A stretch of DNA of 53,229 nucleotides from positions 1 to 53,229 of IMG/VR virus record IMGVR_UViG_3300009502_000065, one strand, 5' to 3'. The number at the start of each line of letters is the position of its first letter. Position 1 is the first letter of the stretch. Below are positions 1 to 53,229 of the stretch, one piece after another. The DNA comes from a virus. A program made the position numbers and the translations under genes. Below the pieces are notes generated by a model, which was given only the letters and a program-made list of their open reading frames with translations, had not been told where the DNA came from and ran no database searches.

Positions 1-1507
1 ATAAACTTTCAACTGATAAATAATCAAAGTTGTTTTTTATTGAATGATATACATCAATTCCATATTGGTATAGTGTTGGCTTATATTTATTTATAAATGT
101 ATCAATTGTATTTGACTCTGTATTGCCAGATGTATTACCACTAATATAATTTTGTGATAAACTTAAAATGCTGCTTGTTAGATAACAATAAGCGTCTCTT
201 ACTGGAATATTATTAAAATTTGTTATATCTGTGCTACTTGGCTCAACATATACACTTTTAATTTGATGAGATTGTAATTTTTGAATAATACTATAAGTAT
301 ATCCAGTTTCATCAATAATATAACCAGGTGTAAACATTGTTGTAATTTTTGATGTGTCATTATAAGATACATTGGTGATATTAAAATCCCTACCATTCAT
401 TTTTCCTGATCCGCTCAATGATATTATATCTCCAGTTTTAATATTTAGAATACCATCAAATTGTAATGTATTCCATTTATTTGTATTACTTAATGTTGAT
501 GTGTTACTATAACTATTTGTTACTTGATAATATTGTTTGAATGTTATTTTTTTATTTGCCACAAAGATTGTATCAACTAATCCTGTTACTTTAAATGTGA
601 AACCACTAAATAAGGCTAAGCCTAAGTTGTCTTGAAAAATGATATCTTTATAATTATATTGAGTGTCACCATTTTTATCAATATATGATTCTGGAGCTAA
701 CGCAATTGCTGATTTGCCCAATAATAATTCACCTTCTAATAATCCTAAGTTTGTATATGTCACATCGCCTTGCATTATTTTAGGTCTTTCTGTGAATAAT
801 TGAATACTTAATGTGAATATATTGTTTGTTACACCATTTAATTTAATATCATTTAGATAAGAATAAGTTACACCACTTTGCTTTACACTAACAATTTGAT
901 CATTTGTATATGAATTTACGATTGAAAAATTCTCATTTGTTTCTAAATTTTGAAAAAATGTTTCACCTGATAGATTTCTATTATATTCATTAATAGAAAT
1001 CATATTTAATGAACTAACTGTAGAACCAGTGATAAATGTAAAATTAAAAACATCATTAGAAGTTTTTGTAATAATTAAGAACGCATTCTTTTTTATATCT
1101 AATACTGTGAAATATTGATCATCACTAAAATCTGGATCCGTTACACCTGAAAAAGATATTACTGTTCCTGCTGGAAATTTTTTATGAAAATCAGTTCCAT
1201 AAATCCATTTTGAATAGAATTCATCTGATTCATTGACTTTTATAATATTTGTTAATTGTTGATTTTGAAAATTTGTTTGACCTGCTAAAGTGAGTCCGCT
1301 ATTATTGTTATATTCTAATTTAACAAAATCTGCATTAATATCAAAATTTATTGGATCTACGCTTTCAAATATATGTAAGCTTTGAGTTTTAAAAGTTTGA
1401 TCTGAATTTTCATCGAATAATATTTTACCTTCATAAGATTCTGTATCTTGATTATAACTAAAATTATGAGGAAAACCCTCTTTGTTGAAAAAAATAAGAT
1501 TGTTCAA
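1..1507 (-). CDS. Partial phage structural (tail/baseplate fibre-like) protein, runs off left edge
   Basis: An open frame reads leftward with no stop for about 500 codons and leaves the window at base 1, so the C-terminus is missing. The product is rich in Asn, Ser, Thr and Gly with recurring turns such as GVT, TGS and SGV, the same style as the 999-residue protein at 3577, so a virion surface protein is likely. I see no recognisable catalytic motif. An in-frame ATG lies at 1543, but the phage promoter box TATATATA (1526-1533, minus strand) is downstream of it. The TTG at 1507 is therefore the more likely start, matching TTG use elsewhere in this window. Function beyond 'structural' is inference. 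Confidence 0.6.
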   Translation of the reverse strand, partial: MNNLIFFNKEGFPHNFSYNQDTESYEGKILFDENSDQTFKTQSLHIFESVDPINFDINADFVKLEYNNNSGLTLAGQTNFQNQQLTNIIKVNESDEFYSKWIYGTDFHKKFPAGTVISFSGVTDPDFSDDQYFTVLDIKKNAFLIITKTSNDVFNFTFITGSTVSSLNMISINEYNRNLSGETFFQNLETNENFSIVNSYTNDQIVSVKQSGVTYSYLNDIKLNGVTNNIFTLSIQLFTERPKIMQGDVTYTNLGLLEGELLLGKSAIALAPESYIDKNGDTQYNYKDIIFQDNLGLALFSGFTFKVTGLVDTIFVANKKITFKQYYQVTNSYSNTSTLSNTNKWNTLQFDGILNIKTGDIISLSGSGKMNGRDFNITNVSYNDTSKITTMFTPGYIIDETGYTYSIIQKLQSHQIKSVYVEPSSTDITNFNNIPVRDAYCYLTSSILSLSQNYISGNTSGNTESNTIDTFINKYKPTLYQYGIDVYHSIKNNFDYLSVESL

Positions 1508-1525
1508 TGGAAATGTTTTTTTCTT

Positions 1526-1533
1526 TATATATA
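1526..1533 (-). promoter_or_regulatory. TATATATA promoter box for left-edge structural gene
   Basis: TTTTTTTATATATAAAG on the minus strand, about 20 bases before the TTG at 1507. It matches the box found before many structural genes here. Its position decides against the ATG at 1543 as the start. Confidence 0.45.
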
Positions 1534-1600
1534 AAAAAATCATTTCTTATGTGTGATAAACTTTTATTATAAAAATTGATATATTAAGAAAAAACACAAT

Positions 1601-1867
1601 ATGGAGATTAATCTAAAAGATAATATTTATTTTAAGCCGTATCAAAGAAAGGTTAAGTTGAATGAAGACATAGTTGAATTCATTCTTTCTGATAAAATAG
1701 ATAAAGTTTTATTTAAGGGTGAGCCTAATGAAATTAATTATAAACTCTTAAAAAAGATTATTCCGTTAATTGATAAAAATTCTGAGCCAGAGTTGGTTAG
1801 AAGAAAATATCAAAATATTTTAGAATTGTGTGATAACTCTCCTTATTGTATAATTTATAGAAAATGA
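1601..1867 (+). CDS. Hypothetical 88-residue protein
   Basis: Small, basic and Lys/Ile-rich protein starting MEINLKDNIYF, divergent from the left-edge structural gene and convergent with the TnpB-like gene, whose stop lies 5 bases beyond. A weak TTGATATATTAAG box precedes the ATG. I recognise no domain, signal peptide or membrane segment. Codon use and the promoter-like upstream sequence support it as a real gene. Confidence 0.55.
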   Translation: MEINLKDNIYFKPYQRKVKLNEDIVEFILSDKIDKVLFKGEPNEINYKLLKKIIPLIDKNSEPELVRRKYQNILELCDNSPYCIIYRK

Positions 1868-1871
1868 ATTA

Positions 1872-3086
1872 TTATACATTTTGTATAATTTTCTTCAAAT
1901 TATAAGTTTGAAGAACTTTAGAAATATCTAAAGGCTGATTCATACCAGCAAGGTGATATTCAAACCATCTATTTAAAATATTTATAGCTGAATTTAAATC
2001 ACGATCAATTGTAATCTTATCACTTAGTTCTACAACTCTATCCTGTAATTTCACTTTTTTATCAAACATTTTCCCTGTTAAACAATTTATCTGAGTAGTG
2101 TATTGTTCACCAATTTTAATAAGGTTTGTATTTTTTGATTGACATTTATAAGATAAATATTGTAAAAACTGGTTGATATTTGCTTGATGAAATGATTTAC
2201 GAATTCCTTTTTTATTTTCATTTACACCATTTGTAGCCATCAATTTTTTTACTTTAAGATCACCAACTATAATTGTATTATAGTTCGTAGACACTAATTC
2301 TTTACTCTGTCTATGAAGAGTGTGTTTTATTTGTTCGTTTTTTTTATGATATATTTTATTTATTACTTTCTTTAATTTCTTGAATTTTTTACTTCCTTTT
2401 TTCTTAGTTGATAATTTTTGTTGTGCCTTTTTTATTTTAATTGAAAAATATTTATTAATATTCCTTGATGTATTAGTTATAAATTTTGCTTTTCCATAAT
2501 TATCTATACCGACACCTAATTTATCTAATCCTAAATCAATAGCCAACACTTTTGTTTCTATTTCTATTTTATTTCTATATTCAATCTGTTCATCAATAAC
2601 AAAATCAACCAGCCATTTATTTCTTACAAATTTAACTCTCATTTCTTTTATTTTTAACTCATTAAGATTTATTTTAGATTTATAATTAAATGGTATTTTA
2701 TTTATGTATAATAGATTATTTTTTATTGACCATCCAGATTGATTAAAAGATATAGTATGAAAAAAATTATCTTCTATTTTTTGTGGTGATTTTGATGTTT
2801 TATCTTTTTTAATTAAATTAAAGAATGATCTATAAGATCCAAAAACTTCAGTTGCTATTGTTTGACATGCTTTTGAATTTAATTTTAACCAATTCTCATT
2901 TTCTTTTCTAAGTTGGGTTAAAATATTATTTAATTTATATTGGTCTATAAATATTTTTTCATTATCATAAGATTCTTGTTGTATTTCAATAAGTTTATTC
3001 CATATATCTTTTCTAATAGAAGATAATTCTATTAATAACTCTATTTGAGTTTCTGTTGGATTTAATCTTAAAGAATATGTTTTCAT
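1872..3086 (-). CDS. TnpB-like RNA-guided nuclease family protein, divergent active site, zinc finger lost
   Basis: The protein has the TnpB/OrfB start (MKTYSLRLNPTETQ) and RuvC core. RuvC-I is AIDLGLDKLGVG with Asp184, and RuvC-III is DRDLNSAINIL with Asp363. At RuvC-II the usual EDL is VGDL (Gly275-Asp276), so the canonical catalytic Glu is absent. A Glu in GEQYTTQ (Glu327) could be a relocated acid, as described for some TnpB lineages. The zinc-ribbon region keeps the TTQ lead-in but has only one Cys (NCLTGK) and no second pair. No TnpA lies nearby. Short inverted repeats at 1871-1889 (ATTATACA...TGTATAAT) and about 1892-1912 (CTTCAAA...TTTGAAG) overlap the 3' end, where TnpB elements usually keep their guide RNA and right end. 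Whether it still cuts DNA is uncertain. Confidence 0.8.
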   Translation of the reverse strand: MKTYSLRLNPTETQIELLIELSSIRKDIWNKLIEIQQESYDNEKIFIDQYKLNNILTQLRKENENWLKLNSKACQTIATEVFGSYRSFFNLIKKDKTSKSPQKIEDNFFHTISFNQSGWSIKNNLLYINKIPFNYKSKINLNELKIKEMRVKFVRNKWLVDFVIDEQIEYRNKIEIETKVLAIDLGLDKLGVGIDNYGKAKFITNTSRNINKYFSIKIKKAQQKLSTKKKGSKKFKKLKKVINKIYHKKNEQIKHTLHRQSKELVSTNYNTIIVGDLKVKKLMATNGVNENKKGIRKSFHQANINQFLQYLSYKCQSKNTNLIKIGEQYTTQINCLTGKMFDKKVKLQDRVVELSDKITIDRDLNSAINILNRWFEYHLAGMNQPLDISKVLQTYNLKKIIQNV

Positions 3087-3165
3087 TTTTTATACAACTA
3101 TACAATTTTTGCTTTGTATAAGTATATATTAATTAAAAAATATCATTTTTTGACATTTTTAAAAT

Positions 3166-3198
3166 AAAAAAATCCAGATTTTTAATCTGGATTTTTTT
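3166..3198 (-). terminator. Intrinsic terminator of the HRLNGPA gene
   Basis: AATCCAGAT (3171-3179) pairs with ATCTGGATT (3185-3193) around a 5-base loop, flanked by an A-run and a T-run, so it could work in both directions. It contains the stop codon of the minus-strand gene at 3182-3184 in its loop. Confidence 0.8.
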
Positions 3199-3520
3199 CT
3201 ATTATGGCTAATCTTTTCAATTTTATTTTTCTCAATTCTTTTGTTGTGTCTTTTAGCCATTCTGACTTTGAATTATATAAAACTCCTTTATAATAATATT
3301 TATTTTTGTCTTCATTTTTATAATCAATTGCTGGTCCGTTAAGCCTATGATAGATTGATCCTTTTTTATACTCTGTTCTATCTTTAAAAATGATAATGGA
3401 ATTTTTAGACGTGTTGGTTAGCCAAGAATCAATATTTACTTTTTCTTTATAATATTCCTTTAGTTTTTCGTTCCTTTCGGAACCCTTTTTCATTGAATCT
3501 ATTTCATCAAACTCAGTCAT
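3182..3520 (-). CDS. Hypothetical protein with HRLNGPA motif
   Basis: A 112-residue protein. The central part contains YHRLNGPAIDY followed by KYYYKGVLYNSKSEWL, a short motif arrangement I recognise from many phage proteins of unknown function (an HR-x-GPA repeat). The ATG at 3520 is preferred over the upstream TTG at 3526, because the ATG gives the natural start MTEFDEID. It is divergent from the fibre gene at 3577 and shares one TATATA box with it. It ends inside a strong terminator. No biochemical role can be assigned. Confidence 0.6.
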   Translation of the reverse strand: MTEFDEIDSMKKGSERNEKLKEYYKEKVNIDSWLTNTSKNSIIIFKDRTEYKKGSIYHRLNGPAIDYKNEDKNKYYYKGVLYNSKSEWLKDTTKELRKIKLKRLAIIEKNPD

Positions 3521-3548
3521 AACCAAAATTTACCTTTTTATTTTTTAA

Positions 3549-3554
3549 TATATA
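3549..3554. promoter_or_regulatory. Shared TATATA box between divergent genes 3520(-) and 3577(+)
   Basis: TTTTTTAATATATAG reads toward the fibre gene and TTTCTATATATTAAA toward the HRLNGPA gene. The same palindromic core can serve both directions, 22 bases upstream of the plus-strand ATG. Confidence 0.45.
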
Positions 3555-3576
3555 GAAATAAATAGAAAAAGTTTAA

Positions 3577-6576
3577 ATGCAAAAGAATAGATGGTCTAGA
3601 AAGTTTGATTGGTTTACTGTAACTGGCACCACATCAGGTACAACTTATGTTCAGAGAGATAGGGGTGAAACATATCAAGAAAATAGATTTATAGCTGTTG
3701 GTGATATTTATTTTAAGTTAAATAAATATTTAACTGGTGTTACTTTCATTTATATCAATAGTTTAAATGATATTTACAAAAGAGATATTTTGACTGGTGA
3801 CGGATTCTCAATTTTTAATATGTATAATGAGTATGATGTTATACATAGAGTTCTTAGAAACATTGTGAATGTTGATGTTGCCGCTGATACAAATATAGAT
3901 TTGTCTAAACAATGGTTTAGCATAAATGATGTTAAACTTAGACCTGGTCAATTTATTTTATTAAAAAGTCAAACTAATCCTTTTGAAAATGATGTTTATA
4001 AAGTAAACAAGAAATATTTTTTAGAAAATGCTGGTCTATTATCCACAAGGGAAAAATCAGATAAATTTAGTTGTAGTGTTAAAATGGGCAAAAATATTGA
4101 CAAACAATTTTTCCTAAATACAAACGGTGGCTTTGATTTTCCTACAACATTTGAATCTAAAAATTTTATTGAAGGTCGTTCAATTATACTTAAGAATTTG
4201 ATAAGATATAATATGTTCAACACATATACTGGCGCTACAAGTTCTTCTGGTGTAACATCTAAAATGATTTTCACTGATTACAATTTAGCAAGAAAACAAT
4301 TACCATCAAATTATAGTTTATATACTGATTTTTATGAAACAGTTTTAAGTGCAACAACACCTTCAAATTATGTAACAATAGATTATCATCACAATCCTTC
4401 ATATAAAATTAGGTCTGGCTCTAATTTAAGTTTTGGTGAAGAAATTGGTAGTTCTTTAAATTCAAATATGAACACCAAACTTGGCACAAAATTATCTTAT
4501 TCTGCAACCACCACATTTGATTGGATTACTGGTGATTATGTTAATTTGCTTATTTATAGTGGATTAACTATTGGATCAACTGTGATTCTGAATATGAATA
4601 GTTTTATAAAAACTGGTACAACTGGCTCAGTTTGTTCTATTTATTTAGAAGATGTTATACCTAATTATATTTTAAACAATTTAAATGGTTGTTCATTTGT
4701 TGTTAAAAACTTTAACGTAGCAAGTAGTTGGGTTGATGCTTATGATAAGATTAAATATCATACTCCATATGTTGATTTTTATGATTTTACTGGAAAGACA
4801 ACAGACTCTATAAAAATGCTATTTACACCAAAGGATAATCCTTATGATAAATATTTTGATTATTGTGATCTAAAATTTAGATTTACTGACACTTATGAAT
4901 TGAAATATTTTGAGACAAAAAATCATTATATAAATTATACTCTTTATGATAGATTGTCTCAAATTGATCCAATATTATTTAACTCTGGGCTTAGTGTTTT
5001 TAATTCTTTTTTATTAACAGATTTTTCATATCAATATACAGATAAGACTAGAATCAAGATAACAACATCTCAAAGTGGTTTAACTAGTATCTTTAAGCCA
5101 TATACATATGTTAATGCTTTCTCTTCACCACCACAAAAAACTTTGGTTTATAGTGTAAAGGATCATGAAATGATAATTGAAAGACCTGCACAATGGACTG
5201 GTGTTACTCAAACAATAAGCGCAATACAAAATATTGATGGCTTAAAAAATATTTCTGATATTTTATATGAGGTATATCTAAATGAAAATTATGATTGGTA
5301 TATTCATAAATCAGATAATGAAAGAAAATATATTTCAAGTGCTTACGGTGAGATATTGACAAATAGTGCAACATTTAGAGATAATGTGACTGGTCTTTTA
5401 TTTGAGAATCAAAATAATGAATTTATATTAAAATTATATAAAATAGTAGACGATGATAATAATTTTTTAGATCCTAATTTATATTACAAAACTATTGAAT
5501 TGGTTTATGTTGGATCTGAAGGAGTTAGCAGGTTGCCAGTACCATTAACTTTAACAGGAGGTACAATAATTTCTTATTCAGAAGATTGGAATGTTTTAAA
5601 TGATGGATATCATGAGCAATCAGAATTTGGCGCTGTACCTGATGATGTTTTAGATGGTAGAAAGACACAAGATGGTAGATTGTGTTCTATAACTGGAGGA
5701 ACTTGGAATCAAACTGGAGTTATCGGAGATACTTTTGATGGAGGACAGGATGTTGTTGTTCCAACGAATACTCCCGCTTTGTTATATAATGTTGTTGATG
5801 GTGGATTTGAAACTACAAGTTGTTGTAATATGCAGTTAACATTCACTGTTACTAACTCAACTGCAACTGTTAATGCTTATTATGGTTCTCCAAATTATAC
5901 ATATATTTGGAGTAATGGACAAAGAACTAATAATACATCAAGTTCATCAAATACTACAACTGGTTTAACAATATCTGTACCATATTCTGTACTTGTAGTA
6001 GATGGTACTGGATGTGAGGTTACTGGATATGTTACAATTTATCCTCCAACTACCACAACCACATTGGCACCTACAACCACATTAGCACCTACAACCACAA
6101 CAACTACATTAGCACCTACAACCACAACTACTACAACAATTTCAGTACCTGATATTTATTATGGTAAAGTTGCTGGTGGTACTATATTTATGCCAACTGC
6201 AGCATATATAAAGGCTAATTTTAATACCGCTAGTGGAGAAGTTGGCGGACTTTATCCAAATCCTAAGCAATACACATTTAATTTAAATGTTGGAGAGTAT
6301 GTTTATTTTGTATGGAAAGATTTACCATCTGGGTCAACATATGGTTACAGAGCGATAAATCTTGTTAGAAATGTTGCAGGAACTAGATTGTCTCCTATGT
6401 ATAATGCTGGAGTGTATAAATATAAACAGGATTTACCACCAGTTACGCCTGTTCCACCAGATTCTGCACAACAGCAGTATTATGGAAAAATAGATATAGA
6501 TGGTATAACATATAGAGTATTTAAATCAGGAGGAGTCTATTCACAGAATAGTATTATAAATGTGTATTCAATATAA
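3577..6576 (+). CDS. Large tail fibre/adhesin with SprB-like repeat, Thr-rich linker and tip module
   Basis: A 999-residue virion protein. Residues 1 to about 745 are beta-rich with frequent GVT/TGT turns and no enzyme motif. Residues about 748-824 resemble a SprB-type repeat, known from Bacteroidota gliding adhesins: YTYIWSNG, then a stretch ending VVDGTGCEVTGYVTI. Residues about 825-856 are a TTTLAPTTT-type linker. Residues 859-999 are a 142-residue module that is nearly identical to almost all of the protein at 8301. The layout (shaft, host-like beta module, flexible linker, terminal module) suggests a receptor-binding fibre; that is inference. It is preceded by a TATATA box and is the first gene of a plus-strand fibre operon. 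Confidence 0.75.
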   Translation: MQKNRWSRKFDWFTVTGTTSGTTYVQRDRGETYQENRFIAVGDIYFKLNKYLTGVTFIYINSLNDIYKRDILTGDGFSIFNMYNEYDVIHRVLRNIVNVDVAADTNIDLSKQWFSINDVKLRPGQFILLKSQTNPFENDVYKVNKKYFLENAGLLSTREKSDKFSCSVKMGKNIDKQFFLNTNGGFDFPTTFESKNFIEGRSIILKNLIRYNMFNTYTGATSSSGVTSKMIFTDYNLARKQLPSNYSLYTDFYETVLSATTPSNYVTIDYHHNPSYKIRSGSNLSFGEEIGSSLNSNMNTKLGTKLSYSATTTFDWITGDYVNLLIYSGLTIGSTVILNMNSFIKTGTTGSVCSIYLEDVIPNYILNNLNGCSFVVKNFNVASSWVDAYDKIKYHTPYVDFYDFTGKTTDSIKMLFTPKDNPYDKYFDYCDLKFRFTDTYELKYFETKNHYINYTLYDRLSQIDPILFNSGLSVFNSFLLTDFSYQYTDKTRIKITTSQSGLTSIFKPYTYVNAFSSPPQKTLVYSVKDHEMIIERPAQWTGVTQTISAIQNIDGLKNISDILYEVYLNENYDWYIHKSDNERKYISSAYGEILTNSATFRDNVTGLLFENQNNEFILKLYKIVDDDNNFLDPNLYYKTIELVYVGSEGVSRLPVPLTLTGGTIISYSEDWNVLNDGYHEQSEFGAVPDDVLDGRKTQDGRLCSITGGTWNQTGVIGDTFDGGQDVVVPTNTPALLYNVVDGGFETTSCCNMQLTFTVTNSTATVNAYYGSPNYTYIWSNGQRTNNTSSSSNTTTGLTISVPYSVLVVDGTGCEVTGYVTIYPPTTTTTLAPTTTLAPTTTTTTLAPTTTTTTTISVPDIYYGKVAGGTIFMPTAAYIKANFNTASGEVGGLYPNPKQYTFNLNVGEYVYFVWKDLPSGSTYGYRAINLVRNVAGTRLSPMYNAGVYKYKQDLPPVTPVPPDSAQQQYYGKIDIDGITYRVFKSGGVYSQNSIINVYSI
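6151..6576 (+). repeat. Duplicated tip-module DNA, copy 1
   Basis: A 426-base segment encoding the last 141 residues of the 999-residue fibre plus stop, starting DIYYGKVAGG. It matches 8355-8780 along its whole length with no insertions or deletions and only scattered substitutions, so the duplication looks recent or is kept alike by recombination. Confidence 0.9.
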
Positions 6577-6613
6577 AATATTAAAAAGTGATACTTTTTT
6601 TAATTTGAAAAAT

Positions 6614-6621
6614 TATATATA
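6614..6621 (+). promoter_or_regulatory. TATATATA promoter box before collagen-like fibre gene
   Basis: AAAATTATATATAGAG lies 25 bases before the ATG at 6646, in the intergenic gap after the fibre gene. Same form as other late-type boxes here. Confidence 0.45.
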
Positions 6622-6645
6622 GAGAAAAACAATTTTTTAAGTCAA

Positions 6646-8301
6646 ATGGCTAAAGTTGAAAAATTTGCTAGAATTATAATAAAGAGAACAATAGTACCAG
6701 GATTGAGTGCTACAACAGCGCCTAACAATGATCACACTTTAACTCCTCCTTGGTGTCCAAGTGATATTTATGTTGGTGAATTTTTTTTAAATGAAGTTGA
6801 TCAGAAATTATGGATCAGAGTTAATGATACAACAATAAGAAGAATTTGTTTTTGTGACGGCACAGATGGCGGAGGTGGAGGTGGAACTGGTAGTTCTGGA
6901 ACTTCTGGAAAAAACGGTTCATCTGGTTCATCTGGCAAAAATGGAACGAGCGGATTAAATGGCTCTAATGGACTAAATGGTACTAATGGACTAAATGGTA
7001 CTGATGGAACATCAGGTAGTTCTGGAGTTGGAACAAATGGCACATCTGGTACAAATGGACAAGATGGTACGAATTTTGGAACTTCAGGAACTTCTGGAAT
7101 AAATGGAACTTCTGGAATAAATGGAACTTCTGGAATCAATGGAACGTCTGGAATAAATGGAACTTCTGGAACTAATGGTGTTTCTGGGACAAATGGAACT
7201 TCTGGAATAAATGGAACTTCTGGAATAAATGGAACTTCTGGAACTAATGGTATTTCTGGGACAAATGGAACAAATGGAACCTCAGGCACAAATGGTGCGT
7301 CAGGAACAAATGGAACCTCAGGAATAAATGGAACCTCAGGTATCAATGGCACGTCAGGCATCAATGGTACTTCAGGTACAAATGGAACCTCAGGAATAAA
7401 TGGAACTAATGGCACAAACGGCACTTCAGGTACTTCTGGAATAGGAACTAATGGAACTTCTGGCTCATCTGGTACAAATGGTCAAGATGGTACAGCTTTT
7501 GGAACCTCAGGTACATCAGGTGTCAATGGAACCTCAGGTATAAATGGTACAAATGGTACTTCAGGTATAAATGGTACAAATGGTACTTCAGGAGTAAATG
7601 GAACTTCAGGTACAAATGGTGTCAATGGTACAAACGGCACTTCAGGCACGTCTGGAATAGGAACTAATGGAACATCTGGTATAAATGGTACTTCTGGAAC
7701 TAATGGTATTTCAGGTACGAATGGAACTAATGGTACAAATGGTGTTGGAACTCCTGGAACTTCAGGTACAAATGGAACTTCAGGCGTTCATGGAACCTCT
7801 GGTACAAATGGAACTTCTGGTACAAATGGGACTTCTGGTACAAATGGGACTTCTGGCACATCAGGTAAAAGTGGCACAAATGGTACAAATGGTACAAATG
7901 GTACAAATGGTACAAATGGAACCTCAGGTACAACTGGATCGTCTGGAACCTCAGGTACTTCTGGTACAAATGGTGCAGCTGGTAGCGTGCCGTACGAAGA
8001 AATAAGTTATGATCTAAATTTAGTAGGTGTTACAGATATTTTTCTTGATGATTATGCTTGGTACGGATATGTTGTATCTGGAGTTTCCATAAGAACAGAT
8101 GCTGGAACTGGCACTTTAGATTTTAGAATAAATAACTCAAATATTGGAGGTATAAATGGACTTACAGCATCAACAAGTGGAGCATTATATTATGCAACAT
8201 CATCTAATACTGTTTCTACTGGAGGACAATTAAAAATTACTGTAACTGGTAATAGTGGAGCTACAAGATTATTTGGATCTACAAAAATATATAGAACATA
8301 A
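6646..8301 (+). CDS. Collagen-like tail fibre protein 1
   Basis: A 551-residue protein. The N-terminal 75 residues (with [20 protein letters not shown]) resemble the particle-anchoring segment of phage fibres. Residues about 80-448 are almost pure Gly-X-Y triplets dominated by GTS and GTN, a collagen-like triple-helix shaft. The last 105 residues form a non-repetitive, beta-rich head. Long frames on the opposite strand here are Pro-rich shadows of the repeat. The DNA repeat makes slippage and recombination with the 8798 gene likely. Receptor binding is inferred from the architecture. The stop overlaps the next start (TAATG). Confidence 0.85.
6880..7990 (+). repeat. Gly-Thr-Ser / Gly-Thr-Asn coding repeat array
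   Basis: Tandem 9- and 18-base units of the type GGAACTTCTGG and ACAAATGG encode Gly-X-Y triplets. Synonymous drift between units (TCA/TCT, GGA/GGT/GGC) shows selection on the protein. There are no spacers, so this is not a CRISPR array. Confidence 0.9.
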
Positions 8302-8780
8302 TGGAAACTGGTTTAAAGAGAAGATTTATATATACTGAGACTCCATCAACACCTGATATATATTATGGTAAAGTTGCTGGTGGTACTATATTTATGCCAA
8401 CTGCAGCATATATAAAAGCTAATTTTAGTCAAGCTAGTGGAGAAGTTGGTGGACTTTATCCAAATCCAAAACAATATTCATTTAATTTAAATGTAGGTGA
8501 GTATGTTTATTTTGTGTGGAAAGATTTACCATCTGGAATAACATATGGATATAGAGCGATAAATCTTGTTAGAAATGTTGCAGGAACTAGATTGTCTCCT
8601 ATGTATAATGCTACTGTATATAAATATAAACAAGATTTACCATCAGTTACACCTGTTCCCCCAGATGCGGCACAACAGCAGTATTATGGAAAAATAGATA
8701 TAGATGGCATAACATATAGAGTATTTAAATCAGGAGGAGTCTATTCTGTGAATAGTATTGTAAATGTATATTCAATTTAA
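8301..8780 (+). CDS. Small fibre-tip protein, duplicate of C-terminal module of the 999-residue fibre
   Basis: A 159-residue protein whose residues 19-159 are nearly identical to residues 859-999 of the protein at 3577 (DIYYGKVAGG through INVYSI-like end). Only an 18-residue leader ([18 protein letters not shown]) is unique. The start overlaps the stop of the collagen-like gene by one base, suggesting translational coupling. It may be a separate tip or cap that assembles on the collagen shaft, or a recombination donor for the fibre tip. Function is inferred from context only. Confidence 0.75.
   Translation: METGLKRRFIYTETPSTPDIYYGKVAGGTIFMPTAAYIKANFSQASGEVGGLYPNPKQYSFNLNVGEYVYFVWKDLPSGITYGYRAINLVRNVAGTRLSPMYNATVYKYKQDLPSVTPVPPDAAQQQYYGKIDIDGITYRVFKSGGVYSVNSIVNVYSI
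8355..8780 (+). repeat. Duplicated tip-module DNA, copy 2
   Basis: Second copy of the 426-base segment at 6151-6576, same length and frame. Confidence 0.9.
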
Positions 8781-8797
8781 AAATAAATATTTAAAAA

Positions 8798-11107
8798 ATG
8801 GATCAAGTATATAATCCGCAAGAAGGTGCACCAGCTACAAATCAAGAGGATAGATTTATACCTTGGATGTACACTGGTGAAAGAAAAAAAGCGTATGCCT
8901 TATTAGAAGATTATTATATTCAAGGTGGATTTCATATATCTAATACTATTTCTGGTTCCACGCCTTTTCCAAGTGGATGGACAGATGATAGTTTTGTGCC
9001 AAATTATAGAAATTATATAACTCCTGATAGAAGAAAATTGGGAATGCTAGTTTACACTATTGACGATGGTAAATTTTGGCAATTAATAAATAATCCTACA
9101 GAGGGAGGATATTTTCCACCTGGTGTAGATGATATTACAACAACTCAAAATTCAGATTGGATTGAAGTTATTATTCCAGGTATTTTTAGTGGAATTACAT
9201 ATAATAGTTCAAGTGGTATTTTAAAAATCGAACATAGTAAAACTTATCAAAAAAATGCAACATATTTATATGATATAGATGGATATGTAATTGGATTTGA
9301 TCCTGGTGTAACTGTAACCGAAATAGTATCTGGTTCTACATTTATAAATAACAGATTAAGTGGATTAACTGATGTTGTTATTAATAATCCTCAGCAAAAT
9401 GATATATTGGTATATTCTGATTCTACTCAAAAATGGCAGAATACAACAGCAAGTTTTAGTGACACATCTGGTTCATCTGGAACATCAGGAACTGCTGGCA
9501 CTAATGGAACTTCTGGTACAAATGGTACAAACGGAACTTCTGGTACAAACGGTACAAACGGAACTTCTGGTACAAACGGAACAAATGGAACATCTGGAAC
9601 CTCAGGCACAAATGGAAGTTCAGGTACAAATGGAAGTTCAGGTACAAACGGAACTTCTGGCACAAATGGAACTTCTGGTACATCAGGTACTAATGGTACA
9701 AATGGAACTTCTGGTACATCAGGTACTAATGGGACTTCAGGTATAGATGGAACTTCTGGTACAAATGGTACATCTGGAACATCAGGTTTACAAGGAAAAG
9801 CAGATTTTTATAGAGGCTATTCAACAGATACCATTAATCTTAGCTCACTAACAATAGGTTTACTAACATCATTAACAACCACCACTGGATTATCATATAC
9901 TGTTTCTCAGCATTTAGTAATTTCAAATTCATATGGTAATAGTTTTACAGGAGATGTTTTAGGATATACTGGGAGTACTGGCAATTTAAATGTAATTGTC
10001 ACTAATATTAGTGGAAGCACAACTTATTCAAATTGGACTACAAATTTAGATGGAGCAGCTGGTGGAGATGGAACATCAGGTACAAATGGTACATCTGGAA
10101 CTAATGGAACCTCAGGTACAAATGGTACATCAGGTACAAATGGTACATCAGGAACTAATGGTACAAATGGAACTAATGGAACTAATGGAACTAATGGAAC
10201 TAGTGGCACATCAGGCACCTCAGGCACCTCAGGCACCTCAGGAACATCAGGCACCTCAGGAACATCAGGTACTAATGGAACTTCAGGAACAAATGGAACC
10301 TCAGGCACGAATGGAACTTCTGGTACAAATGGTACAAATGGCACTTCTGGTACTTCTGGATCAGCAGGAAAAAACGGATCAAGTGGAACAGCAGGAACAT
10401 CAGGCACCTCAGGAACATCAGGCACCTCAGGTACATCTGCCACTAATGGAACTTCTGGTACAAATGGGTCTTCAGGAACAAATGGAACTTCTGGTACCTC
10501 TGGTATAAATGGTCTTTTTCTTGGAAGTTCTGGAACTTCTGGAACTTCAGGAACTAATGGAACTAATGGTACAACAGGAACATCTGGAACTTCAGGAACA
10601 TCAGGAACTTCAGGAACTAATGGAACTTCTGGAACCTCTGGATTAAATGGCACATCAGGCACATCAGGCAAAGATGGCACATCAGGTATTAATGATTTTT
10701 ATGCTGATCCAGATTTATATTTTGATGACGCTGGTGAACAAGGTGGCACTAATGGTAGATTATATACACCTAATTTAACTGTTACTAATCAAATTACATA
10801 TACTGCGACTGGTTATAACACAGTAGGGAATATTATTACTTCTGATGGTAGTGGTAATTTTGTTTGGACTGCTGGTGGAACAGGTTCTTCTGGTACTAAT
10901 GGTACTTCTGGAACGAATGGTACTTCTGGAACGAATGGTACTTCAGGTACGAATGGAACCTCTGGAAGTTCTGGATTAGTGCCAGCAGATGTTGTTTTAA
11001 ATGATGGTTTAAGTCCAAAAGTTGCAATGATCAAAGTTATGACAGCAGGAGTCTATGGTACATCTGCTATAGATCCAAATACCTTGTATGTTGTTACTGG
11101 ACCATAA
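8798..11107 (+). CDS. Collagen-like tail fibre protein 2
   Basis: A 769-residue protein. The N-terminal 220 residues are a unique domain containing [20 protein letters not shown], a form common in phage fibre bases. Three Gly-X-Y blocks follow (about residues 225-330, 423-630 and 690-726), separated by short beta-rich inserts. A 43-residue tail includes [23 protein letters not shown] and GTN triplets dominate, as in the 6646 protein. The interrupted shaft suggests hinges or branching. It ends before a very strong terminator, closing the fibre operon. No enzyme motif is visible. Confidence 0.85.
9460..10695 (+). repeat. Gly-X-Y coding repeats of fibre 2 (interrupted)
   Basis: Two long blocks (about 9460-9790 and 10060-10690) plus a short one near 10875-10970, made of the same GGAACTTCTGG/ACAAATGG units as the 6646 gene. 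They offer homology for recombination between fibres. Confidence 0.85.
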
Positions 11108-11119
11108 TAATTAATATAA

Positions 11120-11179
11120 ATATTATAAAAATAGAGCAAAATTAATTTTTAGTATAATTTTGCTCTATTTTTATAATAT
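11120..11179. terminator. Very strong bidirectional terminator after fibre operon
   Basis: A 25-bp perfect inverted repeat (11120-11144 with 11155-11179, 10-base loop) around a TAGAGCAAAATT / AATTTTGCTCTA core, with T-runs on both strands. It separates the fibre operon from the 11225 gene. Confidence 0.85.
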
Positions 11180-11194
11180 CAATTCAATTATTTT

Positions 11195-11202
11195 TATATA
11201 TA
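11195..11202 (+). promoter_or_regulatory. TATATATA promoter box
   Basis: ATTTTTATATATAAATT, 22 bases before the ATG at 11225 and just downstream of the strong terminator. Confidence 0.45.
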
Positions 11203-11224
11203 AATTAAAAATAGAAAGCTTTTT

Positions 11225-11740
11225 ATGGGTAAATTATTACAAAGTCATATATATCCAACAGAAATATACATTGGTGCTGTAGGTGGAAAATCAGGTATAA
11301 AAGTTTTCTCTGGTTCAGAGCAGGTTTGGCCAGCTACAAATTATTGGAATTGTGGTTATGGCTGTCAATATTATGCATCAGATCCAAGTTGTGCTCAATG
11401 TGATCCTCATGCGATCAATGTATTGACTGGATTATATATAAATGGACCCGATAAATTAAAATTAGATTATTATATTGTTTTATCAAACAACTATAGTGCA
11501 TCTTCAATAAATTATGTTCTCAGAATTAGTAATACAACAAGAGGCACAGGACCAATTTCAACTAGTATAATGACAGTTCCAGGTTACACTATCGATACGT
11601 TTTTTAGTGGAACAACATCTTCTTTTGGTATTATAAATGAAATTGGTGATAATTTTACAGTTGAGTTAAGTTCCAATGGTGGATCACCACCTTGGACAAC
11701 TCAGATAACACCATCTAGTGGTTCATTAAATTATACTTAA
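11225..11740 (+). CDS. Probable virion structural protein, Cys-rich segment
   Basis: A 171-residue protein. The N-terminus (MGKLLQSHIYPTEIYIGAVGGKSGIKVFSGSE) looks like a fibre or baseplate attachment segment. A Cys-rich stretch follows (NCGYGC, then CAQCD, four Cys in about 20 residues) that might bind a metal or form disulfides. The rest is beta-rich and Ser/Thr-rich. It stands alone between a terminator and the next TATATATA box. Fibre-related function is inferred from context and composition; I do not recognise the family. Confidence 0.55.
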   Translation: MGKLLQSHIYPTEIYIGAVGGKSGIKVFSGSEQVWPATNYWNCGYGCQYYASDPSCAQCDPHAINVLTGLYINGPDKLKLDYYIVLSNNYSASSINYVLRISNTTRGTGPISTSIMTVPGYTIDTFFSGTTSSFGIINEIGDNFTVELSSNGGSPPWTTQITPSSGSLNYT

Positions 11741-11772
11741 GAATTTTATTATTTTTTAAGGGTATATTTTTT

Positions 11773-11780
11773 TATATATA
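11773..11780 (+). promoter_or_regulatory. TATATATA promoter box
   Basis: TTTTTTTATATATAGATTT only 5 bases before the ATG at 11786, the closest box-to-start spacing here, implying a very short 5' leader. Confidence 0.4.
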
Positions 11781-11785
11781 GATTT

Positions 11786-13471
11786 ATGAAAACTTGGGAC
11801 ATATCAAACTTTAATTTTAATACTACATTAACCAATTATACAATGGTTGATGGTTTAACTCCAGAAAAAATCAAAAGAAAATATATTTGGTTATTGAATG
11901 CATTGGTTGAAGATGCAATTGTCGGCGAAGATGAATATGGATTGGTCTGGTATTCTGGCACTTGGTATGGTGGTGAATGGGAAGATGGTACTTGGTATTC
12001 TGGTATTTGGCATGATGGAGAATGGAAAAATGGAAAATTTTATTCATATCGTTTTGATTTGCCACAGTTATTAATAAGAAATAGAAGAATTTTGGAGAAA
12101 GATAATCCTGTTTATTCACAATTTTTACATGGTATTTGGAGAAGAGGCGAATTTTATAATGGATATTTTGGACCTGAAGGCTTTTATGACAATTGGGATT
12201 CTAAATCAAAAATAGAAAGATTTTTTCACGATACTAGATGGGAAGGTGGTGTTTTTTATAATGGAATATTTAGAAATTCTACTTGGTGGACTGGTAAATT
12301 TCAAGGTGGAATTTTTTATAATGGCGAGTGGTTTGATCAATTTCCAGGTAAAAGTATATTTTCTAATGGAACATTCCAAGGGAACACTTGGTGGTCTGGT
12401 AATTTTACTGGTGGTGATTTTGTTCTTGGAAACTGGTTAGATGGTAATTTTAATCAAGCAAACACTAGTATTAGAAGTAGATTTGGATCTATGCCAATCA
12501 CTGGTGTAACTACAAAATCTGATGTGTCTGTAATTTGGCATGATGGTAGCTTTATAAATGGTGAATTTCATTCAGGCTTGAATATTGTATCAGGATATAC
12601 TCAAACATCTGATAATCATAATAGAACACATTGGTTGGGTGGAATATGGTATAATGGTGCTTGGTATGGTGGCACTCATGAGTCTGGAGAATTTAATAAT
12701 GGATATTGGCTTGAAGGTTACTGGGAGTATGGCACATTTAATAATGGATATTGGCTTAATGGATTTTGGGAAGATGGTATTATAAATGACGGATTTTTTA
12801 TACAAGGCTTATTTAAAAAAGCAACAGTTTATGGTGGAGAATTAGGATTTCAATCACAGAAAAAAATAACAGAAAGCATTGCTTTCCCACCTAAATTTTT
12901 AGGTTCATTACCAACAGTAATAACAGATACAGTAGTGAACAATATCACAAATGTAATAGCAACAAGTGGTGGCCAGGTAATAAATGATGGTGGTGAAAAA
13001 GTGACAAAAAGAGGTATATGTTGGAGTGATGAAGAATATCCTAATATTACAACTAATTATAAAGGATTTACAAGTGATGGTAATGGTGTAGGAGGATTTG
13101 TTAGTCAACTTAGTGGCTTAATTAGTAACACTACTTATTATATAAGAGCTTATGCAACAAATGCCCTTGGTACTTCTTATGGAACTGAAGTTATATTTGA
13201 TACTGCACCAAATCCATGTTACTCTGTATTTATTAGATGTGATGATTATTCAAAATCAGTTCAATCTACACAATTTGCATCTGGCTATTCTTTCACAACA
13301 TTATTTAATTATAGTGGGGCTAGTTATTGGTATTATATTCAATCTGGATCAACTTTTCATAATCCTGGAATACCACCAATTGTGACATTAACACAATCTG
13401 CTTTGATAACTTGTCCAACTACAACTACAACTACAACGACAGCACCAACTACAACAACTACAACTACATAA
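11786..13471 (+). CDS. W/G-repeat fibre protein with Fn3-like domain and poly-Thr end
   Basis: A 561-residue protein. Residues about 50-350 are built from short repeats around W(Y/H)xGxW and GxFxNGxW (for example WYSGTWYGGEWEDGTW), a likely elongated beta structure. Residues about 374-470 match a Bacteroidota Fn3-like module: ATSGGQVINDGGEKVTKRGICW, then NTTYYIRAYATNALGTSYG. A Cys-containing segment follows, then a terminal TTTTAPTTT-type stretch where the frame stops. In the 3577 fibre the same kind of stretch is an internal linker, so this protein looks as if it ends at a module junction. A surface fibre role is inferred. Confidence 0.7.
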   Translation: MKTWDISNFNFNTTLTNYTMVDGLTPEKIKRKYIWLLNALVEDAIVGEDEYGLVWYSGTWYGGEWEDGTWYSGIWHDGEWKNGKFYSYRFDLPQLLIRNRRILEKDNPVYSQFLHGIWRRGEFYNGYFGPEGFYDNWDSKSKIERFFHDTRWEGGVFYNGIFRNSTWWTGKFQGGIFYNGEWFDQFPGKSIFSNGTFQGNTWWSGNFTGGDFVLGNWLDGNFNQANTSIRSRFGSMPITGVTTKSDVSVIWHDGSFINGEFHSGLNIVSGYTQTSDNHNRTHWLGGIWYNGAWYGGTHESGEFNNGYWLEGYWEYGTFNNGYWLNGFWEDGIINDGFFIQGLFKKATVYGGELGFQSQKKITESIAFPPKFLGSLPTVITDTVVNNITNVIATSGGQVINDGGEKVTKRGICWSDEEYPNITTNYKGFTSDGNGVGGFVSQLSGLISNTTYYIRAYATNALGTSYGTEVIFDTAPNPCYSVFIRCDDYSKSVQSTQFASGYSFTTLFNYSGASYWYYIQSGSTFHNPGIPPIVTLTQSALITCPTTTTTTTTAPTTTTTTT

Positions 13472-13480
13472 TGATATAAA

Positions 13481-13792
13481 ATGTCAACATATCAAGCATA
13501 TGATTTTATTAAGGATATAAATTTTCATATAAGAAATAAAAATCCGATAGATTTAAAATCTAAAAGTGAGATATTTAAAACATATTTATTCAAATTAAAA
13601 ACATTTCAACTCCCAGAAAAAATTAAAAAAGATCATCCTCTTTTTAACGAGGATTATTTTCTTTTCATTTTATATAACACAGTTTTTGTAGCCAAAAAAC
13701 TAGATAACGAATCAATGAAATTTGATTATATTGAGGTTTTAAATGGTCTCAAAGTGATAAGAAAAATGAAGTTAAAAAAGTTATTTCAGTAA
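13481..13792 (+). CDS. Hypothetical 103-residue protein
   Basis: Small basic protein (MSTYQAYDFIKDINFHI) starting 9 bases after the W/G-repeat gene and probably co-transcribed with it. It is rich in Lys, Phe and Ile with no membrane segment or known motif. It could be a fibre chaperone by position, but nothing in the sequence shows it. Confidence 0.55.
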   Translation: MSTYQAYDFIKDINFHIRNKNPIDLKSKSEIFKTYLFKLKTFQLPEKIKKDHPLFNEDYFLFILYNTVFVAKKLDNESMKFDYIEVLNGLKVIRKMKLKKLFQ

Positions 13793-13874
13793 TTTTTTAT
13801 TTTGATATATTTTATTATATTTGTGTGTTATGAAATTGAATAAACATAATTAAAAATTATTAATATATAATGAT

Positions 13875-14396
13875 ATGGCTACAGTGATGGAAAGAACAAA
13901 TTTTTGTATGAAAAGTAAGGCAAACGTTGATGATATATTGACTATCCTATTATGGGTAAAAACTATATCTGAAATCGAGGGCAAATCCTTTAAGTATCAA
14001 AACTTACAGGATCAGGCAGAAACATATAAATATACTAACACACCATTGGATACTAGAATTCATCCTATTGATGAATTGATGATAGATGCATTTAGGGTGT
14101 ATGATAAATTGAAAAAGACTAAAGAAAAATTTAATGGTGTTTTAGAAAAAATAGATTTTACGTCTTTTCAGAATAAATTGTTAATTGAAAGATTAAACGG
14201 AAATAAGGATGTGTTTAACAATGAGATTTCTAAATATGAGAAATCTTTTGAAGAATTGATGGAAAATTTCAGGTATGAGTACCCAGAAATACGTGGAATA
14301 CAAAAAGGTGTTCTTACAGAAAAAATGAATGAATATGTAGCATCTGAGGATTATGAGCATGCTGCTATTGTGAGAGATATTATTAAAGAGTGTTAA
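13875..14396 (+). CDS. UVR-motif protein of unknown function
   Basis: A 173-residue, mostly helical protein. The last 27 residues (LTEKMNEYVASEDYEHAAIVRD) fit the UVR helical hairpin that joins UvrB to UvrC and occurs in McsA and some phage proteins. The pattern is L-x-x-x-M-x-x-x-V-x-x-E-D-Y-E-x-A-A-x-x-R-D. The N-terminal 140 residues are not recognised. It follows a TTAATATATAATG-type upstream sequence and ends before a strong terminator, so it is a single-gene unit. A protein-protein contact role is plausible. Confidence 0.6.
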   Translation: MATVMERTNFCMKSKANVDDILTILLWVKTISEIEGKSFKYQNLQDQAETYKYTNTPLDTRIHPIDELMIDAFRVYDKLKKTKEKFNGVLEKIDFTSFQNKLLIERLNGNKDVFNNEISKYEKSFEELMENFRYEYPEIRGIQKGVLTEKMNEYVASEDYEHAAIVRDIIKEC

Positions 14397-14415
14397 CTAC
14401 TTAATATAGAGATTG

Positions 14416-14448
14416 AAAAATCCGATTCTTTCACAGAATCGGATTTTT
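14416..14448 (+). terminator. Intrinsic terminator after UVR-motif gene
   Basis: A 14-bp perfect stem, AAAAATCCGATTCT with AGAATCGGATTTTT, with loop TTCAC and a T-tract. Confidence 0.85.
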
Positions 14449-14493
14449 TATTTTTAAAAATAAATGAAAGTTTTAGGCACTTTCTTTGTTTTT

Positions 14494-14520
14494 GACTTTA
14501 CATTTTTAATATATACTATA
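14494..14520 (+). promoter_or_regulatory. GACTTT-N10-TATATACTATA promoter of GIY-YIG gene
   Basis: GACTTT at 14494, ten bases, TATATA at 14510, then CTATA. It lies inside an upstream-extended reading frame and so places the true start at 14530. One of five identical arrangements before mobile genes. Confidence 0.6.
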
Positions 14521-14529
14521 AAAAGATAT

Positions 14530-15423
14530 ATGGAAACTGTAGGAATTTATTCAATAACAAATTTGAAAAACAATAAAATTTATATTGGTAGTACAAAAAA
14601 TTTTGATAGAAGGTATTATTATCATTTAAATGATTTGAGAAATGATAAACATTTTAATATTCATTTACAGAGAGCTTTCAATCTTGATGGTGAAAAAATT
14701 TTTATTTATAATTTAGTAGAAGAGTGTGATGAATCTGATTTAATAAAAAAAGAAGAATATTATATTGAAAAATTTAATTCTTGTGATGATAATTTTGGTT
14801 ATAATATTAATCCAAAAGCTGATAGACCACCTAGTTGGATAGGTAAGCATCATTCAAAAGAAACAAAAGAAAAAATTGGAAAAAAAAGTAAAGGTAGAAT
14901 ATGTTCTGAGTATTCTAAACAGATTGCAAGTGAAACACACAAAGGAAAAAAAATTTCAGATGAAAATAAACTTTTTTTAAAAGGTATAAATTCAGGTGAA
15001 AATAATTCTATGTTTGGTAGAAAGCCTTATGATATATGGATAGAAAATTATGGAAAGGAAATTGCTGATGAAAAATTAGAAAGTTGGAAGAATAATATAA
15101 GTGAAAGCAATAAGGGTAGAATAACATCTGAGGAAACTAGAGAAAAAATAAGTAACGCAAATAAAGGAAAAATTTTATCAAAAGAAAGTATAGAAAAAAT
15201 TAGGGTATCAAAAATAGGTAAACTCGCTTCAGAAGAAACAAAAAAATTAATGTCAGAACAAAGAAAAGGTGATAATAATCCAGCTTGTAAAATAAAAAAC
15301 TTAGAAGTTGTTGAAATTTTGAATATGATAGGTGATGGAGAAAAAATAATAGATATTGCAAAAAAATATAATGTATCAAGAGTAACAATTAATAATATAA
15401 AAATAGGTAAAAGAAAATTATGA
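14530..15423 (+). CDS. GIY-YIG freestanding homing endonuclease (Seg-like)
   Basis: A 297-residue protein. The N-terminal GIY-YIG nuclease domain (VGIYSITNLKNNKIYIGST, RRYYYH, then Glu in KKEEYYIEKF) covers residues 1-95. A series of NUMOD3-type DNA-binding motifs follows (GKHHSKETKEKIG, GRITSEETREKIS, GKILSKESIEKI, GKLASEETKKLM). The C-terminus is a helix-turn-helix (DIAKKYNVSRVTINNIKIGK). A longer frame to 14464 exists but contains the promoter, so the ATG at 14530 is chosen. It lies between the UVR gene and rtcB and probably propagates by cutting allelic sites in related phages. Confidence 0.88.
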   Translation: METVGIYSITNLKNNKIYIGSTKNFDRRYYYHLNDLRNDKHFNIHLQRAFNLDGEKIFIYNLVEECDESDLIKKEEYYIEKFNSCDDNFGYNINPKADRPPSWIGKHHSKETKEKIGKKSKGRICSEYSKQIASETHKGKKISDENKLFLKGINSGENNSMFGRKPYDIWIENYGKEIADEKLESWKNNISESNKGRITSEETREKISNANKGKILSKESIEKIRVSKIGKLASEETKKLMSEQRKGDNNPACKIKNLEVVEILNMIGDGEKIIDIAKKYNVSRVTINNIKIGKRKL

Positions 15424-15441
15424 TATATCAAAAAATAATTG

Positions 15442-15449
15442 TATCTTTG
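15442..15449 (+). promoter_or_regulatory. Possible host-type (Bacteroidota) -7 element TATCTTTG before rtcB
   Basis: TATCTTTG fits the TAnnTTTG element of Bacteroidota housekeeping promoters and lies 40 bases before the rtcB ATG. No convincing -33 element is seen, so this is weak evidence. Confidence 0.25.
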
Positions 15450-15488
15450 TACAATAATATTAAAAATAATAAAAGAAAGAGAGTAATT

Positions 15489-16913
15489 ATGTTAGAAATT
15501 AAAGGAAAATATACGACTGCAAAAATAATGATTGATGATGTTGAGGAATCATGCTTAACTCAGATATATTCAATGGTAAATCATCCAGCATTTACGGAAC
15601 AGATTGTAATTCAAGCAGATACACACCAAGGTAAAGGTTCTGTCATTGGGTTTACTATGCCTTTGGGTAAAAAAATAATACCTGCGATTGTTGGAAGCGA
15701 TATTGGTTGTGGTATGTTATCATTCAATGTTGGTGACTCTATCTCTGAAAATAAGGATAAATTGTTAAAATTGGACGAAAAAATTCGTTCTATTGTTCCA
15801 TTTGGTACAAATTTACAACAAAGATCAGCAGTTCCATCTAAATATTTTGAAAAGAATTTTCCATGGCTAGATGCAAATGATATTGCTAAGAAGTTTGTTG
15901 TTAACTATAACAGAAAGTTCGGAACCGATTTTAAATTCGTTGAATTTAATTATGATTGGTTTTTGAATAAATGTAAAGAAATTGGAATAAGACAAGATGC
16001 TGAAATGGCTATTGGTACATTAGGTGGTGGAAATCACTTTATTGAAGTTGGTAAGTCTGCTAATACTGGTGATATTTGGATTACTATTCACTGTGGTTCT
16101 CGTAACTTCGGTAAGGAACTTTGTGAATATCACCAAGAAGTTGCTAAGAAAAAATTAGAATCTAAGAGAAATGGTGGTTTGAGAGAAAAAATCGAAGAAA
16201 TTAAAAAGTCTTCAGCAGGTTTGGATATCTCAGCTAAAATTAAGGAAGCAAAGAAAGAATTAGGTGTTGACTTTACAGATATCAATATCAATGGTATGGA
16301 ATTTTTGGAAGGTCAGGAAGCTATGAACTATTTCTTAGATATGATTTTCTGTCAGCAATATGCTAAGTTTAACCGTAAGAGAATTTCTGAAAACATCTTG
16401 AAGGCTTTAGGGTCTAAGGATAAGGAAATGATTGAGTGTATTCACAATTATATTAACTTTGATGATATGATTATCCGAAAGGGTTCTATTTCATCTTATG
16501 TTGGTGAAAAAATGATTATACCTTTCAATATGGCTGACGGTTTATTGATTTGTGAAGGTAAGTCTAACCCAGACTGGAACTTCTCTGCTCCTCACGGTGC
16601 TGGTCGTTTGATGTCAAGAGGTGAAGCTAACCGTAAGGTTGACCTTGAAAAATTTCAATTCCGTATGAAAGATGTTGTTTCAACTTCTGTTGGCAAGTCC
16701 ACATTAGATGAAGCTCCACAGGCTTATAAGGATTCTAAGATGATTGAACTTGCAATTGCACCAACTTGTACAATTTTAGATAGGGTAAAACCAATCTTAA
16801 ATTTGAAAGATGGTGGTGAGTCAATTACTTGGAAAGAAAGAAAAGAAAGAGATAAAGCTGAAAAAAGTCGTGATTTAAATAGACGTGATATGAGAAGAAT
16901 GAAAGGTCGTTAA
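15489..16913 (+). CDS. rtcB: RtcB-family RNA ligase
   Basis: A 474-residue protein carrying the RtcB signatures. These are the metal-binding GSDIGCGM, GTLGGGNHFIEV, HCGSRNFG and the guanylylated-His motif SAPHGAGRLMSRGEA. RtcB joins RNA 2',3'-cyclic phosphate or 3'-phosphate ends to 5'-OH ends using GTP and Mn, so a phage copy could repair tRNAs cut by host defence nucleases (inference). The ATG at 15489 fits the family N-terminus better than the upstream one at 15420. The central part uses codons such as CGT, AAC, TTC and AAG far more than its neighbours, which favour AGA, AAT, TTT and AAA. That suggests strong expression or later acquisition. The stop lies in the loop of a terminator. Confidence 0.93.
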   Translation: MLEIKGKYTTAKIMIDDVEESCLTQIYSMVNHPAFTEQIVIQADTHQGKGSVIGFTMPLGKKIIPAIVGSDIGCGMLSFNVGDSISENKDKLLKLDEKIRSIVPFGTNLQQRSAVPSKYFEKNFPWLDANDIAKKFVVNYNRKFGTDFKFVEFNYDWFLNKCKEIGIRQDAEMAIGTLGGGNHFIEVGKSANTGDIWITIHCGSRNFGKELCEYHQEVAKKKLESKRNGGLREKIEEIKKSSAGLDISAKIKEAKKELGVDFTDININGMEFLEGQEAMNYFLDMIFCQQYAKFNRKRISENILKALGSKDKEMIECIHNYINFDDMIIRKGSISSYVGEKMIIPFNMADGLLICEGKSNPDWNFSAPHGAGRLMSRGEANRKVDLEKFQFRMKDVVSTSVGKSTLDEAPQAYKDSKMIELAIAPTCTILDRVKPILNLKDGGESITWKERKERDKAEKSRDLNRRDMRRMKGR

Positions 16914-16930
16914 AACCTTTCATTCTTTTT
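16895..16930 (+). terminator. Terminator overlapping the rtcB stop codon
   Basis: AAGAATGAAAGGT (16895-16907) pairs with ACCTTTCATTCTT (16915-16927), followed by T's. The loop CGTTAAA contains the stop codon, so the stem is partly coding sequence. Confidence 0.8.
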
Positions 16931-16948
16931 TAAATATATATCATAGTA

Positions 16949-17527
16949 ATGTTAAAAACTAAGTATTTACATAGACCATATAGAAAAACTAAAAATTCTC
17001 ACCTTTGGGGTATTAAAAAATATTGGCGAGGTAAGAATATTGATTTGCTTTCTGATTTACCACCTCATGAAAGAATGAGAAGAGGGCATCACAATTATAA
17101 TTATGATACTACTCCATTGTTGAGATTTCTTGATTCTAAGGTTGGTCAGAATTGGAATGATGTTTATTCTGAAGTTTTAACAAAAATTAAAAATAAATAT
17201 AGATGGTGTATTGACAGTTATTTACATGCTGATAAATATTGGCATAGAGTGGGTGTATATATTAAGCCTATTTATGATGATAATTTTATTCCTAGAAATT
17301 CTATTGGTAGAATTTTAAAAAATCATTTATTTGTTGAAAATGGAATTTTGGTTGAAAAAGATGAACCAGAAATTAGATCAGATGCTATAAAATATCAACG
17401 CAAGGAAAAATTAAATAATATTTTAAAAAATAAAGATAAAGAATATATTGAATTTGATCAAAAATTATATGAGGATTTTTTTATAAAAGATGGTGAAGAA
17501 AGAGTGAGGAAATATAAAAGAAATTAG
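16949..17527 (+). CDS. Hypothetical 192-residue protein
   Basis: Basic, aromatic-rich protein (MLKTKYLHRPYRKTKNSHLWGIKKYWRG). A central segment LLRFLDSKVGQNWNDVYSEVLTK is predicted helical and might be a conserved core. No catalytic motif is recognised. It is preceded by TTTAAATATATATCATAGTAATG and converges with the bS21 gene, overlapping its end by 4 bases. Function unknown; the position near rtcB and bS21 hints at, but does not show, a link to translation. Confidence 0.55.
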   Translation: MLKTKYLHRPYRKTKNSHLWGIKKYWRGKNIDLLSDLPPHERMRRGHHNYNYDTTPLLRFLDSKVGQNWNDVYSEVLTKIKNKYRWCIDSYLHADKYWHRVGVYIKPIYDDNFIPRNSIGRILKNHLFVENGILVEKDEPEIRSDAIKYQRKEKLNNILKNKDKEYIEFDQKLYEDFFIKDGEERVRKYKRN

Positions 17528-17721
17528 TTATCTTCGTTGTTTCTATATTTTTGTTGAATATAGATTGCGTTCTTTTTTGTTTCTCTTTTTTTGACTGATT
17601 TTTTTTCAAAGAAAGTATTTTCTCTAAGTTGTTCAGTCACCTTAGTTTTTTTGAACTTAGTTTTTAACCTTTTGAGTGAGGTTTCAATATTTTCTCCTTT
17701 TTTGATTTCTATTATTAACAT
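17524..17721 (-). CDS. rpsU: Ribosomal protein bS21 homologue
   Basis: A 65-residue basic protein aligning end to end with bS21. It has MLIIEIKKGENIETSLKRLK, then KFKKTKV and LRENTFFEKKSVKKRE, ending with AIYIQQKY. The MLII start, GENI and the YIQ ending are features I associate with Bacteroidota bS21 rather than the E. coli form. bS21 binds the 30S platform near the anti-Shine-Dalgarno end of 16S rRNA. In Flavobacterium it is reported to take part in hiding that end. A phage copy could replace the host protein and bias initiation toward phage mRNA (inference). It has its own TATATATA box (17729-17736) and diverges from the PPK2 gene. Confidence 0.88.
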   Translation of the reverse strand: MLIIEIKKGENIETSLKRLKTKFKKTKVTEQLRENTFFEKKSVKKRETKKNAIYIQQKYRNNEDN

Positions 17722-17728
17722 ATGCTTG

Positions 17729-17736
17729 TATATATA
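17729..17736 (-). promoter_or_regulatory. TATATATA promoter box of bS21 gene
   Basis: TTATTTATATATACAAGC on the minus strand, 7 bases before the start codon. With 17765-17772 it forms a divergent promoter pair. Confidence 0.45.
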
Positions 17737-17764
17737 AATAATTTTTATTAGTTTTGAATTTTAA

Positions 17765-17772
17765 TATATATA
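17765..17772 (+). promoter_or_regulatory. TATATATA promoter box of PPK2 operon
   Basis: TTTTAATATATATAAAATAA, 23 bases before the ATG at 17796. Confidence 0.45.
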
Positions 17773-17795
17773 AAATAAAAAATAATTTTTTATAA

Positions 17796-18998
17796 ATGAA
17801 GTCTCTTTTAAAAACATATGAATCTTGGGTGTCGACTTTATCTGGACCATTAGATATGTCTTTCTATGATGAAGATAAGGCTGTAAAATTAAATAAAATT
17901 AAAGAGCCAAAAGAGTCAAAAGAAGAAAATGAGGTAGATATTAAAAATGTTTTGAAATTTATTAATGATTACAGAAAAATGTTCAACAAAGGTGTTGAAA
18001 TAAAGGAATTAAAAGTTCTGGCTAAGGAAGAATTCGGTGATGATTTATATATGATGTTAGAATTAGACGCATTTTTTAAGGCATTAAGAACCAAACAGAA
18101 ACTAAAACTTGCTGATCCAGAGACACATCCAGAAAATATAGATTCTTATTTTGACGAATATATTTCAGAATTACCTAGGATATTTTTGAAAATAGAAGAT
18201 GATTATTCAAAATATGACTTAAAAGATAAGTTTCATAAACTTAAATTATTAAAGGACACTAAGAAAGCTCAACGAAAAATGTCAAAACAAATTTTTGAAA
18301 AAGAAAATGAGGCATTATTTATTGAATTTCTAAAAATGGTTGAATGGATAAAAGCGAATAAGAAAAAAGTTTTAATAACTCTTGATGGTAGAGATTCAGC
18401 AGGTAAAGGTTCTTTTATTAGATTGATTGAAAAAAACACTCCTGAAAAAATTGTTAGTCACGAATGGTTTGATGTTCCAAATGAATATCAGAAAAAGAAT
18501 TGGTTTTTAAGATATACAAGAGCATTACCAAAGGATGGAAGATTTAAACTTTTTGATCGTTCATGGTATAATAGAGCGGTAAATGATATTGTCAATGGTT
18601 ACTGTAGTGAAGAGGAATATAAGAAGTTTATGAAAGAAGTTATACCTTATGAGAAGGAATTGATTTCACATGATATTATCTATATAAAATTCTGGTTTTC
18701 AATTGACAAGGAAACTCAAGAATTTAGATTCAATTTAAGAAAAGCACATCCTCTTAAATATTGGAAATTTAGTCCAAATGATGCCAAGGCTGTTGAGAAA
18801 TATGAAATGTTTACATTTTATAAAGAGCAAATGTTTGCTAAGACATCAACAAAAAAATCACCTTGGGTTGTTGTAAATATGAATGATAAAAAATTAGGTC
18901 AGTTAAATGCAATGAGATATATTTTAACTAAGGTTCCTTATCCTGATAAGAATGAGGATATTATACAACCATTTAAAACAATTGTGTATGAGGTATGA
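17796..18998 (+). CDS. PPK2-family polyphosphate kinase with N-terminal capsid-targeting-like tag
   Basis: A 400-residue protein. Residues about 185-395 are a PPK2 domain: Walker A DGRDSAGKGS (197-206), Walker B LFDRSWYNRA (252-261) and a lid region KAHPLKYWKFSPNDAKAVEKYE. The last part, PWVVVNMNDKKLGQLNAMRYIL, is typical of the family. PPK2 transfers phosphate between polyphosphate and nucleotides, so it could raise nucleoside di- and triphosphate pools from host polyphosphate. The 180-residue N-terminal extension is unusual. It begins MKSLLKTYESW, similar to the tag shared by many proteins in this window and to T4 capsid-targeting peptides. Virion packaging is inference. First gene of an operon through 20511; the next start overlaps its stop (ATGA). 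Confidence 0.88.
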   Translation: MKSLLKTYESWVSTLSGPLDMSFYDEDKAVKLNKIKEPKESKEENEVDIKNVLKFINDYRKMFNKGVEIKELKVLAKEEFGDDLYMMLELDAFFKALRTKQKLKLADPETHPENIDSYFDEYISELPRIFLKIEDDYSKYDLKDKFHKLKLLKDTKKAQRKMSKQIFEKENEALFIEFLKMVEWIKANKKKVLITLDGRDSAGKGSFIRLIEKNTPEKIVSHEWFDVPNEYQKKNWFLRYTRALPKDGRFKLFDRSWYNRAVNDIVNGYCSEEEYKKFMKEVIPYEKELISHDIIYIKFWFSIDKETQEFRFNLRKAHPLKYWKFSPNDAKAVEKYEMFTFYKEQMFAKTSTKKSPWVVVNMNDKKLGQLNAMRYILTKVPYPDKNEDIIQPFKTIVYEV

Positions 18999-19285
18999 AA
19001 ATAAAAAAGGTATATCAGATTAATGAAGATTTTACACCAGAAATCATAAGATATATAGAACAAAAATATAATACTAGTGAATATATTTTATATGGTATAG
19101 ATTTTGGTGATAAAAACCAAGAACATAATATAGTACAATTAGATCGCGGATCATTAGAAGAATGTAGTAAATCATATCAAGAATTTGAAAATGATGATAG
19201 TTTTGGTTATGATGAATATTTTGTAGTTAAAGAAACATACACATTCATGCCAGACGTATTAATAGCACATAAGTATAACATATAA
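18995..19285 (+). CDS. Hypothetical acidic 96-residue protein
   Basis: Overlaps the PPK2 stop by 4 bases (ATGA), so it is probably translationally coupled. Begins MKIKKVYQINEDFTPEIIRYIEQKY and is rich in Asp, Glu and Tyr. No motif, membrane segment or known family is seen. The start lacks the full MKxLKTFxE pattern and is not counted as tagged. Confidence 0.6.
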   Translation: MKIKKVYQINEDFTPEIIRYIEQKYNTSEYILYGIDFGDKNQEHNIVQLDRGSLEECSKSYQEFENDDSFGYDEYFVVKETYTFMPDVLIAHKYNI

Positions 19286-19295
19286 AAAGATAAAA

Positions 19296-19811
19296 ATGGA
19301 AAAAGTAAAAAATGAAGTAAGAAATGAAGTAAAAAAGATTATTTCTGAAATGTTTGCAATTAGTAAGAACATTAAATTTTTAGGTGAAGATCCAGGCTAT
19401 GTAGAGTTCGAAATTGATTCTAATGACTATAAGCTCAATTATGATGAAGACTTATATATGGATTATAGTGAGGGTGTCATGAAAAAAAGAATACATCAGG
19501 TGGCTCTTAAATTTTATTCCAAATCAATTGAAGGATCTTTGGATATTCCAGTTTATAAAATTATGTTTGAAATTAAATTGAAGCCAGTTTCTGAAATAAA
19601 ATTTCAGAAGGACGATGATATGTTTGGCTGGAGCTTTGGTGAAAAACCAGTAAAAGTAATTAGATTTGTTAAAAAATGTGGTAAATCTTGTGAGTGGAAT
19701 GACTTTAGTGGTCGCTTAATAATGAAGAAATCTCAACTTGATAAAATGGACATCGATCTTTTGAAAATTCTAATTAATGAAGAAGGTGGTGAAAAAATCA
19801 GAGTAAAATAA
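19296..19811 (+). CDS. Hypothetical 171-residue protein
   Basis: Mixed alpha/beta protein starting with a charged helix (MEKVKNEVRNEVKKIISEMF) and containing two Cys in KKCGKSCEW. It is in the PPK2 operon, 10 bases after the preceding stop. No recognised family; a Cys pair might bind a metal only with a partner. Function unknown. Confidence 0.6.
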   Translation: MEKVKNEVRNEVKKIISEMFAISKNIKFLGEDPGYVEFEIDSNDYKLNYDEDLYMDYSEGVMKKRIHQVALKFYSKSIEGSLDIPVYKIMFEIKLKPVSEIKFQKDDDMFGWSFGEKPVKVIRFVKKCGKSCEWNDFSGRLIMKKSQLDKMDIDLLKILINEEGGEKIRVK

Positions 19812-19825
19812 AAAAAAATTAAATT

Positions 19826-20143
19826 ATGAAAATAGTGAAAACTTTTGAAGGATTTTTGAAAAATTCTTATAATTTTATTAAATTGGTAAATTTGCTTAGA
19901 AATTGGCAAAGTAAATATCAACCAGAAGATTATGATAGAGTTATTTCAAGTGCATTTGAACTCATAGATGATTATGAATTGGAGACTGGTAAACTTTCTC
20001 CTCCTTTTACTTTACCTAATGAACAATTAGGCACAGAGTTTATTACAAAATTTTTCAAAACAGCAGAAGATCATGGTTATGAGATAATTTCTAATCCATC
20101 AAATCGTGGTGATGATTTTACTACATTTAATTTAAAAAAATAA
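19826..20143 (+). CDS. Tagged small protein (MKIVKTFEGF...), function unknown
   Basis: A 105-residue protein beginning MKIVKTFEGFLKNS, a clear instance of the shared N-terminal tag (Lys2, aromatic at 7, Glu8). The rest is helical (LVNLLRNWQSKYQPEDYDRVISSAFELIDDYELETG) followed by a short beta region, and matches nothing I know. It lies between two ordinary operon members. By analogy with T4 internal proteins it may be an internal head protein (inference). Confidence 0.6.
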   Translation: MKIVKTFEGFLKNSYNFIKLVNLLRNWQSKYQPEDYDRVISSAFELIDDYELETGKLSPPFTLPNEQLGTEFITKFFKTAEDHGYEIISNPSNRGDDFTTFNLKK

Positions 20144-20151
20144 TTATTGAT

Positions 20152-20511
20152 ATGACAAATATTACAACATCATTCGGGCAATTTCAAGATTCATTAAATG
20201 AAGATAAGAAATATATTGATAAGGTTACATATTGTCTCACAGGAAGTCCAAAACCTTTATGGCCAACTAAAGCGGATTTTATTTCTGATATGGAAAAATG
20301 GGGATATAAATATACAACTTTAACTAAAGATACTGACATGCTAATAGCCGCAGACGAGGATTTAGGTACATTAAAATGTCAAAAAGCAGAGAAATATGGC
20401 ATACCAATTTATAGTTATAATGATGCTTTTAAAAAGAAAGAATTATTATACAAACGAGTTATTAGAGGTAAAAAACTAGAGAATTTAAATAGATTATCTG
20501 AAGAAGATTGA
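20152..20511 (+). CDS. BRCT-domain protein
   Basis: A 119-residue protein. Residues about 24-95 form a BRCT domain of the NAD-dependent ligase type: YCLTGSPKPLWPTKADFI, then DMLIAADEDLGTLKCQKAEKYGIPIYSYNDAF. BRCT domains bind DNA ends or phosphorylated partners. Usual ligase domains are absent, so it is a freestanding BRCT. The first 18 residues (MTNITTSFGQFQDSLNED) are a diverged match to the tag family. Last gene of the PPK2 operon, ending directly at a terminator. Confidence 0.8.
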   Translation: MTNITTSFGQFQDSLNEDKKYIDKVTYCLTGSPKPLWPTKADFISDMEKWGYKYTTLTKDTDMLIAADEDLGTLKCQKAEKYGIPIYSYNDAFKKKELLYKRVIRGKKLENLNRLSEED

Positions 20512-20512
20512 T

Positions 20513-20538
20513 AAAAAACACCTTGTTAGGTGTTTTTT
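20513..20538 (+). terminator. Intrinsic terminator of the PPK2 operon
   Basis: An 11-bp stem AAAAAACACCT with AGGTGTTTTTT, loop TGTT, then T's. Confidence 0.85.
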
Positions 20539-20558
20539 TATTTTAAAACAATCATTTA

Positions 20559-20596
20559 GACTTTATTTATTTTATATATACTATAAAATAAATAAA
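20559..20596 (+). promoter_or_regulatory. GACTTT-N10-TATATACTATA promoter with inverted repeat
   Basis: GACTTT at 20559, ten bases, TATATA at 20575, then CTATA. A 15-bp perfect inverted repeat (20562-20576 with 20582-20596) encloses the box. It serves the LAGLIDADG gene at 20608. Confidence 0.6.
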
Positions 20597-20607
20597 TAAT
20601 TGAGGCT

Positions 20608-21537
20608 ATGTTAAGGAAAAAATGGACAGAAGAAGAAGTCGAAAAGTTAAAAAATTCATATCTAAATATGAGTACAAAAGAATTGTCTTTATTTTTAGAT
20701 AGGACTGAGATTTCTATTATTGGCAAAATGCAGTTATTGGGTATAAATAGAATGTGGACTAAAAATGAAGATGATATATTAAGAGAGAATTATGGAATAA
20801 ACAATTATGAGGATTATAAATATTTATTACCAAATAGAACATTAAGTTCTCTATTTAATAGAGCACAAGTTTTAAAAATAAAATGTAAAGAAAAAATTAG
20901 AAATAATTATAAATATGATGTAAATCATCATTTTTTTAAGGATTTGTCCAATATAAATTGCTATTGGGCTGGATTTATTGCTGCTGATGGTTGGATAAAA
21001 TCTGATTGTAATTGCTTAGGTGTAAAATTGGCAAAAAAAGATATAAAACATTTAGAGAAATTTAAATTCGATATTCAATCTAATTCACCTATAAGAGAAA
21101 AAAAAGCAAAAATTGATGAAAAGATTTTTTTACAAAGTGAAATAAATGTTTACTCCAGATATATTGTGCACGATTTATATGATAATTTTAATATAACTCC
21201 TAATAAAACTTTTACTTTAATACCACCAAATATTGAAAACTTTGAACATAAAATTTCATATATAGTTGGTCTAATTGATGGTGATGGCACGATAGGAAAA
21301 AAAACTAATGCAACTGATTTGAGAATTTCTTTAGCTGGCAATGAAGAAATTATAAAATGGTGTAAGTCTGTGTTAGTGGATCTTCTTAAATTAAGAAAAT
21401 CAAAAAAAATTGCGTATAGTAATAAAATTTATAGCTTTAGTTTAGGTAATAAAAACTCTATAAAATTTATCAATTATGCAAAAAAATTAAATATACCTCA
21501 TATGGAGAGGAAATGGAATAGATATGGATTACAATAA
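20608..21537 (+). CDS. LAGLIDADG freestanding homing endonuclease
   Basis: A 309-residue protein with two LAGLIDADG-type helices, YWAGFIAADGW (119-129) and YIVGLIDGDGT (218-228). Each carries the catalytic acid (Asp127 and Asp226), so a single chain forms the pseudo-dimeric nuclease. The N-terminal 95 residues hold two Myb/SANT-like helical units (KKWTEEEVEKLKNSYLNMSTKEL; MWTKNEDDILRENYG) that probably help DNA binding. The gene carries its own promoter, and its 3' end overlaps the dnaJ start by 14 bases. It therefore looks inserted just upstream of dnaJ. Confidence 0.9.
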   Translation: MLRKKWTEEEVEKLKNSYLNMSTKELSLFLDRTEISIIGKMQLLGINRMWTKNEDDILRENYGINNYEDYKYLLPNRTLSSLFNRAQVLKIKCKEKIRNNYKYDVNHHFFKDLSNINCYWAGFIAADGWIKSDCNCLGVKLAKKDIKHLEKFKFDIQSNSPIREKKAKIDEKIFLQSEINVYSRYIVHDLYDNFNITPNKTFTLIPPNIENFEHKISYIVGLIDGDGTIGKKTNATDLRISLAGNEEIIKWCKSVLVDLLKLRKSKKIAYSNKIYSFSLGNKNSIKFINYAKKLNIPHMERKWNRYGLQ

Positions 21538-22546
21538 AGATTATTATAAAATTTTAGAAATTGATAAAAATTCATCTTATGATGAATTGAAAAAACAATA
21601 TAGAAGTTTATCTAAATTATATCATCCAGATGTTATGAAGACTGGTGATGAGTTTAAATTCAAAGAAATTAATAACGCATTTGAAGTTTTATCAGATGCT
21701 AAAACCAGACAAGAGTATGATCAACGTAGTCCACATGGAAATTCCTATTCGCCAGGATTTGGTGGATTTCCAGGATTTGAATTTCATTTTAATCAAGGAG
21801 GTGGTGATATTCACGATATATTTAGCCAATTTTTTGGAGGCGCAAACCCATTTGGAGGCGGATTTAACCCATTTGGTCAAAGAGAACAGTTTAGAGAAGA
21901 TTTAGATATTAATGCTATTATAACAATAAATCTAAAACAGATATATTTAAATGAACAATTAAATATAAAATATAAGCGTAAAGTTCATTGCGATAGTTGT
22001 AATGGTACAGGCTTTGATAAAGAGAGTCATTCTGATATGTGCGAAATTTGTAATGGAAGTGGAGTAGATAAAGGAAAAGTTTGTGAGTATTGTAGAGGTG
22101 AAGGTAAGATTTATGCTGAAACTTGTAAAAAATGTAAAGGTGAAAAGGTGATGTTAATTGATTCAGAAGTTAATTTGGCAAACATTTCTCAATTAAGAGA
22201 AAATATACAGAATTTACATAGAGGTTATGGTCACCAATCAAAATATTATAGAGAAAAGATTGGGAGTTTAATTTTGAATATTAATGTTGATAGGAGTGAT
22301 GGTTATGAAATATTGAATGGTTATCAATTGAGGAAAGTATTGGATATTCATTTTCAAGATGCTATTGATGGTTCTGAATTGACACATATTCATGTTGATG
22401 GTAATGAAATTAAAATTAAATTGCCAGCCAAAACAAAAAATGATGAGGTTTTAAGAATTAGAGAAAAAGGTTTATTAAGACAAGATAATACAAGAGATGA
22501 TTTATATCTAAAGATTAATATAATAATTGATTATAGTAGAATTTAA
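21524..22546 (+). CDS. dnaJ: DnaJ (Hsp40) co-chaperone
   Basis: A 340-residue type I Hsp40. The J domain (DYYKILEIDKNSSYDELKKQYR with HPD at 34-36) is followed by a Gly/Phe-rich region (FGGFPGFEF, GGANPFGGGF). Four CxxCxGxG zinc motifs come next (CDSCNGTG, CEICNGSG, CEYCRGEG, CKKCKGEK), then a C-terminal substrate domain. It should stimulate host DnaK ATPase and may assist virion protein folding or host takeover. It has no promoter of its own in the visible gap because the LAGLIDADG gene overlaps its start. Transcription therefore probably comes from upstream. Confidence 0.93.
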   Translation: MDYNKDYYKILEIDKNSSYDELKKQYRSLSKLYHPDVMKTGDEFKFKEINNAFEVLSDAKTRQEYDQRSPHGNSYSPGFGGFPGFEFHFNQGGGDIHDIFSQFFGGANPFGGGFNPFGQREQFREDLDINAIITINLKQIYLNEQLNIKYKRKVHCDSCNGTGFDKESHSDMCEICNGSGVDKGKVCEYCRGEGKIYAETCKKCKGEKVMLIDSEVNLANISQLRENIQNLHRGYGHQSKYYREKIGSLILNINVDRSDGYEILNGYQLRKVLDIHFQDAIDGSELTHIHVDGNEIKIKLPAKTKNDEVLRIREKGLLRQDNTRDDLYLKINIIIDYSRI

Positions 22547-22809
22547 AAATCTTCAAGACTTTTAACTAAGTCATTTAATTCTAAATTTAGTGTATTTACA
22601 TATAATTCTAATATATCTGTTGAAAATACAACAGTTGCAATTTCACCTTCATTTAATTGAATTTCACCAACACCTACAACACCAGGTTCAAATCCTTTTA
22701 TTGTGAATGATCTTTTGTTTGTTAATTTTTGTACATCAAAAATGGTTTTTTCAAGTTTAGTAATTTTGTCAACGATATTAGCGACAAGAAGTGCATTATC
22801 TCTATTCAT
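22543..22809 (-). CDS. Hypothetical 88-residue protein
   Basis: Helical N-terminus with coiled-coil character (ALLVANIVDKITKLEKTIFDVQKL) followed by GFEPGVVGVGEIQLNEGEIATVVFS. Converges with dnaJ with a 4-base end overlap. It is the last gene of the minus-strand tagged series but has no tag itself. Family not recognised. Confidence 0.6.
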   Translation of the reverse strand: MNRDNALLVANIVDKITKLEKTIFDVQKLTNKRSFTIKGFEPGVVGVGEIQLNEGEIATVVFSTDILELYVNTLNLELNDLVKSLEDF

Positions 22810-22849
22810 AATATTTTTTTATTTTATATATTTAAAAAATAGAGTCTCA

Positions 22850-23563
22850 TCAAATAAATCTCCAGTTGATATAATCTAACGCTTGATAGACTTGTAACAT
22901 TTTATTCCAATCTTTGCTTTTTGTTACAACTTGAAATACAAAATCCTTGAATTCTTTTAATCCTTTACTTTCAAATTCTTTTGTCATTTTTTTGCGATTT
23001 TCATATGATATTGGTGTATCTGTAGATTGACCTAATTGTTTTGCCTTGTCAGTTTTTAGATATAATACATATTCTGTACCTTCTCTCATATAATCATTTG
23101 CAACTTCTAATGCTTTATCAAAGGCTTTTTCCCAGTCTGGATTAGTCTTAATAAGATTTATAAAATGTCTTTTTGATTTTAAATCAAAAAAATTTGCTAA
23201 CTGTTGTTCAGAAAAATTGTTTTCTTTTGATATTTTAACAAAATTTATAAGATCACTTGGTTTTTTTATTTGATTTATACTTTTATCTTCTACAATTTCT
23301 GATTTTGTATTTGAATCTAATGGAGGAGGTGTCTGACCTTTTGTCATTCCGCCTAATGTAGCTGCTGTCATTAAGGCTCCAGCTGCAAGATTTTTCTTCC
23401 AATCTTCATATAATCTAATCTTTGAAAGATTGTTTTCTTCAAAATTTTGTAAATCAATTTTATACTTTTGATCTTTATCTTCTTCATCATCAAAATTATC
23501 ATAAAATTGAGCTGTGAAGTTATCAATTTCTTCTGATTCGTTGAATTTTTTTAAGTGTTTCAT
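22850..23563 (-). CDS. Double-tagged protein with hydrophobic segment, function unknown
   Basis: A 237-residue protein beginning MKHLKKFNESEE, the strong form of the shared tag. A second tag-like segment, SKIRLYEDWKKNLA (47-60), is followed by a small-residue hydrophobic run (AAGALMTAATLGGMTKG, 60-76) and a Pro-rich stretch. If the tags mark protease sites, the first 57 or so residues would be removed in steps. The C-terminal 130 residues are helical and unrecognised. It overlaps the upstream gene by 4 bases (ATGA). Confidence 0.6.
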   Translation of the reverse strand: MKHLKKFNESEEIDNFTAQFYDNFDDEEDKDQKYKIDLQNFEENNLSKIRLYEDWKKNLAAGALMTAATLGGMTKGQTPPPLDSNTKSEIVEDKSINQIKKPSDLINFVKISKENNFSEQQLANFFDLKSKRHFINLIKTNPDWEKAFDKALEVANDYMREGTEYVLYLKTDKAKQLGQSTDTPISYENRKKMTKEFESKGLKEFKDFVFQVVTKSKDWNKMLQVYQALDYINWRFI

Positions 23564-23817
23564 AGGTTAAATTTTATTGCTAATTTTTCTTCTCTGGTTA
23601 ATGGTATTAAATTTGATTCATATTCCCAAAAACCATCGTCTAGTTTATAATTATTTATATTTCCATCTTTATATCTATCAGTTATCTTATATATTTTATT
23701 TTTGACTAATTTTATTGCAGAATCTACTTTAACATGATCTTTTAATTTAAATTTATATCTAGTTGTTGGTTCTTTATAATTCTTATCTATAACTTTGATA
23801 TTTCTTAAATGTTTCAT
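23560..23817 (-). CDS. Small SH3/KOW-like protein, partial tag
   Basis: An 85-residue protein starting MKHLRNIKVIDKN, which keeps MKHL but not the aromatic-Glu part of the tag. The rest (YKFKLKDHVKVDSAIKLVKNKIYKITDRYKDGN) has the feel of a small beta-barrel of SH3/KOW type, seen in several short phage proteins. It is chained by ATGA overlaps to both neighbours, so it belongs to the same operon. Function unknown. Confidence 0.55.
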   Translation of the reverse strand: MKHLRNIKVIDKNYKEPTTRYKFKLKDHVKVDSAIKLVKNKIYKITDRYKDGNINNYKLDDGFWEYESNLIPLTREEKLAIKFNL

Positions 23818-24149
23818 AAGTTAAATTTTTTAATATTTTTAAGATTCTCAATTTTATCTTTATCTTTTATTGTAAATAATTTGGAAAGAACTTCATTTGA
23901 TAATCTTCCATTAAATCCAGTTAATTTAAATCTATCATATCCATATTTGTCTTTTTTAACTGTTTTTTTACTTCCTTTTTTAACAAATAATTTATCTCCA
24001 CTAAGAGATAATTCTCTTGGACACATATATGGTTTTCTAATATAAATATTATGTTTAGCAATTAAAACATCGCCTGGCTCTACAAAATTAAAATCATCTT
24101 CAGTTGCTATATAATGTTCCGATTCAAAATCTTCAAATAGTGTTATCAT
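23814..24149 (-). CDS. Small beta-barrel-like protein with short tag
   Basis: A 111-residue protein starting MITLFEDFESE, a short form of the shared tag. Then comes a region like that of the neighbouring 85-residue protein (DDFNFVEPGDVLIAKHNIYIRK...), perhaps an SH3-like fold. The two may be distant paralogues, as both end in an (A)IKFNL/IKKFNL-like tail. ATGA overlaps on both sides. Confidence 0.55.
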   Translation of the reverse strand: MITLFEDFESEHYIATEDDFNFVEPGDVLIAKHNIYIRKPYMCPRELSLSGDKLFVKKGSKKTVKKDKYGYDRFKLTGFNGRLSNEVLSKLFTIKDKDKIENLKNIKKFNL

Positions 24150-24397
24150 GGTTTAAAATTTGCAAAAGATTGTAAATTTTTTCTTTTATGTTTTTTGTCT
24201 TTTTTTAGATTTGGTGCTGATTTCATATATGCACCACTAATGGTTTGACCAATATCTCCACTTCCTGCAATAGAATCTGTCGCATTTACTGAGCCAGGAG
24301 TAGCAGAAGGTTGAGCAGCCACAACAGCGCCCATACCACCAGTGTTACCCATAGTTGCTGTAGCATCTTCTTTAATATATTCTTTAAATTTTTTCAT
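24146..24397 (-). CDS. Tagged low-complexity small protein
   Basis: An 83-residue protein starting MKKFKEYIKEDATAT, very close to the T4 capsid-targeting form (aromatic, then Glu/Ala). It is followed by a Gly/Ala/Ser-rich stretch (MGNTGGMGAVVAAQPSATPG) and a strongly basic tail (KKDKKHKRKNL). The basic tail could bind packaged DNA, as T4 internal proteins do (inference). The start lies inside the 3' end of the endonuclease at 24384, which appears to have landed directly upstream. Confidence 0.6.
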   Translation of the reverse strand: MKKFKEYIKEDATATMGNTGGMGAVVAAQPSATPGSVNATDSIAGSGDIGQTISGAYMKSAPNLKKDKKHKRKNLQSFANFKP

Positions 24398-25283
24398 ATA
24401 AATAATTTTTTATTTTTTCTTCAATATTTTCATTATATTTAATTCTTAATAGATTTATATTGTTGTTAATACAAAAATTTGTTTTTATTTTATCATTCTT
24501 TTCTATTTCTGGAGTATAAAATTTTGTATTTATATTAAAGTGTTGTCTACCATCAAATTCTATTGTTAGATTATATGCTGGTAAATAAAAATCAAAAGGT
24601 AATGTTAGTATATTTTTACAGTTATCAAATCTTTTTTGATTTTCGAAATGAATATTTTCTTTTAATAAAAAATTTATAATTGCAGTCTCACCTTTAGATT
24701 TTATCAAACAATCACAACCTATTTTACCTTTTAAATGGTTGTCAGCACTTTGTAAGAATGTTTTTCCACATTTTTGACATTTAATTGTAATTTTTGTTCT
24801 ATTATTTATATATTCCTGATCTAATATTAAATATTTGTGGTTATATATTATGTTGGATCTATTAATTATTTCATCAATTGTTAATTTTATATTTTTTGCA
24901 CATTTTGGACAACCTTGTTTCTGATATAAGTGCTTACCGTATTTTTGAGAGAATTCAGAATTACATTCTTTACAATGAATTTTAAGGTTATTGTCATTTC
25001 TTTCTACTATAATATATTTGCTATTATTTAGAATATTAGATTTTTCTTGAATTTGATTTATTGTTAATTTACTATTTTTTATTGAGCATAAACATCCTTG
25101 TTTACTGTGTATAAATTTATTTGAAGATTTTTCAAAATATTTTTTACAATTATTACAAAAAATTTTAAGTTTTTGTCTATCATTTAAGTATTCTTGACAC
25201 TTATCTATTAAATATGTATTATCACCATACAATATATTTGCACTTATTTGAATATTTTCTATTGTGTTCTTAACTCCTTTCAC
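24384..25283 (-). CDS. Zinc-ribbon / Vsr-like putative homing endonuclease
   Basis: A 299-residue protein. The N-terminal two thirds has three repeats with CxxC and GCxC pairs (FCNNCKKYF...GCLC; HCKECNSEF...GCPKC; KCQKCGKTF...GCDC), zinc-ribbon DNA-binding units of the DUF723 style. The C-terminal 100 residues resemble a PD-(D/E)xK/Vsr-like nuclease: GETAIINFLLKE, FDFYLP and IEFDGRQHF with its acids and His. The start codon is GTG. It sits between tagged genes at 24146 and 25308, overlaps the former by 14 bases and has no promoter of its own. This fits an invading endonuclease gene that uses operon transcription. Confidence 0.72.
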   Translation of the reverse strand: MKGVKNTIENIQISANILYGDNTYLIDKCQEYLNDRQKLKIFCNNCKKYFEKSSNKFIHSKQGCLCSIKNSKLTINQIQEKSNILNNSKYIIVERNDNNLKIHCKECNSEFSQKYGKHLYQKQGCPKCAKNIKLTIDEIINRSNIIYNHKYLILDQEYINNRTKITIKCQKCGKTFLQSADNHLKGKIGCDCLIKSKGETAIINFLLKENIHFENQKRFDNCKNILTLPFDFYLPAYNLTIEFDGRQHFNINTKFYTPEIEKNDKIKTNFCINNNINLLRIKYNENIEEKIKNYLYEKI

Positions 25284-25307
25284 TTTTAAATTATTCTTTG
25301 TTATTTT

Positions 25308-26156
25308 TTAATTAAATAGTAATCCAATTCCTTGTATTGGTTGATTATTAGTTTGATATGTGAATTCTTTATATTCTTTACCTTCTTTTATTTCTTTCCA
25401 AAATTTAACCACACCTGGGCAAGTACTATCATTTATATCGTGAAACATCACAATTTTAGCATATTGACCAATATTTTCATAGTCTGTTTTTATTCCTTCA
25501 TAAGAATGATCCCCATCAATAAATACCAAATCAAATTTTTCACCTTTGTAATCTTCACTTGTTCCAATATGTAAATTGATATATTTTTTAATATCTTCTG
25601 TCATATGTTTATCTTGTATGTCAACACCTACAGCTTTTAAATTTGGATTTTTTAATTTTAACATTTCTGTTATCAATAAATGAGAACCACCTTTGAATAT
25701 GCCTACTTCACAATATGTATTTATATTATATTTTAATAATTCTAATATTGCGTCTGCAATTTGTTTAGGTGTTTGAAACATAGCTTCTTCTGTTCTATTA
25801 TAAACCATATATTTATTCCATTCACCATATGCATCTCTATCTTCAACACATAAGCCATAATCACAAACTAGATTTATAATGTCTGTGTCTTTAATAGATT
25901 CTAAATTTAAGTTAGATATATTTTCAACTAATATAGAATTTTTAGTTTTTTTATTTTTGAGATTTTTCTTTGAGTGTTTCATACTTTTGTATGTTTTGAA
26001 CGTTGGTTCTGAGCTTGGTGTAAATTGAGTTCCAAATTCACCATTATTGCCAGATTTATAATATCCTCCACGAAATGGTAAAGAAGATATTCCTGCTATT
26101 CCTGATGCGTTTCCTGTGGAAACTTCTGATTCGTTAAATGTTTTTAAATGTTTCAT
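25308..26156 (-). CDS. Tagged class I SAM methyltransferase (Methyltransf_24-like)
   Basis: A 282-residue protein. It begins MKHLKTFNESEVS (strong tag), then a Gly/Ser-rich linker to about residue 60. A Rossmann methyltransferase domain follows: motif I CEVGIFKGGSH (149-159), acidic ribose site GVDI (177-180), FDLVFIDGDHSYEG (208-221) and VMFHDI. This group is typical of sugar- or polyketide-modifying enzymes that use S-adenosylmethionine and a metal. The substrate is unknown. The tag suggests packaging in the head (inference). It overlaps the upstream gene by 4 bases. Confidence 0.8.
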   Translation of the reverse strand: MKHLKTFNESEVSTGNASGIAGISSLPFRGGYYKSGNNGEFGTQFTPSSEPTFKTYKSMKHSKKNLKNKKTKNSILVENISNLNLESIKDTDIINLVCDYGLCVEDRDAYGEWNKYMVYNRTEEAMFQTPKQIADAILELLKYNINTYCEVGIFKGGSHLLITEMLKLKNPNLKAVGVDIQDKHMTEDIKKYINLHIGTSEDYKGEKFDLVFIDGDHSYEGIKTDYENIGQYAKIVMFHDINDSTCPGVVKFWKEIKEGKEYKEFTYQTNNQPIQGIGLLFN

Positions 26157-26455
26157 AAATTGTATTTATTTACTTTTGTATCTAATTTATATTGTTTTAT
26201 TTCTTCTTTTGTTGCTTTCCTTAATTGATTTGTTTTAAGAAAAAGTTGCAAATTTATATTTGATAATGATGTTATTTTCCATAATAAATCATCTGTATCA
26301 GAATATAAATTTTCTACTCCACTAACTTTAAAAATATCATTTTCATATTTTTCATATCCATATGATCCAAAAATTGGAGATTTATCAATTTTAACAATAT
26401 CATCCATACTGAAAGCCATTTCATCTCTAGATTCAAATGTTTTTAAGTATTTCAT
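26153..26455 (-). CDS. Tagged small protein, first gene of minus-strand tagged operon
   Basis: A 100-residue protein starting MKYLKTFESRDE (strong tag), followed by DDIVKIDKSPIFGSYGYEKYENDIFKVSG, again an SH3/KOW-like beta pattern. TTTTAATATATAATCAATATG directly precedes it, so this is the promoter-proximal gene of the operon running down to 22543. Function unknown; probable internal head protein by tag. Confidence 0.6.
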   Translation of the reverse strand: MKYLKTFESRDEMAFSMDDIVKIDKSPIFGSYGYEKYENDIFKVSGVENLYSDTDDLLWKITSLSNINLQLFLKTNQLRKATKEEIKQYKLDTKVNKYNL

Positions 26456-26505
26456 ATTGATTATATATTAAAATTTAAATCTTTATTTTATAGTAAGATT
26501 TATTT

Positions 26506-26513
26506 TATATATA
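26506..26513 (+). promoter_or_regulatory. TATATATA promoter box of 26534 operon
   Basis: TTTATTTTATATATACAAG, 20 bases before the ATG at 26534. Divergent to the minus-strand box before 26455. Confidence 0.45.
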
Positions 26514-26533
26514 CAAGAAAATAATTGACAAGT

Positions 26534-27100
26534 ATGAAAAAATTGTTCGAAGAATATGTTGAATCCGCTGATTATAAAATAGGTGCATTCTTTAAAGAAT
26601 TAGAAGCTCAAATTAAGAAGTGGTTCGAAACTGGCTCATTATCCGCACAAGGATGTGAGTTAGATGGTGATATACAGATTTCAAATTATAATCCAATGGA
26701 AAAATTTTTAATTTGTAATTTTGTTGAGCCAGTTCAAGAGGGTGAAGAAGAGGATGGATCATCATTTAGATATCGAATGATATTTATGGTTAGACTTGAT
26801 CAGATGAAAGGTGCAGACGCACAAGCACAAGGCGCACAAGCACAAATGGGATCACAACCTGGAGCACAAGGTGGAGAAAGTGCACCACCAGAACAAAAAA
26901 ATCTAGAAATTAATAAAGTCTTATTGAAAATACATCAATTTGATGAAGAAAATGTAGAAAAGGGAGAACTTGTGGAAGAAGTTAAAGTTGAAGATATTAA
27001 AGAAGATTTTATAATTGATAAACTTGGTCAATTGAAAGATAAATCTGATGATAAAGGTACAGATGAGAATGATCTAAAAGATGATATTTATACAAAATGA
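26534..27100 (+). CDS. Tagged protein with Ala/Gln-rich insert
   Basis: A 188-residue acidic protein. MKKLFEEYVES is a tag of the MKKF/LxEYxxE form. The middle holds a low-complexity AQAQGAQAQMGSQPGAQGG linker, and the C-terminus is highly acidic. The ATG at 26534 is preferred to a TTG at 26525, which falls between promoter and tag. Opens a plus-strand operon with three further genes linked by overlaps. Could be a head scaffold or internal protein; not recognised. Confidence 0.6.
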   Translation: MKKLFEEYVESADYKIGAFFKELEAQIKKWFETGSLSAQGCELDGDIQISNYNPMEKFLICNFVEPVQEGEEEDGSSFRYRMIFMVRLDQMKGADAQAQGAQAQMGSQPGAQGGESAPPEQKNLEINKVLLKIHQFDEENVEKGELVEEVKVEDIKEDFIIDKLGQLKDKSDDKGTDENDLKDDIYTK

Positions 27101-27549
27101 TAGTAGTTGCAAACACATTTATGCTTAATATTTTTAAGAAGATTTCTATATTCAAGTTGGATCTAGGCAAAAATCTTATGCCTATTAATAGTGAAAGAGT
27201 TGAAATTAAAGATCCTTTTATGTTGAAGTATATAAATATGACTGGTAAACAGATATTAACTTATGGCTCAATAGGAAAGCTTACTTTTTATCAAGATTTC
27301 ACATTAGGAAATACTGAATTTTATATTTTTAATGAAGATAGTATTTATGGATTAAATTATAGTGAATCAGATTCAAAAATAAGTCCAGAAAACTATTTAG
27401 CTGATATTGTGCAGGAAATAAATGAGAAAGATGGAATTAAAGAAAATCCTGATAAAGTTGATAAGAAAAAAGATCCAGATATAAAATTACCAGCAGATCA
27501 ATATCTTCAAGAGATGATTAAAAAAAGAAAAGAAGAAAATGTCAGATGA
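27097..27549 (+). CDS. Hypothetical 150-residue protein
   Basis: Overlaps the upstream stop by 4 bases (ATGA). N-terminus MIVVANTFMLNIFKKISIFKLDLG is fairly hydrophobic but not a clear signal peptide. The middle has a beta pattern (KQILTYGSIGKLTFYQDFTLGN) and the C-terminus is charged (DKVDKKKDPDIKLPADQYLQEMIKKRKEE). No known family. Confidence 0.6.
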   Translation: MIVVANTFMLNIFKKISIFKLDLGKNLMPINSERVEIKDPFMLKYINMTGKQILTYGSIGKLTFYQDFTLGNTEFYIFNEDSIYGLNYSESDSKISPENYLADIVQEINEKDGIKENPDKVDKKKDPDIKLPADQYLQEMIKKRKEENVR

Positions 27550-28510
27550 TAAATCAAATATGGTTATTGATAAACTTATTGTCAATAATCATGCATTGTT
27601 GAATAAAACACCAAATGGTGAAACTTTATATGGTCCTCCATTTACTGCTTTTGTTGATTATGATAATAAATCAGAATATAAACAGAGTAGAAATAAGACA
27701 CCAAGTGGTCAGGTAGTTTTTAATCCTCCTTTTACAAAATTTGTTGACCATGACAATCCATTAGAAAAAGGTGATAGAAATAAAACTCCAAATAATGAAA
27801 TCTTATATAAAAACGCTGAACTTAGTAATAAACTAAAAGATGAAGATGTTTATACAAATATACCATCCAAAAATAAATTAAAAGATCAGGAATTATATAA
27901 AAATATATCATCCAACAATAAATTGAAAGATGAGGATCTTTACGCAAATGTTGATTCTAAACGTTCATTAAGTGGTGAGGTTTATGTAAATGTTGATTCT
28001 AAACGTTCATTAAGTGGTGATGTTTATGTAAATGTTGATTCTAAAAACACATTGAATAATGAGAGCCTTTATGTAAATTTTGGTTCTAAAAATGATTTGA
28101 AAAATGAACAGTTGTTTGTAAATGTCGATTCTAAAAATGACTTGAAAAATGAAGAATTGTTTGTAAATGTTGGCTCTAAGAATCAATTGAATAATGATGA
28201 ACTTTTCAAAAATACTGAATCTAAAAATACATTAAATAAAGAAATACTATTTGTAAATAAAGATGAAAAACATACTCTTAATGGAGATTCATTATTTGAA
28301 AATGTAGGAATAAAAAGAAAAATGGATGATACTGTATTATATGCTGGTAAGAAAGCTGATAATACATTGAATGGCGAGAATTTATATGCTAATGTTGATG
28401 ATGCTAATACTAAATTGACTAATGAGCAATTATATGATAATAATGTGAAAGATGATAACACTATCAAAGATAATAAGATATTGTATATTAATAGTAATGT
28501 CAAAAAATGA
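27539..28510 (+). CDS. Protein built from about fifteen 15-residue repeats
   Basis: A 323-residue protein. After two longer N-terminal units containing NKTPNGETLYGPPFTAFVD, the chain is a near-continuous array of 15-residue units of the form SKNxLxNExLFVNVD (for example SKNDLKNEQLFVNVD). There are occasional 14-residue variants. The regular Leu, Leu/Tyr and Val spacing suggests a solenoid or fibrous rod. No Cys or catalytic motif. Overlaps both neighbours, so it is an operon member. Function unknown; a structural ruler or surface rod is possible. Confidence 0.7.
   Translation: MSDDKSNMVIDKLIVNNHALLNKTPNGETLYGPPFTAFVDYDNKSEYKQSRNKTPSGQVVFNPPFTKFVDHDNPLEKGDRNKTPNNEILYKNAELSNKLKDEDVYTNIPSKNKLKDQELYKNISSNNKLKDEDLYANVDSKRSLSGEVYVNVDSKRSLSGDVYVNVDSKNTLNNESLYVNFGSKNDLKNEQLFVNVDSKNDLKNEELFVNVGSKNQLNNDELFKNTESKNTLNKEILFVNKDEKHTLNGDSLFENVGIKRKMDDTVLYAGKKADNTLNGENLYANVDDANTKLTNEQLYDNNVKDDNTIKDNKILYINSNVKK
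27835..28470 (+). repeat. Tandem 45-base coding repeats
   Basis: Consecutive about 45-base units encode the 15-residue repeat. Two adjacent 42-base units (SKRSLSGxVYVNVD) are nearly identical in DNA, suggesting recent duplication; the others have diverged. Confidence 0.8.
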
Positions 28511-28830
28511 AATATTTAAAACAATACGAAAAATTTGAAAATCTTCTTAAATATTCTAAATTAATAAGAGATTATTTTGATTATACTAAAGTGAAGCATG
28601 TAAAAATAGATCCATTTTTGGTATATAAAGGTCGCACCTATACAGACATATATTTTAATAAAAAAACTAGAGAAATTACAGTTAAAGATTTTTGGAGTCA
28701 TAAACCAATTGATCCTGTAATTGATGGAACAATGTTATTAATTAAATTGTATATTTATTTAACAAAAGTTACACCAGAGATAATTCCTTATCAAAAGATG
28801 AAAAAGAATGTGGATAAATTTAATATTTAA
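28507..28830 (+). CDS. Tagged small protein
   Basis: A 107-residue basic protein starting MKYLKQYEKFENLLKYS, a tag variant with Lys2, Tyr7 and Glu8. The remainder (RTYTDIYFNKKTREITVKDFW, then a helix) is unrecognised. Overlaps the repeat protein by 4 bases and converges with the gene at 28827. Possible internal head protein by tag. Confidence 0.58.
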   Translation: MKYLKQYEKFENLLKYSKLIRDYFDYTKVKHVKIDPFLVYKGRTYTDIYFNKKTREITVKDFWSHKPIDPVIDGTMLLIKLYIYLTKVTPEIIPYQKMKKNVDKFNI

Positions 28831-29102
28831 CACCAATCAACCATCTGATATTCTTTGCCGTTGAAATATACTGTATCAAAAGTGTCAAATCCAAAATCTT
28901 TCAAAAAATGATTTAATATTTCTGATTTTGTCATTTTAGTTATATCACAATCTTCTAAAAGTTCAACAACATCATTATAAGTGTAGAATGAGTGATCACC
29001 TTGTCCGTCATTTAATCCAATAATAATTCTGTTTATTTCATCATCGGAAGAAGAATTTAACCATTCATCTGTGATTTTCTTTTTTTCTTTTTCCCAAAGC
29101 AT
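28827..29102 (-). CDS. Hypothetical acidic 91-residue protein
   Basis: Mostly helical, acidic protein (MLWEKEKKKITDEWLNSSSDDEINRIIIG) ending FNGKEYQMVDWC with a terminal Cys. Downstream of the Nudix gene (11-base gap) and probably co-transcribed with it. No tag and no known motif. Confidence 0.58.
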   Translation of the reverse strand: MLWEKEKKKITDEWLNSSSDDEINRIIIGLNDGQGDHSFYTYNDVVELLEDCDITKMTKSEILNHFLKDFGFDTFDTVYFNGKEYQMVDWC

Positions 29103-29113
29103 AATATTATGTA

Positions 29114-29779
29114 TTAATAGTAAATCTTTTTCAAAAATTCATTGTGGTGTGTGAAGGCTAAATCCATTTTGACTGCTCTGTTTAATAGAACCCATTTTCC
29201 ATTTTTAGCATCGTCCCCAAATTTTAGTTCTGCTGAATTATTCATATGAAAAATAAATGGATAAGCAAAGAAATTTATTTCTCTTGGATCATTAGTTTTG
29301 AATACTCCAAGTGGCTCTATTCTTTTTATATCATCTAATTTTGCTAATGTTTCTTCTTGCAATTCTCTTTTAGCCGCGTGTTCTGGAGTTTCACCAGCAT
29401 CAATAAAACCACCAGGAATAGCCCAACCACGACCATCTGATCTTTCAATTAGATAAACACGACCATCTCTAAATGGAATGGCATCAGCAGCAAAATTAGC
29501 AGCATAAATTATTCTATCACCATCTAATTCAAAATATTTTGTGACTGATTGTTGGTGACCACCAGAATTGACAAAATTTGCGAATTTGTCATCAATTAGT
29601 GTTATTTTACCAGCATCTTCTTTTGGTAAAAAAAGTGTTCTACCATCTGCTGTAGTATAAAGCCAGTTTCCATTTTCATCCTTATTGATGCCAGTAATAG
29701 TGACCAATTTGGTTAGGTCAAAATTTGAGAGATTTTCTTTCATTAGAAATTTGTTATATTGTTTAAATTTTATTATCAT
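29114..29779 (-). CDS. Nudix hydrolase (ADP-ribose pyrophosphatase-like) with N-terminal tag
   Basis: A 221-residue protein. The Nudix box GGFIDAGETPEHAAKRELQEE (123-143) has the full G-x5-E-x7-RE-x2-EE pattern, so the Mg-binding site is intact. Upstream, WAIPGGF is typical of ADP-ribose or NAD-type Nudix enzymes. It probably cleaves an NDP-X compound; ADP-ribose or NADH is a guess from family resemblance. The first 20 residues (MIIKFKQYNKFLMKENLSNF) are a looser form of the capsid-targeting-like tag, so packaging into the head is possible. Divergent from tnpB, with a 34-bp palindrome between them. Confidence 0.87.
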   Translation of the reverse strand: MIIKFKQYNKFLMKENLSNFDLTKLVTITGINKDENGNWLYTTADGRTLFLPKEDAGKITLIDDKFANFVNSGGHQQSVTKYFELDGDRIIYAANFAADAIPFRDGRVYLIERSDGRGWAIPGGFIDAGETPEHAAKRELQEETLAKLDDIKRIEPLGVFKTNDPREINFFAYPFIFHMNNSAELKFGDDAKNGKWVLLNRAVKMDLAFTHHNEFLKKIYY

Positions 29780-29807
29780 ATAAAGATATAAAGATTTTTT
29801 TAAATAA

Positions 29808-29841
29808 ATAATTATTTTCTTATATATAAGAAAATAATTAT
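29808..29841. promoter_or_regulatory. 34-bp perfect palindrome containing TTATATATAA
   Basis: Each 17-base arm reads ATAATTATTTTCTTATA and its exact complement. It is centred on the TATATATA core between the Nudix gene and tnpB. It may be a double promoter/operator, or the left-end hairpin of the TnpB element. Confidence 0.5.
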
Positions 29842-29880
29842 AAAAATAGAAAAATATGACTTTATTTTATTTATATATAC
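29842..29880 (+). repeat. 39-bp promoter repeat, copy 1
   Basis: Matches 40349-40387 with one mismatch (TATGAC versus TACGAC), although the downstream genes (tnpB and an RHH gene) are unrelated. Includes the GACTTT-N10-TATATA promoter. Confidence 0.85.
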
Positions 29881-29886
29881 ATTATA
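29858..29886 (+). promoter_or_regulatory. GACTTT-N10-TATATAC promoter of tnpB
   Basis: GACTTT at 29858, ten bases, TATATA at 29874, then CATTATA. It lies 27 bases before the TTG start at 29913. Confidence 0.55.
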
Positions 29887-29912
29887 CAATAATAAAAAAA
29901 TAGTATAATAAA

Positions 29913-31103
29913 TTGAAGATAATTAAATATACATATAAATTTAGGTTAGAACCAACACAAGAACAGGAAATTCTATTAAATAAGCATTTTGGCTCTGTTA
30001 GATACGTATATAATTATTTTTTGAATCAAAGAAAAGAAGAATACTTAAATAATAAAAAATCAATAACTTATAATCAACAATCAAGTTTTCTAACTCAATT
30101 AAAGAAAGATGAAGAGACAAATTGGCTCAGTGAAATAAATAGTCAGACGTTACAGTATTCTCTTAAATGTTTAGACCAAGCATATCAAAATTTTTTTAAC
30201 AAAAGAACTCAATTCCCAAAATTTAAATCAAAGAAAAATAAAAATTCATTTACTTCTCCACAATACGTTAGAGTTAAAAATAATAAATTATTAATTAGAA
30301 AATTTAATGAAGGAATTGAAATGATAATGGAAAGAAAAATTAAAGGAACAATTAAACATTGTGTTGTAAGCAAAACTACTACTGGAAAATATTTTGTTTC
30401 AATTTTAACAGAACAAGAATATAAACCAATTCAAAAAACAAATAAATCAGTAGGCATAGATTTAGGAATAAAAGACTTTTTAGTGTTATCTGATGGAACG
30501 AAAATCAAGAATCACAGATTTCTGAAACATTACGAAGGAATATTAACATTAAATCAAAAGCATCTATCAAGGAAAACAAAAGGATCAAATCGTTATGAAA
30601 AACAAAGATTAAAAGTTGCTAGAATTCATGAAAAAATAACTAATTCTAGAATGGATTTAATTCACAAAACAACTAATAAACTAATTCGTGATTTTGATAT
30701 AATTTATTTGGAAGACTTAAATATTAAAGGAATGATGAAAAATCATAAACTATCAAAAGCAATTAGTGATGTTAGTTGGGGTATATTTATTAATATAATA
30801 GAATACAAAGCAGTATGGAACGATAAACAAGTTATTCATATTGATAGATTTTTTCCTTCATCCAAAGCCTGTTCTAAATGTGGTTGGATTAACAATAATT
30901 TAACTTTAAAAGATAGAACTTGGGCTTGTAAGTGTGGTTCTGTTCATGATAGAGATATAAATGCTGCAATAAATATTCTTAACGAAGGATATCGTAAAAA
31001 TATATCAGATGGAACGTCTGATTATGAGCGTGGAGCAAAAATAAGACCAGTTTCGACTGGCGCAAGCAACGAAACGCTTAAAAAGAAGGAACTTGTTTCC
31101 TGA
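29913..31103 (+). CDS. tnpB: TnpB RNA-guided endonuclease, intact active site
   Basis: A 396-residue protein starting at TTG (MKIIKYTYKFRLEPTQEQ). The RuvC acids are all present: GIDLGIKDF (Asp183), IIYLEDLNIKGM (Glu267) and HDRDINAAINIL (Asp348). The zinc ribbon is present as SKACSKCG (Cys320, Cys323) and ACKCG (Cys339, Cys341), the second pair spaced CxC rather than the usual CxxC. TnpB cuts DNA guided by an omega-RNA made from the element's right end. The 3' 100 bases of this gene and its flank have suitable structure. It is clearly a different lineage from the TnpB-like protein at 1872. Confidence 0.92.
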   Translation: MKIIKYTYKFRLEPTQEQEILLNKHFGSVRYVYNYFLNQRKEEYLNNKKSITYNQQSSFLTQLKKDEETNWLSEINSQTLQYSLKCLDQAYQNFFNKRTQFPKFKSKKNKNSFTSPQYVRVKNNKLLIRKFNEGIEMIMERKIKGTIKHCVVSKTTTGKYFVSILTEQEYKPIQKTNKSVGIDLGIKDFLVLSDGTKIKNHRFLKHYEGILTLNQKHLSRKTKGSNRYEKQRLKVARIHEKITNSRMDLIHKTTNKLIRDFDIIYLEDLNIKGMMKNHKLSKAISDVSWGIFINIIEYKAVWNDKQVIHIDRFFPSSKACSKCGWINNNLTLKDRTWACKCGSVHDRDINAAINILNEGYRKNISDGTSDYERGAKIRPVSTGASNETLKKKELVS

Positions 31104-31126
31104 AACTATTACAGAAATGTAATAGT
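31004..31126 (+). ncRNA. Putative omega-RNA scaffold / right end of tnpB element
   Basis: Nested stems overlap the tnpB 3' end. ATCAGA (31004-31009) pairs with TCTGAT (31017-31022). TGAGCGT (31025-31031) pairs with ACGCTTA (31074-31080) and encloses the UUCG hairpin CCAGT-TTCG-ACTGG (31047-31060). GGAA pairs with TTCC (31088-31100). The 9-bp GAAA-loop hairpin ACTATTACA-GAAA-TGTAATAGT (31105-31126) comes last. Such overlap is usual for TnpB guide RNAs; expression is not shown. The guide would be read from sequence after about 31126. Confidence 0.5.
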
Positions 31127-31160
31127 AGTTCATAAGTTGTTATCATTAAATTATTGAATA

Positions 31161-31853
31161 TCAATTAATTAAAGCACTGGTTCCTATTCTATCAACTATA
31201 CCAGAAAGTTCTTTTATCTGTGATAAACTTCGAACCCCACCAGAAAACTTTATTTTCATTTCTTCTGGTAATATTTTTCTCATAAATTTAACTTTATCTA
31301 CTTTAGTTTGGAAAGAATCATCTTTTGGTAATTTTCCAGTTGATGTCATTACAAAATCCACACTAGTGTCAATACACATATTACAAATTGCTTCAATTTC
31401 TTGATAATTTAGAGCACCTATTTCAATAATTACTTTAATTGTAACACCTTCACGATGACAATATTCTGATAATTTTCCTATTTCCTCTTTTAATTTTTCG
31501 TGTTCTTCTTCTTGTTTAATTAATTTATAATTAACAACAACATCGATTTCTGATGCACCGTTGACAATCGCATTATCAATTTCATCAATTTTTCTCTTTA
31601 TATCTTCATCACCTTTTGGAAATCCAATTAATGCTGAAATTTTAATTTCATTCTTTAGAAAAGAATTCGCAGTTGCTATAAATTCTGGTAAAATACAAAT
31701 AGAATAAAATCCATTTTCTTCTGCTTCTTTACACAATTCTTTAATTTTATCGTTACTTAAATTGTCTGATATTTTAGTATAATCAATCAATTTATGATAT
31801 TGTGCCTTTTCTTTATTTTCTAAATATTCAAATATTTTCTTATAAACAACCAT
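31161..31853 (-). CDS. deoC: Deoxyribose-phosphate aldolase
   Basis: A 230-residue DeoC. Key segments are LIDYTKI (substrate side), SALIGFPKG, EIDVVVN (Asp104), the Schiff-base lysine in FVMTSTGK (Lys174) and KIKFSGGVRS with Lys202. It splits 2-deoxyribose-5-phosphate into glyceraldehyde-3-phosphate and acetaldehyde, linking nucleoside salvage to central metabolism. In a phage it could recycle host DNA sugars. It diverges from the adenine methyltransferase across a shared TATATATA box. Confidence 0.92.
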   Translation of the reverse strand: MVVYKKIFEYLENKEKAQYHKLIDYTKISDNLSNDKIKELCKEAEENGFYSICILPEFIATANSFLKNEIKISALIGFPKGDEDIKRKIDEIDNAIVNGASEIDVVVNYKLIKQEEEHEKLKEEIGKLSEYCHREGVTIKVIIEIGALNYQEIEAICNMCIDTSVDFVMTSTGKLPKDDSFQTKVDKVKFMRKILPEEMKIKFSGGVRSLSQIKELSGIVDRIGTSALIN

Positions 31854-31875
31854 TGTGAGGATCTTTATTTTTTTC

Positions 31876-31883
31876 TATATATA
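31876..31883. promoter_or_regulatory. Shared TATATATA box between deoC and adenine methyltransferase
   Basis: TTTTTTTCTATATATAAAAA is almost self-complementary. It lies 18 bases before the TTG at 31902 and 22 bases before the deoC ATG. Confidence 0.45.
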
Positions 31884-31901
31884 AAAAAAACTAAATAGAT
31901 T

Positions 31902-32888
31902 TTGAGACAAAATATAAATTATATTGGTTCTAAGTATTCGTTATTAAAGTTTATAGAAGAAAATATAATATTGACAGTCGGTGACTTGTCTAATAAGGTT
32001 TTTTGTGATTTATTTGCTGGCACAAATATAGTTGGTTCTAATTTTAAAGATAAAGTAAAGCAAGTCATATCAAATGATATTGAATATTATAGTTATGTAA
32101 TAGCAAAAAAATATTTAAGCAATAAAAATATTGATTGTGGTAAAGAAATAGAAATATTAAATTCATTAGATGGAATAGAAGGTGATATTTTTAATTACTA
32201 TTCAGAAAATGGCTCATCTAAAAGATTATATTTCTCAGAAGAAAATGGTAAAAAAATAGATGCAATTAGACAGAAAATTGAAGAGTGTTGTGATAAAGAT
32301 TGTTATTACTATTTATTAACATTATTACTTGAAGCCGCTGATAAGGTCGCAAATACGACTTCAGTTTATGGCGCATATTTAAAACAAATAAAAAAATCTG
32401 CCAGTAAACCTATTATTTTAAGAGATATTGAAAATGATATTATTGATGATCAGATTAATATTTGTTATAATGAAGATTCTAATGAATTAGTTAAAAAAAT
32501 AAAAGGTGATATTTTATATATTGATACACCTTACAATCATAGACAATATGGTTCTAATTATCATATTTTAAATGCAATTGCAAAATATGATTTTAGTGTT
32601 GAGCCAGGTGGAGTTGTTGGATTAATGGATTATAATAAATCTGATTATAGCTATAAAAGAAAAGTGAAAACTACATTTGAAGATTTAATAAAAAATTCAG
32701 ATTTTGAACATATTTTTATTTCATATAATAATGAGGGTATTTTATCTCTTGATTACTTTAAAGATATGTTAGGTAAATACGGTAGACTAATAATTTTTGA
32801 AAAAGATTATAAAACATATAAAGCAGATAAGAAAAGAAATAATAAATCGGAATTTGTTATAGAATATCTATTCTATTTAAAAAAATAA
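31902..32888 (+). CDS. D12-class DNA adenine N6-methyltransferase
   Basis: A 328-residue protein starting at TTG (no ATG is available before the conserved start). It contains NYIGSKYSLLKFI (N-terminal SAM-binding region), CDLFAGTNIVG (FxGxG-like motif at 36-45) and the catalytic DTPY (208-211, IDTPYNHRQY), a variant of DPPY. It likely methylates adenine in phage DNA for protection against restriction; the recognition sequence cannot be read. No partner restriction gene is adjacent. Ends in a bidirectional terminator. Confidence 0.87.
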   Translation: MRQNINYIGSKYSLLKFIEENIILTVGDLSNKVFCDLFAGTNIVGSNFKDKVKQVISNDIEYYSYVIAKKYLSNKNIDCGKEIEILNSLDGIEGDIFNYYSENGSSKRLYFSEENGKKIDAIRQKIEECCDKDCYYYLLTLLLEAADKVANTTSVYGAYLKQIKKSASKPIILRDIENDIIDDQINICYNEDSNELVKKIKGDILYIDTPYNHRQYGSNYHILNAIAKYDFSVEPGGVVGLMDYNKSDYSYKRKVKTTFEDLIKNSDFEHIFISYNNEGILSLDYFKDMLGKYGRLIIFEKDYKTYKADKKRNNKSEFVIEYLFYLKK

Positions 32889-32910
32889 AATCCTGATAAA
32901 TCAGGATTTT
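32887..32910. terminator. Bidirectional terminator
   Basis: AAAATCCTGA-TAAA-TCAGGATTTT, a 10-bp stem between the convergent methyltransferase and the gene at 32921. Confidence 0.75.
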
Positions 32911-32920
32911 GTTTTATGAA

Positions 32921-33289
32921 TTATTCTGGTCTTCTTTGACTATATCCAGTGTGTGCGCCAGATGCAGCTGCACCCATTGCTTCAAGATCAGTCCACAATG
33001 GCCTATATTGTCCAGCTTTAATATAACCTCTCCAATTATTGTCTGCAGCGGCTTTTAACATAAGCATTCTTTTCTTTTCAATTCTTTCAGGTGTCCATCC
33101 AGCTTCAGATGCTTTTGCTAAATATTCTTCAATATCAGCTTCTATTTTTGCTTTTTTTGATTCTTTATCTTCTCCTGATCTATGACCTGTTGCAAAATTT
33201 CTAATGTCTCCACCAAGTTTACGAGCACCACCCCAGAATTCATTAGTTTCTTCTATTGCGTGGTCTTCAAATGTTTTTAAGTGCTTCAT
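32921..33289 (-). CDS. Tagged protein with conserved helical C-terminus
   Basis: A 122-residue protein starting MKHLKTFEDHAIEETNEF (strong tag). It is followed by a basic Gly-rich segment (WGGARKLGGDIRNFATGHRSGED), then a helical region (AKIEADIEEYLAKASEAGWTPERIEKKRMLMLKAA) and YIKAGQYRPLWTDLEAMG. Not recognised. It has its own box (TAAAATATATAATTATG). Candidate internal head protein by tag. Confidence 0.62.
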   Translation of the reverse strand: MKHLKTFEDHAIEETNEFWGGARKLGGDIRNFATGHRSGEDKESKKAKIEADIEEYLAKASEAGWTPERIEKKRMLMLKAAADNNWRGYIKAGQYRPLWTDLEAMGAAASGAHTGYSQRRPE

Positions 33290-33369
33290 AATTATATATT
33301 TTATTTTTTTTAATATTGTATATATTAAATTTTTTTTTATTTTTTTATTATTCTATATATTAATATTTT

Positions 33370-33951
33370 TTATTCAATTATTTTTAATTTAGCACCTGAT
33401 CGTATTAATTCTTTGATACTATCAGTGTTTAAATTTTCTTTAAATTTATCTGTTTTTTTATCTTTATCTTTTAATAACCAATTGTTTCCAGAATTTGATG
33501 TTTCATAAGTATATGTATTTCCATTAGATGTTAATTCAATAGTTTTTGCTGTTAATTTTTTATAAAAATCTTCAACTTCACCTTTAATTGTATAAATTTC
33601 AATTGGATACCATTTATTATCTTTATAATATTGTAGAATCAAAAAATTTGGATTATCTAAAATTGACTCATTCCTATCATATAGAAAGAAGAATTTCATA
33701 TCTATATTCTTTCTTAAGAAATTTTCAATATCCATAGTAGTTTCCATTTCACCTTTTTTAAGATGATCTTTAAATAATTGCTTATTGAAATTTGCATCAT
33801 CATATAGAAGTTCAATTGGCTTGTGCATATATTCATCATTTGATAAATGTATTGTGAAAAAATCACCTTTTTTATCATTGATACTTGATAATAATCCATC
33901 AACGTCTGTAGTCATAGATTCTTTGATATATTCTAAGAAGTTTTTTATCAT
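33370..33951 (-). CDS. Tagged 193-residue protein
   Basis: Starts MIKNFLEYIKESM, a tag close to the T4 form (aromatic, then I/V-x-E). The rest is mixed alpha/beta (FFTIHLSNDEYMHKPIELLYDD...; NPNFLILQYYKDNKWYPIEIYTIKG) with no catalytic motif seen. TTAATATATAAGTAATATG precedes it, so it is a single late-type unit. Function unknown. Confidence 0.6.
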   Translation of the reverse strand: MIKNFLEYIKESMTTDVDGLLSSINDKKGDFFTIHLSNDEYMHKPIELLYDDANFNKQLFKDHLKKGEMETTMDIENFLRKNIDMKFFFLYDRNESILDNPNFLILQYYKDNKWYPIEIYTIKGEVEDFYKKLTAKTIELTSNGNTYTYETSNSGNNWLLKDKDKKTDKFKENLNTDSIKELIRSGAKLKIIE

Positions 33952-34003
33952 ATTACTTATATATTAATTTAAACAATCAAAAAATTATTTGATATATATA
34001 ATA

Positions 34004-35122
34004 ATGGATAAGAAGAGTATAATAGATTTATCAAATAAGATTCATAATTTTTATTATGATTATGCCAAAGTTGAGGATTCTGGTAAAATGAATAAAATAA
34101 AAATTATATGTCCTATTCATGGTGAATTTGAACAGAGATTGGATGTTCACCTTAAAGGATCTGGATGCATAAAATGTGGAATAAATAGTAGAAAAAATAA
34201 TATATTTGAGTTAATAAGTAAATTTAATGTAGTACACAACAATAAATATGATTATTCTTTGACTTACTATGTTAATAATAAAAGTAAAATAAAAATTATA
34301 TGTCCTATTCATGGTGAATTTGAGCAATCTACATCAAAACATTTATTCGGCTCTGGTTGCAAAAAATGCTCAGTGGATAATTCTAAAAAAAATAGAACTA
34401 AATCGAAAGATCAATTTATAAAAGAATCAAACAAAAGGCATAATAATAAATATGATTATAGTCTGGTTAATTATGAAAACAATTATAAAAAAATTAAAAT
34501 TATTTGTCCTGATCATGGTGTTTTTGAACAAATTCCAAATAATCATTTATCTGGATCAGGTTGTTTTAAATGTTTTCATATTTATATTAATAATTTTAAT
34601 ACTTTAGATATATTAGAAATTTTTGATAATTTTAATAATGTACATGGTGATAAATATGATTATTCTTTGGTAGATTATGTGAATGGTGATATAAAAATTA
34701 AAATTATCTGCGAGGTTCATGGTATATTCGAGCAGACCCCAAATAGTCATAAAAATGGTTCTGGCTGTCCTCATTGTGCTAATATAAAAAATAGGTTAAA
34801 ATATATTGATATTTTGAAAAGTAGATTTGAATCCAATATACAAATAACTCCAAATTTTAATAAATCTGCTTGTGCCATATTTGATAATATTATGAAAGAT
34901 AATAATTCATATATTCAACACGCTATGAATGATGGTGAATTTTTTATTAAGGAATTAGGATATTGGTTGGATGGTTATGATAAAGTTAATAATATTGTAT
35001 ATGAATTTGACGAAAAATATCACTTTAAAAAAGGAGTATTATCACCAAAAGATATAATACGACAGATGGAAATAGAAAATTTATTAAAATGCAATTTTAT
35101 CAGAATAAAAAATAATAATTAA
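34004..35122 (+). CDS. DUF723-type zinc-ribbon putative homing endonuclease
   Basis: A 372-residue protein. Four repeats of about 55 residues carry KYDYSLxxYVN, KIKIICPIHGEFEQ and GSGCxKC, the DUF723 zinc-ribbon pattern. The C-terminal 90 residues contain ELGYWLDGYDKVNNIVYEFDEKYHF, consistent with a Vsr-like nuclease with acids and His. The start is placed at 34004 after TTTGATATATATAATA; an upstream TTG at 33989 falls within that box. It is related in design to the 24384 protein. It precedes the glycosyltransferase gene by 3 bases and could be a recent insertion there. Confidence 0.72.
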   Translation: MDKKSIIDLSNKIHNFYYDYAKVEDSGKMNKIKIICPIHGEFEQRLDVHLKGSGCIKCGINSRKNNIFELISKFNVVHNNKYDYSLTYYVNNKSKIKIICPIHGEFEQSTSKHLFGSGCKKCSVDNSKKNRTKSKDQFIKESNKRHNNKYDYSLVNYENNYKKIKIICPDHGVFEQIPNNHLSGSGCFKCFHIYINNFNTLDILEIFDNFNNVHGDKYDYSLVDYVNGDIKIKIICEVHGIFEQTPNSHKNGSGCPHCANIKNRLKYIDILKSRFESNIQITPNFNKSACAIFDNIMKDNNSYIQHAMNDGEFFIKELGYWLDGYDKVNNIVYEFDEKYHFKKGVLSPKDIIRQMEIENLLKCNFIRIKNNN

Positions 35123-35125
35123 AAA

Positions 35126-35764
35126 ATGAAAAATCCGTTTGATTATTTTGAGGAAATTTGGGTTATTAATCTGGATTCCAGAACAGATCGTTGGCAACAC
35201 GCACAAGAGGAATTTAAGAAAGCTGGAATTTTAGATAAAGTTCAAAGATTTTCTGCAATTAGGGAAGACGATGGTAGAGTTGGTGTTATAAAATCAAACC
35301 TGGCTATTGTAAAAATGGCAAAACAAAAAAAATTAAAAAATGTCTTAGTTTTTGAAGATGATTTTGAATTTATTGTTGATGATCCTCAAAAGGTACTACA
35401 GACATCTATTGATCAAGCAAAAGGAATAAATTGGCACCTATTTTATTTAGGCGCAAATACACATGAAAAACTAATTAAATTTAAGCCAAATTTAATAGCA
35501 TTAAGAAACGCATTTGCAGTTCATTCTATGGCATATAGTAGCCTTGTATATGATTCTTTTATAAATAAGTATGAAGGAATTAAATCTATAAGAACTTTTG
35601 ATGATATACTTGATGTTTATTTAGCCAAAAATATTCAAACAAAAGGTGTTTGTCTTATGGTTAATCCTATGATGACTACACAAATGAATTCTTTTTCTGA
35701 TATTGAAAAAAGAATAGTAGATTACTCTTTCATTGAAGAAAGATATAAAAACAATATAAAATAA
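35126..35764 (+). CDS. GT25-like glycosyltransferase
   Basis: A 212-residue protein with the glycosyltransferase family 25 layout. WVINLDSRTDRW (12-23) is at the N-terminus, followed by GRVGVIKSNLAIVKMAK and the metal/nucleotide-sugar site VLVFEDDFEF (74-83, EDD 77-79). This family often adds sugars to lipopolysaccharide or proteins. With the HldE-type kinase at 43723 it hints at phage-directed surface or virion glycosylation (inference). It overlaps the next start by one base (TAATG), linking it to the fractured ATPase. Confidence 0.8.
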   Translation: MKNPFDYFEEIWVINLDSRTDRWQHAQEEFKKAGILDKVQRFSAIREDDGRVGVIKSNLAIVKMAKQKKLKNVLVFEDDFEFIVDDPQKVLQTSIDQAKGINWHLFYLGANTHEKLIKFKPNLIALRNAFAVHSMAYSSLVYDSFINKYEGIKSIRTFDDILDVYLAKNIQTKGVCLMVNPMMTTQMNSFSDIEKRIVDYSFIEERYKNNIK

Positions 35765-36498
35765 TGACTGACAAAACACTAAAAACACCATTTGTAATTT
35801 CTGATCAAACATTAGATAGAAGAGAAGATATATATGCTTTTTCTGAGTTTGGTAAAATTGTAAATAGATACGTATTAAATGATCAAATATTCTCCGTCGA
35901 TTTTTGGAAATATTTGAAAGACAATTATGTTATAAAGCCTGAAAACACTATAGTATATTGTGATCTTCGCTCAGATGTTAAAAATAGAATGGAAAAAAGC
36001 TACAAATATATTGTTAAAGTTGATAAGCCATTTAAAATGATATTTCAATTTTATGATGAAGAAAAAGTTGTAGATGATAAAATATACGAAACTGAAATTG
36101 AACAAAAAAATAAAATTTCAGAGTTAATGATTCATTTTGACTTTGATGCAATTGATCATGTTGAAAAATTTGTTGAAGATGTTAAGAAAATTATGTATCA
36201 ACCTGCAGTTAATAAAACATTTTTCATTATTTCTTCATCTTCAATGGGTTATGAATTAAGAGCAGCAAATATTAAAGAATTTGACGTACAATTAGATTTG
36301 AATTATGGTGAGTCATTTGTTGAAAAATATGCTGATATAGTTAATAAATTGAGAAATTTCAAACATGGATTATTTTTATTTCATGGAGAAACTGGTTGTG
36401 GGAAATGTGTGGACGAATCTACTATTGTTACGTTACGAAATAAAACTACTGGCGAAATAGAAAATATAAATATTTCAGATTTTGAAAAAATAATATGA
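35764..36498 (+). CDS. AAA+ ATPase N-terminal part fused to N-intein fragment
   Basis: A 244-residue protein. Residues 1-214 are the N-extein, ending exactly in the Walker A segment FHGETGCGK. Residue 215 is Cys, starting CVDESTIVTLRNKTTGEIEN, a typical intein block A with catalytic Cys1. The frame stops 30 residues into the intein at ISDFEKII. The rest of the ATPase (TTLIRKL...) is in the gene at 37518 after a C-intein. The product should therefore be useful only after protein trans-splicing. The ATPase resembles BCS1/FtsH-type AAA proteins; its phage role is unknown. Confidence 0.85.
   Translation: MTDKTLKTPFVISDQTLDRREDIYAFSEFGKIVNRYVLNDQIFSVDFWKYLKDNYVIKPENTIVYCDLRSDVKNRMEKSYKYIVKVDKPFKMIFQFYDEEKVVDDKIYETEIEQKNKISELMIHFDFDAIDHVEKFVEDVKKIMYQPAVNKTFFIISSSSMGYELRAANIKEFDVQLDLNYGESFVEKYADIVNKLRNFKHGLFLFHGETGCGKCVDESTIVTLRNKTTGEIENINISDFEKII
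36406..36495 (+). other. N-intein fragment (about 30 residues)
   Basis: Begins at Cys (TGT, 36406-36408) directly after the Walker A Lys codon and covers only block A before the stop. An N-intein this short is of the atypical split kind known from AceL-TerL and similar phage metagenome inteins; canonical split points leave about 80-100 residues. Confidence 0.82.
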
Positions 36499-36555
36499 TG
36501 TTTTGCCTGTTCCACTCATAATATTTTTATATATAGAACAAAAGAATAATTAATT

Positions 36556-37536
36556 ATGAGTTTTTATGATATTGAACATTGGATAAAAAAAGGTTTGAGT
36601 GAAAATGATGCTAAGGAAAAAATAAAAGAAATAAAAGAGAAAAATAATAGATTTCGTGTTGAATTTTGGTTAAGGAAAGGATTTACTGAGATTGAATCTA
36701 AAGAAAAAATAAGTGAGATACAAAAAAATAATGCGTCAAAGGTTAATCATAAAACAAAGCCTCAAACAACTAGAATAGATTATTGGATAAGTAAAGGTTA
36801 TTCTCTTGAAGAATCTAAAATAAAATTAAAAGAGAGACAAACTACATTTACATTAGATAAATGTATATTTAAATATGGAGAAATAGAAGGACAAAAAATA
36901 TTTAGAAATAGGCAAGAAAAATGGCAAGAGACTTTAAATAAAAATAATGATAAAATTGAACTTAATAAAAAACGTGGTCTATCCAAAGAAAAGTTTATTG
37001 AAAAGCATGGTCTAGAGATGTTTAATAAGAGTGTTGAATTAAAAAAATTTGGAAGTAGTAAAGAAGGTTTGATAGAAAATTATGGTTTAGATTTTTATAA
37101 TAAGAGAATAAATAAAACAAAAATTGTATTAAAAAACAGAGGATTTAATAAATATTCAAAAATATCATTAGAATTGTTTTTAGAAATAGAAAAAAATATA
37201 GATTTAGATTGTTTTTACGGTAAAAATGAAAAAATAATACAATTTTATGCTGATGAAAAATATTTTTGCTTCTATGCTGACTTTATGTGTGAAAATAAAA
37301 TTATAGAATTTTATGGTGATTATTTTCATGGTAATCCAGAGGTGTATAATAAAGATAAAATAATTGGTAGTAAATATAAACATTTTTCTGCTGAAGATGC
37401 TTGGAAAAAAGATTCTGATAGAATAAACTTAATTAAAAATCAAGGATATGATATATTAATAATATGGGAAAATGATTATAAAAAAGATAAAGAAAAAATA
37501 AAAAATAAATGTGTAGAATGGATAAAAAATTTATAA
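36556..37536 (+). CDS. Freestanding Vsr-like homing endonuclease inside the split-intein locus
   Basis: A 326-residue protein. Three N-terminal repeats of about 35 residues (IEHWIKKGLSENDAKEKIKE; EFWLRKGFTEIESKEKISE; DYWISKGYSLEESKIKLKE) and two later GLSKEKFIEKHG/GSSKEGLIENYG units look like DNA-binding modules. The C-terminal nuclease region has FYADFMCENKIIEFYGDYFHGN, then DRINLIKNQGYDILIIWENDY, the Vsr-like pattern of endonucleases reported with fractured, split-intein genes. It has its own TTTTTATATATAG box and overlaps the C-intein gene by 19 bases. Confidence 0.82.
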   Translation: MSFYDIEHWIKKGLSENDAKEKIKEIKEKNNRFRVEFWLRKGFTEIESKEKISEIQKNNASKVNHKTKPQTTRIDYWISKGYSLEESKIKLKERQTTFTLDKCIFKYGEIEGQKIFRNRQEKWQETLNKNNDKIELNKKRGLSKEKFIEKHGLEMFNKSVELKKFGSSKEGLIENYGLDFYNKRINKTKIVLKNRGFNKYSKISLELFLEIEKNIDLDCFYGKNEKIIQFYADEKYFCFYADFMCENKIIEFYGDYFHGNPEVYNKDKIIGSKYKHFSAEDAWKKDSDRINLIKNQGYDILIIWENDYKKDKEKIKNKCVEWIKNL

Positions 37537-37862
37537 GTTCGAAAAATATTTCAAATTATGAAATATTAACAGAAGATGGATTTAAAGATGTTATAGCATT
37601 ACATAAAACTATACCTTATGATATGTATAATTTAGTTCTTGAAAGTAAAGAGTTAAAATGTGCAGATTTTCATATTGTTTTTTTAGAAACTGGTGAAGAA
37701 ATTTTTGTTAAAGATTTGATTAAAGGTAATAAAATAAAAACTGTTGATGGTGTAGAGGAAGTTTTGGATGTTATAAATTGTGGTTATGAAAAAGAAATGT
37801 ATGATTTTGAACTTGGTGGTGATAATTTTAAATATTACACCAATGGAATTTTAAGCCATAAT
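37518..37862 (+). other. C-intein fragment (about 115 residues)
   Basis: Ends at His-Asn (CAT AAT, 37857-37862) before ACC ACA (Thr-Thr). Contains the block B His in ADFH and blocks F and G. Together with 36406-36495 it is a complete mini-intein of about 145 residues. Confidence 0.82.
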
Positions 37863-38369
37863 ACCACATTAATTAGAAAATTGGTTTCTGAATTAGCTGA
37901 AGATAAAACTATTATTTATGTTCCATCATATTTTATGGCTGATATTGCTAATCCAGAATTAATTTCATTTATTTCTAAATTTAGAAATTCTGTTCTCTTA
38001 TTAGAAGATGCTGAGAGTATTTTAACTGCACCACAAGATGAAAGAACACAAGCTGTCACAAATATATTAAATATTAGTGACGGATTATTGAATGATCATA
38101 TGGATATGCAAATAATTGCAACATTTAATACTGGCAAAAAGAATGTAATTGATGATGCTTTATTACGAAAAGGTAGATTGATGGTTGATTATAAATTTAA
38201 GAAACTTACTGCAAAACAAGCAACTAAACTATCTAAACATATTGGTCAGAATAAAGAATATACTGAGCCTAAATCTCTAGCTGAAATTTATGAGGAAAAA
38301 AATAGTGGTAAACAATTGGTAGATAATGATGTAAATACACAAAAAATAGGATTTCAATTTACAAAATAA
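37518..38369 (+). CDS. C-intein fragment fused to AAA+ ATPase C-terminal part
   Basis: A 283-residue protein from ATG 37518 (37509 is an alternative). Residues 1-115 are the C-intein: NYEILTEDGFKDVIALHK, a block B-like KCADFHIVF and block F/G MYDFELGG...YYTNGILSHN. The terminal Asn is followed by Thr as the +1 nucleophile. The C-extein TTLIRKLVSELAEDK completes the Walker A motif. It carries Walker B VLLLEDAESIL, sensor IIATFNTGKKN and DDALLRKGR. Splicing would yield a 382-residue AAA+ protein from residues 1-214 plus 168. No promoter is seen, so translation probably relies on the overlapping endonuclease gene. Confidence 0.85.
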   Translation: MDKKFISSKNISNYEILTEDGFKDVIALHKTIPYDMYNLVLESKELKCADFHIVFLETGEEIFVKDLIKGNKIKTVDGVEEVLDVINCGYEKEMYDFELGGDNFKYYTNGILSHNTTLIRKLVSELAEDKTIIYVPSYFMADIANPELISFISKFRNSVLLLEDAESILTAPQDERTQAVTNILNISDGLLNDHMDMQIIATFNTGKKNVIDDALLRKGRLMVDYKFKKLTAKQATKLSKHIGQNKEYTEPKSLAEIYEEKNSGKQLVDNDVNTQKIGFQFTK

Positions 38370-38379
38370 TCTAATTTCT

Positions 38380-38414
38380 AAAAAAAAGAACTGAAAATTT
38401 CAGTTCTTTTTTTT
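38380..38414. terminator. Intrinsic terminator after the ATPase locus
   Basis: GAACTGA (38388-38394) pairs with TCAGTTC (38400-38406) and is extended by eight A-T pairs; T-runs on both strands. Confidence 0.85.
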
Positions 38415-38502
38415 AGAAAAGGTTTTTTTAATTTTGTAGGACTTTTAACTACAAAAGAATTAGACGCATGACTACAAAGATATATTAGTTTAATCACACG
38501 AA

Positions 38503-38531
38503 AATAGATATAATAATATTATATATCTATT
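38503..38531. promoter_or_regulatory. Inverted repeat abutting the start of the exported protein gene
   Basis: AATAGATATA (38503-38512) and TATATCTATT (38522-38531) are perfect 10-base arms with a 9-base spacer. The right arm ends exactly at the ATG (38532) and contains the TATATA box. It could be an operator, or hide the start in mRNA. Confidence 0.4.
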
Positions 38532-38774
38532 ATGAAAGAATTTTTATTTATGTTTCTTATTTTTGTTGCTAACATTAATTGCTTCTCTCAAAGTACAGCA
38601 TATGCTAATATTTTTGTGACAATTGTAGAAGCACCAATACAAATTAAAATAACTTCTGATAGTACTGTAGTTAGAAAAGATATTTATATGGCAAGTATGA
38701 CATCAAAAATGGATACCACATATGTAAATAGAAGGAAAATTGTATTAAATGCTAAATTGATTAATTATAATTAA
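38532..38774 (+). CDS. Small exported protein with signal peptide
   Basis: An 80-residue protein. MKEFLFMFLIFVANINCFSQ is a signal peptide with a basic start, a hydrophobic core and a FSQ-S end typical of Bacteroidota. The mature part (STAYANIFVTIVEAPIQIKITSDSTVV) recalls the start of DUF4402-type secreted proteins, which share AxAxxxxxIxxPIxI. It is probably secreted to the host periplasm or envelope, perhaps for superinfection exclusion or lysis timing; no activity can be read. It lies alone between a terminator and a convergent gene. Confidence 0.6.
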   Translation: MKEFLFMFLIFVANINCFSQSTAYANIFVTIVEAPIQIKITSDSTVVRKDIYMASMTSKMDTTYVNRRKIVLNAKLINYN

Positions 38775-38777
38775 TAA

Positions 38778-39755
38778 TTATTTCTTGTTTAATTCCACAA
38801 TATTTTTAAATTCTTGTAAAATTCGTGTCTTATTTTCAGATGGTGAATGGTTTATATAATCAATTACCATTTCATTTAATGATAGTGAAGATTCATTTAA
38901 GTCTAGAATGTCTTCTTTATCTTTTAATATTTCATTATCAATATAACTCACATTAGCAATATCATGTTCAGATATTAGCATTTCTATTTTTAATTTGTTG
39001 TCAACTAATAGTTTTTTATTTATATTCAAACTAATGTAATTATTGATAAATGTTTCAACAGGAATATTTAGGTCTGACTCTGTTTCAATGTTTATCTTTT
39101 TGAAGTTCGGACTTAGTTTATTTTGAACAAATTTATCTTTATTCTCATAAACATCTAGAATAATAAATCCTTTTTTATCATCACCTTCAGTGTTGTATGG
39201 ACCAGCTAAATTTTTGATATTTGCAGTTACACCGTTTTTATCATAGAATCCATTATAACATTTTTTGTACATTTTTAGCTTGTTTACTATAATGTCTCTT
39301 TTTGGTGAGTTTACATAATCAAAGTTAAAGAAACAATAGTCAGATTCAAATTTATCAAGATCCTCAATTTGTGTATTTCTTGGAAGTGCAACAAAACTTT
39401 CATCCAATAAAATTTCTATTCTTTTAGGTTCTTTTATAATTTCAATATTGTCTATATTTTTAAGGATATTTAATGATAGAGTGTCATTTTCTCCTTCTAT
39501 AATATATACTGGAAGTATTTTTGATATCTTTTCAAATAAGTCTTGAATGAATTTTAAGACTGTTAAATCAATTGTTTTTGTTTTGCATAGTAGATTACCT
39601 AAATGAATTAATATATCATTTGGTTGAGCGTTATTAGTCAAATAAGGCACAAATTCGTTGTAGAAATAGTAGTCCATGTTTTTCAACCATTCTTTTGAAG
39701 AAAGATTTTTTGATAGGTTTAAGTTTGTATTGCTTATGATGAATATTTTTGACAT
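38778..39755 (-). CDS. Mre11/SbcD (gp47-like) metallophosphatase fold with degenerate active site
   Basis: A 325-residue protein with the outline of phage gp47/SbcD nucleases: IFIISNTNLNLSKN, then NDILIHLGNLL, VYIIEGENDTL and NLAGPYNTEGDDKKGFIILDV. At each metal-binding motif the expected residues are changed. DxH reads N-T-N, GDxxD reads GNLL, and GNHD reads GEND. The catalytic His and most Asp are missing, so nuclease activity is unlikely. It may keep a structural or regulatory role with a gp46-like ATPase outside the window. It overlaps the upstream gene by 22 bases. Confidence 0.6.
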   Translation of the reverse strand: MSKIFIISNTNLNLSKNLSSKEWLKNMDYYFYNEFVPYLTNNAQPNDILIHLGNLLCKTKTIDLTVLKFIQDLFEKISKILPVYIIEGENDTLSLNILKNIDNIEIIKEPKRIEILLDESFVALPRNTQIEDLDKFESDYCFFNFDYVNSPKRDIIVNKLKMYKKCYNGFYDKNGVTANIKNLAGPYNTEGDDKKGFIILDVYENKDKFVQNKLSPNFKKINIETESDLNIPVETFINNYISLNINKKLLVDNKLKIEMLISEHDIANVSYIDNEILKDKEDILDLNESSLSLNEMVIDYINHSPSENKTRILQEFKNIVELNKK

Positions 39756-40021
39756 ATTTCGTTTAATTTTTTTAATTTTTCCACTCTTTCTTGTTTTTCC
39801 GTAATAAAATAATTTTTATATAAAGAGCCATTTGCGATATTTGTATTTCCATTATTATTTATTTCATCTTTAGATAAATAACATCTAATATTCCAATCAT
39901 CATATATGTAAAAATCATATGGTATATTAGACATTCGTACAAGATTATACCATTTACCAACAGTTAAACTTAATTGACCTCTTTTTACACATAAAACTTT
40001 ATCAAATTTCTGAATGTTCAT
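39734..40021 (-). CDS. Hypothetical 95-residue SH3-like protein
   Basis: Starts MNIQKFDKVLCVKRGQLSLTVGKWYNLV, a beta pattern like the small SH3/KOW-type proteins in this window, followed by IRCYLSKDEI and a helical end. It overlaps the gp47-like gene and the 51-residue gene upstream, so the minus-strand cluster 40309-38778 is one operon. Function unknown. Confidence 0.58.
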   Translation of the reverse strand: MNIQKFDKVLCVKRGQLSLTVGKWYNLVRMSNIPYDFYIYDDWNIRCYLSKDEINNNGNTNIANGSLYKNYFITEKQERVEKLKKLNEICQKYSS

Positions 40022-40157
40022 TGATTTTTTTCAATTTTTCTCTTCTCTCTTTTTTTTGTATTTCAATACATTGTTTTTTGTATATGTCAAGTATTTCTTT
40101 TTGAGATAAGCAATGATCATAATGAATAATTTCTGTTATGCCTTCAACATAATTCAT
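40002..40157 (-). CDS. Hypothetical 51-residue protein
   Basis: Short frame MNYVEGITEIIHYDHCLSQK... ending in a charged helix (KKERREKLKKINEHSEI). Its start overlaps the stop of the RHH gene (ATGA) and its end overlaps the next start by 20 bases, which supports translation as part of the operon. No family recognised. Confidence 0.5.
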   Translation of the reverse strand: MNYVEGITEIIHYDHCLSQKEILDIYKKQCIEIQKKERREKLKKINEHSEI

Positions 40158-40309
40158 TTTTTATCTTTTTCTTTCCTTATTAAGTGTTCAATATATTTTG
40201 ATTTTGAAACACCTTTTTCTTCTAATAATTTATCTAAAATTTCATCTAATTCTTTATTGATAGATAAAGAAATTGCCTTTTTATGGTTCTCAATTTTAGG
40301 TCTTCCCAT
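40154..40309 (-). CDS. Ribbon-helix-helix (Arc/CopG-like) DNA-binding protein
   Basis: A 51-residue protein, MGRPKIENHKKAISLSINKE followed by LDEILDKLLEEKGVSKSKYI and EHLIRKEK. The short beta strand with alternating residues (AISLSI), then two helices with GVSKSKYIE, is the RHH pattern of Arc, CopG and MetJ regulators. First gene of the minus-strand operon down to the gp47-like gene; it may repress its own or nearby promoters. It faces another RHH gene across 96 bases. Confidence 0.7.
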   Translation of the reverse strand: MGRPKIENHKKAISLSINKELDEILDKLLEEKGVSKSKYIEHLIRKEKDKK

Positions 40310-40348
40310 AGTTTTTTATTTTTATATAAAATATTTTAATATTTGTTT

Positions 40349-40387
40349 AAAAATAGAAAAATACGACTTTATTTTATTTATATATAC
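40349..40387 (+). repeat. 39-bp promoter repeat, copy 2
   Basis: Matches 29842-29880 with a single mismatch and also carries the GACTTT-N10-TATATAC promoter. Confidence 0.85.
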
Positions 40388-40391
40388 TATA
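40365..40391 (+). promoter_or_regulatory. GACTTT-N10-TATATACTATA promoter of RHH/GIY-YIG pair
   Basis: GACTTT at 40365, ten bases, TATATA at 40381, then CTATA. It is 15 bases before the ATG at 40406, which rules out the longer frame from 40343. Confidence 0.6.
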
Positions 40392-40405
40392 AAAAAGAAA
40401 TAAAA

Positions 40406-40567
40406 ATGCCAAAAATAAAAAAGACAAAGAAGAAAGTTGCCATTACTGTTGATCCTGATATTTATGAATTTTTAACAAATTTTGAAAATAAATCAAAGTA
40501 TGTTGAGTATTTAATATATAAAGATATTAAGGAATGTGGGTTATTAAAAAAAGAAATTATACTATGA
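40406..40567 (+). CDS. Ribbon-helix-helix protein coupled to GIY-YIG endonuclease
   Basis: A 53-residue protein: basic arm MPKIKKTKKK, beta strand VAITVD, then PDIYEFLTNFENKSKYVEYLIYKDIKECG, consistent with an RHH fold. It overlaps the GIY-YIG gene by 4 bases (ATGA) and shares its promoter. It may repress that promoter and so limit endonuclease expression (inference). Confidence 0.65.
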   Translation: MPKIKKTKKKVAITVDPDIYEFLTNFENKSKYVEYLIYKDIKECGLLKKEIIL

Positions 40568-41298
40568 TTCATTATGTTTATGCTTATTTAGATACAAGAA
40601 AGCCTGGTAAATATATTTATGATGATTTAGAATTTGAATATGAGCCATTCTATATTGGTCAAGGTAAAAAATATAGATGTTCAACTGGATTAAAAAATGG
40701 CTCTAAATACAAAGTTCATAAAGTTAATAAAATAATTAAGGATGGATTTTATCCTAAGATAATGAAATTGTATGAAAATCTAAATTTTGAAAATGCTATC
40801 AAGTTAGAGATTGAAATTATTTCAAAGATTGGTAGATGTGATTTACAAAATGGTCCTTTAGTAAATTTAACAAATGGCGGAGAAGGAAAGTTAAATTTTA
40901 AAATTACAGAAGAAACAAGATTAAAACAGAGATTGGCTAAACTCGGAAAATCACCATCCAATAAAGGTGTATCACCATCAAATGAAACTAAAGAAAAAAT
41001 ATCAAATTCGTTAAAAGGTGATAAGAATTTTAATTATGGTAAGCATTTTAGTGACGATCATAAAAAAAGACTTTCAGAATCAAATAAAACTCCACAAATT
41101 AAACCAGTCTATCAATATAATTTAGAAGATTATTTTATAAGAGAATATGATTCAATATTGTTAGCGTCAATAGATAATAAGATAAATAAATCCAGTATAG
41201 GTAAATGTTGTAGAGGTGTGGTTAATAAAGCTGGTGATTATAAATGGAAATTTAAAAATCCAAATGGTAATCATAGAAAAAATAATAATGAATTATGA
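40564..41298 (+). CDS. GIY-YIG freestanding homing endonuclease
   Basis: A 244-residue protein. N-terminal GIY-YIG variant (VYAYLDTRKPGKY...FYIGQGKKYRCS, with Glu in LEIEIISKIG). NUMOD3-type motifs follow (GKSPSNKGVSPSNETKEKIS; GKHFSDDHKKRLSES). The C-terminal NUMOD1-like segment is KPVYQYNLEDYFIREYDS...IGKCCRGVVNKAGDYKWKF. The ATG at 40564 is chosen, after the RHH stop overlap. Its end overlaps the GGCT gene by 4 bases. Confidence 0.87.
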   Translation: MIHYVYAYLDTRKPGKYIYDDLEFEYEPFYIGQGKKYRCSTGLKNGSKYKVHKVNKIIKDGFYPKIMKLYENLNFENAIKLEIEIISKIGRCDLQNGPLVNLTNGGEGKLNFKITEETRLKQRLAKLGKSPSNKGVSPSNETKEKISNSLKGDKNFNYGKHFSDDHKKRLSESNKTPQIKPVYQYNLEDYFIREYDSILLASIDNKINKSSIGKCCRGVVNKAGDYKWKFKNPNGNHRKNNNEL

Positions 41299-41753
41299 TA
41301 AATTACTTTGCGTATGGCTCTAACATTTCTTCATTTAGAATGTTAAACGAAAGAAATGTAAATTTTATAAGTAGAAAATTTGCAATATTAGAAAATTATA
41401 AATTACTATTTAATAAGGTTTCTAAAAAAAATTGTTATTTGGGATTTGCAAATGTTGTAGAATCTAATGGAGATGTTGTTGAAGGTGCAATATATGAATT
41501 AAGTGACTCTGATATTAATATAATTGATAAATTTGAGGGCGCAAATTCTAAACCAAGTCATTATTGTAGAAAAAATGTAGATGTTATTTGTGATGGTAAA
41601 ATAATTAATGCTATTGTTTATGTTGCTAATCCTGATATGATTAGAGAAAATATTAAGCCTGATAAAAGTTATTTAAATTATTTATTGGAAGGTAAAGATA
41701 TTTTTAGTGATAAATATTATAATGACTTAAAATCAACAAAAACATTGGATTGA
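41295..41753 (+). CDS. Gamma-glutamylcyclotransferase-like protein
   Basis: A 152-residue protein with the GGCT-like fold signature NYFAYGSNI (3-11), VEGAIYELSD and the catalytic Glu in IDKFEGA (Glu81). Family members release 5-oxoproline from gamma-glutamyl peptides or amines. The phage substrate is unknown; affecting glutathione or removing protein modifications are possibilities. It overlaps the GIY-YIG gene (ATGA), so it may depend on the mobile gene's promoter. Confidence 0.85.
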   Translation: MINYFAYGSNISSFRMLNERNVNFISRKFAILENYKLLFNKVSKKNCYLGFANVVESNGDVVEGAIYELSDSDINIIDKFEGANSKPSHYCRKNVDVICDGKIINAIVYVANPDMIRENIKPDKSYLNYLLEGKDIFSDKYYNDLKSTKTLD

Positions 41754-41780
41754 TTAATAAAATTTTTTATTTTTAATTTT

Positions 41781-41788
41781 TATATATA
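41781..41788 (+). promoter_or_regulatory. TATATATA promoter box
   Basis: AATTTTTATATATACTTTT, 27 bases before the ATG of the phosphatase gene at 41816. Confidence 0.45.
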
Positions 41789-41815
41789 CTTTTACAACAA
41801 ATGTTTAAATAAAGT

Positions 41816-42526
41816 ATGAAAATAACAGCGATAGGGGATATACATGGTAGAGAAACTTGGAAGGATATAGTTACAGACAATCCAAGTTCTCATTTTGTTT
41901 TTTTAGGTGATTATCTTGATGCCTATGATATTGAAGAAATTTCTGAAGAAGAGAGTGTAGAAAATTTTTATCAATTATTAGATTTTAAAAAAGGAAATTC
42001 AAATAAGGTTACTTTGTTAATTGGTAATCATGATTTTCAATATTTATACTATCCTTTTGGTGCAACAAATGCAATGTCTAAAAAATATTTACCAGAAATT
42101 AGAGAAATATTTAGAGATAATAAAAATCTTTTTCAATTTGCTTATCAAAGAAAAAATTATTTATTTCTTCACGGTGGTTTGACCAATTCTTGGGTTAAAG
42201 AGCATCTTGATTATTTAACTAAAATTGGACTAAAACCTGACAAAAGTAATATTGGTGAAATAATAGATAAGGCTGGTCAAGAACTAATTGGAAGATATGC
42301 TTTGAGTGAAGTTTCTTATTATAGAAATGGACCTAAATTATATGGTGGACCTCTTTGGTGTGATCATAGAGAGCTTGTTGCTGATAATTTAGATAATTAT
42401 CATCAAATAACGGGTCATAATAAATTTTATGAGATAGAAACTTGGAAAGAAGAGGATGATAGTTCTTCTATCACTTTTTGTGATTGTTTATTTAATAAAC
42501 TTGATAGTTATACAATAAATATTTAA
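41816..42526 (+). CDS. Calcineurin-like metallophosphoesterase (PPP type)
   Basis: A 236-residue protein with every metal-binding motif intact. GDIHGR (7-12) and FLGDYLDAYD are followed by LLIGNHDFQY, LFLHGGLTNS and ITGHNKF. This is the PPP Ser/Thr or diadenosine-tetraphosphate phosphatase arrangement, similar to lambda phosphatase. It could reverse host protein phosphorylation or hydrolyse a nucleotide signal. Contrast with the degenerate metallophosphatase at 38778. Confidence 0.88.
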   Translation: MKITAIGDIHGRETWKDIVTDNPSSHFVFLGDYLDAYDIEEISEEESVENFYQLLDFKKGNSNKVTLLIGNHDFQYLYYPFGATNAMSKKYLPEIREIFRDNKNLFQFAYQRKNYLFLHGGLTNSWVKEHLDYLTKIGLKPDKSNIGEIIDKAGQELIGRYALSEVSYYRNGPKLYGGPLWCDHRELVADNLDNYHQITGHNKFYEIETWKEEDDSSSITFCDCLFNKLDSYTINI

Positions 42527-42535
42527 AAATAGACA

Positions 42536-42585
42536 AAAATGACTTTTTGTTTTTAATATATAGTATAAAAACAAAAAGTCATTTT
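42536..42585 (+). promoter_or_regulatory. GACTTT-N10-TATATAGTATA promoter in a 20-bp inverted repeat
   Basis: GACTTT at 42541, ten bases, TATATA at 42557, then GTATA. Perfect 20-base arms (42536-42555 and 42566-42585) flank the box, and the right arm ends at the ATG (42586) of a LAGLIDADG gene. The transcript would begin within the right arm. Confidence 0.6.
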
Positions 42586-43449
42586 ATGAAACATTACACA
42601 GAAGAAGAAATAGAATTTTTAAAAATAAATTATCCAAAATTTGGTGGTTCTTATTGTTCTTTAGAACTTAATAAAACAAAAAATTCTATTTTAGCAAAAA
42701 CAAAAAGACTTAATATATATCTAAATGATGATATTAAAAGTGAAATTAAAAGAAATAATTCTTTAGGTTGGTATAATAAAATAGATAATGATTCATATAA
42801 TGTCGGATATGAACAATTTAAAAATATAAATACTCCAGAAATTGCGTATATTTTAGGTTTAATTTGGACTGATGGTGATTGTCATAAAAATAAATATCAC
42901 AATGATATTAGAGTTGAGATTATAAAAAAAGATTTAGACGAAATTAGATACATTTTTGATAAAGTTGGAAAGTGGGGATATTATAATAGAAAAAGGAAAA
43001 ATAAAAAAGAAAGCGCAATTTTAAAAACCTCTAACAGGCCATTATTAGATTATTTATATTCGGTTGATTTTAATAAAAAATCGTTTGCCAGTCCTGATAA
43101 AATTTTAGATAGAATACCATCAAAATTAAAAATGTATTTTTTTAGAGGAATTATAGATGGCGATGGCTGTTTTTATAATGGCAAAGGTCTTAAATTGTTT
43201 TCTGTAACAAGTTCAATAGAACAAGATTGGAAATATTTGGAAGATTTATTTAATTCATTAAATATTGAATATAAAATAAGAAAAAAAGAACATAAAAATA
43301 AAACTGGAAATATTTCACATTCTTCATTAATTGAAGTTATTGGTATTAATCGTATAATAAAAATTGGAAATTATATTTATAATGGTTTTGATTTGGATAA
43401 AATAGGATTAAAAAGGAAATATGATAAATATTTGTCAATTAAAAATTAA
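42586..43449 (+). CDS. LAGLIDADG freestanding homing endonuclease
   Basis: A 287-residue protein with two LAGLIDADG-type helices, IAYILGLIWTDGDC and YFFRGIIDGDGCF, each with its catalytic Asp. A Myb/SANT-like N-terminus (MKHYTEEEIEFLKINYPKFGGSY) resembles that of the 20608 enzyme. The ATG at 42586 is chosen because the frame upstream to 42547 runs through the promoter. Note that MKHYTEEE is a helical DNA-binding start, not the MKHLKTF tag. Converges with the gene at 43446. Confidence 0.88.
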   Translation: MKHYTEEEIEFLKINYPKFGGSYCSLELNKTKNSILAKTKRLNIYLNDDIKSEIKRNNSLGWYNKIDNDSYNVGYEQFKNINTPEIAYILGLIWTDGDCHKNKYHNDIRVEIIKKDLDEIRYIFDKVGKWGYYNRKRKNKKESAILKTSNRPLLDYLYSVDFNKKSFASPDKILDRIPSKLKMYFFRGIIDGDGCFYNGKGLKLFSVTSSIEQDWKYLEDLFNSLNIEYKIRKKEHKNKTGNISHSSLIEVIGINRIIKIGNYIYNGFDLDKIGLKRKYDKYLSIKN

Positions 43450-43736
43450 ATATATCCTTCATTTTCTGCTTCTTTTTTTGCGGCTTCTTCTCTTTCTTCT
43501 ATTGATTTTCTATGAGAAAGTGCATCTCTTTTTAATTGCTTTGCAGTCTGTATAATTATTTCTAAATTTTGTCTTAATCTAATTGATGCAACTTTATAAT
43601 CTTTTTTATAAAGTTTATAATAATCTACTCTACAATGATTTAGTCTTTCAATAATATCCTCTATTGGATTGTTACTGTCATCATATTCGTCTTCTGTTGT
43701 AGACGATATTTTTCCACCTCTTTCATGATTTATCAT
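43446..43736 (-). CDS. Histone H1-like (Hc1-type) small protein
   Basis: A 96-residue protein. The central VASIRLRQNLEIIIQTAKQLKRDALSHRKSIEE resembles the Hc1 pattern (RARK-x-x-LELE...FRK-x-S) found in Bacteroidota and in annotated phage H1-like proteins. It may bind DNA or act as a small helical adaptor. It overlaps the heptose kinase gene by 14 bases. The assignment is tentative. Confidence 0.5.
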   Translation of the reverse strand: MINHERGGKISSTTEDEYDDSNNPIEDIIERLNHCRVDYYKLYKKDYKVASIRLRQNLEIIIQTAKQLKRDALSHRKSIEEREEAAKKEAENEGYI

Positions 43737-44682
43737 AATACTCTTTTAATAATTTTTCTTTATTAATTGTCACAACACCAACTTCTTCACATACTATTCT
43801 ACCAGCTAAATTTGAAATTTTTACAATTTCTTCAATTTCAATATCATTTAATAACATAGAAACAACAGAAATTACAGTGTCGCCTGCGCCTGATACATCA
43901 ACAACTTGTCTTGCTGTTCCAGGTATTATCTTATTAATTATTTCATTATCTTTTTTATAAGACACAAAAATTCCATTTTCTGAAAGAGTTATAAATACAA
44001 TTTCTATTCCTCTTTCATGTAATATTTTTGATCCATTTTCTAATAAACTCTGTTTATCAGATTCTATTAGATTTAACCCTTCTCTAAGTTCTTTTAGATT
44101 TGGTTTAAATAAATTCACATTTTTATAAAAAGAAAAGTTGTTTTTCTTTGGATCTACAAGAATTGGAATTTTTAAGAAACCAGCATTAATTGTTATTTTG
44201 TTTATAATGTTCTCATTTATAACGCCTTTATCATAATCTTGAAATAATATACAATCAATTTTTTGACTAAGTGCTTTATTTATTAATGTTGAAAAATTTT
44301 CTTGATCATCTTTATTTAATTCAGATTTAATTTCTTCATCAATCCTTAACATTTGATGATTATTACCAATTACTCTAGTTTTATTTGTTGTTATTCTATT
44401 CTCTGTTTGATAAATATAATCAAATGATATATTCATATTTTTCAATAAATCTAAAAATAATTCACCACTATTATCTTTGCCGATGACTGAACATAAAATT
44501 GGTGTTCCACCTAAGTTTTTTATATTTGCTGCTACGTTAGCTGCACCACCTAATTTATTTTCCTTATTTGTAATATCTATAATTGGAACTGGTGCTTCTG
44601 GTGATATTCTTTCTACATTACCAAATAGATATGAATCTAACATAACATCACCTATGATTAAAATGTTTTTATTTTTAAACAA
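43723..44682 (-). CDS. hldE: HldE/RfaE1-type heptose-7-phosphate kinase (PfkB fold)
   Basis: A 319-residue protein covering only the kinase half of HldE. It has IGDVMLDSYLFGNVERISPEAPVP, KLGGAANVAANIKNLGG, VDPKK and the catalytic DVSGAGDTV. In bacteria this enzyme phosphorylates D-glycero-D-manno-heptose 7-phosphate on the way to ADP-heptose for lipopolysaccharide core. A phage copy could modify host surface, decorate virions or make a nucleotide-sugar. TTG start (MFKNKNILIIGD). No adenylyltransferase half is present in the window. The GT25-like gene at 35126 is a possible partner. Confidence 0.88.
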   Translation of the reverse strand: MFKNKNILIIGDVMLDSYLFGNVERISPEAPVPIIDITNKENKLGGAANVAANIKNLGGTPILCSVIGKDNSGELFLDLLKNMNISFDYIYQTENRITTNKTRVIGNNHQMLRIDEEIKSELNKDDQENFSTLINKALSQKIDCILFQDYDKGVINENIINKITINAGFLKIPILVDPKKNNFSFYKNVNLFKPNLKELREGLNLIESDKQSLLENGSKILHERGIEIVFITLSENGIFVSYKKDNEIINKIIPGTARQVVDVSGAGDTVISVVSMLLNDIEIEEIVKISNLAGRIVCEEVGVVTINKEKLLKEYYDKS

Positions 44683-44730
44683 AGTTTATAATGATTTTTT
44701 ATGTTATATTAAAAGTTTATAAAAAAGTTT

Positions 44731-46776
44731 TTAACTACATTGAGTTAGCTGTTTTTTTACTTCTGCTAATGTTTCTTTCATAACATCATCTGAGGTTCCA
44801 ACGTGTTGATTATAATAAGACCTTCCAGTTTTTGGTGATGCAATAGATGCCCATTCTTTAGCTAAATTTTCTTGAAACTCATCATCAGATATTTTTCCAT
44901 TTAGCCATTTATCGTAACCTCTTTTTTGTTTCAATAATTGAATCGCCATTTTATCTTGTACTTCAGGAGAAAATTTAACGTCATCCCCTAAATTAAGAGC
45001 CTTTTGAATATCTGGTATACTTGTTAATATAATTTGATATTTTCCCATAGGTGTAGATTTTGCGCCATTTTTAAGCATAACATATTGAACTTGTTTTAAT
45101 TCTCCCAAATTTAAATCTGTTATTGGATTAATTTTTCTACTGCCTATATATTCTGGTGTATATTTACCATAAGCATATGTTATATCATACGCACTATTAA
45201 ATCCATATTTTTTTGCAAGAGTAAAGGTTGCGCCTTCACCAGTTGAGATTCTATCTAATAATGTTTTTGTCGCTAATTCTACACAAGAAAGATTTCCAAG
45301 ATAAGCTGACATTTCTTCTTCTTTTTTATCTGGATTTCCTTTATTATCTAATGGTGTTTCACTTTCATCACTTTTATTTTTTTGATCTGCTTTATTTATT
45401 CCTTCACATGGTGTATTAATTGAACCTGTTTGTTTTATTGAATAATCTTGACCATTAAGTTGCTGATTACTTGCTAAATTTTGTGTAGAATATAAATTAA
45501 CATATCCATTAGATACATCGCCTTGTTCGTATTTGGCTTTTAATTGAGCTGTAGTAAATCCAAATCCCATATCAAAATGCCATCTTTCACTTTTTGGACT
45601 TCTGAAATGTTTGCCCCATCTAAATCCCAATGATTCTCCAATTGATCCAACTGTGTCCCAATCTCCATTTTCAGGTTTTACGTCTATCGCCAATCCATAA
45701 TTATGATAACTAAAGCCTGGTCTTGCAGCATTTCCCGTGCTTTGTAAATTCTTTTGATTTTCTATTGATCTGTATCCACTGGTAATTATTAATTTTATTC
45801 CAGCACCTTGACATTTATTTACAAATGCAATTACATATGGCTGTATATCAGGATGTAAATCTTTAATTTTATTTTTTGATTCTTTATTGGATATTCTATT
45901 TATTGCGTTTGGATCTGTATCGTTTAATTGTATTTTATCTGAAGGTGATGCATTTTTTAATGTTTCACAGGCTTTATCATTTTGTGATTTTATAGATTTT
46001 TCTAATTGCATTCTATTTGCTTCGTTTATATCAGGTGGTATTGTTAAATCTATATCATTTTTATTGTTTATTACATCAGGTGTTCTAGTAAGTACTTTAA
46101 CATTACCATTATCTACAATTTTTACACTATTAGATACGAAATCTGGTCTTAAAGATGTATATTCTTTGCATAACATACTAAGTCTTGGTTTTATAATACT
46201 ACCTAGTGCGCTATCAATTAATGATCCATTTCTACCCAATTCTGCCACAAATTTATCCATCCATTCAAAAAATCTTGTTCCTAATACTGCGTCTTGATTT
46301 GGACGATTAGAATCTTTTCCTCTTGAGCCTAAATTTAATTTTTGTGATTCATCTTTTAATTCAATATTAATAGAAGTATTATTAATTGTAATTTTATTAA
46401 GTAATTGGTCAATTGTAAATTCTTTACCTTTTATAAATATTTGTGTTGATTCATCAAATAATAATGAAGTAAAATCAACATATTCTTCATCACTTAAACT
46501 TTTAAGTTTATTTTGAAGATTCACATTATAATTTTCAGAATATATGTAATATGGAGAATATAAATCATCAGATAAAAAAAGCACATTTACTAATTTCCCG
46601 ATTGCTGGAACTTGAAAATCTTTTCCAGCAATTCCACCCCAAGGATATGCATATGGAATATCTTCTAATGCTATATTGTGATATAGAGTTTGTACCCTTA
46701 CTTTAATTCTACCTTTTCTATTTGGATCTTTGTTATCTTCAACTATACCAACGTAAAAATCTCTTTCTAGTTGCAT
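44731..46776 (-). CDS. Baseplate central spike protein, gp5-like, with M15 peptidase and lysozyme-like domains
   Basis: A 681-residue protein. Residues 1-85 are a gp5-like OB domain (FYVGIVEDNKDPNRKGRIKVRVQ; PYAYPWGGIAGKDFQVPAIG). Residues about 300-410 are a VanY/M15-type peptidase: SGYRSIENQ, then SYHNYGLAID (His358, Asp365) and RWHFDM (His400), which bind zinc. Residues about 490-681 look like a muramidase (ISTGEGATF with Glu514; TPMGKYQI; QDKMAIQLLKQKRGYDKWLNG). It probably punctures and digests peptidoglycan during injection, cutting both peptide and glycan. End gene of the minus-strand baseplate operon. Confidence 0.85.
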   Translation of the reverse strand: MQLERDFYVGIVEDNKDPNRKGRIKVRVQTLYHNIALEDIPYAYPWGGIAGKDFQVPAIGKLVNVLFLSDDLYSPYYIYSENYNVNLQNKLKSLSDEEYVDFTSLLFDESTQIFIKGKEFTIDQLLNKITINNTSINIELKDESQKLNLGSRGKDSNRPNQDAVLGTRFFEWMDKFVAELGRNGSLIDSALGSIIKPRLSMLCKEYTSLRPDFVSNSVKIVDNGNVKVLTRTPDVINNKNDIDLTIPPDINEANRMQLEKSIKSQNDKACETLKNASPSDKIQLNDTDPNAINRISNKESKNKIKDLHPDIQPYVIAFVNKCQGAGIKLIITSGYRSIENQKNLQSTGNAARPGFSYHNYGLAIDVKPENGDWDTVGSIGESLGFRWGKHFRSPKSERWHFDMGFGFTTAQLKAKYEQGDVSNGYVNLYSTQNLASNQQLNGQDYSIKQTGSINTPCEGINKADQKNKSDESETPLDNKGNPDKKEEEMSAYLGNLSCVELATKTLLDRISTGEGATFTLAKKYGFNSAYDITYAYGKYTPEYIGSRKINPITDLNLGELKQVQYVMLKNGAKSTPMGKYQIILTSIPDIQKALNLGDDVKFSPEVQDKMAIQLLKQKRGYDKWLNGKISDDEFQENLAKEWASIASPKTGRSYYNQHVGTSDDVMKETLAEVKKQLTQCS

Positions 46777-46792
46777 TTATTTTATTTTATTT

Positions 46793-48322
46793 TTAAAAAT
46801 TAGCAGCGTTTCTTGTTGCATTTTCTAAATCAGTTAATAATCCAGAACCAACAGTTTTCCCAAAGTTTTTCAGACTTGTACGATCATTAAAATCTGGATT
46901 ATATACATTATCTGGTTCTATTTTATTTAAACCTGTTGAATTTCTAAATTGTGTTAAAAGGTTATTTACAGTATTTCCTCTAACATCTCTCAATTTTGCT
47001 TCAAGACTATCTAAATAGTTAAGACTATTATTGGCAACTGTTTGTGCAGCTTTACCTAATAATTGATTTGTAAATCCTTTCTTTTGTGGTGGTGTAGAAT
47101 TTATTCTATCTAAGTCATTATAATATTCTTGTTTAGTGTTACTATAAAAATCATCTGACCAAGGATTTATTTGTGTCATAGCATTTCCATTATTAGATGG
47201 ATATAAGAGTGGAAATTCACTCCAACGAGTTACAGACTTATAATAAATGTCAAAAGATAAAGTTTGTGGTGTATTTGGTATAGTACCACCATACCCACCT
47301 ATTACCATTTCATCTTCATAATTTCTACTTTGTTCAAAATTAAAATTACAATCATGTAGGGTATATACAATTTGAGATTTTGGCGATATTGTATTTTTTA
47401 TTTGATTTTGTGGATCAAAGTTGCTATTATTTTTTTCTGGAATAGTAAAATTTCTAATATCATTTATTTTGATTGTCATATCAAATCTTATCAAATTTTC
47501 TGGAAACATATGTCTTTGATTTTTATAACTATAAATAATATTATTATATAATTCTGATAAATACCAAGCTATCATTGATACATCTTCGTTTAGAGTTATT
47601 GTGATTTTATCAGCTTCATCTTTAGTATTATAATTAATGAATTTATTGTTTAACTTTTCTAACCCTTTAATTTTTGTAATATAATATGCTTTGTTAAAAA
47701 AATTCCTATTTTTGTTTTCATTTAAATCTTTTTCAAATATTTTGAAAAAAACATTTCTAAATTCTGTCCAAAGATTTCCCCTATTTTCATATCCTATTGA
47801 ATCTATTTCTTTTCCATAGTGATTAATAAAATACATTAAACTATTTTTAGAATCAGAAGTTGAAAAAAATGGAGAATTTTCATCAAAGAATAATTCAAAT
47901 GCTGGAATAAATGGATCTTCATACCAAAAATCATTTCCTCTAAATCCTGCTTGTGAATACAATCCTTTTTTAAAAGTGTTTGTATCTTCATCATATTCTT
48001 GAATCATATTTGCTTTCATTTGAGTGCCGTCATCATAATACCAAAGTTGCTCAGGTTTAGAATCTGATGTGTGATAAGGATCATAATCATCTAATTTCTT
48101 ATCTTCAATACCAAAGGCTTGTTTGACCAATCCTTTATTAATATTTAAAGAGTTTGCTAATGCTTCAATAGCACTATCTTGAGCATATCCTTTAATATAT
48201 CTGGCAGAGTTTGTCGCTTTCTTTTTAAAAGAACCAATTAATGAACTTTTTGAAAAATCACCAGAACCTAAAGAACTTGATAATTGTTCACCATTTAGAA
48301 TATTTTTGTAACTTAGTCCCAT
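46793..48322 (-). CDS. Baseplate / tail-tube junction protein (gp54/gp48-like)
   Basis: A 509-residue protein. YNNIIYSYKNQRHMFPENLIRFDMTIKINDIRNF and the later LHDCNFNFEQSRNYEDEMVIGGYGG...SFDIYYKSVTRW resemble the tube-like domain of T4 gp48/gp54-type proteins that cap the baseplate and start the tail tube. N- and C-termini are low complexity. It lies between the gp27-like hub and the spike gene. The family call relies on pattern and position. Confidence 0.55.
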   Translation of the reverse strand: MGLSYKNILNGEQLSSSLGSGDFSKSSLIGSFKKKATNSARYIKGYAQDSAIEALANSLNINKGLVKQAFGIEDKKLDDYDPYHTSDSKPEQLWYYDDGTQMKANMIQEYDEDTNTFKKGLYSQAGFRGNDFWYEDPFIPAFELFFDENSPFFSTSDSKNSLMYFINHYGKEIDSIGYENRGNLWTEFRNVFFKIFEKDLNENKNRNFFNKAYYITKIKGLEKLNNKFINYNTKDEADKITITLNEDVSMIAWYLSELYNNIIYSYKNQRHMFPENLIRFDMTIKINDIRNFTIPEKNNSNFDPQNQIKNTISPKSQIVYTLHDCNFNFEQSRNYEDEMVIGGYGGTIPNTPQTLSFDIYYKSVTRWSEFPLLYPSNNGNAMTQINPWSDDFYSNTKQEYYNDLDRINSTPPQKKGFTNQLLGKAAQTVANNSLNYLDSLEAKLRDVRGNTVNNLLTQFRNSTGLNKIEPDNVYNPDFNDRTSLKNFGKTVGSGLLTDLENATRNAANF

Positions 48323-48331
48323 ATTTTTTTA

Positions 48332-49735
48332 TTATTTTACTAATGTTCTGAAACCGCTCTTTTCGTCATTTCCAGCACCATAATTAACACTTAATTCTCT
48401 TCTTTGAAGTGTTATTTCTTGTTCGACACCACCGCTTCTTTTGTATAAATAATTTATTCCAGTTACAAACCAGTAACCAGATAATCTAGTGTTTATATTA
48501 TTTATAGATGATTTAGTATTTGCAGCCTGTGAAAATAAATCATCTGGATTATATATTTCAACTTTAATGTTTTGAAATCTTTTAATAGAAAAATTAACTT
48601 GATTTAATGTTACTATCATTTTCATTTTTTCCATACCATCTAAATGAAATTTGTTTGCAACTTTAGCTAATGAATAATATTTGTGAACATTATTATCAGT
48701 GTCAATTTTACCAGTAAAGTATTCATCATTTACATTCTCTTCATATATTTTTGAATTTCTATCAGTTAAGTCTTTTAATTCCTCATGCTCAGTTTTAAGT
48801 TCTTTTATAAATTCTTTATATACTGTATTATTACTTTTATCATACCAAGTGGATGATACTTGATAAAATCTTTCTAAATTTACTTTATATGATTGATTGA
48901 CCAAATTAAATTTACTTATATAACTATTTGTCATATGAAAAGCCGTGTTATTAGTTAAATATAAATTTACATTTCTTTCTTCATCATTTTTTATGGTTTG
49001 TGGATTTGTTATAGTGCCTTTTTCTTCTTTATTGAAATAGTTCATTTCTAATTGAATATCAACATAATTTATATTATATTGGAAATCAATAAATGTCCAT
49101 ACAAATGAATCTTTTGAAATAAAAGAATATTTAGTAACGTCTTTAATAAATTCTGGATAAGTATCGCTACAATTTATCCAAGTCATACTATCATTACTTG
49201 ATTTAACATTAGATGCAAATCCTAAATTCAAATCAAATGCCATTTGTTTTATTACGTCATAGCTTGTGCCTTTTTTTGATTCATACCTTGTATAAAATAA
49301 TTCATCCACATCTAATATTCCTTTAATTAAATAATTAAAATAATTTTTTTGACTATCATTTTTTACTGTTTCATATGATGTTATTCTAAAATCCATCCTT
49401 ATTGGCATAGTATTTTCAGAAGTTGATTTAACAAAAATACTTAGAACCATATCGTGATCGTATGGATATAAGTCATTAAATAATATGCCTTTTGAATCAT
49501 CGCAACATAGTTCAATTTCTGGTAAAAACTTACTATTATGTAGTTTTATATAAATAATATCTTTGGGATCAACAGTTGTACCAATTGTTGTACCTGTATT
49601 TGAATCTACCTTACTTATAAATACATATGGCACATAATTAAAAGACTGTACCGCAATATCAGCAGATGTAGGATCATTTAATTGAAGGCTTAATTCTTTA
49701 AGTTTTATTTTAGCTTTTTCTATGACTGTTATCAT
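48332..49735 (-). CDS. Baseplate hub protein, gp27-like
   Basis: A 467-residue protein. GILDVDELFYTRYESKKGTSYDVIKQMAFDLNLGFASN, with the following WINCSDTYPEFI, is the hub-domain pattern of gp27/GpD-type proteins. The C-terminus LSGYWFVTGINYLYKRSGGVEQEITLQRREL is typical of hub proteins that position the spike. It overlaps the gp53-like gene (ATGA) and lies two genes from the gp5-like spike, the usual order. Confidence 0.75.
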   Translation of the reverse strand: MITVIEKAKIKLKELSLQLNDPTSADIAVQSFNYVPYVFISKVDSNTGTTIGTTVDPKDIIYIKLHNSKFLPEIELCCDDSKGILFNDLYPYDHDMVLSIFVKSTSENTMPIRMDFRITSYETVKNDSQKNYFNYLIKGILDVDELFYTRYESKKGTSYDVIKQMAFDLNLGFASNVKSSNDSMTWINCSDTYPEFIKDVTKYSFISKDSFVWTFIDFQYNINYVDIQLEMNYFNKEEKGTITNPQTIKNDEERNVNLYLTNNTAFHMTNSYISKFNLVNQSYKVNLERFYQVSSTWYDKSNNTVYKEFIKELKTEHEELKDLTDRNSKIYEENVNDEYFTGKIDTDNNVHKYYSLAKVANKFHLDGMEKMKMIVTLNQVNFSIKRFQNIKVEIYNPDDLFSQAANTKSSINNINTRLSGYWFVTGINYLYKRSGGVEQEITLQRRELSVNYGAGNDEKSGFRTLVK

Positions 49736-50220
49736 TGAAATGAATTTATTATTTGAATTTTATTATCTTTTGTCACTTTAACTTGTTGTAAATTAGAAGG
49801 TTTTACTGTAGGTGGTAAATTTTGATCAGATGTGCCAAAATTTAAATTATTTTGATTTTGATTTGATTTAATTAAATTTTGTCTGGCAACATTTTTTAGA
49901 TTTTGTAAATCATCTATTGTATATAATTTTTGCAAGTTATCAACTTGACAAAAGTAAATATATTGACCCTCTTTAACTGAATATGGACTAATTATATCAT
50001 TTAATACCATTAGTTCTTCAATATAACTTGATGATCCATAAATATAATCTGATATTCTATCTAATCTCATTTCAAATTCTCTTGGAACAATATATATTTG
50101 AAGAGTCATATTTTTAGAATTATTGACTACATTTTTTTGAAATAAATCGAAAAGATTATCCTGATTAGGGTCTCTTTTTATTTTATTATTTGCTGTATTA
50201 TCAAAGGATAGTATTTCCAT
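49732..50220 (-). CDS. LysM-like baseplate wedge protein (gp53-like)
   Basis: A 162-residue protein. EMRLDRISDYIYGSSSYIEELMVLNDI, then SPYSVKEGQYIYF, is a LysM-like fold as in T4 gp53 and related baseplate proteins. The C-terminal 60 residues are Asn/Gln-rich (NQNQNNLNFGTSDQNLPP). Part of the baseplate operon. Confidence 0.7.
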   Translation of the reverse strand: MEILSFDNTANNKIKRDPNQDNLFDLFQKNVVNNSKNMTLQIYIVPREFEMRLDRISDYIYGSSSYIEELMVLNDIISPYSVKEGQYIYFCQVDNLQKLYTIDDLQNLKNVARQNLIKSNQNQNNLNFGTSDQNLPPTVKPSNLQQVKVTKDNKIQIINSFQ

Positions 50221-50235
50221 CTTTTATATTATTTT

Positions 50236-52170
50236 TTAAAATCCTCTAGCCATTTGTCTTTGAATATATGAACTATTATTTGAGTTTGCAATATGTCTAG
50301 CAGCATATGCTGCTGTTTCTGCTGGACTAAATGTTGTATCTGCTGTTGTTGTTGCATTTTGTGCCGCATTTTTATTCCCCATAAGTTGTGCACTTTGATT
50401 AGAAAAAACCGAACCACCTTTAGGCTCCATTGATTGAATATTTTCTGAAGCTTTTTTATTTACCTCTGGTATTGAATTTACTGTTTCTGTGCCAGGAGGA
50501 GGTGTATTATAAGTTCTTCTAAATGTATTATTAAACATTCTCATTAATTCTTGTTTACCTAAAGGTCTTGAAAATCTACAACCAAATGTAGCTTTTAATC
50601 TTTGTGGTTGATCATTAAATCCCATTTCATTACTAGTTTCTATGCTACAAGTACTTACAATTATATGATTTGATGCAAACCAAGGTGAATATGGATTACC
50701 TAAAGTTAAATACCAAGGTGTTGAACTTATTTTACCACCAACCATTAATTCTAAAGATCCTCTTAATTTAAATCTGTTTATAGATAGTGTGCTTGTTAAA
50801 ATAGATTGTAAAAATGGTGCAATAAAATCTATTGCACCATCAATTTTCTGTTTTGCTCCATTAAAAACAGATTCTGTTTTAGAACTTGTGCCATCTTGAT
50901 AAAATTTGTCTAATGCGGCTTGTTTTGATTCTTTTTCTTCAGGTTTAGCATTTTCTACTTCTTTTTTTAATCTAGTTTCTTCTGCAGTTCTATCTTTATT
51001 TGACTGTTCTGTTTTAGCAGAATCATTTTTTGCTTTTTCCAAATTTTCCTTCATTTTTTGATAAGTGTCCGTAAAGAATTTTGTTATTACTTCCCAAAAT
51101 CCAACTAAGATTTTAGCTACCATATCCCACCATGCATTCAGATTATTACCTTTACCACTTGATGCATCTCTGGCACTTTTTATTATAGGTGAATTGTCGC
51201 CCCAATAAAATACCATATTTGATGTTCCCATTGTCATAAGATTATCCATTATATCTAACATTGCTGAGCCAGGATCAACATCTCCCAATAATTTTTGTTC
51301 ATAATTTGTTTCTAATTCAAAAGTAAAATCTGAAGTAAGGTTCTGACTTTCTGGATCTCTCCATGGACCTTGAAGTAAAAGATTAGGATTTCCAACTGGT
51401 ATATTATTAAGACCCCAAGAATTAGATGTTGTTGCGCCATTTGCGCCTTTATCGGTATTTGTTAAACTATTAGAAGTTGGATGTAAAAATGCATTTGGAT
51501 CAAAATTTTCATATGTTTCATCTGTAGTTTCATCCACTCCACTTTTATCTAATAAGTGTGCTCTATTATAAAGTTCAAATAACATACCTTGTGCAAAATC
51601 TGGTATTGGAACTAATGCTGTGCCTTCTGCTCCACCCATAGCTTTTTTAATAATATCATTTAATACTTGATCAAATCTTCTATCAATTGTTGTCCAAGTT
51701 TCACTAAAATTAATTTTACCAAAGTTATCAGTAGGTTTAATCCAACCAATTACAGTTGAAATTGGCTCAATTTTCATTTCATTTAAGTCTTCTAACACGA
51801 AACAACCTTCTGGAAATCTTCTGAGAATAGCCATTCTGTTTATTGGGTAAACTCCTAATTCTCTTAGATATGCTAAATCTGCAGCGTTTATTCTTAACCC
51901 TGCGCCAGGATTTCCTTGAACTTTATCAAAATCCCTTATAAGCTGTATATATGGATTAATTGATATATTTTCATTTTTATAAACTGTTGTGTTAAGATAT
52001 GATTTTATTTTATTTGTTCCTGAACCAGATCCATCTTTTGTTTTATATACAACATATTTAGAATTATCAAAAATGTTACGTTTGTTGTCAAAATTATCTA
52101 GTTGAGAATTTACATCTTCTCTATTAGTAATATTACTAAATAAAAAATCCATTTCAGAATAATGTGCCAT
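50236..52170 (-). CDS. Large baseplate structural protein
   Basis: A 644-residue protein, first of the baseplate block with its own TATATATA box. It has a globular N-terminus (LRINAADLAYLRELGVYPINRMAILRRFPEG) and a central coiled-coil (KMKENLEKAKNDSAKTEQSNK and beyond). The tail-tube-like segment LRGSLELMVGGKISSTPWYLTLGNPYSPWFASNHIIV...RLKATFGCRFSRPLGKQELM suggests gp48-like tube contact. The C-terminus is Ala/Asn-rich. A short Gln-rich frame on this strand at 50229-50417 is a shadow and is not listed. Confidence 0.65.
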   Translation of the reverse strand: MAHYSEMDFLFSNITNREDVNSQLDNFDNKRNIFDNSKYVVYKTKDGSGSGTNKIKSYLNTTVYKNENISINPYIQLIRDFDKVQGNPGAGLRINAADLAYLRELGVYPINRMAILRRFPEGCFVLEDLNEMKIEPISTVIGWIKPTDNFGKINFSETWTTIDRRFDQVLNDIIKKAMGGAEGTALVPIPDFAQGMLFELYNRAHLLDKSGVDETTDETYENFDPNAFLHPTSNSLTNTDKGANGATTSNSWGLNNIPVGNPNLLLQGPWRDPESQNLTSDFTFELETNYEQKLLGDVDPGSAMLDIMDNLMTMGTSNMVFYWGDNSPIIKSARDASSGKGNNLNAWWDMVAKILVGFWEVITKFFTDTYQKMKENLEKAKNDSAKTEQSNKDRTAEETRLKKEVENAKPEEKESKQAALDKFYQDGTSSKTESVFNGAKQKIDGAIDFIAPFLQSILTSTLSINRFKLRGSLELMVGGKISSTPWYLTLGNPYSPWFASNHIIVSTCSIETSNEMGFNDQPQRLKATFGCRFSRPLGKQELMRMFNNTFRRTYNTPPPGTETVNSIPEVNKKASENIQSMEPKGGSVFSNQSAQLMGNKNAAQNATTTADTTFSPAETAAYAARHIANSNNSSYIQRQMARGF

Positions 52171-52193
52171 ATTTAATTTATATAGTTTTACTT

Positions 52194-52201
52194 TATATAT
52201 A
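52194..52201 (-). promoter_or_regulatory. TATATATA promoter box of baseplate operon
   Basis: TTTTTTTTATATATAAAGT on the minus strand, 23 bases before the ATG at 52170. Confidence 0.45.
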
Positions 52202-52228
52202 AAAAAAATATTCCTCTGAAATAGAATT

Positions 52229-52630
52229 TTAGTAGTCTCTAATTATTTGAATGGCATCAAATAGTGATATATTAGATAGAAGATTTTCATACATTTTTTG
52301 ATTGTCTTTGAAATCTTCAAAAAAGAAGAGTAGATTGAAATTAATTTTACCAATTAAATTTTCTTTAATTTGAAAAATATCATCAATTTCTAATGTATTT
52401 ATTTTATTTAAGTTTGGTATATAGTACACGTCTTTATTTTTCCTAATTGTTTGAGTTATTTTCGTATAAATTATAAGATTGAAATATTCTCGCCATTCAG
52501 TCACATCTTCTAGACCATGATCATCTAATTGCTGTTTTATATCTATAATTGTCTTATTTCGTACCTTGTTTATCTTAATATATTTGTCCAATTTTTTTCT
52601 ATTTTTAACGAAAACTATGTAAAATTCCAT
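52229..52630 (-). CDS. Hypothetical 133-residue protein next to baseplate operon
   Basis: Starts MEFYIVFVKNRKKLDKYIKINKVRNK; the middle is LNLIIYTKITQTIRKNKDVYYIPN-like with an aromatic-rich C-terminus (NFNLLFFFEDFKDNQKMYENLLSNI). The alternating strands and helices resemble a P-loop-like fold without a Walker motif; I cannot name it. It has its own AAAATATATATAATT box and precedes the baseplate block, so an assembly chaperone is possible. Confidence 0.55.
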   Translation of the reverse strand: MEFYIVFVKNRKKLDKYIKINKVRNKTIIDIKQQLDDHGLEDVTEWREYFNLIIYTKITQTIRKNKDVYYIPNLNKINTLEIDDIFQIKENLIGKINFNLLFFFEDFKDNQKMYENLLSNISLFDAIQIIRDY

Positions 52631-52769
52631 ATTTTAGATTGTATTTTGGAATTATATATATTTTCAATTGGGTTCTAAATTTATTATATAAACTTTTTAT
52701 TATAACTTTAAACTAATTTTTAATTAGGTACTATAATAACTTAGAATTTTAAAAAATAATACTAAAATT

Positions 52770-53033
52770 ATGGAATTTGAAGTAGAAGTAAAAGTAGTAG
52801 AAGAACCAATTATTAGTGATATAATAATGCCAGAGGAAAAACCTGATGAATTTATAGAATTTGATGAAGAACTGATCAAAGAGTTAGGTTATAAATCTTT
52901 AAGATATAGTATAAAAACATTTGATCACAGATTGATTTTGACTTCTGTAGATGACGAAGATATAGTTGTACCTAATGAATTGGTGGAAGATAAGTTGAAA
53001 GAATTATTGAATATACTACATAGTAAAAAATAA
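52770..53033 (+). CDS. Hypothetical acidic 87-residue protein
   Basis: Acidic protein starting MEFEVEVKVVEEPIISDIIMPEEKPDEFIEFDEELIKEL, divergent from the 52630 gene across 139 bases. The C-terminal half has a regular strand-helix pattern (LILTSVDDEDIVVPNELVEDKLKELLNI). No family recognised. Confidence 0.55.
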   Translation: MEFEVEVKVVEEPIISDIIMPEEKPDEFIEFDEELIKELGYKSLRYSIKTFDHRLILTSVDDEDIVVPNELVEDKLKELLNILHSKK

Positions 53034-53035
53034 TT

Positions 53036-53229
53036 ATTAAAAAACGTATTCTTGATTGTGTTGTTGATAGTAGAAAAAATATAGAATTGTCATTTATATC
53101 ACCTGACGATTGGGATGACAGGTTAAACAGAATGAAATGTTTAAGAGAAAAATATAAAGATATAATACCTGTTGATATTATAATAATGGAACAATGTGAA
53201 AATTATTTAGATTTAATTGAAAGTGAGAA
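53036..53229 (+). CDS. Partial gene at right edge, start unclear
   Basis: An open frame continues to the window end, reading KRILDCVVDSRKNIELSFIS then PDDWDDRLNRMKCLREKYKD. Codon use is gene-like from about 53042, but the first in-frame ATG is at 53132 and a TTG at 53087. An ATT at 53036, two bases after the previous stop, would give the full length. The true start cannot be fixed here. Confidence 0.45.
   Translation, partial: MKKRILDCVVDSRKNIELSFISPDDWDDRLNRMKCLREKYKDIIPVDIIIMEQCENYLDLIESE

What the first reader, a model, noticed from the sequence alone, without database searches (positions are those of the whole stretch)
35764..38369. Fractured AAA+ ATPase: atypical split intein in the Walker A motif with a freestanding endonuclease gene between the halves
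The N-part ends GETGCGK, followed at once by an intein Cys and only 30 intein residues, then a stop. A separate Vsr-like endonuclease gene with its own promoter box follows. Then a C-intein of about 115 residues ends SHN, followed by TTLIRKL, which restores GETGCGKTT. Split-intein fractured genes with freestanding endonucleases, and atypical split inteins with very short N-fragments, are known from phage metagenomes. This combination at a P-loop is a clear new candidate. Such a split makes the ATPase depend on trans-splicing and keeps the endonuclease movable on its own.
Basis: partly seen in the sequence, partly recalled or inferred. Interest (0 to 1): 0.85.

Follow-up and report, generated by a model that had tools for sequence, protein, structure and literature searches.

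The report
Split-intein ATPase gene with homing endonuclease
A phage ATPase gene is cut in two inside its ATP-binding loop by a self-splicing protein element with an unusually short first half and a DNA-cutting enzyme gene between the halves; related elements sit in the same loop of several other phage ATPases, so the site itself seems to be the target.

Summary
N-part 35764-36498 ends GETGCGK plus 30 intein residues. A 326-aa endonuclease gene follows (36556-37536). The C-part (37518-38369) has 115 intein residues ending ILSHN, then TTLIRKL. The joined exteins give a 382-aa AAA+ ATPase. Two other viruses (65-88% identical) keep every piece with dN/dS well below 1. A third, distant ATPase (26-41%) has the same split at the same codon. 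Ten loci from at least six viruses carry the ATPase uninterrupted, joined exactly at GK|T. The N30 and C115 pieces together align end to end with contiguous TerL mini-inteins, and the split falls in their variable linker. The endonuclease model is closest to I-Bth0305I and Vsr. [quoted passage not shown] It is inferred, not shown. The parts are known kinds: fractured genes, and atypical split inteins. New here are the AAA+ host gene, and the finding that close relatives of this intein occupy the Walker A motif of DnaB, TerL and Clp ATPases, more distant ones that of SbcC-like and UvsX proteins. In two related phages the endonuclease is decayed while the intein stays.

The parts
35764..36405 (+). 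N-extein: first 214 residues of the AAA+ ATPase, ending in Walker A GETGCGK
   Evidence: joined extein hits PF00004; adjoins the C-extein exactly in uninterrupted homologues L005-L014
36406..36495 (+). N-intein, 30 aa, Cys1 (block A region)
   Evidence: conserved in L003, L004 and L088; BLOSUM62 score 89 to the start of the contiguous VP-1 TerL intein against a shuffled maximum of 39
36496..36555 (+). Stop codon and 57-nt spacer, conserved TGTTTTGCCTGTTCCA....TAATATTTTTATATATA in three viruses
36524..36535 (+). Promoter-like box TTTTTATATATA in front of the endonuclease (and C-part)
   Evidence: enriched upstream of genes in the window: 14/51 genes, 0/300 permuted motifs as high
36556..37536 (+). 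Freestanding homing endonuclease, 326 aa: three tandem WxxKG repeats (likely DNA binding) and a C-terminal Vsr-like domain (IIEFYGDYFHGNP)
   Evidence: repeats; AlphaFold model pLDDT 75; Foldseek 3r3p I-Bth0305I prob 0.98, Vsr 1cw0 0.91 and 1vsr 0.90, all E>0.1
37518..37862 (+). C-intein, 115 aa, with block B-like CADFH and terminal ILSHN
   Evidence: phmmer VidaL 6vgv and CatC 6dsl 3.7e-6, gp41-1 6qaz 3.9e-5; alignment with contiguous TerL inteins
37863..38369 (+). C-extein, 168 aa from +1 Thr (TTLIRKL) to the stop: Walker B-like LLLEDAES and later AAA+ motifs

Best explanation
It is a fractured phage gene. A class-1-type intein (Cys1, terminal His-Asn, +1 Thr) sits between Lys and Thr of the Walker A motif of a phage AAA+ ATPase. 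It is split after only about 30 residues into an N-part and a C-part made as separate proteins. The two intein pieces associate and splice in trans, joining GETGCGK to TTLIRKL and giving a 382-residue ATPase; neither half alone has a complete P-loop. Between the halves lies a Vsr-like (EDxHD) homing endonuclease gene with its own promoter, which most likely cuts intein-free ATPase genes at the GK/T codons so that the whole stretch (N-intein, endonuclease, C-intein) is copied in during co-infection. Shown by sequence: the anatomy, the conservation, the exact intein-free site, the intein homology. Supported by model: the nuclease fold. Inferred: trans-splicing, cutting, homing.
For: Exact extein junction in ten loci from at least six uninterrupted viruses. 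Same architecture in window/L002, L003, L004 and in the distant L088. Purifying selection on NE, NI, HEN, CI and CE. N30+C115 aligns over its whole length with contiguous mini-inteins inserted at Walker A GK|T of TerL in Vibrio, Serratia and E. coli phages; in Salmonella phage Maynard this intein is annotated Cys110-Asn268. PDB matches VidaL, CatC, gp41-1. Endonuclease model resembles I-Bth0305I and Vsr. In the DnaB helicase of related phages the same intein family persists with the endonuclease intact (G003, G008, G011), frameshifted (G007) or reduced to a 40-aa remnant (G005), which fits a homing life cycle and selection on splicing. The ATPase tree needs at least two gains or losses of the insert.
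Against: No splicing, cutting or homing was measured. Block B has Ala where Thr is usual (CADFH), as also in VidaL (CAFNH). The AlphaFold model of the isolated C-part was poor (pLDDT 39), so the Hint fold rests on sequence. Foldseek E-values for the endonuclease are weak (0.17-0.4) although the probabilities are high. Only three independent close copies plus one distant copy carry the ATPase version.
Confidence: 0.88

Rival explanations
1. The intein halves are a decayed remnant: splicing is lost, and the ATPase is either dead or works as two non-covalently paired halves.
For: Splicing not tested; block B departs from the usual Thr; endonucleases of the sister DnaB elements do decay.
Against: All catalytic positions (C1, block B His, penultimate His, Asn, +1 Thr) are kept in window, L003, L004 and L088, and all pieces show dN/dS below 1, most of them about 0.1-0.3. 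The C-extein stays 85-88% identical between viruses. The P-loop Lys and Thr lie on different chains.
Confidence: 0.06
2. The endonuclease region is removed as an RNA intron, so a contiguous intein is translated.
For: Phage introns carrying Vsr-like endonucleases are known (PMC12350094).
Against: No Rfam family in the window at gathering threshold and no intron hit at E<1 over 36300-37900. Only 57 nt lie between the N-part stop and the endonuclease start, and the endonuclease overlaps the C-part by 19 nt, which leaves no room for a group I or II core outside the ORF.
Confidence: 0.03
3. Readthrough or frameshifting joins the pieces into one polypeptide with the endonuclease inside the intein.
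For: In the window the N-part and the endonuclease share a frame, and an A AAA AAT heptamer lies before the endonuclease stop, where a -1 shift would enter the C-part frame.
Against: The N-part stop differs (TGA/TAG/TGA), and the spacer of 60 vs 53 nt changes the relative frame between viruses. The C-part has its own conserved ATG, and in L088 the endonuclease and C-part do not overlap. The endonuclease has its own promoter-like box.
Confidence: 0.02
4. Assembly or sequencing artefact.
For: Metagenomic contigs.
Against: Independent contigs from different metagenomes with 65-88% identity have the same order and junctions; L088 is much more distant still.
Confidence: 0.01

Closest known systems
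Fractured genes with split inteins and Vsr-like (EDxHD) freestanding homing endonucleases (Dassa et al. 2009, not held in the library; described from memory, cited in PMC12350094 and PMC7891396)
   Same: Host gene broken in two by a split intein, a freestanding endonuclease of the Vsr-like family between the halves, intein-free alleles elsewhere.
   Different: Split falls after about 30 intein residues instead of the usual endonuclease position (about 100/40 aa); host gene is an AAA+ ATPase.
Natural atypical split inteins AceL-TerL (25/104), GOS-TerL (37/115), PolB16 OarG (15/168), VidaL
   Same: Very short N-intein, long C-intein holding block B; lengths 30/115 lie in their range (PMC11766414, PMC10189870); significant match to VidaL.
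   Different: Other host genes (TerL, PolB). Whether endonucleases lie between their halves was not found in the papers held.
Walker A (GK|T) mini-inteins of Ackermannviridae TerL (Salmonella phage Maynard, Vibrio phage Kuja, E. coli phage ZQ1)
   Same: Closest cultured intein relatives: 35-44% identity over the whole intein for Kuja and ZQ1, about 37% over the C-intein for Maynard; same GK|T junction shown for Kuja and ZQ1.
   Different: Contiguous, no endonuclease, in TerL.
UvsX of Pseudomonas jumbo phages (Ettore, PA5oct and relatives)
   Same: Ettore has an N-part with 17 intein residues, an endonuclease gene whose sequence shows the same WxxKG and IEFYGNFWH motifs, and a C-part, split within Walker A GESG|SGKS. 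PA5oct has the endonuclease and C-intein matches side by side. Host is cultured.
   Different: RecA-family gene, split three residues earlier in the P-loop. The MIJ3 paper reports a split PolB intein and has no mention of UvsX (PMC6892783).

Membership tests
Class 1 intein | Nucleophile at position 1, block B His, penultimate His, terminal Asn, nucleophile at +1 | tested here: met
   C1, CADFH, SHN, +1 Thr in window, L003, L004, L088; block B Thr replaced by Ala
Class 1 intein | Sequence homology to proven inteins over the whole length | tested here: met
   VidaL/CatC 3.7e-6; end-to-end alignment with contiguous TerL inteins
Class 1 intein | Protein splicing activity | not testable with these tools
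   needs co-expression or proteomics
Atypical natural split intein | N-intein of about 15-40 aa, block B in the C-fragment, two separate ORFs | tested here: met
   30/115 split; conserved in L003, L004, L088
Fractured gene (Dassa type) | Split gene with freestanding endonuclease ORF between the intein halves | tested here: met
Fractured gene (Dassa type) | Intact homologues without the insert | tested here: met
   L005-L014, exact junction
Fractured gene (Dassa type) | Split at the canonical endonuclease site of inteins | tested here: not met
   split lies between block A and block B; so it is filed as a variant of the fractured-gene kind, not as a standard member
Vsr-like / EDxHD homing endonuclease (I-Bth0305I) | Vsr-like catalytic fold with conserved E, D, H, D | tested here: met
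   Foldseek 3r3p prob 0.98, 1cw0 0.91, 1vsr 0.90, E>0.1; E251, H258, D286 invariant in 8 homologues, D255 is Asn in L003; low sequence scores to Vsr
Vsr-like / EDxHD homing endonuclease (I-Bth0305I) | Cuts the insert-free allele | not testable with these tools
   needs cleavage assay

The most novel reading that the evidence does not exclude
The window holds one case of an intein family specialised on the P-loop. The inteins keep to Walker A (GK|T/S, or a few residues upstream) but occupy different NTPases (AAA+, DnaB, TerL, Clp, more distantly SbcC-like and UvsX), often in the atypical split form and, in several of these genes, with a Vsr-like endonuclease. The family would have crossed between non-homologous genes through the short P-loop sequence they share.
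Probability: 0.5. Interest if true: 0.68.

Novelty: new variant of a known kind. Interest (0 to 1): 0.55.

Why it matters
Natural split inteins with a very short N-fragment are few and useful for attaching short synthetic peptides to proteins; this adds a conserved set (30/115, +1 Thr) plus sister sets in DnaB, TerL and Clp. One virus (G003) carries two of them, in the AAA+ and DnaB genes, and so may need to avoid mis-joining two proteins. The series contiguous intein, split without endonuclease, split with endonuclease, split with decayed endonuclease makes the origin of split inteins testable. A related UvsX case exists in culturable Pseudomonas jumbo phages.

Tried and rejected
RNA intron: no Rfam match at gathering threshold over the window and none relevant at E<1 locally. 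AlphaFold of the C-part failed (pLDDT 39) and was not used. Genome-contig scan for the C-intein gave no relative. The fused intein has no Pfam family above cut-off and no NCBIfam hit, so homology rests on PDB chains and on TerL inteins. Co-conversion around the insert was looked for: nucleotide identity window vs L004 is about 72% in the N-extein and about 79-85% in endonuclease, C-intein and C-extein, but window vs L003 shows no step, so it is suggestive only. The P-loop clade against the TerL Walker-B inteins is starred at 96/95 with 25 sequences but falls to 87/41 when four very divergent ones are added; L042 (SbcC-like) is not securely placed. Dassa 2009 is not held in the library.

Full report
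Observation. The window (53,229 bp, 26.8% G+C, a virus record) holds at 35764-36498 a 244-aa ORF ending GETGCGK-CVDESTIVTLRNKTTGEIENINISDFEKII-stop, at 36556-37536 a 326-aa ORF, and at 37518-38369 an ORF with 115 residues ending YYTNGILSHN, followed by TTLIRKL. Joining the exteins gives 382 residues with a AAA domain (PF00004, 3.5e-10). A profile of uninterrupted homologues matches AFG2, BCS1 and Cdc48 chains in the PDB.

Is it real. A scan of IMG/VR with the C-extein gave 13 loci. L002 is essentially the same virus (99.98% over 12.5 kb). L003 and L004 have the same five pieces at 65-88% protein identity. L005-L014, ten loci from at least six distinct viruses, have one uninterrupted ORF in which the N- and C-extein matches adjoin at exactly the base where the insert lies. 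Between window, L003 and L004, dN/dS is about 0.1-0.3 for most pieces (0.7 for the 30-codon N-intein in the L003-L004 pair); the stop codon type and spacer length vary, but the N-intein end, the spacer motif and the C-part ATG are kept. A scan with the aligned C-extein brought in L088, whose ATPase is 26% (N) and 41% (C) identical; it has GLPGTGK-CVRKNTNITVRNKITGEIENINISDLM-stop, a 302-aa endonuclease, and MDKKIVN..ILSHN-TYYIRYL.

What the intein is. The joined 145-aa intein matches VidaL and CatC (3.7e-6) and gp41-1 (3.9e-5) in the PDB. Its C-part has tblastn matches in 338 phage records; most of those listed are annotated as terminase large subunits. In Ackermannviridae TerL this is a contiguous mini-intein inserted at the same motif, QARQSGK-C...LSHN-TT. 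Aligned, the window's N30+C115 covers these inteins end to end, and the split falls in their variable linker between block A and block B. The N30 piece alone scores 89 against the VP-1 TerL intein, where 2000 shuffles reached at most 39. Delftia phage PhiW-14 TerL has the same intein split by two stops with no endonuclease between, so a graded series exists.

The endonuclease. It has three tandem WxxKG repeats and a C-terminal domain with IIEFYGDYFHGNP and a downstream D; E251, H258 and D286 are invariant across eight homologues. The AlphaFold model (pLDDT 75) has as best PDB neighbours I-Bth0305I (prob 0.98) and Vsr (0.91, 0.90), though E-values are above 0.1. TTTTTATATATA stands 21 nt upstream and is a general promoter-like element of this phage (14 of 51 genes; 0/300 permuted motifs as high), so endonuclease and C-part are probably transcribed from it while the N-part is read from upstream.

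Wider pattern. Searching the records of these viruses with the C-intein and endonuclease alignments found the same intein type in the DnaB-like helicase (C-part PF03796, 6.5e-18) in five viruses, at GETNVGK|S where the N-part was read. One is G003, the virus of L004, which therefore carries two such elements. The endonuclease is intact in G003, G008 and G011, frameshifted in G007, and reduced to a 40-aa remnant in G005, while both intein halves stay open in G003, G005, G008 and G011; for G007 only the C-part was read. DnaB is uninterrupted in G001 (the window's near-identical relative), G004 and G006, to judge from open frames of about 450 aa and an intact GETNVGKSMW. Further cases: TerL L137 at QSGK|T with an endonuclease ending in a similar motif; Clp L138 at GTGK|T without endonuclease; an SbcC-like gene L042 at GGK|S with endonuclease; Clp G010 at GEPG|CGKT without endonuclease; and UvsX of the cultured Pseudomonas phage Ettore at GESG|SGKS with a 17-aa N-intein and endonuclease. 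In a C-intein tree the Walker A inteins of AAA+, DnaB, TerL and Clp form one side of a starred branch (96/95) against eight TerL inteins placed where the C-extein begins at Walker B, so relatedness follows the motif rather than the gene. This weakens to 87/41 with four very divergent sequences added, the sampling was by similarity to the query, and shared junction residues could contribute. Insertion between the invariant Lys and Thr is the 'classic' P-loop intein site (PMC5050341).

Mechanism. Shown: anatomy, conservation, exact empty site, intein homology, patchy distribution. The ATPase tree needs at least two gains or losses, while the AAA+ inteins group together in 92% of bootstrap trees. 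Inferred: the two precursors associate and splice in trans, and the endonuclease cuts insert-free alleles to drive copying of the whole stretch. Because the Lys and Thr of Walker A are on different polypeptides, ATPase activity should depend on splicing. That the endonuclease moves on its own is not supported; the data show it being lost while the intein stays.

Known or new. Fractured genes with freestanding endonucleases are known (Dassa 2009, from memory; AceL NrdHF with GIY-YIG, PMC7891396), and atypical split inteins are known (AceL-TerL 25/104, GOS-TerL 37/115, PMC11766414; PolB16 OarG 15/168, PMC10189870). The window combines the two in an AAA+ ATPase, and relatives with the same combination turn up at other P-loops. 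I found no paper in the held library describing this combination or the P-loop grouping, but the library lacks most of the intein literature. Hence 'new variant of a known kind'.

Noticed in passing
window 29913-31103 (+): TnpB-type RNA-guided endonuclease gene (NCBIfam guided_TnpB 1.9e-103; phrog_506 transposase) in a phage genome.
   Followed up: no
window 33989-35122 (+): DUF723/DUF4379-repeat protein, candidate member of the newly described CapR-like EDxHD/Vsr-outgroup homing endonucleases (PMC12350094), two genes upstream of the endonuclease and next to the glycosyltransferase gene that precedes the fractured ATPase.
   Followed up: partly
window 40534-41298 (+): GIY-YIG/NUMOD3/NUMOD1 homing endonuclease gene.
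   Followed up: no
window 20608-21537 and 42547-43449 (+): Two genes of phrog_4645 endonuclease family: this phage is rich in mobile nucleases.
   Followed up: no
window, whole: Phage promoter-like element TTTTTATATATA within 45 nt upstream of 14 of 51 genes.
   Followed up: partly
L039 2028-3894 and L043 3184-3876: UvsX/RecA-like gene next to the split DnaB, itself showing split-intein sequence of the more usual kind.
   Followed up: no
L148 1227-4233 (Pseudomonas phage Ettore): UvsX annotated as three separate genes is a fractured gene: 81-aa N-part with 17-aa intein start, endonuclease, C-part resembling VidaL; the first two are annotated 'hypothetical protein'.
   Followed up: partly
L105 (Delftia phage PhiW-14) 3400-4363: TerL N-terminal part is not annotated; it carries an atypical split intein without endonuclease.
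   Followed up: partly
L119 (G010:C1:16812-17159): Clp-type ATPase split at GEPG|CGKT by an atypical split intein with no endonuclease between.
   Followed up: partly
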